Under the pieces are notes generated by a model. The model worked only from the letters and a program-made list of their open reading frames with translations. It ran no database searches and had not been told where the DNA came from. A program made the translations under genes and the position numbers. 64,000 nucleotides of DNA from Eublepharis macularius (Eukaryota; Chordata; Lepidosauria; Squamata; Eublepharidae): positions 22,379,232-22,443,231 of the forward strand of contig NC_072794.1 in NCBI RefSeq assembly GCF_028583425.1. The letters run 5' to 3'. Within the stretch, counting starts at the first letter, position 1. Each line of letters starts with the position of its first letter. Below are positions 1 to 64,000 of the stretch, one piece after another.

Positions 1-654
1 TGCCAGTTTTCACACGTGCAGTTTTGAGAAGCCCTTTGCAAACCTGTTTGGCAGATGTTCACATCTTTCGGTGCTGAAGTGAACAGACCCAGGGATCAGC
101 TCATATCTGATTATCAGAGCTGAACATGGAAAATGTGACAAAATGCATTCAGCATGAAATTTGCAGCATACTGGATTTTATATCGTGTCTTTATGTTTGC
201 CTTCTGGCTTATCGGCCTAGCTATTTTCCCTACTATTTAACTGTGTTTTATGGTCATGGTATAATCTTTCTGTAGCTGTTGTGCCATATACCCCCAGAGC
301 TGGTCCCATCCCATCTTTACTGTAAAATTTCAAGGGTATTACTATGTGTATATCCAGTAACCATGCCCCCTTACTACCAATCATGGGAGACTATTAAAGT
401 GACTCCATGAGATTTGCATTACAAACTTCTTATGGCCCTTAAAGAGCTGTCTGATGCAACAAATGTAGCACAGATTAAGTTTTATTTATTAAATTCTATG
501 ATAGAGGCACTGAAGAAGTGCTAGAAAAAGAAGATGGAAATCTCGTATAGAAATATAATTAATCATGTTTAGAAGTAAAAATCATTTTTATTCGTTTTTT
601 AAAATGTTTAGAGTAAATTGAACTGATACATGTGCCTGGAATATTTGAAAGCAA
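1..654. other. Intergenic, nothing recognised
   Basis: AT-rich; no coding or repeat signature that I can support. Confidence 0.5.
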
Positions 655-872
655 GTGTGGTGTCATCATTAGAGTGTCAAACTAGAAAGACCTGGGTTCA
701 AATCCTCGCTGTGCCTTGAAAGCTTGTTGGGTGACTTTGAGCCAGTCACACACTCTCAGCCTAACTTACCTCACAGGGCTGTTGTGAGGGTAAAATGGAG
801 AAGACGAGAAGGATGTAAAACTGTTTTCAGCCCCCATTGGGGTATAAATGAAGTAAATAAATTTTTTTAAAA
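655..872 (+). repeat. Sauria-type tRNA-derived SINE
   Basis: AGTGTGGTGTCATCATTAG, GGGTTCAAATCC, GGGTGACTTTGAGCCAGTCA, CCTCACAGGGCTGTTGTGAG and a GGGTATAAATGAAGTAAAT tail in order. Confidence 0.75.
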
Positions 873-2104
873 ATCCAACAATGAACCAAGGAATATTGCA
901 CTGGCCTACACAAGTGGCAGACACATGTTTGGATGATTCTTTTCTACTGATTGTGATTCAGTAGCCTCACAGAAGTTTTAACTTCATCTACCAGTGAACT
1001 TATGGGAGTATTTTCCATGTAAGATAAAACAAATGTCCAGTGGATCTGAACCTCAAAAGGTTACGGGTGAGTGCCAGCCATCCCAAATGTGCAGAAAATC
1101 ATCAGTGGATTTTGAACCACTTAACATACTGATAAGAAAGGTTCCCATACATTAATCACTGAACCACATTAGTTTGAAGGAATTCTTGTGTGAACAAACA
1201 TACAGTAAACATATATCTGTGGCACCTTACATCTCAAGGCTCCGTGGCACGTCAAAAAAGCCCTTCAGCACCATTACATTTACATTGTCTTCCTTGAATT
1301 GGAACAATCCTAAGTAGATCTACTCAGAAGTAAGTCCTGGGTTATTTAGTGAGAGAAGCCTGTGGTGCAGTGATCCCCAACATAGCGTCCTTTTATGTAT
1401 TTCCTGGTGCCCATTTCATTCATCCCAAATAACCTCTTCCTCAAACCAAAGATCCAATCCTGGCTTTCCTCTCCTCATTGGAACAGGAGGTGCTTCAGGA
1501 AACCCCAAAAGAAATCACCTTTATGTCAGCAGGGAGGAAGCACACATTTGGAAATGGTATCATTGTAAGAAAACTCTTTTTTTGGAACTCCCCAACATTT
1601 TGTGACTGGCCCTATGGCAGCCATTTTGTGGCGATGCTCACTGCTTACCTCCAAAATCCAGAAATGTCCACCGACTCAACAAGGAAGGGGCCTCCCGCTC
1701 TGAGAAGTCACAGAACCAGAGGGGACACTTCCAGGAAAGTGCAGCCTAAGATTGACAGGGTGTAATTGTATTTTAATCCATCTTTTCAGTCAAAATCAGT
1801 TCCCCAAAACAGCTTTAACACATGTAATCGCGTTATTCTGTGAGGAGGGAATTCTGAGCTGGATTGGGATCCAAGCTTTCAGGGAAGGGGCTGGCTACTT
1901 CCTGCCTTCCCTTTGAGGGTCCCATCCAGAAGACACACTGCCTTTTGATGTTAAAGTCACAAAAGCTAAAACAGAATGATTTCAAACCAGGCTGCATTCA
2001 ATTTTGTCATGTGCTGTAGCTAATTCGAATGTTGCCCTGACAACATCTGAGAATCATGCAGTAATTAGTGAAACATAGTGTCGAGGTACTGAATATTGTT
2101 CTAC
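873..2104. other. Intergenic, nothing recognised
   Basis: A short 95-codon frame at 1478-1765 shows no domain or splice pattern and I do not call it. Confidence 0.45.
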
Positions 2105-2292
2105 CCACTGGTCACGTTTTTATTCTGCCTTTCCTTCAAGAAGCTCGGGGTGGTTATACAGGTTTCTCCTTCCGTTGTTTTCATCAGAACAAGGAGTCTG
2201 AAAGACAGCAGCTTGCTTAAGGCCGCAGGAGGTGAAAGCATATCTCTCTAGTCCTATATCAGCTCTCTAACCACTACACCACACTGGCTTCT
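2105..2292 (-). repeat. Sauria-type SINE, minus strand
   Basis: Ends with TCTCTAACCACTACACCACA and CTGGCTT, complement of the SINE head; body diverged. Confidence 0.6.
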
Positions 2293-2399
2293 GTCCAGAA
2301 GAAGCAGATCTCTCTATGGAGTCTCTCTCAAACTGTGCGCGTGTGTTTGTGAAAAATGTAAAACAGTGAAGCTCCTGGACTGACTCCTAATTGAAGTGT

Positions 2400-2880
2400 C
2401 TCAAACCTCCCAGTGGGAGGTAGGCTCATTGGGAGGTAGACCTGGCACTCATCTTGCTTGTTGTCCTCGCATGCACTCCTGGGCTATGCAATGATATCAC
2501 TTCTGGGAAGTGACATCATTGCGCAGGGCATCATGCTGCCCCTGGGAGCACTCCCACGCTCCTCAGCGGGCTGATTTCGGCCCCAAATGGGACCAATTTG
2601 GCCCACTGCAGAGCATAGGAGAGCTGCCAGGAGGGCCCTAGAGAGCTCCTGTGCTTCACAGTCCCAAATTAAGCCCCAAACGGGCCCGATTTGGCCTGTT
2701 TGGGGCACAAATTGGCCCACTGCAGCACACAGGAGCGTGCAGTGCCACCTGGGAGTGCACCTTGGGAAGCACATCCCCCTCCGTTTCCCCCCCCCACTGG
2801 CCAGGTAAGTGGTGGCAGGGACAGAAGGTGGGAGTGGGGGATCCCCTGCCCCCAGTGGGGGACTGGCAACCCTAACCCAT
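2400..2880. repeat. GC-rich repeat with internal near-duplications, unidentified
   Basis: The words TTTGGCCCACTGCAGAGCA and ATTGGCCCACTGCAGCACA occur 110 bases apart, as do CCCCAAATGGG and CCCCAAACGGG. The stretch ends CTGGCAACCCTAACCC. All open frames here look like by-products of composition. Confidence 0.4.
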
Positions 2881-2884
2881 GTTG

Positions 2885-3330
2885 ATGCTCGGAGGACATG
2901 CTCTCCACTTGCCTTGAGCCTTCTGCCTAAGGGTAAACTGCCTTTTTATTTAGACTCCTTGGTTAGCCCAAAGTTATGTAGACCCTTTATGCACTGACGA
3001 CTCAATTGCCTCTTTTCAATAATATTGCTGGATCGTCAGATCGGTTAGGCCCTTGTCCTCTCCAGTCAGTCGACTCTCTTGTACATATTCTCTTGCAGTG
3101 TCCTTATGTATCTCAGTCTAGGCTAAAATGGATTATGCCATGCTTTGATAAATGGACTATATTTCTTCTAGCGACATTAGAGCAAAAGGTTCAATACCTC
3201 TTAGAGGATTCTGATCCTAAACATACTTATTTTGTTGTTTGATTTCTAGAGGCTGCAGAGAACTGTTGAAGAGAGGTGTTTTTAGATACGGCGGGCTTTA
3301 TTTAAGTTTTTCAGTTTTATTGTTCAAGAC
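2885..3330 (+). repeat. LINE remnant (C-terminal end of RT ORF)
   Basis: 3006-3242 translates with VDSLVHILLQCPYVSQSRLKW, the Cys/His pattern (HxLLxCP) found after the RT domain in CR1/L2/RTE-type LINEs. Only the last 80 codons or so are recognisable. Confidence 0.45.
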
Positions 3331-3554
3331 TTTAGTCTAAGAACAGGGGGATGAAAAGAAAGATTTCCTTTGTAGAATGGCAGGCACAGGCTTTCTGAGA
3401 CAAAGTAGGCCATTTCTTCTGCAATCCTATACAGAAATCAAAGGGTTTAGACTGGAATTTCTGCATAGGGTTGCATTGTACAGAAAGCAGCGCGCAACCC
3501 TAAGCAAGTCTACTCTGAAGTCATTTTTTATTAAATGACACTTACTGCCTGGAA

Positions 3555-3685
3555 AGTTTTAGGTTGGTAGCCGTGCTGGTCTGCAGTAGAACAGCAGGAT
3601 TTGAATTCAGTGGCACCTTAGAGACCATCAAGACTGGTTGGTCTTATAGTCTTTAAGGTGCCACTGGGCTGAAATTCTGCTGCCT
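3555..3685. repeat. Short fold-back repeat (family A type)
   Basis: TTGAATTCAGTGGCACCTTA and its near complement (AAGGTGCCACTGGGCTGAA) face each other around 3635. Confidence 0.5.
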
Positions 3686-3734
3686 GGAAAGCGTTCTTGG
3701 GATTGCAGTCATAGATTACTAATATGGTTGTTGT

Positions 3735-3994
3735 CAGGGCTTTTTTTCTGGGAAAAGAGGTGGTGGAACTCAGTGGGTTGCCCTCGGAGAAAATGGTCAC
3801 ATGGCTGGTGGCCCCGCCCCCTGATCTTCAGACAGAGGGGAGTTTAGATTGCCCTCCGCGCCGCTGAGCGGCGTGGAGGGCAATCTAAACTCCCCTCTGT
3901 CTGGAGATCAGGGGGCGGGGCCACCAGCCATGTGACCATTTTCAAGAGGTTCCGGAACTCCGTTCCACCACGTTCCTGCTGAAAAAAAGCCCTG
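3735..3994 (+). mobile_element. hAT-like fold-back MITE, copy 1
   Basis: Starts CAGGGCTTTTTTTC and ends GAAAAAAAGCCCTG; GTTGTTGT is duplicated on both sides (3727-3734, 3995-4002). The inside is a long palindrome around GCCCTCCGCGCCGC.. with arms containing GGTGGCCCCGCCCCCTG. No coding capacity. 8-bp duplications and CAGGG ends fit hAT. Confidence 0.85.
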
Positions 3995-4002
3995 GTTGTT
4001 GT

Positions 4003-7000
4003 GAATTTGTATAATTGGTGTGTGTATGCATAAGGTATTCCAATTGCACAAATTATAAATATAGTCATAAAGAAACACACAAAAATAAACAGACGTGTGA
4101 AAATTTAAAGTCAGATTTTTGTAACATCCTTGTCAATGCTCATTCTCCATTCACATGCACCCATTCGTGTAAGTTTGCTCTCACAAGCTCAGCTTGTACC
4201 CCATTCATACATGAACCACATACCCCATTCATACTTACCACTTATCCCTCCCCTTCCTTGCACATTTGTAGACAGCCATCAATAACCAAGGTCACTGCTA
4301 ATATACAATTGGTAACATTGTACAGTTAAAATATTTGCAACTACAGTATCATTTATGGAGATTCTTATTTCTCAACCTTTGTTGGTGGAATTCCTTTGCA
4401 GGATATTAGCGGCAGCGTCAAGGAAAGTGTGACAGGCTGTGTGCACAAACGCATCCAAAGATAAGTCTATGGAATTTGGTTGGGATTTTTGCAAGTGTCC
4501 TACCTTCAGTCATGAAAGAGTTAAATTGTTATTCTGTTTGTTTAGTCAGATAGCTAAGCATAGGACCACTTAGGCCTGGGGGCGGGGGCGGGGAGTTCCT
4601 GCATAGAAAGAGGAGTCTTTAGTCTTAATGAAGGAATCTAGGATTGTCTATTGGATGGGCCAGTTTATTGGGGTGCAATTAGCAACATATACTAAGGTTT
4701 TATTGCTCTTCTTTTCAGTCAGTCTAAGGGCTAAGCTACAAGTGACTAATGACACTTGAATGGCAAGTGGATCGCGTGGAGAGCAAGTGGAGGGCAAGTG
4801 AACAGGGAGCATTACACTTGCCTGGCAAGTGAACAGACTCACGTGTATTCCTCCCTGTTCACTTGCCCTCCACTTGCACTCTACTGGCAAGTGAACAGGG
4901 AGGAATACACATGAGTCTGTTCACTTGCCAGGCAAGTGTAATTCGTCACTTGTAGCTTGGCTCTCAGTTTCTCTCTCTAAGCTCCTAGTCTAGCCATCAA
5001 GATGTAGTTATTTAGCTCTTCTTTATTTTTCTTACCAAATGTACCCTTTTTCCTTGTTATGTAGTAAAGTATTTTTATAGAGCTAAACCCACAGAAGTCT
5101 GCCTACTTATTTCCAATGCGCTGTTATCAAACTCTGCGACCTTACGTACCCCTTTTTAACCTACACCTGTCAACCAATTTTCATGCTCGCTCTTCTCCGT
5201 TCTGTTTTCTACCAGATGCCACTTCCATCAGATCAGAAATTGTCACTTAAAAGTAGCATTGATCTTTTTGAAGCAGCTTAATATGAAGAAGTCAGAAAAA
5301 TTTCCACGTGCTCAACCTGTGTGCACCAGATGTCTGTTAATGGCACAGCAGCATGGCCAAAAAAAGGGGGGGGCGGCAACCTGAAGTAGATTTCTTGTGA
5401 ATGTTTCCTTGCTGATCAATAGAGTTAGGCCCAAAGAAGATGAGACCGAAGAACCACATGTCTGTATCTAAAGTAGGAACGGGGGCCTATTTACTAAAAC
5501 CAGAACATGCAGGTAAGAGGAGCTTGTAGGCAAGGGGAGGTCTGTGGTGCAGAGCATCAGGGCAGGACATGTGCGTCCTGCACTCTGCAGTTAGGACAGT
5601 CCGGTTTCCTCAAGTTATATATATCTTGGACCTTGTGGACCAATTGATCCAGTAAGGGAGGCTTCCTAGGGCTCAGCTTAAATAGGCTGGGAGAAAAATT
5701 GGTCTCAGTTGCACTTCCAGCAGGTGCTGAAGTCCCTAAGACTGCAATGGGGATTGGCCAGAATCTTGCAAGGAAGTACTATGCGTAGCACCGTGCTTTG
5801 AATCTACAGGGAGGTTGCGTGTGGCCTGTCTGGCACTTTGCCTCCTTTGTGCCACCTTAGCCTGGGCTTTCCACCACCACTGTTCCTGAGGAGTGGGAGA
5901 GGGTCCTGGGGGAGGGGGATACAGACCCAGGTTCAAGTCCTGCCCAGCAGAGGCCTAGCAGCTAACTTGTCTCTGGCAGGCTCTGACAATGTGGACTCTG
6001 ATGCCACTCGTACATCCTCAACTGGTACCTCTACAGTGCTGGGACCCTCTGATCCTCCACAAATCCTCACCTGGGCTGCTTCTGGAGGATTCGGAGATGG
6101 AGTACCTGAGCAGATCAGAGGGGGTAATGACAAGGGGAGTTCTGCCCTGCGGAGAATGCTGAGAAGGGGAAACTAAACTCTGCCCTTCTCCTCTACCACC
6201 TCTTGATCTGCTCTATTCTTTTGTAAATCTCTTCCAGATGAGATACAATAGTGAAATAAGAGAGGCTGAACGAACAGGGAAGCGATAGAATGCAGCAATT
6301 TAAAGCTAAGAAGCAGGTCAGGTTTAGTTCCTCGTGCCCGTTTTGTTAAAAAAAAGACCTTTCCCCACCTTCCTCAAATATGAATGGGTGGACATGTATA
6401 CAAATGCACATGGATCCCCCACCACTACTAGTTTGGCCCCCAGCATTTCAGATCTCGATAAGCGCATCTTGTTTGGACATACTGCCTCTTCCTAGTACTC
6501 CATCGCCAGCCAGTAAAAAGCAGTTGCGAACCTTCACAAAGTAAAAGGGGAAAACTGCATTTCAACCTAGCATTGGATGTGGATCTTAAAAGAACCTTGT
6601 AGCTCTCCCAAGTTAAAAGGTCGGACCAGGATATCTCGCTGTATTTGGTGGTACCTTTTATATGTTTGTCTGAGTTTCTCCAGTGTGCTCCCAGTGGCAC
6701 TGATAAGAGCAGGATTAAGTTTACACCGGTGAAAAGTTACATTAGCCAAACGTGATAGAAAGATATACCTGGGCCAGGGTTTCACCTTGGCCGTGTAGGC
6801 TGAGCTGCATGCACCACAGCCAATCCCATTTCTCTTAGACCAAGAGCCATCCGTCTTTTCATGCACAGGACCCACCTTTAATCAAAGGCTGCACCACTGT
6901 TGAGTTTTGTACCATATTTGCTGTTCGCTTTTCTTTCAGGTTCTGAGAGCAAGAGATCACTAGTCTTTAACCCTTTAATAGCACTACAGAAGGGACAACA

Positions 7001-7104
7001 GGTTCTGCGTTTCATAGACTGGTGAGAAACGCTAAACCAATCTCTCTCTGAGCCCCTGCCTGCAAGGGTGAGCTTGGTGGCTGATAGAGACAAGACATTT
7101 TCTG
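4003..7104. other. Intergenic, one MITE and unassigned sequence
   Basis: Apart from the fold-back element at 4728-4963 I recognise nothing firmly. 5520-6180 has a run of open frame rich in Ser/Gly/Pro and a TATATAT box and could be an old element leader, but the support is weak. 6430-7100 may be LINE body leading into the 3' end at 7105. Confidence 0.4.
4728..4963. mobile_element. Fold-back MITE with GCTAAGCTACAAGTGA ends
   Basis: Imperfect palindrome about 235 bp long: GGGCTAAGCTACAAGTGA at the left and its near complement at the right, and many internal GGCAAGTG repeats. No coding capacity; target duplication not clear. Confidence 0.65.
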
Positions 7105-7430
7105 TGGTGGCCCCTCATCTTTGAAATGCCCTCCATCTTGAGGCTTGCCTGATGTTTACCTTACTGTCCTTTAGACACCAAGTTAATATGTTTTCTTTTA
7201 CCAGGCTTTTAACTGAGAGCTTCCATCTCTTTAAGCTGTCGTCATAGACTGAGGACTGTTTTATAAATATCATTTTAGGGGACTGAATGTTGTTTTATGC
7301 TGTTTTATGGCTTTTTAAATGACTTGTTTTAATACTGGTGTTTCTAATGTTTTATAAAGATTTTATTATATTGTTTTTTTACTTCTTGAGCTCCAGGGCT
7401 CTGGAGAGGCAAAATATATCTCTTTAAAAT
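7105..7430 (+). repeat. LINE 3' end (CR1/L2-type)
   Basis: TCATCTTTGAAATGCCCTCC, then a T-rich 3' UTR (TGTTTTATGCTGTTTTATGG) as in the elements at 13935 and 41515. Confidence 0.5.
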
Positions 7431-7434
7431 AATA

Positions 7435-7662
7435 TTATTAACTTCAGTTATACTCCACCTTTCTCCCCAAGGGGACCCAAAGTGGCTTACATAATTCTCT
7501 ATTCTTCCAGTTTATCCCCACAACAACCGTGTGAGGTAGGTTAGGCTGAGTGTATGTGACTGGCTCAAGGTCACTCAGTGAGCTTCCTTGGCAGAGCAGG
7601 GATTCAAACCTTGTTCTCCCAGATCCTGGTCTGGTACTCTAACCACTACACAACATTGCCTC
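7435..7662 (-). repeat. Sauria-type SINE, minus strand
   Basis: TACTCCACCTTTCTCCCCAA, AACCGTGTGAGGTAGGTTAG, GGCTCAAGGTCACTCAGTGA, GGATTCAAACC, TAACCACTACACAACATTGC: the full unit in reverse complement. Confidence 0.75.
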
Positions 7663-8395
7663 TTCTTTGCTTTCCCCCCTGTACATCTCTCTGTCTTCCT
7701 CTGGTGTTTTCCTATCACAACCTTCTCCCCAAAAAAAGAAAAGAAAAAAGGTGGATCACACCAAAGTAACTCCACTGTTATGATGTAACCAACTTATGGG
7801 CCCCCATTAACCATCTGAAGACCAATGCTCTACTTTCTTTATACCACCAGGCCAGACCCTGGTGTAAGGTCTTAACCTGGTTCCCCCCCGGTATCCAAGC
7901 ACAGAACACTTTATTTCTGAAAGTTTCATCTAGCCAAGCTACATGACTGATCTTCATTTTTGTTAGCCTATGAACGTAACTGTGTCCATGGCAGAACGGA
8001 GCTAGTGCTGGGTGTTTGGACAATGTAGGACAGCCCGAGTTGGCTGTTAAGAGAACTCTCTCTAGTTGCCCTCAACACAGTGTCAGTTTTCTTTAACAAG
8101 TCAGCCATGTAGTATATTAGCACATTATTCAGATTTTTGTTTTAGGTATTCCCAAACTGGCATATCTCCAGAAGAAGGAAGATGATTTGGCCATGGTGTG
8201 TAATGTTTCCAGTTTCCAGTCCCAGTTTTCAAACCGTTGGAAAACTACCGGTGCAGACTCTGTTTCATTTCTTCTTTTTTAACACGAAAGGTTTCCTCTC
8301 AGCAGCTGCTGTGCACTGGCTTCCAGGTCTCGCAAGATGCTTAAGCATTTGCTTCATGCACTGACCTTTATGTACCTACCATTGTACAATGACTT

Positions 8396-8676
8396 CTAGT
8401 GAGTGGTTTCCTCTTCCTCTTCGCCTTCCCCTCCACCTTCACCTTCCTCATCCTCATCACTGGCGGTCAGGAATTCATATATGACTGCACAGACTCCCAA
8501 GAGCCAGGCCAGCACTGTGCCGGCCGAGAAGATGCAGAAGCCAATCAGACCCAGGAAGAGGTAATCTTGGTCGTCAAAATGGATGTAACACTTGTAATGG
8601 AGCTGTTCTGGGCCCTCTTCCAGCATACTTAAGCCATGCATGAAAGCTGGGCTGTAGCAGGTGGTGTTGTCTGCGT
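8396..8676 (-). CDS. LRRC52: LRRC52 exon 2 (transmembrane helix and acidic tail)
   Basis: Acceptor reads TTCCTCCACAG|AC on the minus strand (AG at 8678-8677). The exon codes the juxtamembrane segment with cysteines C241 and C264, the single membrane helix and a Glu/Asp/Gly-rich cytoplasmic tail ending at a TAG (8398-8396). The helix and the preceding YKCYIHFDDQDYLF stretch match the LRRC52 pattern. The tail is almost purely acidic. A fold-back repeat starts only about 40 bases upstream of the acceptor. Confidence 0.88.
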
Positions 8677-11600
8677 CTGTGGAGGAAACATAGGAATGAA
8701 AACAAGATTTGGCTTGTAGAAAAGAGCAAGAGTCCAGTAGCATCTATAAGACTAATAAAATTTGTGGCAGGGTATGAGCTTTCATGAGCCACAGCTCACT
8801 TCTTCAGATACCAATGAGCTGTAACTCATGAAAGCTCATACCCTGCCACAAATTTTATTAGTCTCATAGGTGTTACTGGACTCTTGCTCTTTTCTACTGT
8901 TACAGACAGACGAACATGGCTACCTATCTTGATCTAAGTCTTGGCTTGTATATAAAGACATGCCAATCAATCTATAAAGTATTGTACATTGCCCCACCAC
9001 ACCTCTTTTAGTTTGCCTCTAATATCTTCTGTTCTCTTGGTAATGATCCAGCCTACCAGTTCTGAAGGCCCTGCCAATGTCTGAGTGTGTGAGGTCCCCA
9101 GATGGTTGGTTTTAACTTTGAAGTCCTTCTGCCCTTTACACACGTGATCTGTGTGTTGTGTGTCAACAAGTTGCTTCCGATTTATGGTGATCCTATGAAT
9201 TAATGACCTTCAAAGATGTCGTATTATTGACTGCCTTACTCAGGTCTTACAAATGGAAAACTTGCTTTTATTGAATCAGTCCATTTCATACTTGTGAACT
9301 GCACATCTACCAAGAGAAACCAAGGAACATTCTAGGAGGAAGAATAATGAAAGATCACTTCTCCCAAAAAGGAGGTAAGAACACACCGAGTGACTGACCA
9401 TGTGCCCAAGAAGTATGTGTATTAATCTCCACATGAAACTGATTTGGTGTGGATGACTTCTGGAGTCAAAGGAGAAAAAAAATAGTGGAAACCCACAAAA
9501 AGGTCTACAGTTACGTATTTCAACAATAATGAAGTTAGATAAACTCCCAATAAGCATTTTGTATACATTGTGACAATGGAGTTTGTTGTAGTGACCACAT
9601 TAAGAATAACTACAGGAGAGGGGGCATGGCACAAAAAGGTCTGGGAAATCCAGATCTGGGTTTCAGGGATCCCCCCAAAAATCTAGGATTCCAGATTTAT
9701 TTGGCCATTATTCCCTACAGGGGAAACTATTCAGGGGTTATCGTGGGGGGGGGGGAGCATTTTTCAAGCAAATTCCACCAAATTTCCAGGGCATCTACTC
9801 CTGACTGTTCAATAAATAGCTCCCAAGTTTCAAGAAGATTGGACCCTGGGGTCCAGTTCTATGGGCCCCTGAAGAAGGTGTTCCCTGCCACTCTCCATTG
9901 TTTCCTATTGGGGGAAACATTTCTAAGCAGAAACACACACAGGGGAAAGACTGCCAATGACCAAAGGCATGCTCCCAAATGCAACTTCAATCCAGAGAAC
10001 CAAACTGAAGTTCCCCCCCAAACCTAAGTGCCCCCTGGATAACTGCCCAGCCATTCTTGCAGCTCAGAGATGCTCGTAGCTTAGCTGTCACCCAGTCCCT
10101 CCTGCAGCAGGTGTTTCAAGGTGGGGACCACCCACCAACCACAAGCCCTAAAAAGTAATGGCTTTGCCCACTTTCTTGGAGCACACGTTGGGGAATGGTG
10201 TTGAGAAAAGCCATAGGTGGCATGTCAAAAAGCTGCATATGGTTTCCAAGCCACTAAGGTAAAGGTAGTCCCCTGTGCAAGCACCGAGTCATTACTGACC
10301 TATGGGGGACATCGCATCACGATGTTTTCTTGGCAGACTTTTTACGGGGTGCTTTGCCATTGCCTTCCCCAGTCAGCTACACTTTACCCCCTGGAAACTG
10401 GGTACTCAAGCCACTATCACTGGTCTAATGACTGCCCCTTTCAAACATTGCATTCCTAGGGCTGTGTAACTGCGTGCATTTGGGACAAACAGCCTACATG
10501 CAATGCTCCCAATAGGTATGATTTCCGCTCCTCCTTCAAGAAGCAATGTGTGTATTTTCTGCCTTAGTACACATGTACCAGACACCAGTTTATTCTGGTG
10601 TACAGAATACATAGATGTGAGTTCTCTCCAGCTGCTGTGCACGTGGTACTCAATTTTTTTTCAAAGTTATATTTATTTTATTAATAGAAATAAAAGCCCA
10701 TAGAAAAGGCAGAAAACAAGAATAAAGAAAAAGTAAAGAAAGCTTACAAGCAAGAGAAAAGGGGAAAAAAAAAGAAAACAGAACTTGGAACTTAGAAAAG
10801 AAAAAGAACAATAATACATACTGCATTTTCATTCTTCTCTACATTATTTTAACAAAGTTACAATCTCTCCAAAATTTTCTTTTCCACTACTGCCTCCTCC
10901 CTTCTATTTGTTTTACATGCCCCCCCTTATCTTCTTAATGATCGAGACCACAAATCATCAAGCCACTAGTCCTCATTTCGTGCAGGAAGTCAATGAAGAG
11001 TTTCCAGTTAGCCAAAAAGATAGACAATGTTTTGTCTCTGATCAAAGCTGTAGGTTTCACCATTTCCACTAACATGGTACTCAATTTGAATTGGGATCAC
11101 CACATTTGTGACAAAAAGGTTTAACCGCCCCCCCCCCCCCATTTCCATGCCATTTTCCGCACCTGAAATAGTCCCGGCAGGCCTATTTGAAATACACATG
11201 GGTTTCTGCAACAGGCCAAATAGCACCTCCAGGACTGTTTTGCTCAAGGAAATGCCATAGTAGGGAGGCTGAAGCTGCTTCTCCACATGCGCTGTGGTCC
11301 CCCAATCTGAATCGAGCACTGCACAGGAATTGCAGAGAACCCGCAACTCACATCGGACCCCAGAACCACAGCTGTGTGCTCAATAATGGGGGAAGCTGCC
11401 TGAAGAACCCACTTGTGCAAGGTGTATAGTAGCGTTCAGATCGAGCCCCTGTGCTATCAATGCCATCTTGTACCAGCGGCTGACATGGAACAAGGTGTGT
11501 CTTATTTCGCTTCCAAAGGGAAAGAAGAGCCATGCCGCCTGATAAGCTTACACTGAGCATTAAAGTTTAACTGCTGCTCTCACAAAAGGCCCAGAGAAAT

Positions 11601-14600
11601 TGCAAAATGATGCGTCTGTTTCACACACAGCATCTTGCAAAGCTACAAGGGAGTCACCCGGAAGAGGTGAGAAAGAGAGCAGCCTTGGCTAGCCTACCCT
11701 TTCTTTCACCTCTTCACCCTCCATTCATCCCTTGCCATGATTCTTGGAAAGAAATAAGAAGCTTCCTGCAACATAACTTGTTTTGTGTCCGGAGTAGCGG
11801 TGTGTATTCATTTCTAAACAAATGAAAACAAAAAAAAGGCTGAGCCATTCATTTGTGCAATGAACATGAATGGAAGTGGGTAGGGGAATGTGGTATACTA
11901 GTTATTAAATGTCAAATCAGGACCTGGAAGACCCAAGTTTGCTGCCATGAAGCCTACAGGTGACATTGATCCAGTTATACTCTATTGGCATAACCTACCT
12001 CACAGGGTTGTTAAGGATAAAATGGAGGTGCATGGAATAATCTAGGCCACCCTGAGCTCCTTCGAGGATAGATAAAAACGCATAGGATAGATAAAAACGA
12101 ATTAAATAAATGGCTTCGTATTCATTCATTGCCCTTTGCCTCAGAAAATTCTCCTCCACACCCTTCTCTTTGCAGTTACTGCCTTGCAAAGCAAGACAAT
12201 TGCCAGACAGGTAGTATGTGAGCAAGAAGAAAATATCAGATGCTGTTTCTGATGAATTGGAGGTGGTGTACCCAGGAAACAAAGTCCTGAGTATGGTGGG
12301 GGAAGAACAAGCAGGAAAGAAAATATTCTATCCCCACCACCCACTGGTCCTTTGCCAGCCTGCCAGCCAAGCTTCTGCTTCTGCTGAGAGCCAGTTTGGT
12401 GTAGTGGTTAAGAACAGCAGGACTCTAATCTGGAGAGCCGGGTTTGATTCCCCACTCCTTTGCTTGAAGCCACCTTGGGTCAGTCACAGCTCTTCCAAGT
12501 TTAGGTTTACTTTTTAAGACAAGTTAAAATATATTATAATGACACAGCAATAGCATAAAGTTCGACTTCCTAGAGTTATCACAATACAGCTGTAAAAATA
12601 GGTGCAGCTGAATAGTGCTATCGGCCGTGTAATTAGGATGCAACAAGGTCTTACTAATTAGAGTAGTTACACCCTATTGTTCTTATTCTCTTCTTTCCCT
12701 TGTTCCACCACCCACCCAATCAGAATCAAACAGTAGAATAGATAAAATAAAATAAATAAAATAACCCCCTCCACGACCAGGCTGAGAAGAGAGAGCAAAA
12801 ATGTCCTCCAAAGCAGGGGGCAAAACTCACACACCCAGCAGCAGTCTGGAGTGGCCACTAAAAACACTGGCCAGCTAGGCAATAGAACAGGAATGAGATC
12901 GAAGGAACGAAGAGCAAAAAGAACCAGTTAAAAAAGAGACCGCAAAGAGTACGCAAGTTTGCCACCTAGAATAAATAGGAGAAATCAATCCCCTTCCTTG
13001 CTAGTCAGCCCACAGCTCTTCCAGAGTTCTCTCATCCCCAGGGTGATTGTTGTGCGGATAATAATAAAACACGTTGTAAACTGCTCTGAATGGGTGTTAA
13101 GTTGTCCTGAAGGGTGGCATATAAATCTAATGTTGTTGTTACAAGCAGCAGCATCAGAAGCCAGTGCCTGTCACTCAGCCAGTGCAAGCAGGAGGAGGAG
13201 AGGGAAGGGAGCAGGCATGGTTCCCAAGGCACAGGCAACATGAAAAGAGGAAAAAGGATACGTTCAATAACAAACGCAATTAATGCATTTTTTAAGATGG
13301 AGTCGGAAAAACACTTGCAAACCTCTACTGGGTGGAGGACATGGCTTGGGAAAGGGGACCCCCAACGTTGACAAAAGGGACGGCAGTTTGCAATGCAGGG
13401 AGGGGTCATTGCTCAGAGATAGAGCATCTGGTTTGTATAGAGAAGATTGTAGGTTCAGTCCCCAGCATCTCCCTTTAAAAGGATACCATAGTAAGTGATG
13501 TGAAAGATCTTCTTAACCTGAGACCCCAAGAGCCCCTGCCCATCACAGTAGACAAGGCAGATCTTGGTAGAATGAGGGGCTGACTCAGTAGCTGAATGTT
13601 ATAGCTTGTTGGGAAATGGGTGCAGCAGCAGAATGTACATATTGTGTGGTCAAATTAAATACAGGCAGACTTGAAATGAAGCTCCCTACATCATGGCATG
13701 GGTGTGTATTGTCTCAACAACAACAATAATGCCTCTCAGTGAAGGAATCCTGAAGTCGAGGAAGGAAGGGGGATGAAGCATGAGAACTGGAAGAGCCCCC
13801 AAGTAGCTCCACTCATTCATTTGCTTGCAACCCTACTAAGTGCCTGAGCATGCGTGTGGTCTATGGCAGTTGCCGGATATTATTCCTTCTCAGTAAGGTC
13901 TATTTCTTTGCTTCCTTTATCTACGGCATGATCTGTAGTGGCCTGGGCTCAGGCTTTTTCAGTGGCTGCCCCATATTTGTGGAATGGCCTCCTGGAAGAG
14001 CTCAGGGCGGACTTCTACCTTCCTGGCTTTCCAATGAGGCTGCAAAATGGAATTATTCCCAAGAGCTCGGAGGCCAGTCTGCGTCTTGACAAAAGACAAC
14101 CAGTGCAATCTAAGCAGAGTTACTCCAGTCTAAGTCCACAAATGTGCACCGGGAGTTCTGATTTGTGATTTTCATGCAGTGTTCATGTATTTTATATTTG
14201 CTGCTTTAATATTTTCTGTTTTTCGTGGTTTGTATACAGTTTTATTGCAGGGCTGTGTTGGGTTCTTACATGCTCAGGAAAAAGCTGGGCATATAAAGAT
14301 TTTGAATAAATAAAATTTTAAAATGTAGTATTGTTCCTGCCTAACGGGTCCTAAGTTTGTTCAGAAGAAAGTCATGCATATAATTAAATGACTACGTAAA
14401 CTCCTGCTCTTCTGTCCTTCCTGGCTTATTTTAGGTAGTCCTCCAAACCGGATGTGTAGAGACACACAGAACAATATGGAAATGTCACCCAACAGCTGCT
14501 GTGGCCAGAGGGTATTCAGCTGCTCTACTGGGGGGATGCCAACTCTCTTGTGTTAGTAGGGTTCATCTCGCTTTGCAACAGAGAGGTCCTAAGGAGAGTT

Positions 14601-17600
14601 ACACCCTTCTAGGCCTCCAAAACACTTAAAAAGGTATAACTCTGGTTAGAACTGCGCTGCAAGCTGTTTAAGATAGTTATGTGATGGTGATGGATTGGGC
14701 TACAAAGCTAACACAGAGCTGCAGTGATTTGACCCATTACCCTGTCTGGCATGTGGCTTTCAAACAAGTAAGGCGTCATCCCCTTTATCTGACTTGCCTT
14801 TAGAATTCCATTAGAGAAGCTTTCAATGAAAATTCGGATTGCTTCACACCTGTGGCTGTCTGTATTTATGAATGATGGGACACAGGGATCATGCCCCAGC
14901 CCATGGCTTGTTACTCACATCATCGGTCTTTAAGATAAGACTTTCACAGGGAGGGAGGCCCAGAGAGTCACATGTGAACACACAAAGCTTCCTTGTGTTG
15001 CAGTGGTATGATTAGTTTGTCAAGGTCAGTATTATCCCTCTTCAGAAGTTACAGTGAACATACAAACAATCCGTGTACAGGGTATGCTTATTTTTCTATA
15101 TACGGATGCTGAGTAATTCTCATATTCAGAACACATGCAGCTGAATGTGTTACTGAAACGGCACATTTATCCAGGTACTGGTCCCCAGTTTTAATGGCAA
15201 AGTAAACATGTGATGGCTCTTTGTCACAAATGGTTGAACATGCAGGACTTACGTGTGTTTGCTGTAACATGTGATTGCAGTCATTGTCTACTCTGGTTGG
15301 CCACAGCTCTCCTGGGTGTCAGGTCAAGGTCTTTCATGCCACCTACTGCCTGATCCTTTTTAAATGGAGGTGCCGGGAATTGAACCTGGGGCCTTCTGCG
15401 TGCAAAGGAGGCGCTCTTTCACCGAGCCACAGACCATCATCTAAACCATCTTGAGACAGTGGTAAGGTGGCATGGTATAGCCCATTCTCGTCAGATCTCA
15501 GAAGCTAAGCACTCAACTTGGATGGGAGACCACCAAGGCAGACTTGTGTTGCTCTGCAGAGGAAGGCAATGGCAAACCAATGGCAAAACACCTCTGTTCC
15601 TCACTTGCCATGAAAACCCACAATGGGGTCACCTTAATGCAAATTGATGGCATGCATATCCATACATATACTAAGCCAGACCATTGGTTTATCAATGTCC
15701 ATACTGTCTACTATGACTAGCAGCATCTTCCCAGGCAGAGGTCTTTCACAGCAACCGTTCCTTTTAATTGGAGATGCTGGGGATTGAAGCTGGTTCCTTC
15801 TGCATGTAAAGCGGCTGCTCCACCAGTGAGCTACGGCTTCTCCCCAAACAGTACTCCATTCTACAGCTGCTTTTACATTAGCAAGGTGCTATTCCAGATT
15901 TGTGTGCATGAGATTTCAGTGGAAAGAGGCAGGATACCACACCGTTCAATGGCCTGCTCTCCAATAATTCAGAATCCAACTTCCCAAAAGCATTATGTTT
16001 TAAGGTCATAAACAGTGCGTTCCTAATAAAAGTTACTCTGGTCTAAGTCACCGATTCTAATGGGCTTACACTAGAGTAACTCTTCTTAGGATTGCACTGT
16101 ATGTGATTTTATTTTATACTTCTGCATGTGGTTTTATACTTCATAATCACCAGGGCTTTTTTTCCGGGAAAAGAAGTGATGGAACTCAGGACCGCACAAT
16201 GACGTCACTTTGGGTCAGCTGGAACAAGGGGGGAGTTTTTTAAAGTTTAAATCACCTTTGGTGAAAATGGTCACATAGCCGGTGGCCCCGCCCCCTGATC
16301 TCCAGACAGAGGGGAGTTTAGATTGCCCTCCGCGCTGCTGCACAGAGAGCAATCTAAACTCCCCTCTGTCTGGAGATCAGGGGGCGGAGCCACCGGCCAT
16401 GTGACCATTTTTAAGAGGTGCCGGAACTCCGTTCCACCGCGTTCCAGCTGAAAAAAAGCCCCGATAATCACCGTTCAAAAGTCATTGGTGCTTTTGAAAA
16501 ATAATTGTGTGTGTGGTTGAAACACAAGGGGAGGGGACGGTAAGCCCGTGCTATACAGGACTGGTTCCCCTGTTGGGCCTACATTAGGAAACATGAGATG
16601 GCTGCCTCATGTTGCAGGTTGATCCACTGGCCCTCTCCACGGGAAAGGTCTCCAGTGCAAGGCCCTTTTGATGGAACAAGAGCCATATAAGCCTAGTAGT
16701 AGTCAAATGAAACAGGAGTCTCATGGCGCCTTAACAACTGACAAAGCTTATTCCAGCTTAAGCTTTCCTAAACCAGAGCTCATTTCATCAGATGTAGTGG
16801 AGTGCATATCTGTTGGACTGATGCTTTTATGTTTGCAACAGAAGAGGTGAGAGGAGAAGTTACAAAATAAAGTCCAATTTGAAAAAGTCTAATCAAGAGA
16901 AGAGTAGGTTCCCTCCGAGTGGGTGAGGGCCACCCACGTCAGTTAGTTCAGCAAAGTAGGATTAGCACAAACTCTATTAGAAGTCAATCCAATACAACAG
17001 GAAGTTGCAAAAGGGTAAGGACGATTAGAGTGAATGAGGTAGACCTGGGGAGTAAATAATTTTGGACTTGTTAATGAATGCTAATTCAGCAGTTTCACAT
17101 TGGGTCCCCCCTTTGAAGTTCCCTTGTCTTACAACAAACAAGCCTAATAATAGTGGCTGCCACTGGGTTTTCCTCTCCTTCACCAAAATCTCTTGGACCA
17201 AGTCCCAGCATATGTGTATATGGCATTGGGCAAAGGATGTCAGATAGGATTCAGAGTACCTTTTACTAGGCCATTAATGGCAGGGCTTTTTTTCAGCGGG
17301 AATGTGGTGGAATGGAGTTCCAGCACCTCTTGAAAATGGTCACATGGCCAGTGGCCCAGCCTCCTGATCTCCAGACACAGGGCAATCTAAACTCCCCTCT
17401 GTCTGGAGATCAGGGGGTGGGGCCACCAGCCATGTGACCATTTTCACCGAGGGTGATTTAAACTTGTAAAAACTCCCCCCTTGTTCCAGCTGACCCAAAG
17501 TGACATCATTGTGCAGTCCTGAGTTCCACCACTGAGTTCCACCACCTCTTTTCCTGGAAAAAAAGCCCTGATTAATAGTATTGACTGGGTCTGGGCCTTG

Positions 17601-18398
17601 TGGACTCCTTATCCACCTTTCTTTGAACTGAATAAAGTCTTGTCCTTTATTGGCAAGGCTGAATGAGGTAGTGGAACACTGCCCCAAATACTCACCTAGA
17701 AAAGTTACTCCACTCCCTTTCATCCAGGCGAACAGTTCCACAAAGGAGCAGTTACAAAACCAGGGGTTCCCACTTAAGCCAAGGCTTCTCAGGTTGGGCA
17801 GATCCCGGAAGGTGCTCGTGTCTATGAACGCCAAGCTGCAGCGGCTGATGTCCAGGTGCCTCAGCCAGGTGTTGTTGGCAAAGGAATTCTTCTCAATCTC
17901 CACCAGGCTGGGGTTGTCTGAGAGTTTTAGCACCACCAGGCTACTGAGCTGGGAAAAGGTCCCAAATGTGACTTGCGTGAGGTTGTTGAAGCTGAGGTCC
18001 AAGTAGATCAGCTTGATGATGCTGACAAAGGTGAAGTCCAGTTCCTCCCCTAGTGTGTTGCCGCTGCAATCGAGGTAGATCAAGTCGCTGAGGAAGTTCA
18101 GCTCCACTGACGGCAAATAGCTGAGCTTGTTTTGTGCCAAAATCAGTTGCCGGGTGTCCAGGGGGATGGCGGAAGGAAATTCCTCCAGATGCTTGCCTGT
18201 GCAGTTCACAGCCAGATACTGGCAAGTGCATTCCTTCGGGCAGCTAATGCTTTCCATCACACAGCCGATTCCAAAAAGAAGGACGATCCATACACCCTTG
18301 GAACTGTTTGAAGGGGATGAGACGTGGCATCTCAAGCAGCCCGCCTTCCCCCCTGCAGTTTGCTGGGCTCGGTGCTGTGCCGAGAGAAGAGAAACCAT
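8396..18398 (-). CDS. LRRC52: LRRC52: leucine-rich-repeat membrane protein, BK/SLO3 channel gamma subunit (two exons)
   Basis: Spliced minus-strand gene: exon 1 is 18398-17696 and exon 2 is 8676-8396, joined in phase through a GAC codon (residue 235) to give 327 aa; I recall human LRRC52 as about 313 aa. Visible parts: hydrophobic N-terminal segment (about 35-48), LRR N-cap with CPKECTC (53-59), about five LRRs (75-210), C-cap starting NPWFCNCSF (211-219), one membrane helix (274-301) and a very acidic C-tail (308-324). Possible N-glycosylation sites are N65, N139, N175, N216 and N238. LRRC52 belongs to the LRRC26/38/52/55 family, which shifts the voltage dependence of SLO1 and sperm SLO3 potassium channels at the plasma membrane. 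The helix region (DYLFLGLIGFCIFSAGTV) is what separates LRRC52 from its paralogues. The family and gene call are from remembered protein sequence, not a search. Confidence 0.9.
8715..8935. repeat. Fold-back repeat (family A), near LRRC52 exon 2
   Basis: Two inverted arms starting GAAAAGAGCAAGAGTCCAG and meeting near 8808; unit words are CATGAAAGCTCATACC and CCACAAATTTTATTAGTC. TTGGCTTGTA is found at both sides, which suggests a 10-bp target duplication and retro-insertion with inversion. No coding capacity. Confidence 0.6.
9128..9248 (-). repeat. SINE-like fragment
   Basis: CAACAAGTTGCTTCCGATTT, ATGGTGATCCTATGAATTAA, CTGCCTTACTCAGGTCTTAC: a common squamate repeat body; family not certain. 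LRRC52 intron. Confidence 0.4.
10255..10425 (-). repeat. Squamate tRNA-derived SINE (Squam1-like), fragment
   Basis: Shares GTAGTCCCCTGTGCAAGCAC and GGAAACTGGGTACTCA with the copy at 32557; the tRNA-like head is missing. LRRC52 intron. Confidence 0.65.
11885..12115 (+). repeat. Sauria-type SINE
   Basis: ATGTGGTATACTAGTTATTA head, CCTACCTCACAGGGTTGTTA body, CCTGAGCTCCTTCGAGGATA and AATTAAATAAAT tail; diverged, with a short duplicated piece near the tail. Confidence 0.6.
12387..13140 (+). repeat. Sauria-type SINE split by a 510-bp insertion
   Basis: Head 12387-12497 (AGCCAGTTTGGTGTAGTGGT, GGGTTTGATTCCCCACTCC) and tail 13011-13140 (CACAGCTCTTCCAGAG to GGCATATAAATCTAATG). CACAGCTCTTCCA occurs at both edges of the insertion. 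The insert (about 12498-13010) has AAATAAAATAAATAAAATAA in its middle and is not identified. Confidence 0.6.
13403..13605 (+). repeat. tRNA-derived SINE (second squamate family)
   Basis: TTGCTCAGAGATAGAGCATC (A box-like), GTAGGTTCAGTCCCCAGCAT (B box), then TTAAAAGGATACC and GATGTGAAAGATCTTC. LRRC52 intron. Confidence 0.65.
13935..14325 (+). repeat. LINE 3' end (CR1/L2-type)
   Basis: CAGTGGCTGCCCCATATTTG, TGGAATGGCCTCCTGG, T-rich stretch, GGGCATATAAAGATTTTGAA and AATAAATAAAAT tail; a piece of family B repeat is inserted near 14104. Confidence 0.55.
15283..15440 (-). repeat. tRNA-derived SINE (second family), minus strand
   Basis: CCTTTTTAAATGGAGGTGCC, GGGAATTGAACCTGGGG, CTTTCACCGAGCCACAG. 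Adjacent to a 5S-derived SINE. Confidence 0.62.
15463..15652 (+). repeat. 5S rRNA-derived SINE
   Basis: CTCGTCAGATCTCAGAAGCT followed by ACTTGGATGGGAGACC matches the internal promoter region of 5S rRNA; the body has GAGGAAGGCAATGGCAAACC and ATGGGGTCACCTTAAT. Confidence 0.7.
15660..15838 (-). repeat. tRNA-derived SINE (second family), minus strand
   Basis: CAGAGGTCTTTCACAGCAAC, GGGGATTGAAGCTGG, CCACCAGTGAGCTACGGC. Same unit as 15283-15440. Confidence 0.62.
16013..16101. repeat. Short palindromic repeat (family B)
   Basis: Near-palindrome around TTCTAATGGGCTTACAC: left ACAGTGCGTTCCTAATAAAA, right TTAGGATTGCACTGTA. Partial relatives lie at 14104-14135, 19094-19142, 20280-20330, 25562-25640 and 28693-28742. 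Confidence 0.55.
16151..16463 (+). mobile_element. hAT-like fold-back MITE, copy 2
   Basis: Same ends as copy 1; target duplication ATAATCAC at 16143-16150 and 16464-16471 (8/8). 313 bp, in the LRRC52 intron. Confidence 0.85.
17281..17570 (-). mobile_element. hAT-like fold-back MITE, copy 3
   Basis: Opposite orientation to copies 1 and 2; target duplication ATTAATGG / ATTAATAG (7/8). Lies about 125 bases inside the LRRC52 intron from exon 1. Confidence 0.83.
17696..18398 (-). CDS. LRRC52: LRRC52 exon 1 (signal segment and LRR ectodomain)
   Basis: Codes residues 1-234 plus one base of residue 235. The start at 18398 has a good Kozak context (G at -3, G at +4) and is the only in-frame ATG upstream of the hydrophobic segment; the next, at residue 48, would remove it. 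The donor reads CTAG|GTGAGT at 17696/17695. The pre-LRR leader of about 52 residues is longer than the roughly 25 I recall in human, so the true signal-peptide start could lie in an unseen upstream exon. A hAT-like insertion begins about 125 bases downstream in the intron. Confidence 0.88.
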
Positions 18399-19751
18399 TT
18401 CTCCTCACCGCTCACCCTGAAGGGAGCTTTGGTCTTTGGGTTCCTCTTGGCTCACCAAGACCTCTGGTGAACTGTCAGTGAAAGCATCTGGGACACAGAG
18501 AGAGCTTATCTGCTGAAAAGTGTAGAGTAGCCACAGGCTGCTGGAAGGATCTCCGTGTCATGTTGACTGTCAGTTGACACCTTGATGACGTCCCCGGGGA
18601 GCTAGTAAGCAGAGGTGGGTTTGGCACTATCTATGTCTCAACTCATGTGTGCCTCCAGACTTGAGGTGACTTAGGGGTTGGCTCGTGCACCTGCTTTTCA
18701 GTTTCCAGATAACGGGATGAATTTTAGAGTAGGCAAATGGGAAAGGTACACTCAGATTTATAACAAGCAAGCAGAAGTTATGAAGGACACCCACCACACA
18801 CCAATTGCTGCAATTGGTGTTATTTTGTAATTTACAAAAATTGTGAATTACAAGGGAACTCCCAAGCAATCTTTTTGCAATCTACTTTGCACAAGAAGTG
18901 ATTACCTCTAAATTTTGTTTACTAATGTAGTTCATTAAATTTACTAATGATTCCATGTTAGAAAAAAAGGGATCTTCTTGCGTCTATCAGTTTTCAGCCT
19001 GACAGATGCTGAAAGAGACGAAAGGGTCTTATTTATCCATTCTGATATTTATACCCCACTTTTCTCTGCAAGGGAGACCCAAGTGACAGACAGTGCGATT
19101 CTAAGCAGAGTTACTCCAGTCTAAACCCATTGATTTCAAATCTCCAGGAATTTCCCAGCTGGGCTTTGGCAATCCTTCACCTTCTAAGAGCATTAAGTTC
19201 AGTGGACTTAGAAGGGTGTAATTGTGCATAGGACCACCCTGCCAATGTCCCAAATAAGGCCCGGTTCAGATTTAACACTGTAAAGAAGGAGGGCAGTGTT
19301 TGGATGGTTGGGTGTCCTAAAACACTTTCCTCTACCCATGAGGTTTTAAATTATGGGTCTGATCCAACCAACTTTTCTGCTGGTGAAAAAAGGGGGGAGG
19401 GGTCCCTTTTGACCTCCAAAAAGACATTGTTGGAGATCATGGGACCTGCCTAGAGAAAAGTCATTTGGGACAGGGGCTATAATAAGGAGCAGGTTGAGTG
19501 AAAAAGCTGGCTGGATCAACCCCATGTTGCTCAAAGTGGTCCTGTAGTGAAGTAGGAAGCAGCTCTGGAAATTCTCTCTCTGCTGAGTGGCAGCCAGGCA
19601 AATATGAATTGGAATACCCACGGGTAATACAGCACTGACACCTTGTGGCTATATTAATCCCAACCTAATCTTGATTTGGAATATTATTCACTACAGTGTG
19701 TTATTCCTCAGGTATCACGAAAAATAATTCTACTTACAGTAGTGAAAGAAA

Positions 19752-20215
19752 CAACGTGGTATGGTGTAGTGGTTAGAATGTCAGACTAGGATCTGGGGGA
19801 CCCAGGTTTGACTCCCTATTCCACTGTAGCACAGTTGTTAAATAGTTTGGCTGTGAATCAGCACTCTGCTGGTTCGAATCCCACTACTGCCATGAGCTCA
19901 GCAGGTCGCCTTGGGTAAGCCACTCCTCTCAGCCCCAGCTCCCCAGCTGCATTGTGGGGATATTAATAACACTATCTTGTTCACCGCTTTGGGTGGGGCA
20001 TTCGTCTGTCTAGAAGAGCGGTATATAAGCACTATGATGATGATGATGCCATGGAATCTTGCGGGATGCCCTTGGGCCAATCACATGCTCTCAGACTAAC
20101 CTACCTTACAGAGTTGTTGTGAAGATAAAGTGGGAGAGAGGATAATAATGCAAGCTTCTTTGGGTCCTCATGGGGAGAAAGGTGGGGTAAACATGAAATA
20201 AATAAATACATACAT
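19752..20215 (+). repeat. Sauria-type SINE interrupted by another SINE
   Basis: Outer parts 19752-19828 (GTGGTATGGTGTAGTGGTTA, CCAGGTTTGACTCCC) and 20047-20215 (GCCCTTGGGCCAATCAC, CCTTACAGAGTTGTTGTGAA, AAATAAATAAATA). Inner part 19829-20046 is a different tRNA-like SINE with GCTGGTTCGAATCCC (B box-like), GCTCCCCAGCTGCATTGTGG and an (ATG)n tail. Confidence 0.7.
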
Positions 20216-21114
20216 GCCCTTGAAACTTTAACTTCATGACCTATTTGTAACCTAATTAGCAATCCTAACAATGCCCAACAATGCCATCCTATGGAGAGTT
20301 ATTCCAGTCTAAGCCATTGACTTCAATGGTATAGCATGACATTAATAACATAGTTGCTGCGGAAACAACAGGAAAGGTAGTCATAGCAACACTGGCAGAC
20401 CTTCCCATAGCTTCCCTGGAAACCCTACAAATCCCTGCCCATCAGGATGTCAATTGCCAGGGATGCAACCAATCAACTGAAGGTGATGGCTGAACAACCC
20501 CCTGATGTTATCCAACTCAGCACAACACAGAGTTAAGTTTCTCTATCTGCAAGTGGCTGTGGCATGCAGAACCACAGACTACCTACACAGAATAAACTGG
20601 GGGCGGGGGGAGGCATTTTCAGAATAGTGCATGTTTGCATTGCTGTCTCTATGAGACACTTGTTTTGCAAGGATTGGGGCCATCTGCACAAAGTACTATA
20701 GAAGGTACATCAGTAAGCAGTGCACATGCTCCTTCATTTCCCTGGTAGGAAAGTGCAATTTAATGGAAAATGGGAGGCAGAGAAGACAAAGGCCAACGTT
20801 TGGGGATCCTAATAGCAATAGTCATTTTGCATTGGGAAAAAAGTGAGATGGGGGAAACTAGAACCCAGATCTTCTGCACTGCAGAGCAATACCAAGTAAG
20901 AACAATGCTTGCTGAGACTTTCTGGGGCTGTTCCATAACACTGACACAGGGAAACACATGCATTGTGCTCGGCAGATCTCCCTGCTGTATAGCACATTAC
21001 TGAAGAGGCTCGAGATAGAGACCTACCTCAGCAGAACAGCACAGGCTGCGGGTTTGATCTCTGCCTGTAGTCTCCTGGGGAAACAGGCTGAAAAAGGACT
21101 AACGTATCATTTAC

Positions 21115-21240
21115 TCCACTTGTGGAAGGGTATGAGCTTTCGTGAGTCACAGCTAACGGTGACTTATGAAAGCTCATACCCTACCACAAATTTTGTTAGT
21201 TTTAAAGGTGCTACTGGACAATTGGCCACCCATCTTGATT
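21115..21240. repeat. Family A repeat, partial fold-back
   Basis: GTATGAGCTTTCGTGAGTCA followed by TGAAAGCTCATACCCTACC and GTGCTACTGGAC. Inverted arm is short. Confidence 0.5.
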
Positions 21241-22254
21241 GACTCCACTGTGAGAGTTAACTTACCACACCTCTTTTTTCAGGCATTATGGCGGCAATCC
21301 TGAGAATATTTTCCTGGAAATAAGCCCCACCTGTTTGCTTCCTATTAAGTAGTTTTCCGGGGAGGGGGGTAAGACTGACCCAAATGAGAACAGGACTCCA
21401 GTGACATTCCTTTCCCTTTCTGCCATATCCCCAGTTCCATCCCATTTTTCCCCTGGCTGTGGTAGAGTTCTGCCAGTATAAGAGCAGTAACTTCCGTCTT
21501 GAGCAAAGGTATCGTCGGAATCACTCTTTCCATCACCATAGGGTTGCGCTTTGTTGAAGCAACCACATTCTGGCACGTGGGCCTAATTTAAGGACAGAAT
21601 AACCCTGGTTTTGTTGATTGGATTTATCATATTGTGAGCCTCGGCTAGAAAATGGAGGGAAAGTTTTAAAATAAGTGGGACGAATGAGTCATCGCAAATT
21701 TGTTATAGTCTTTTAAAAATAAATTAAACCCATTTCTCTCTCCCCCTTTCTCTCTCTCTCTCTCACACACTCTCTGAACATAACCATTCATTGTCAGAAA
21801 ATTTAGACTGATAAAAAAAATAAATGCAGCAGCAAGACCCCCACCCCACCCCCGCCCCAGTGTTTGCAGTCTCTACGGTCTCTGAGGAAAAATGGGCCTG
21901 GTGGTAGGTTTGCAGTGTTCTTTCAGACTTCCTATAGGCCAAACTCTGATGTGATCTAATGGGGAAGGACACAGATTTGATTGCAGACTCCATCTCAATA
22001 GGATTTTGCAAGCACTGTAAGACTACTTTGGGTCATCTACAGTACAAATCCTCTCTACCAAATGCAATTTACACTTTTCATTTCAGCATTCTCCTGAATA
22101 AGCAATCGAGTACTTCACCATAAAAAGGCAAACTGGATCAGTGGAAAGCTTGGCTCGTATTATGCCAAAATATTTTCTGCAAATCTTATTTATGATAATC
22201 CTGCTAGTTTGCCATAGCATAAAGACACGGTGCAAATGAAAGTGTCCCTCGAGA

Positions 22255-22880
22255 GTGTGGTGTAACGGTTAGAGTGCTAGACTAGGATCTGGGAGGGCCA
22301 GGTTCAAATCTCCACTCTGGGTCTCTTTACACGAGATGCCAGGACACGTGTTCGTCAAGTGCCAGGAGATGCAATGTTAGCCTGGAACTTCTGGGAAGGG
22401 TAGTTTTAAAAGACCGAGCCATCGGAGATCACTCTGGAGGGGACAGATTCTCTCACAGCCCTCCGCCACCTCTGGTGTGCTGCCCGACTGTTTCCCCTTC
22501 CAGAGCCTTTGAATGTTGCCCTTGCTGCATAAATCTTTGAATTAACCAAGCCTCAGCAGGGCAAAGGCTCTGGAAAGGGAGACAGTCCAGCACACCAGAA
22601 GTGGTGGAGGGCTATAAGAGAGTTCATCCCCTCCACTCCTGGCTAACATTACTTCTCCTGACACGTGAAGAACATGTGTCAGAAGTCTTGTGCAGAGTGT
22701 TTCTCTGTCATGAAACTTTGCCGGGTGACCTTGGGCCAGTCATATACTCTCAGCCTAATCTACCTCACAGCGTTGTTGTGATGATAAATGGAGGCAAGGA
22801 GAATGATGTAAGCTGCTTTAGGTCCCCACTGGGGAGAAGGGTGGGGTATAAATACAGTAAACAAAATAAATAAATAATAT
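22255..22880 (+). repeat. Sauria-type tRNA-derived SINE, split
   Basis: Head: GTGTGGTGTAACGGTTAGAG ... GGTTCAAATCTCC (A and B box-like); body after the insertion: CCTTGGGCCAGTCA, CTACCTCACAGCGTTGTTGTG; tail GGGTATAAATACAGTAAAC and AATAAATAAAT. Confidence 0.75.
22318..22706. repeat. Fold-back element inserted in a SINE
   Basis: Palindrome about 390 bp: left arm has ACACGTGTTCGTCAAGTG and TGTGCTGCCCGACTGTTTCC, right arm has their near complements. It interrupts a Sauria-type SINE (22255-22317 and 22707-22880). Confidence 0.6.
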
Positions 22881-23262
22881 ATTGATCTGCTCCCACTTGC
22901 AGCTGCTCTTAGCATTTTTTTTAAATATGATGGATCCTTGGCATTGGTCAATTGGTCCCTCACTTTCTGTTATTGCCAAATAAAATAATTTTGGTGCACA
23001 AAAACAGGTAACTGTTTTTTTTGGAGAGGAAAGGGAGTGGAACAGGAGTCATGACCTGGTGAGAAATCACCATAAATCTTTGCAATTAATGGAGAGTATA
23101 TTTTCCCACAGCTGTTGAAAGGAGAGGAAAATTATAAATATGTACAGCTGTTGTACAAACCTATAGCCCCCCAAATCTATGTACTTATGAACAGTGCCAG
23201 GCAGAAATCTTTATATTTTTGAACAATAGCATTTCATTAAAACATATCAGACAGGAAGGAAG

Positions 23263-23450
23263 GTGGCATCGTACAGCCTGATTTCATCCGATCTTGGAAA
23301 TTAAGCTGGGTCAGTACTTGGATGGGTGACCACCAAGGAAGACTCTGCAGAGGAAGGCTCTGGCAACCCCTTCTGCTTCTCAATTGCATTGACAGCCCCT
23401 TGCTGGGGTCGCCATAAATTGGATGGGACTTGACAGCACATACTATTAAA
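23263..23450 (+). repeat. 5S rRNA-derived SINE
   Basis: CATCCGATCTTGGAAATTAAGCTGG... and TACTTGGATGGGTGACC match 5S rRNA; body ends GGGTCGCCATAAATTGGATG and GACTTGACAGCAC. Confidence 0.7.
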
Positions 23451-23587
23451 GAGAAATGTTCTGAGTCTATTTTCAAAGCTCAACTCAGCCACCCTTTCCT
23501 CCTTACCAGCTCACCAGGGTATCATTTTGAATCTAGTTTCATGGTTTATTACCAAATTCAAGAATCCAATTTCCTCTTCCTATGAGA

Positions 23588-23695
23588 ATTATTTTATTTT
23601 ATTAATTGGACTTCTATCCCGCCCTCTCCACAAGCGGGCTCAGGGTGGGTTACAACAATAAAACAATTTACATTTTAAAACATCCACGAAACAGC
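23588..23695 (-). repeat. LINE 3' tail, minus strand
   Basis: TTTTATTTTATTAATTGGAC, TATCCCGCCCTCTCCACAAG, GGGCTCAGGGTGGGTTACAA: complement of a common reptile LINE end. Confidence 0.5.
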
Positions 23696-24605
23696 AGAAT
23701 TCCTGTTGACACCGCCCCCAGACAGCGGCCTTGCAACCACCCCCTGCCAGTAAAACACAAAGAGGCAGGTAAAAAGAGTGGGAACAAGCCTTATTTGATC
23801 AGGAGGTAACTCATTGCTACCATTGGGCAAGTTCACTGTGCCTTTTCTTTGTCTGTGAGCCTGTGCATCTTGCAGCCGGGAAGATGCCAGAGAAAAACCG
23901 GCTATTGGAGAATCTGTTAGCAACATTTCTCTCCCTGGGAGTTGCAGTCCTTTGGCTGGCAACCCCCTCCCCTTAAGAAGCTCGAAGCTGTTAAGATGAT
24001 TACAACTGCAACAGGAGATGAATTCCAGAGTGGTAGCCCTGCTGTTCTGGCCTGCGTGTTGCAGCAAAAAGATCCACGAGTTTTGTAGTCTGTTAAAGTC
24101 TAACAGATGAGGGGGACAATCCAGTGTAGTGAGAGTCCTGTTGGGAGTTTCAATCAGTATCACAGCTTGGGGTCTGTTACTCTCAAAGTCAAAAGGACAA
24201 GGGCAGCGTAAGAAATCTCCTTCTAGCTGGGTGATGGCCATCCACCCATCAGAGCACTGTTCCTGGTAATGCTCCCATATTGCCCATGCAGGGAAGACAC
24301 AAATTCAGTAAGCAGCAAAGGGGGAAAAGCCTAACACGCCCCCCCCCCCGCACCCCTAGAAAAAGTCTAGTAACGGGCTAAGGAGAATAGTTGCTTTTAC
24401 TAGCAGGATTTGAGTGCAGCGGCACCCTAGAGACCAACATTTTTCAGGGTATAAATTTTTGAAATTAAAACACTTTCTTCAGGTACAGGGAGGAGTGGCG
24501 GTCCCTGAGCCTTTATGTCCCCGAAGAAGGAAACTTTTATTGCTTTGAAAATGTGTTTGGATTTAAGTTGCTGGATGCTTATGTTTTGCCCCGGCAGCTT
24601 TTTCA

Positions 24606-24810
24606 GGGTTGCCAGCTCTGGGTTGGGAAATTCCCGGAGATTTTGACGGCGGAACCTGTAGAAGGCAGGGATGGGGGAAAGAAAGGACCTCGGCACGGTA
24701 TAATGCCATAAAGCGCCCCCCTCCAAAGCAGCCATTTTCTCCACGGAAACCGATCTATGTGGGCTGGATCAGTTGTAATTCCAGGGGATCCCAGGAGGTT
24801 GGCAACCCTG
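24606..24810. mobile_element. MITE with CAGGGTTGCCA ends
   Basis: Starts CAGGGTTGCCAGCTCTGGG and ends GGTTGGCAACCCTG, a frequent reptile non-autonomous DNA element; inside is the usual CAAAGCAGCCATTTTCTCC block. I see no clear target duplication. Confidence 0.6.
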
Positions 24811-25261
24811 TTGCTACTTTGTTCTGCGCCTTGAGATTTGCAAAGGATGAGAAGAGGCTGAACTCATTTAAACGGCGACGGCCACAAATTGAGCAGCGAC
24901 GGCTAAGGCACCCTTCTCTTCCCCGCTTCCCAGTAGGAGCCATTTTCCAATGGAATACTTCTTTCCTCCCATAGCTACAAAAAGAGCACCCGAACTCCCG
25001 CCTCCGGCTACTTCGAGCACAACTTCCGGTTCCCTCCTGGTGAACATACGTTAGAAAATACACCATAGAGATAGGATAGACCGTCCCTGCAAGGCCGCCA
25101 TGACACTAGAGGCGGACGTTGGGAGGGAATAGGCTATGGGGGCGGAGCAAGTCATGCCCCTTTTTTTATTTCAAACTTCCCTTTCATTTTTTTTTTAAAT
25201 ATGGTTTCTATTAATTGTTTAACTGCGAAAATAACTGAAAAGAGAAAGAAACAGAAATAAA

Positions 25262-25560
25262 GCTTCCTGTCAGCCAGTCAGGGGGCGGGGCTTCCGCCCA
25301 ATTTGAAGGGCCGGCGGGCGAGGTTCGTTGCAGGAGGTTGGATGATAAGGGAGGTAGAGGCGCGCTCTCGAGCAGCTTCAGAGGCGAGGTTTGGAGAGCT
25401 GGCTAGCTGAGTGGGATTTGGCAAGGTTGGGTGGCAAAAGAGGCGCCTGGAGAAGGGTCTCGGGTTAAAATGGCGGGCGGGGAGTGAGTGGAGCCTTCGT
25501 GGGCAGACGCAGCCTACCGCTGTTGGGGGAGGGAGGAACAGCAGGATTTGAGCCCTGTGC
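25262..25560 (+). promoter_or_regulatory. Probable NUF2 promoter / 5' exon region, GC-rich with CHR-like motif
   Basis: A GC- and CpG-rich island in an AT-rich background, 2.1-2.4 kb upstream of the NUF2 start exon. It contains a GC box (GGGGGCGGGGC, 25281-25291) and a CCAAT pentamer overlapping TTTGAA (25302-25307), the core of the cell-cycle homology region that recruits DREAM/MMB complexes to G2/M genes. The non-coding first exon of NUF2 should start near here, but I cannot fix its donor. It could also serve a divergent transcript. Confidence 0.5.
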
Positions 25561-25853
25561 AATACAGTCCTATACAGAGTGACTCCATTGATTTCAATGG
25601 GCTTAGACTGGAGTCACTTTGCATAGGATTGCACTGTTAGAGACCAACAAGATTTTCAGGGTGTGAGCTTTGGAAAGTCAGAGCTCCCTTCGGATACAAG
25701 TAGGAGTCCTTATATCGACTCCTACTTGTATCTGAAGAAAGAAGCGTTGACTCTCCAAAGCTTACACCCTGACAATCTTGTTAGTCTTTCAGGTGTCACT
25801 GCTCTCAGATCCTGCTGTTCTGCTGCAGACCAACGTGGCTACTTACCTGAAAC
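25538..25853. repeat. Fold-back repeat (family A) with a small MITE inside
   Basis: Inverted arms with AGCAGGATTTGAG at the left and CAGATCCTGCTGTTCTGC at the right, meeting near 25715. The left arm is interrupted at about 25562-25640 by the short palindromic repeat that reads from TCCTATACAGAGTGAC to AGGATTGCACTG. Confidence 0.6.
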
Positions 25854-27095
25854 TTTCGTGCCGGTGACTTCTGATCATGCTGCCTACTGGCGGGGAAGAA
25901 AATATCTCCCTTTCTCTGCTCCCTTAGCCTTTGATTCTGTTTTTCTTATTTTAGAAGAGGGTTTGGTGGTCTTGCGTTTGTCAATAGAGGAGGGAACTGC
26001 TGGATCTGACTGGTGGGCCATCTGCGTCAAGTATCAGAAGCCAGCCCCCAACAAAATAGCAAATTGGTTGAGGCCCCCTACTGATGTTGCCTCTCTGCAC
26101 TGGTACTCAGAGTTTAACTGCATCTGGATGTGGAGGTTCTGTTTAGTCACAGTGGCTAGTAGGAATTGTTAGACATCTTATCCATGGCTCTGGCTAGTTG
26201 CTGTAACTATGCCCACTGACAGTGAATTCCATAGTTTAATTACTTGTTGAGTCAAGAAGTGCTTCTTTTTTTTATCCTGAATTTATGGCCCATTGACTTC
26301 ATTATGTGCCTTCAGTTCTACTGTTGTAGGAGAAAAAGTTTTCTGCCAATTTGATATTTGATAAACTTTTTACATGCTCATCATTCTCCTTTCCCCTCCT
26401 AAACTCCCATATTCTTTAGCTTTTCACCATCCCCTTAATCATCTTGGATGCTCTCTTTGAGACTTTCTCCATCTCTACAATATTTTTTGAGATATTAGAC
26501 TGTTCCAAATGTGGCTGCATCATAGATGTATACAAAGAGTGTTACTATGCTGACCTTTTTATTTTCAATCTCTGATCAAAGACTTTGCCTTTTCCCTCTG
26601 TATTCAGGAATTTATATTGTCAAGATATCCTATTTGTTTTGATTTTTGATCTGTCAATTTATTTGGATTCTCACCCCTCTCTTTTCCTAAGTCTCAGGTC
26701 AGAATTTATAGACTCCACAGTAGATCATATGGTGGAGCTTTTAAACAGTCTTTACTTACGGAAGCCTTTTAGCAACAATGCAGATCTGTAGCATAGTGTG
26801 TTCGCTGGCTCTGATCAGTGGCAAAGGTGCAGTGAGGATATCCTAACAGTTTCTCCTTGTTGTATCAATGGTTTGAATGGGGGATGTAATGGGAAGTGTA
26901 GTCCCTAAGTAATCCCTGGAATTGTCTTGGGGCTGTTTAATATTTGACTTCTTTCTACCCAGATTAAGAGATGCTTGTTGCAATGTACGAAGAATATTTT
27001 GTTACCTTCTTCTGTAGATTCTTGGGTTTGACTGTTGGATCATGGTATTCTAACACTATTCACTAGGACTGCTAAGTGCTACAGTTTATTTGTCA

Positions 27096-27353
27096 AGATG
27101 AGTAGCTGTGTTACTCTGTCTGTAGTAGTAGAAAAGAGCAAGAGTCCAGTATCACCTATAAGACTAATAAAATTTGTGGTAGAGTATGACCTTTTGAGAA
27201 TCACTGGTCATTTCTTCAGATATAGCTAGATGGACTCACATTCTAGCTGTATCTGAAGAAATTAGCAGTGACTCATGAAAGCTCATACCCTACCACAAAT
27301 GTTCTTAGTCTTATAGGTGCTACTGGACTCTTACTGTCTTCCACTGCTACAGT
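27096..27353. repeat. Fold-back repeat (family A), upstream of NUF2 start exon
   Basis: Arms GAAAAGAGCAAGAGTCCAG at the left and CTACTGGACTCTTACTGTC at the right around a centre near 27235. About 340 bases upstream of the NUF2 ATG. Confidence 0.6.
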
Positions 27354-27692
27354 TTGTGTTTTCCTTAAATGTACCCTGTCCTTAACGTGTGTTGGTTTTC
27401 TGGGGAAAATTTCCAATTCAAATTTGAATAATATTTGCAAAATTGAAATAGTATTAACAAAATAAGGCAAATACCCCTATACAAGCCTGGCTCATGTACA
27501 AGTCCTGGGGTTTGTCCGTGGTTCATATCCCACACTAAGCCCAGCTAACATGATTGAACTGCAGCACAACAGCCCTGACAGCTATGTATGCGGGATGGAA
27601 ATTTTGCAATGGAAAAATATAGCATCGGAAAAATTTCCACCCTATATCACTGGACTGCAAAAAAAGTATAGCAGGTGTTCTTTCCTTGCAGA

Positions 27693-49872
<22,180 letters not shown>

Positions 49873-50290
49873 TTTCATACTCTGCTTTTATTGCACTTGT
49901 TTTTCTGGTGCAGGAGACAGTTTTAAGAGTGGCTTTCTTGGGGCATTGATGGGAGGGGATTGGTCCCCATTTTAATGCTGGAGTGATCCAGCATCGGGCC
50001 TGTTGGATGGAGCATGTTCATACCTTCTTCATTATATTCTCTGCCAGCCAAGTCACGACAGCACAACGAATACCAGAATTACGCAAGGTCAACAATGGGA
50101 TTATTTGCAACTGGTTGGGAGGGCTGTAGAGTGGGTTGGACTTCTTTTTATCTGGATAAACTCCATTTCTGTGTTTACATATCCTTTGATGCCTTCTCTT
50201 CTGTGCATCAGAGATGATGCACTTTGTGTTTCCAGAATGATCTTGTAATTTTTTTTTTTTTGTAATAAAAGAGCCAAGTCATCTTGGTAA
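49873..50290 (+). terminator. NUF2: NUF2 3' UTR with poly(A) signal
   Basis: An AATAAA hexamer at 50264-50269 follows a T-run about 390 bases after the NUF2 stop. The sequence between has no recognised repeat. The cleavage site is inferred to lie near 50285. Confidence 0.65.
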
Positions 50291-51659
50291 TTATTTTTGG
50301 ATTAACCCATTGGTTGCAGAAGGTCTAGAATCTGCATGGAATCCTCAGCTGGAGAAGAATGCAGAGTGGAAGGCAGCATCCAGGTTGAACGTCTCTAAGC
50401 AACAACTGTCCTGGGGCAAGCAGGCAGCAGCCTTCGGGTGAGAGCTTCAGTCAACTTCCACTGGTCTGGCTGGAGGCTTTCTTACATCTTAAATAGGAGC
50501 ATGTTTTTCTGTGGTGGTAAGGCCACTGCTCAGCCTAATGTTGCGTGTGCATCTGATACACTATTTTTGCTGTGCATTTATGCCCGAGTGCCATGTAACT
50601 CCTGAACTGAAGTTTTTAGTTGCATTAACCCACTGAATCTTGATTAAGTCTTGTTAGCTCGACTTTTAATTTAGGCTTTGATATTTTGCATTAAAATAAA
50701 ATAATTGCTTGCATTTGGCTCTCATCAATATTTTCATTGCCCTCTTATTCATTCAAATGTCAAAGTCCTCCAAACAATTCAGATTTTTGTTGTGGATTTT
50801 CCGGGCTGTACAGCCCGGAAAATCCACAACAACCATCGTTTTCTGGCCGTGAAAGCCTTCGACAATACATCAATTCAGATTTTGTCTATGATTACTCTAG
50901 TGGGAAGAGGTAGGGGATTTGGATGATGTTTGCATTAGCCCAAAGATCTGTCCACTTTACTTTCAACCTGTCCTTGGACTGCCAGGTACTCTAGGAATAC
51001 TTTTCCCACTGCTCCTGTGCAAGGATAAGTGTCAGCAATCTGTATCTCAAACAAGAACTTGACCTGTATATACAGGCCTCCCATTTAACTGCCCCAGCCC
51101 CAATTTCCCATCTCCAAGGAACAGTGGAGCAGGAGACAAAATGGCCTCCATAGTGACACTCTAGGATTTTGCCCTAGTTTCTGTGGTAAAGACCATACAG
51201 AAGGCATCCCAGAGTATCACTCAGAAGTGATATCACATCCTCCCTAAGCTCCATTGCCCCTGATATCCCCCAGCATTTTCCAAGGCAATGTCTGGCACCC
51301 TACTGATAGATGTTTCAGATGCTTGTGTCAGGTATATTGCTTCTACCCCTGGCTCTATATCCCATTACTTGAGGGGTTGGCTGCAACTAGTGTTTTAACT
51401 CTTGCTTTAATTCTCATCACTACAGCCTCCATCCCAGATGGCTTTGTATATGCAAATCCCATTATCCTCAACATAGTCTCTTTTAGTGGTCAAAGGGAGA
51501 CCATAAGCTCCCAACACTGATCCAGCCTCCAAATGACAAAATGTTTCTTGCTGAGCAGCTTCTTCACCAAGCAGGATTCATGCATATAACACTGACTGCT
51601 TCCTGTCCTTCCTCTTTCTCTGATGTGTCCATCAACGGAAGCCTGGATCCTTAGCTGTT
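50291..51659. other. Intergenic downstream of NUF2
   Basis: Only the 83-bp retro-insertion at 50788 is recognised. No coding sequence supported. Confidence 0.5.
50788..50870 (+). mobile_element. 83-bp retro-insertion with 13-bp target duplication and perfect palindrome
   Basis: Flanked by CAATTCAGATTTT at 50775-50787 and 50871-50883 (13/13). The insert begins with a palindrome (50787-50832, 23-bp arms, no loop, centre TGT|ACA) and ends CCTTCGACAATACAT. The words GGATTTTCCGGGCTGTA and GTGAAAGCCTTCGACAA resemble the end of a common squamate retroelement that I suspect is Penelope-like; this naming is from memory. Confidence 0.6.
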
Positions 51660-52214
51660 ACTTTATTTATTTAATGTCATTTATAGTCCGCCTTTCTCAC
51701 TGAGATTCAAGGTGGATTACACAGTCTGAGATTAGTGCAATCAATATCAAGGACATTTCCATACAGTGTCGAGGACATTTCCATAAACGATATAATAGGA
51801 TTTCACAAAGACATAGCATTAGCAAGGATCCAGTACAGAGTTGAAGAATTGCTGAAACAGAACATAATTCTAGGACTGCCATTAGATAACATGAACAGGT
51901 AGTATATAGGAAGGAGTACATATTCAAAGCAACAGATAATAGGCAAGGCAACTTAGTGGTGAAGTCTATGGTCCCTAACCCATTAGCAAAGCATTTGAGA
52001 CCCCCCTGCCTACAATACTTCTATCTTGATTTAAAAAAAACCTTTTTGAATAATTTGGTTTTTCATTGTTTGTAGAAAGCCAGGAGAGTGGGAGCTCTCC
52101 TGACCTCCTCAGGCAGCCTGTTCCACAGGGTAGGGGCCACCATAGAGAAAGCCCGTGTGTAGGCTGCTGTTGATTTCACCCATGTGCAGGGTGGCACCTG
52201 CAAGAGACCCTGTT
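51660..52214 (-). repeat. LINE 3' end (CR1/L2-type), minus strand
   Basis: On the minus strand it ends in an (AAATAAAT) tail preceded by the stretch CCTTGAATCTCAGTGAG and then a block about aligned and non-aligned structural words typical of reptile LINE 3' ends (GCGGACTATAAAT). The outer DIRS is inserted in it. Confidence 0.6.
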
Positions 52215-52596
52215 CATCTTCGTTCTTCTGTGCCTCCACACATGGGACTGCGCAGGCGCAGGCCAGCCACCGGAAGATTTTTCATCGCTTTCCTCAGCTC
52301 CGAAGGGGCCGTTGGGTGCGCGCCTCAGCGACCGTTTCCCGCCCAAACGGTCATGTGTCCATTGGCGACCAACGACCCCTTCCCTCAGTTCTCTTCTTGC
52401 CGCCGCTAGAAGGGAACGTCTGCTTCGCAGCTCCATGCTTTGTAGTGATTGTTACTTCGTGATTGATATTTTGGTTTTGATACTTGGATTTCGGACTTGG
52501 CTTACTCTTCTTCTTGCTGATTTGGACGGACTTTGGACTCGGTGTGTATTGACTCGGACTGTTATTCGACGGCGCGTATTGCTGAACCCCTTAAAC

Positions 52597-54759
52597 ATGG
52601 CCTCTAAGGCCTTATTCAAGCACTGTGCTCAGTGCCAGACAAAGATGGCCCAAACAGATGGGCATGATCTGTGCCTTTTTTGCCTTGGGGAAGGTCATAT
52701 TGTCCCAACGTGTAAGATCTGCCAGAAGTTCACCCATAAGGCCAGACAGGAGAGGTCTGCGCGCTTGAAGGCATCCCTGTGGCAGAAAGTGTTGGATGGA
52801 GAGGAGACCTCCAGGCCCCCTTTGGTGGTGAGCAAAACTCCGTTGTCCTCCCCAAAGGCTGCCCTTAACTCCTCGGCCGAACGGCATTCACAAGCGGGCT
52901 CTGTGGCTTCTGCTAAGTCGGTGTCGACATCTCGACCGGCGAGTATAGCAGCACCAAAAGCGGGTTCACAAGTGGCGATGTCTCCGAAATCGCCGAGAAA
53001 AAAGGCGTCGTCGAGGCTGGATCCAAAGAAGTCGGTTTCGGGATTGGATCCGATGGGGTCGGATCCTACCTGCCTGTCGACTCCGACGCCGGATCCGAAG
53101 GCCGCTGCAGCACCGAGACCACACTCCGCTGGCAAGAAGTCCTCCACCAAAAGGGCGTCGGATCCGAGAGCCTGCTCGGAACCGCCGTCGAAGAAGCCGA
53201 AGAAGTCCAAACATCGACACTCTCGGTCCCCACGGCGCAGGTCTGCTGATGAGGTAGTGCTAGTTTCTCCACGCACGCCTTCCCCTCATCTGAACTCGCC
53301 AGACCGTTCTGCTCCGGAGGAAGTACCGGATCTGGGTACATATGTTGTGGTTTCGAGTGCTCCGTCGCCGGAACCGAGCCCGGCTGCCCCTTGTCGGATC
53401 CGATGCACACCCAGGTAGCGCTCCTCCGCATCTCCAGCTTCCTCCACTCGGAGTCGACGCCCTGTCTCCGATGTGGAAAGCGTCGGTTCCGAGCGTTCCT
53501 TGGCTTCCCGGCACCGACAGGCCTCCTATATTCCACCTCCTTACCACTGTCAATGGAGTGGGGCTCCTGCGGGGTATGACTCCTCGGATCCAAGGCCATC
53601 AACATCCAGGCAGCGTGAGTGGCTACCTCCACCGTTTCCAGCTGATGAGGTGTCGGTTCCTGCTTCTGATGAGGAGGAGGCTGCTGTTGGCTACGAGTGT
53701 GGCTCTGAGTCCTTGTTGGAACCGTCTCCGGATGACAATGTGGCTCCCAGTACGAGTTCCCCGTATGAGGATCTCCATATCTACGCTGACCAGATGGCCC
53801 GTATGGCAAAGGCGTTGGAAATTGATATCTCTTCAGCCACGCCTAAGACGAAGGACAAGCTCCTGTGCCGCATCTATGGCGACAACCCGGCTACGGTGGG
53901 TTTTCCCATGTTGGAGGGCGTAGAGGAGATAGTGGAGAAGGTGTGGAAGGTGCCTTCAGATCTGCCAGCTACATCGAAGCGCATTGAGCAAATGTATAAA
54001 ATCAAGCAAGGCACATGGCAATCGCTTGTCAAGCATCCTCCACCTTCATCCCTGATTGCTGAGGAGATCCAGCACCGTCGGTCAGGTTCCTCTTCCGTCC
54101 CGCCAGACAAGGAGGGGAAGAAGATGGACGCCCTGGGCAGGCGCCAATACTCCATCTCGGCCCTGGCCCTCCGTATAGCCAACTACCAAACCATCATGGC
54201 TGTCTATCAGCTCTACCTGTGGGAGAAGCTGACGCCTTATGTCGCTGACTTGCCTGCAGATAAGAAGGCGGTGGTGTCCCTGCTGCAAAACGAAGCCATT
54301 CGCCTCTCAAAGCAGCAGATGAATGCGGGGAGCCATGCAGCTGATACTGCGGCCCGTGGTATGTCATCAGCGGTGATCCTGAGACGGCACTCTTGGCTCC
54401 AGTCGACAGCTCTCCCGCAGGAGGTGAAGGCCAAAATTGAAAATCTGCCTTTTGAAGGGGACTCCCTCTTCTCATGGATTACCATGGATGAGGCGCTGAA
54501 GAAGAAGAAGGAGGATAGGCAGACAGCTCGGTCATTGGGAGTGACCTCGGCGGACAGGTCTGCTTTCAAGCCACGGTACCCCACGAGATACAACCTGTAC
54601 CAGTACCATGGGAGATACCAACAGCGTCCCTACTTCCATCAATACCCTGCTTTTCAGCGCCATTACACTCCCACGCAGCAACCCAAGAGGCATAGGCCTT
54701 TCAAGCCCCGTCCATCTCAGCCTCCTGCTCAGCAAAAAGGAGCAGGGAGGCAATTCTGA
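52597..54759 (+). pseudogene. DIRS outer copy: gag-like region (fossil)
   Basis: Homologous along its length to the inner gag: same start (MASKALFKHC), same Cys/His cluster, same Pro/Ser-rich middle and same conserved helical region (PYEDLHIYADQMARMAKALE). The reading frame is broken about once. Confidence 0.82.
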
Positions 54760-54779
54760 TGGGATGAACCAGTCACAGC

Positions 54780-56416
54780 CCTAACTTTCTCGGACAGGCT
54801 GAAGCCTTTCCTATTTGAATGGGAGTCAATAACATCTGACTCATGGGTCTTAACAATTGTAAACAAAGGATATGGGCTGGAATTCACTGAACTGCCTATG
54901 TGTATCTCACCGTTAAAGGCTGTGAATAATACCATGGCTGAGCTAGAGGATGAGATCATATCTCTCTTGGCCAAGGGTGCTGTGGAGGAGGTGGCATACG
55001 AGGAGTCTGAGAAAGGCTTCTTTTCTCGTTTCTTTCTAGTCCCCAAAAAGGATGGGGGGGTTTACGCCCCATTCTAGATTTAAGGGGTCTTAATGCCTTT
55101 CTAAAAGTGACAAAGTTTAAGATGGTCACGCTGTCTGCTGTAATTTCCTTGCTAAAGAAAGGGGATTGGTTTGCTGTCCTTGACTTGAAGGACGCCTATT
55201 TCCATGTTGGAATACTAGAGGAGCACAGAAAGTTTCTGGGCTTCGTTTACAAGCGAAGGGTGTTCCATTATAGAGTGCTTCCCTTTGGCCTATCCACAGC
55301 GCCACAAGTATTTACCAAGTGTGTGGCTCCTGTGGTGTCTTTCCTTCGAGAGAAAGGCTGTGCCATCTTTCCTTACCTCGATGATTGGCTCATCATGGCA
55401 GACTCTGAGGCTGGGCTTGTGCACTCTGTAGAGTTAGTACTGAGCACATGCAAACGTTTGGGTCTGCTGGTAAATTTGGATAAGTCAAAACTGGTACCCA
55501 GCTGTAAGGTCTCTTACATTGGTGCCGTATTAGACTCAGTTGAGGGTAAAGCACTACTTCCACAGGAAAGAGCTAGGTCTCTTAAGGGATTGATTTCCAT
55601 GTTCAAGAGAAATCGTTTCCAATCTGTGCGCATGATACAATGCTTACTGGGTCATATGGCAGCTGCTGCCTCAGTAGTACCCTTTGCAAGACTGCATATG
55701 CGTCCGCTTCAAAATTGGTTTGTGTGGAGGTACGATGCCACCCTCCGTCTCAAGTTATCCATACCTAGGGTCATTCTATCCTCCCTTGACTGGTGGCTGT
55801 CAGATGACAACTTGTTTATGGGGACCCTGTTTGGCTATCTGCATCCTGAGGTTACAGTAACCACTGATGAGTCCCTGCAGGGATGGGGTGCCTATTGTGG
55901 TGCTGTGTGCGTACAGGATGTATGGTCAGAAAGGGAAAGAAACCTGCATATTAACGTTCTTGAACTAAGAGCTATTCGTTTTGCACTTGTGTCCCTTGCA
56001 GCACTTCTACAAAACCGTCAGGTGTTGGTGCAGACGGACAACACAACTGCCATGTATTACCTAAACCAGCAAGGGGGCACAGCATCTATGATTCTCTGCA
56101 GGGAGGCCACGCTCGTTTGGCAATGGGCGATCCAGAATGGTGTGATGCTTCGGGCAATACACGTAGCGGGATCAGACAATGCTCGGGCAGATGCCCTGAG
56201 CAGAGTGCACATGTTGGACCACGAGTGGGAACTAAACACAGAGTACATTGGGCCGATCTTCCAAATGTGGGGCCAACTGAGCATAGATGTGTTTGCAACG
56301 TCAGCAAACACCAAGGCCCAGATATTTTGTTCAAGGGCGGGGAGCGACCCCCTCTCTATTGGGGATGCCTTCCAATTTATGTGGACCCACAGGTTGCACT
56401 ATATGTTTCCACCATT
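54780..56416 (+). pseudogene. DIRS outer copy: RT-RNase H region (fossil, continues at 62513)
   Basis: Carries the RT blocks LDLKDAYFHV, LPFGLSTAP and YLDDWLI and the RNase H blocks NVLELRAI and QTDNTTAMYY. Broken about once, apart from being cut by the nested element; the remaining pol end lies at 62513-62741. Confidence 0.85.
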
Positions 56417-56611
56417 CATCTTCGTTCTTCTGTGCCTCCACACATGGGACTGCGCAGGCGCAGGCCAGCCGCCGGAGAATTTTCTAGAGCTTCCATGGCT
56501 CCGAAGGGGCCGTTTGTCGCGCGCCTCAGCGACCGTTTTCCCGCCCAAACGGTCACGTGATCCTCCAGCGACCAACGGCCCCTTCCCTCAGTTCTCTTCT
56601 TGCCGCCGCTT
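56417..56611 (+). repeat. DIRS inner copy: left inverted terminal repeat
   Basis: 195 bp, beginning CATCTTCGTTCTTCTGTG; its reverse complement recurs at 62287-62480 with scattered differences. The same sequence begins the outer copy at 52215. It probably includes the element promoter. Confidence 0.9.
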
Positions 56612-56795
56612 GGAGAGAACGTGAGCTTCGTTGCTCTGTGCTTTTGTGCTTCGTACTTTACTCTAACTGATTGCTTGGCTTTTGACTTCGGACTTCGTGA
56701 CCTCGACTATTCTTTGGATTTCGCTTTGGACTTTGACGTGGACTCGGTAATTTGACTCGGACTGTTCTTGACCCTTCTTTCGCGTGCCCCTGAAG

Positions 56796-58955
56796 ATGGC
56801 CTCTACGGCTCTCTTCAAGCATTGCCTGAAATGCCACACTAAAATGGCCAAATCCGATGGCCATGATTTGTGCCTTTTTTGCTTGGGAGAGACCCACAAT
56901 GTCTCGGCCTGTAGGATCTGCCAGGGTTTCACCAGCAAGGCCCGGCAGGATCGCAAGGCCCGGTTAAATTCCTCGCTGTGGCAGAAGGTCATGTCGGAGG
57001 GAACCCCGTTACGTCCGTCCAAGGCCGGCCCTAGCCCCTCTGCCGAACGGCAATCAAGAGCTGGCTCAGTGGCCTCCGCGAGGTCGGGGTCGAAACCGCT
57101 TCCCCCGAGTGCCTCGGCGTCGAGAGCGGCCTCTCCAGCGCAGGGACCGGTGCGGCCGCCCCGTAGCGCGTCATCTACCAGGTCGGATCCGAGACCAGCG
57201 TCGGAACCAAGGATCCTGGTACCGAGTCCCCGGTCGGAACCGACGACCGGTTCGATCCCGATCAAGGCGAAGAGGTCGAAGCCGAGGTCCCCTTCGAAGG
57301 CGAGGAGCGCGTCGGTTCCGAGGTCTTCTTCGGAGCCAGCGAAGAAGAAGAAGAAGACCAAGCATCACCGGTCGCCGCGTCCCGCTCCTCAGGAAGAGGT
57401 CATCGTGCTTCCTCACACGCCTTCCCCTCATCTGGGCTCCCCGGAGCCAGAAGACATCTCCGTGCCGGTGCCGGATCCGATGGCCTTCGAGACGGTGCCC
57501 GCAGAATTCTCGTCGGGGCCGGAGCCGAGCCCGCGCCGTCGGAGCCGACCATCGCTTCCCCTTCGGTCGCCGAGGCTGGAACCGAGCCCGTCCCCTCGTC
57601 GGAGCCGTCCGTCGCCTGCCCGTCCGTCTCCACCTCCGGTCGGTCGTGAGCGTCATGGTTCCGGGGACAGTGTCCGATCAGTCCGGTCCGCTGCGTCCCG
57701 ACATCAACAGGCTTCCCGCCTCCCCTCGCCATACCGTTGCCAATGGGAGGGGGCACCTGCGGGCTTCTCCGTGTCGGAACCGAGGCCTTCGACATCGAGG
57801 TCGGCGTGGGCTCCCCCTCCGCTCCCGGTTCCGGAATCCCAGCTCGGTTCCGATGAGGAGGATGTGGAGAGCTTTGGTGGCTGCCAGTCGGAGTCCTGGT
57901 CCGAACCATCGCCAGCTGAGGAGCTAGTGCCATCTGCGGACTCGCCATTCGAGGACCTCCACATCTACGCCGACCAGATGGCTAGGATGGCCAAGGCTCT
58001 CGAGATGGACATCTCTTCGGCAGTCCCCCAGACCAAGGACAAGCTCCTCAAACGTATTTACGGGGACAATCCAGCGTACGTTGGCTTCCCCATGCTCGAG
58101 GGTATTGAGGAGATTGTGGAGAAGGTGTGGCAGGTGCCCTGTGATCAACCGCCAACATCCAAGCGCATCGAGCAGCTTTACAAGATCAAGCAGGGCACCT
58201 GGCCGGCGTTGGTGAAGCACCCTCCACCTTCCTCCTTGGTCACAGAGGAGTTCAACCCCCGACGATCGGGTCACTCCTCGGTGCCTGCCGATAAGGAGGG
58301 CAAGAAGCTGGATGCCATGGGCAGGCGCCAGTACATTGTCTCTTCACTGGGTCTGAGGATCGCCAACTACCAGACCATCATGGCAGGGTACCAGCTGTAC
58401 CTCTGGGAGAAGTTGGCATCCTACACTCGAGACCTCCCACCTGAGCAGAAGGCTGTCGTCTCCCTGTTGCAGACAGAGGCTGTCAGGCTGTCTAAGCAGC
58501 AGATGAATGCTGGGAGCCACGCTGCTGACACTGCTGCTCGGGGAATGGCTTCGGCGGTGGTCCTCAGGCGCCACTCCTGGTTGCGGTCTACGGCCCTGTC
58601 CCAAGAGGTGCGTTCCAGGGTGGAGAGCATGCCCTTTGAAGGGGACTCGCTGTTCTCCAAATCGACCGACGAGACCCTGAAGAAAAAGAAGGAGGACCGG
58701 CAGACGGCGCGGTCCTTGGGTCTGGCTCCAGCGGACAAGCCCTCCTCCAGGTCACGGTACGCTCCCCGGTCTGGCCCTTACCATTACCAGGGCAGATACC
58801 AGCCACAGCGGCCGGGCTACCAGCAGTATCCTGCCTACCAGCAGCGGCCTTACCCTCCCGCACAACAGCAGAGGAGGCGTCGGCCCTTCAAGCCTCGTCA
58901 GGCACAGCAACCGGCCCAGCAGAAGGATCAGCAGGGCGCCGGGAGGCAGTACTGA
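56796..58955 (+). CDS. DIRS inner copy: gag-like ORF
   Basis: About 719 aa from the ATG in the context GAAGATGG. N-terminal Cys/His cluster (HCLKCHTKMAKSDGH then CLFCLGETHNVSACRIC) suggests a zinc-binding knuckle; a long Pro/Ser/Arg-rich middle follows, then a conserved helical region (about 370-640) and a Tyr/Gln/Pro/Arg-rich tail likely to bind nucleic acid. Position and make-up fit the DIRS gag protein, which packages the element RNA. The ORF begins after the 195-bp left repeat and a leader. The outer copy carries a recognisable homologue. Confidence 0.82.
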   Translation: MASTALFKHCLKCHTKMAKSDGHDLCLFCLGETHNVSACRICQGFTSKARQDRKARLNSSLWQKVMSEGTPLRPSKAGPSPSAERQSRAGSVASARSGSKPLPPSASASRAASPAQGPVRPPRSASSTRSDPRPASEPRILVPSPRSEPTTGSIPIKAKRSKPRSPSKARSASVPRSSSEPAKKKKKTKHHRSPRPAPQEEVIVLPHTPSPHLGSPEPEDISVPVPDPMAFETVPAEFSSGPEPSPRRRSRPSLPLRSPRLEPSPSPRRSRPSPARPSPPPVGRERHGSGDSVRSVRSAASRHQQASRLPSPYRCQWEGAPAGFSVSEPRPSTSRSAWAPPPLPVPESQLGSDEEDVESFGGCQSESWSEPSPAEELVPSADSPFEDLHIYADQMARMAKALEMDISSAVPQTKDKLLKRIYGDNPAYVGFPMLEGIEEIVEKVWQVPCDQPPTSKRIEQLYKIKQGTWPALVKHPPPSSLVTEEFNPRRSGHSSVPADKEGKKLDAMGRRQYIVSSLGLRIANYQTIMAGYQLYLWEKLASYTRDLPPEQKAVVSLLQTEAVRLSKQQMNAGSHAADTAARGMASAVVLRRHSWLRSTALSQEVRSRVESMPFEGDSLFSKSTDETLKKKKEDRQTARSLGLAPADKPSSRSRYAPRSGPYHYQGRYQPQRPGYQQYPAYQQRPYPPAQQQRRRRPFKPRQAQQPAQQKDQQGAGRQY

Positions 58956-59129
58956 CGGGTCACGCCAGCCGTATCCCCGAACTTTTCGGACAGACTTAGT
59001 CCACTCCTCTCTGAGTGGGAGTCAATAACATCTGACTCATGGGTCTTAACTATTGTTGAACTGGGATACGGGCTGGAGTTTGTTGAGCTGCCTAGATGCA
59101 GTTCACCCCTGACAGCTGTCAATAACACT

Positions 59130-60848
59130 ATGGCCGAGCTGGATGCGGAGATCGTGTCGCTCTTGGCCAAGGGTGCTGTGGAAGAATTGCCCTATGAGGA
59201 TTCTGTAAAGGGTTTCTTCTCTAGGTTCTTCCTGGTCCCCAAGAAGGATGGGGGCTTACGTCCCATTTTAGATCTGAGGGGCCTTAATGCCTACCTCAAG
59301 GTGACCAAATTCAAAATGGTTACGTTGGCGGCTGTGATCGCCTTGCTGAAACAGGGAGATTGGTTTGCGGTTCTTGACTTAAAGGACGCATACTTTCACG
59401 TGGGCATACGGAAGGAGCACAGGAAATACCTGAGCTTTGTTTACCGGCAAAGGGTTTTCCGGTATAAGGTGCTCCCCTTTGGCCTGTCCACTGCCCCACG
59501 AGTGTTCACTAAATGTGTGGCCCCTGTGGTTTCCTTCCTACGGGAAGAAGGCTGTACCATCTTTCCGTACCTCGATGACTGGCTCATCGTGGCTGAATCG
59601 GAGTCTAGGCTGGTGCAGGACATTGGCTTGGTACTTAGCACTTGCCAACGCCTGGGGCTCCTGGTGAACTTGGAGAAATCCAAACTGGTGCCCAGCTGCA
59701 AGGTGTCCTACATTGGCGCACTCTTAGACTCTGTGGAGGGTAAGGCCCTGCTCCCCTTGGAGAGGGCTCGGTCCCTACGGGGCCTAGTGTCCATGTTTAA
59801 AAGGAACCGGTTCCAGTCTGTGCGCACTATCCAGTGCTTACTAGGGCATATGGCAGCGGCCACCTCTGTGGTGCCTTTTGCTAGGCTGCGTATGCGCCCG
59901 CTCCAGAACTGGTTTGTGCGGAGGTACGATGCTCTGCTACACCCTCCGTCCCTCAAATTCTCTGTCCCAAGGGTCATCCTCTCCTCCTTGGACTGGTGGC
60001 TGTCTGATGACAACTTGTTTAGAGGGACCCCTTTTGGGTATCAACACCATGACATCACGGTTACCACTGATGCCTCTCTGTTGGGATGGGGGGCTTACTG
60101 TGGTGATGTGTCTGTGCAAGATGTCTGGTCTGACAGGGAAAAGACCCTCCATATCAATGTGCTTGAACTAAGGGCCATTCGTTTCGCACTTGTGTCTCTT
60201 ACAGCACTGCTGAAAAATCGTCAGGTCTTGGTGCAGACGGACAACACGACTGCCATGTACTACGTGAATCAGCAGGGGGGCACAGTGTCCATGGCCCTGT
60301 GCCGGGAAGCCACACTCACTTGGCAGTGGGCTATCAAGAACGGCGTGTCGCTCCGTGCTATACACGTGGCTGGGTCAGACAATGCCCGGGCAGATGCCCT
60401 CAGCAGGGTCCCTTTACTAGACCACGAGTGGGAACTGAACGGAGAGTGCATTGGGCTTATCTTCCAGATGTGGGGTCATCCGGTGATAGACGTGTTCGCC
60501 ACTGCGGCGACCACCAAGGCCCACACGTTCTGTTCCAGGGCAGGGAGCGACCCCCTCTCTATTGGGGATGCCTTCCAGTTTACGTGGACGCAGGGCTTGC
60601 ACTACATGTTTCCTCCGTTCCCCTTGATTCCCAGGGTCCTGTGCAAGATAGAGGAGGACGGGACGGACTGCATCCTAGTGGCCCCCTTCTGGCCACGGCA
60701 GGTTTGGTTCCCGAAGCTCCTGCGGATGTCCCAACGGACATATGTGAGTCTGCCCCCTCGGCAAGACCTTCTCCTAAACGGGAGCCTAGTCCACCACGAT
60801 CCCAGGAAGCTGCACCTAACGGCTTGGCGGATCGTTCCTCCCCTGTAG
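59130..60848 (+). CDS. DIRS inner copy: reverse transcriptase-RNase H ORF
   Basis: 572 aa from the first Met, but similarity to the outer copy extends about 57 codons upstream in the same frame as gag, so the real protein start is uncertain. RT motifs: LDLKDAYFHV, LPFGLSTAP and the catalytic YLDDWLI (about 149-155). The RNase H part has TDASLLGWGAY, NVLELRAI and QTDNTTAMYY. After it comes VIDVFAT...RAGSDPLSIGDAF...MFPPFPLIPRVL, a block usual in DIRS pol downstream of RNase H that may correspond to the methyltransferase-like region of the family. The 3' third overlaps the recombinase ORF in another frame. Confidence 0.9.
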   Translation: MAELDAEIVSLLAKGAVEELPYEDSVKGFFSRFFLVPKKDGGLRPILDLRGLNAYLKVTKFKMVTLAAVIALLKQGDWFAVLDLKDAYFHVGIRKEHRKYLSFVYRQRVFRYKVLPFGLSTAPRVFTKCVAPVVSFLREEGCTIFPYLDDWLIVAESESRLVQDIGLVLSTCQRLGLLVNLEKSKLVPSCKVSYIGALLDSVEGKALLPLERARSLRGLVSMFKRNRFQSVRTIQCLLGHMAAATSVVPFARLRMRPLQNWFVRRYDALLHPPSLKFSVPRVILSSLDWWLSDDNLFRGTPFGYQHHDITVTTDASLLGWGAYCGDVSVQDVWSDREKTLHINVLELRAIRFALVSLTALLKNRQVLVQTDNTTAMYYVNQQGGTVSMALCREATLTWQWAIKNGVSLRAIHVAGSDNARADALSRVPLLDHEWELNGECIGLIFQMWGHPVIDVFATAATTKAHTFCSRAGSDPLSIGDAFQFTWTQGLHYMFPPFPLIPRVLCKIEEDGTDCILVAPFWPRQVWFPKLLRMSQRTYVSLPPRQDLLLNGSLVHHDPRKLHLTAWRIVPPL

Positions 60849-61864
60849 GCTTTACTGACGAGGTACAGAGGGTCCTCCTGAATGCCCGTCGGCCATCCAC
60901 TAGGCGCGCTTATGCGGCCAAGTGGCGCAGGTTTGAGCTCTGGGCACTTGCCAGAGGAGTGGTGCCTGACAGCAGTCCCTTGGGGGTTGTATTCGAGTAT
61001 TTGTGCCACTTGCGTGGCCTGGGCTTGAAGGTGTCCTCCCTCAAGGTACACTTGGCAGCGATATCAGCTGCTCACGCCCGAGTTGAGGGTGCTACGGTGT
61101 TTTCTCACCCACAATCCCGCCAGTTCCTTAAGGGCATGTACAATCTTTACCCACCTGTGTCGGCGCCAGTGCCTCAGTGGTCGCTGTCCTTGGTGCTCTC
61201 ACGTCTCATGTTGCCTCCATTTGAACCTATGGCTACATGCCCCTTGGATATGCTGTCCTACAAGGTAGCATTCTTGGTGGCCGTCACATCGGCCAGAAGG
61301 GTCAGTGAGCTGTCTGCACTGCGGTCTGACCCTCCCTTTCTTGTGTTTCATCCCAACAAGGTGGTCCTGCGTCCCTGCCTCGGGTTCCTGCCCAAGGTGG
61401 TGTCCGCCTTCCACCTCTCGCAGGATATCTCACTGCCTGCATTCTTTCCTCAACCTTCCTCTAAGGGGGAAAAGGCCCTTCATTCCCTAGACTTGAAGAG
61501 GGCCCTAGCCTATTACCTGGATAGGACGAAGGAATTCCGCTCCTGTCCTCACCTGTTTGTATGTTTTGGGGCCAAGGACAAGGGTAACAGGGCTTCCTCA
61601 CAGACCCTGTCTAGGTGGATTGTGACGGCCATTAGCAAGGCCTATTCCCTGGCAGGGGTGGCTTGCCCGCTTCATGTCAGAGCCCACTCCACGCGGTCCC
61701 AAGCATCCTCTTCGGCACTCCTCAGGGGGGTGCCCCTGGTTAACATTTGTAAAGCAGCCACATGGTCCTCTGCAGACACCTTTGTCAGGCATTACGCCGT
61801 TGATGTCAATGCGGAGCAGGATGTATCTGTGGCCAAGGCTGTCTTACACTCCCTTTTTTCCTAA
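60299..61864 (+). CDS. DIRS inner copy: tyrosine recombinase ORF
   Basis: Open from 60299 (521 aa), overlapping the RT-RNase H ORF by about 550 bases; the recombinase domain itself is roughly residues 190-521. N-terminal SAM-like part: RRAYAAKWRRFELWA. Catalytic pattern: Arg in TSARRVSEL, HxxR in AHSTRSQ, and the C-terminal Tyr in FVRHY, the R-H-R-Y set of tyrosine recombinases. In DIRS this enzyme inserts the circular cDNA without making target duplications. Confidence 0.9.
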   Translation: MPGSHTHLAVGYQERRVAPCYTRGWVRQCPGRCPQQGPFTRPRVGTERRVHWAYLPDVGSSGDRRVRHCGDHQGPHVLFQGRERPPLYWGCLPVYVDAGLALHVSSVPLDSQGPVQDRGGRDGLHPSGPLLATAGLVPEAPADVPTDICESAPSARPSPKREPSPPRSQEAAPNGLADRSSPVGFTDEVQRVLLNARRPSTRRAYAAKWRRFELWALARGVVPDSSPLGVVFEYLCHLRGLGLKVSSLKVHLAAISAAHARVEGATVFSHPQSRQFLKGMYNLYPPVSAPVPQWSLSLVLSRLMLPPFEPMATCPLDMLSYKVAFLVAVTSARRVSELSALRSDPPFLVFHPNKVVLRPCLGFLPKVVSAFHLSQDISLPAFFPQPSSKGEKALHSLDLKRALAYYLDRTKEFRSCPHLFVCFGAKDKGNRASSQTLSRWIVTAISKAYSLAGVACPLHVRAHSTRSQASSSALLRGVPLVNICKAATWSSADTFVRHYAVDVNAEQDVSVAKAVLHSLFS

Positions 61865-62038
61865 GGGAGTTTTGGAATGACTTTCTTGGCGTACCTGCTG
61901 GGTACCCTTGAGTGAAAGTGTGTATATATGTACCTGGGGGTGTGTATATATGTAAATATTGAGTATTTATGTGTCCTTACACAGTTTTTTACATAGATGT
62001 ATATATGCATATCTATTTATTGTTGTTCTTGTTTGTTC

Positions 62039-62044
62039 AATAAA
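62039..62044 (+). terminator. DIRS inner copy poly(A) signal
   Basis: AATAAA 175 bases after the recombinase stop and 52 bases before the ICR; the outer copy has AATAAA in the same place (63883). Confidence 0.6.
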
Positions 62045-62095
62045 ATTGTGTTGGACTTCACCCCCGCCTTCCTTATTGTGTGAAGCTTGGTACAC

Positions 62096-62187
62096 TCCCA
62101 TGTGTGGAGGCACAGAAGAACGAAGATGAAAACAGGGTTAACATACCTGTAACTTATGTTCATCGAGTTCTTCTGTGCTGACACACA
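62096..62187 (+). repeat. DIRS inner copy: internal complementary region (ICR)
   Basis: 62096-62128 is the exact reverse complement of the left end (56417-56449, 33/33), and 62129-62187 is the exact reverse complement of the right end (62454-62512, 59/59). Together they spell the two element ends joined head to tail, the template that DIRS elements use to complete their cDNA ends and close a circle. Confidence 0.93.
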
Positions 62188-62286
62188 ACCCTCCCTCCTA
62201 CCCCGCTGTGAACTCCAATGCACAATAATGTGATGGCTGTAACGGAAATTGGTGTTTTTAAGGTGTTATGGCTGAAGTGTGTTGGT

Positions 62287-62480
62287 CAAGCGGCGGCAAA
62301 GGAGAACTGAGGGAAGGGGCCGTTGGTCGCTGGAGGATCACGTGACCATTTGGGCGGGAAAACGGTCGCTGAGGCGCGCGACAAACGGCCCCTTCGGAGC
62401 CATGGAAGCTCTAGAAAATTCTCCGGCGGCTGGCCTGCGCCTGCGCAGTCCCATGTGTGTCAGCACAGAAGAACTCGATG
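62287..62480 (-). repeat. DIRS inner copy: right inverted terminal repeat
   Basis: Reverse complement of the left repeat. The outermost 30 bases differ in a consistent way from the left end (GTTCATCGAGTT version instead of CATCTTCGTT), so the two ends are distinguishable. Confidence 0.9.
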
Positions 62481-62512
62481 AACATAAGTTACAGGTATGT
62501 TAACCCTGTTTT
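62481..62512 (+). repeat. DIRS inner copy: right-end extension, 32 bp
   Basis: A 32-bp tail past the right inverted repeat, absent from the left end. DIRS-1 is known to carry a short extension (about 27 bp) at one end. Its complement sits at 62129-62160 in the internal complementary region. Confidence 0.85.
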
Positions 62513-62533
62513 CCCGCTGATACCAAGGGTGTT

Positions 62534-63754
62534 GTGCAAAATAGAGAAGGACAATGCAGATTGCATTCTGGTAGCACCCTTCTGGCCAAGACAAGTGTGG
62601 TTCCCCAAACTGTTGCAGATGTCCAATCGGACATATGTGAGTCTGCCTCCCCGGCAGGATCTTCTGCTGAACGGGAGCTTGTTCCACCACGAGCCCAGGA
62701 AGTTGCACCTGTCTGTCTGGCGGATTCTACCCCGCCTGTAACTTATTCTGAGCAAGTGGAGAAAGTCATGCTAAATGCAAGGAAACTCTCCTCTAGACAG
62801 GCTTACAAAGCTAAGTGGCTTAGGTTTGAGGCTTGGGCAGTTTCAAAGAACGTGGTGCCTGTTAGTAGCCCCTTAGGGTTCGTCTTTGACTATTTATGTC
62901 ATTTGAAAGACCAAGGGCTTAGGGTTACCTCCCTAAAGGTACATCTTGCGGCTATTTCCGCATTTCACGAGCAGGTTGACGGTAGTACAGTGTTCTCACA
63001 CCATAAATCTCGTCAGTTTTTAAAGGGGATGTTTAATCTTTACCCGCCTGTGTCACCACCAGTGCCTCAATGGTCTCTCTCCCTAGTACTATCTAGGTTG
63101 ATGCTGCCTCCCTTCGAACCGTTAGCTACATGCACTTTGGACTTACTGTCTTACAAAGTAGCGTTTCTGGTGGCTGTAACATCTGCTAGAAGGGTTAGCG
63201 AGTTAGCAGCACTCAGGGCTGACCCCCCATTTCTTCTTTTCCATAAGAATAGGGTGGTCCTGCGGCCGTGCCTTAAGTTTCTGCCCAAGATGGTGTCCAC
63301 CTTCCACCTGTCGCAGGAGATCACGTTGCCTGTGTTCTTTCCGAATGCATCTTCTAAAGGGGAAAATGCCCTTCACACCTTAGATTTGAGGAGGGCCTTA
63401 GCCTTTTATTTGGACAGGACTAAGGACTTCCGTAGCAGTCCCCATCTTTTTGTCTGCTTTGGAAGTAAGGACAAGGGTCATAAGGCATCGTCCCAAACAG
63501 TGTCTCGATGGATAGTGTCGGCCATTTCTAAGGCCTATGCTCTGGCTGGGGTGGATTGTCCACTGGGGGTCAGTGCCCACTCCACACGCTCTCAGGCAGC
63601 TTCGTCAGCGCTTGTCAAGGGTGTACCGCTTGTCAACATCTGCAAAGCGGCTACGTGGTCGTCTGCTGACATGTTTGTGAAACATGCTATGGATGTTAAT
63701 GCAGAGCAAGATGTTGCTGTGGCCAAGGCAGTCCTTCACTCCTTGTTTGCATAA
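62534..63754 (+). pseudogene. DIRS outer copy: tyrosine recombinase region (fossil)
   Basis: 406-aa open stretch closely matching the inner recombinase: RQAYKAKWLRFEAWA, TSARRVSEL, HSTRSQ. It is cut from its upstream part by the nested element, so I treat it as non-functional. Confidence 0.82.
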
Positions 63755-63938
63755 CAGTACACTTGAATGCTTTGCTCCAATGATGGAGACTGAAACTCTG
63801 TATGTGTATATACGTATATAGTTTATTGAACAACTCTAATGTTTCTTGAACAAGTTATCTTGTGCTAATATTTTTGGTACATAATAAAATTGAGTTGGAT
63901 TTCACCCCACCTTCCTTATTGTGTGAAGCTTGGTACTC

Positions 63939-64000
63939 TCCCATGTGTGGAGGCACAGAAGAACGAAGATGAAAACAGGGTTAACATACCTGTAACTTAT
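63939..64000 (+). repeat. DIRS outer copy: internal complementary region (cut by window end)
   Basis: 63939-63971 is the exact reverse complement of the outer left end (52215-52247); 63972-64000 continues with the same 29 bases found at 62129-62157 in the inner copy. Confidence 0.88.

Follow-up and report, generated by a model that had tools for sequence, protein, structure and literature searches.

The internal complementary region of a DIRS1-like retrotransposon in Eublepharis macularius and possible footprints of its replication

The structure of DIRS elements has been known since 1985 (Cappello et al., as cited in PMC3266345). In the published architecture and model, an internal complementary region (ICR) restores the ends that are missing from the transcript (PMC3266345, PMC5633606), and both this ICR model and the completion and integration of DIRS ends are described as not fully proven (PMC5633606). 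The terminal repeats are described as having a divergent and a conserved zone, with a shared stretch of at least 10 nucleotides (PMC3266345). DIRS-1 of Dictyostelium discoideum (DIRS1-2 in Table 3 of PMC3266345) resembles the element described here in its inverted repeats, its single extension at the right end, its ICR with a circle junction, its reverse transcriptase (RT) and tyrosine recombinase, and its insertion into elements of its own kind, but it is 3,793 bp long, has a longer conserved repeat of 304 nt and TTA at its ends (PMC3266345, PMC5633606).

The window, as the whole stretch analysed is called below, comprises 64,000 nucleotides of E. macularius (contig NC_072794.1, positions 22,379,232 to 22,443,231). 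With high confidence, its positions 62096-62187 can be regarded as the ICR of a DIRS1-like tyrosine-recombinase retrotransposon, which would template the lost ends, with the circle closed there and the element inserted at an NTT site. The locus and its copies present an exact identity of three sites, divergent and conserved repeat zones, a rule for the target, many genomic copies and a second family, from which the templating, the circle and the recombinase step are deduced. The structure itself is ordinary and well known; two footprints in the copies, a one-sided TT and an extra G, are unexpected.

The element, its ICR and its genomic copies

The features of the locus are collected in Table 1. 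Under the definition of DIRS1-like elements given in PMC3266345, the inner element has inverted terminal repeats with 173-nt core arms (56424-56596 and 62302-62474 in the repeat finder) that are 98% complementary, an ICR that is complementary to both ends and whose halves meet at the circle junction, and an extension of one end, the right one, whose 32 nt are found otherwise only in the ICR. The gag-like, RT/RNase H and recombinase ORFs lie between the repeats and contain no internal stops. RT and RNase H are present, the RNase H match falling under its cut-off, and the recombinase, whose Phage_integrase match is likewise under the curated cut-off, carries the HSTR residues and the later Tyr; its comparison with solved structures gave no significant relative (best match E 0.5). 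The weak LAP2alpha match of the gag-like ORF is also seen in frog DIRS elements (PMC9210276).

Target-site duplication is absent from the flanks of 35 copies, from the nested site compared with its homologue and from the paralogous empty sites of two other insertions (L037, and L031 at 65.6% identity). A Pfam search at E up to 5, with speed filters that drop weak matches, gave no methyltransferase domain. Such a domain after RNase H is common among DIRS elements but not universal. The set of ORFs, the ICR, the single right extension and the lack of target duplication identify the element as DIRS1-like; an Ngaro or PAT-like element was considered and rejected, since these require split direct repeats and the repeats here are inverted and accompanied by an ICR. 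The element is flanked by A56414 on the left and by TT at 62511-62512 on the right, and this TT, judging from other copies, probably belongs to the target. An AATAAA lies at 62039, just upstream of the ICR, and an RNA ending there would not include the ICR, so that replication would need a longer transcript.

Table 1. Features of the nested DIRS elements, with positions in the window
Feature	Position	Strand	Basis
Inner DIRS1-like element, inserted DNA TTCATC...CCTGTT, 6096 bp	56415..62510	+	ends from 35 independent copies and nested target
Left end copied in ICR, 33 nt (32 where the run has 4 or 5 G)	56417..56449	+	exact match
Left inverted terminal repeat, inner border approximate	56417..56597	+	repeat finder and copy alignment
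G run at inner edge of ICR-templated zone; 3, 4 or 5 G elsewhere	56446..56448	+	copy comparison
gag-like ORF, 723 aa, LAP2alpha match below cut-off	56784..58955	+	ORF and profile search
RT and RNase H ORF, 572 aa; RVT_1 3.8e-25, RT_RNaseH 0.0014	59130..60848	+	ORF and Pfam
Tyrosine recombinase ORF, overlapping frame, 521 aa; HSTR motif; Phage_integrase 5e-4	60299..61864	+	ORF and Pfam
Left ICR, exact complement of left end	62096..62128	-	33/33
Right ICR, exact complement of right end and extension	62129..62187	-	59/59
Right inverted terminal repeat, inner border approximate	62302..62480	-	repeat finder and copy alignment
Right end copied in ICR, 59 nt	62454..62512	+	exact match
Right extension, 32 nt	62481..62512	+	ICR comparison and copies
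Outer DIRS element, left part; left end 52215-52247 equal to that of inner	52215..56414	+	sequence comparison
Outer DIRS element, right part; extends past window to about 64358 (L009:858)	62511..64000	+	sequence comparison
Outer ICR, cut by window edge; whole in L009:439-530, identical to that of inner	63939..64000	-	sequence comparison

In a direct script comparison, 62096-62187 equals the reverse complement of the left end followed by that of the right end at 92 of 92 positions, while the same halves in opposite order match at 22 of 92. The repeat finder independently returned the arms 62128-62187 and 62454-62513 at 100%, and 56415-56452 and 62093-62130 at 97%. The two ends of the element are unlike (CTC versus TGA, TTC versus GA), and each half of the ICR carries the bases of its own end. 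An earlier note on this DNA had thus correctly seen and named a DIRS circle-junction region that preserves both versions of differing ends, and its positions, including those of the 32-bp right extension, were accurate. At its last base, the 33rd (A56449), the left match holds only in copies with a run of three G (7 of 35), and in the other 28 it is 32 bases long.

The genome searched comprises 2.24 Gb in 72 contigs. With three mismatches allowed, a 37-base core of the junction occurs at 1,209 sites and its reversed control at none, which excludes a match at chance level. The 181 bases around the ICR gave 1,173 candidates, and all 40 that were scored, among them the window's own locus and its two duplicates, are identical to it over 181 of 181 bases. 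The description of the region as unusually clear in a vertebrate genome is therefore not supported, all the more as the same architecture is tabulated for Anolis, Xenopus, stickleback and pufferfish (PMC3266345). These 40 loci, the window's and 39 others, were chosen by ICR identity, so the conservation of the ICR among them is partly selected and that of the ends is unselected. Both ends were recognised in 37 of them (L025 is without a right end, L043 and L046 without a left end), and removal of the two duplicates (L029 and L047) leaves 35 independent insertions, the window's included. The 34 non-window copies diverge by 2.2-4.6% from the window copy. The left end (32 nt) is exact in 34 of the 35 copies (33 of the 34 non-window) and the right end (57 nt, core excluded) in 29 (28 of 34), with one mismatch in five copies and three in one. 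Extending the comparison to other genomic copies, as had been proposed, thus recovered an ICR with matching ends in many of them, at loci picked by their ICR.

Nesting of two families and the agreement of the three sites

The inner element sits inside an older DIRS element that reaches from 52215 to about 64358. The inner and outer elements are identical in the ICR (92/92), the left end (33/33) and the right end (59/59), but next to the ICR they agree at only 122 of 184 (66%) and 72 of 101 (71%) positions, gaps excluded, in the gag part at 1400 of 2090 (67%; inner positions 367-2540) and in the pol part at 1344 of 1710 (79%; inner positions 2714-4432). In the well-aligned part, five substitutions separate the outer element's own inverted repeats and one those of the inner element, which makes the outer element the older. 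The outer recombinase ORF (62534-63754) is without the Tyr of the inner HYAVDVN and reads KH-AMDVN, so that the outer copy is probably inactive by itself.

By this comparison, the exact set of three sites appears to be kept across two families. That the three sites agree solely through youth, having been alike at the start with none mutated yet, is quite improbable: the inner copy is young, its repeats being one substitution apart in the well-aligned part, but two families with 67-79% coding identity share the ICR and both ends exactly while the neighbours of the ICR do not exceed 66% and 71%, and in 34 of 35 copies the fixed differences between left and right still follow the ICR. Recency as the sole cause of the identity was rejected because the outer family has the same 92 bases. 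The earlier note had taken the exactness as a sign of recent insertion; the youth of the inner copy stands, but the inference was overstated, since the older outer element has an identical, exact ICR and ends and the 34 other copies, for all their divergence, mostly keep exact ends. The exactness would be better explained by re-templating in each cycle together with sequence constraint than by youth alone. Within one element, re-templating keeps the three sites the same; equality between families needs sequence constraint or exchange between the families.

The nested pair occurs twice more in the genome with an identical inner element (L029, L047, L049-L052), on contig C5 at about 6-18 kb and on contig C1 at about 1.43-1.45 Mb. 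Compared in pieces of 700-800 bp, the flanks of the C5 copy (L029) are identical on both sides and so is the right flank of the C1 copy (L047), while the piece taken as the left border on C1 (L049) did not match. Mobilisation of the nested pair as one unit was considered; given the identical flanks, both of them on C5 and the right one on C1, the extra copies more likely stem from a very recent duplication or from duplication in the assembly. Such duplication accounts for two of the 40 loci, which are copies of the window's nested site, but that the identical copies in general are assembly duplicates or segmental duplications can hardly be entertained, as the 34 other two-ended copies have different flanks and differ by 2.2-4.6% from the window copy.

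Order of end restoration and the extra G

In the alignment of the repeats, left and right differ at fixed places in columns 1-29, and at these divergent sites every one of the 35 left ends, and all but one of the 35 right ends, equals its own ICR half. Inward of column 29 the two repeats are mostly equal. Variants present in at least two copies on both sides (columns 31, 84, 125 and 154) are common to both repeats in 35 of 35 copies, which indicates that each cycle makes one repeat from the other; singleton variants are mostly confined to one side. Column 30 is discordant in L014 through a small insertion beside the G run of the right repeat, and the G runs of that copy are equal when counted in a looser context. 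The sole exception in the divergent zone, L031, has a right repeat with the left version, and at least five more such pairs (3+2), left-type, in opposite orientation and about 6 kb apart, were seen by eye among 100 places listed, of 682 and of 268. Such ends would result if an already finished left end served as the template for the right repeat and the switch took place within a shared stretch. Against the ICR model, six of the 35 right ends differ from their own ICR by one or three bases besides the core.

The element probably uses its internal copy of the joined ends to rebuild them at each move. The ICR would be the template that restores both ends absent from the transcript, the left one first, via a switch at the 5' end of the RNA, after which the right repeat would be copied from the left repeat. 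The restored cDNA would be closed at the circle junction, and the element's tyrosine recombinase would insert it at an NTT site without target duplication, by strand exchange at one fixed point, N^TT. Malicki et al. (2020) are said to have reported linear single-stranded cDNA for DIRS, which fits the templating and puts a double-stranded circle in doubt.

The templated left end stops at CATGGG, where the copies have zero, one or two extra G. The runs are of equal length in both repeats, with three G in 7, four in 26 and five in 2 of the 35 copies, and a fixed context finds three G at 268, four at 682 and five at 44 places genome-wide (27%, 69% and 4% of 994, a total that includes members of other families, duplicates and right ends like that of L031). 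On a tree of the element body, the run needs nine changes for nine minority copies and carries no phylogenetic signal: all of 500 shuffled labellings need nine changes or fewer (mean 8.4) and all of 200 bootstrap trees give nine. The 214 informative body sites need one to seven changes, and since such multi-change sites imply that the copies recombine, the argument is somewhat weaker. The pattern suggests that many cycles reset the G run, doing so where the switch occurs and before the right repeat is copied.

Transcription may start at A56449, directly after the run, and the extra G would then reflect a template switch, associated with the cap, to the GGG that adjoins the ICR. When a retroviral enzyme switches from a capped RNA template to an rGrGrG acceptor, a single additional C is the usual result, and with uncapped RNA about 90% of reads are without an extra C (PMC6885630); the ICR presents GGG exactly at the switch point. 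Slippage in the G run, or register slips of CCC against GGG on the ICR strand, would do without the cap and deserve a probability a little under one half. In their favour, the variation lies in a homopolymer, a slip of register where the switch occurs would leave much the same trace, and the missing signal of one site counts less when body sites also need up to seven changes. On the other hand, length variants in the nine further 3- to 4-base runs of the repeat were confined, wherever the context could be located, to a single copy per side at most, a 4-G run has four G in 69 of 70 repeats (its context was not found in the remaining one), and the nine changes of the boundary run exceed those of any of the 214 body sites.

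The crossover point, the form of the intermediate and known systems

On the left, all 35 copies have NTT before CATC, with N being G in 22, A in 6, C in 5 and T in 2; on the right, all 35 read TGTT, followed by TT in 30, AT in 3 and TA in 2. The circle has T at N, which leaves N mostly unshared between circle and target. The empty site of L037, in a repeat with 176 places, reads GGG-AT-CTAA in all 40 strings listed, whereas the insertion reads GGG-TT-CATC on the left and TGTT-AT-CTAA on the right; its left TT therefore came from the circle and its right AT from the target. A distant paralogue of the L031 site (65.6% identical) has GAAAT-AT-ATGC, again with the target's AT. For L048, also with AT in its right core, a 73% paralogue in L025 reads TT and does not support a target origin of the AT, and the two copies with a right TA (L019 and L022) are without an empty site. 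Genome-wide, 199 right-type places (108+91) and 4 left-type places (2+2) are without the TT, mutated ICRs adding to both counts. Since the left pattern has 32 fixed bases and the right one 23, decayed left ends are missed more often, but pattern length is an unlikely cause of the fifty-fold gap, given that the 32 left bases are exact in 34 of 35 copies and that 994 left-type places were found in a fixed context. An equal split between left and right would have a probability of about 1e-53 if the places were independent, which, with duplicates among them, holds only roughly. At the target sites of the 35 copies, A or T stands at -10 in 32, C or T at +2 in 32, and G at +1 in none.

The core TT thus seems to be the circle's at the left end and the target's at the right end, which may be read as single-strand exchange, as a crossover fixed to one side is the expected trace of a one-strand exchange followed by replication. 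Integration of a conventional double-stranded circle through a staggered cut, with a core of 3 bp in common and a polarity arising from biased mismatch repair, is a serious competitor, if not quite an even bet: published models have a 3-bp junction identical to the genomic site (PMC3266345) and a double-stranded circular intermediate (PMC5941688), and the right core is TT in 30 of 35 copies. However, N is mostly unmatched (T in the circle against the target bases counted above), and a heteroduplex resolved at random should leave non-TT places about equally often on the two sides, in place of 199 against 4; a repair bias of that strength is possible but otherwise unindicated. By our reading of Table 3 in PMC3266345, 7 of 28 elements (AcDIRS1, AcDIRS2, AmDIRS2, BmDIRS1, NveDIRS6b, TnDIRS1a and XtDIRS2) start with NTT and end with another core, AcasDIRS1 differs at N, AmDIRS1 differs otherwise and BfDIRS2 looks opposite. 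Frog elements have TTT at both ends, probably needed for transposition (PMC9210276).

Both footprints, the extra G and the one-sided TT, could have arisen if the element is rebuilt as one single strand, by cap switch, ICR copying, fold-back and one-strand exchange, a proposal that we hold tentatively, at somewhat less than even probability. The RNA would start at the inner edge of the left ICR sequence; RT would run to its cap, add a C opposite it and switch to the GGG of the complementary ICR strand, copying the whole ICR through the circle junction. The strand would then fold back and copy its own left repeat into the right repeat, and an exchange of one strand at N^TT would link the folded single-stranded junction to the target. 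Folding of the 92-base junction gives, for each strand, a long hairpin whose spacers are unpaired (-23.4 and -20.7 kcal/mol, with none of 200 shuffles as good); this hairpin follows from the inverted repeats and is hence not independent evidence. Integron cassette insertion (attI x attC) offers a parallel in mechanism, with no homology claimed: there a tyrosine recombinase acts on a folded bottom strand and makes the crossing between bases 1 and 2 of a GTTRRRY core (PMC8876359), while single-strand exchange in DIRS is only proposed. In the excerpts of open-licence PMC literature consulted, no mention of the TT polarity or the extra G was found.

About a thousand copies in one genome amount to natural replicates of the DIRS reaction. 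From them it would seem that the left end is made first and the right repeat from the left one, that templates are switched at the cap site and that the crossover point is polar, and these readings make the unproven part of the DIRS model testable. A close likeness in tabulated values, not in sequence alignment, is to AcDIRS1 and AcDIRS2, DIRS1-like elements of Anolis carolinensis, which also have one right extension, a divergent followed by a conserved repeat and a left NTT (PMC3266345). They are 5.9-6.0 kb long with extensions of 26 and 28 nt, compared with 6,096 bp and 32 nt here; their divergent and conserved repeats measure 26 and 140, and 26 and 136, and their ICR halves 40-58 and 39-60, where the element described here has 33 and 59 (PMC3266345). 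Like some of its copies, both Anolis elements have another core at the right end, CAT in one and TGT in the other (PMC3266345).
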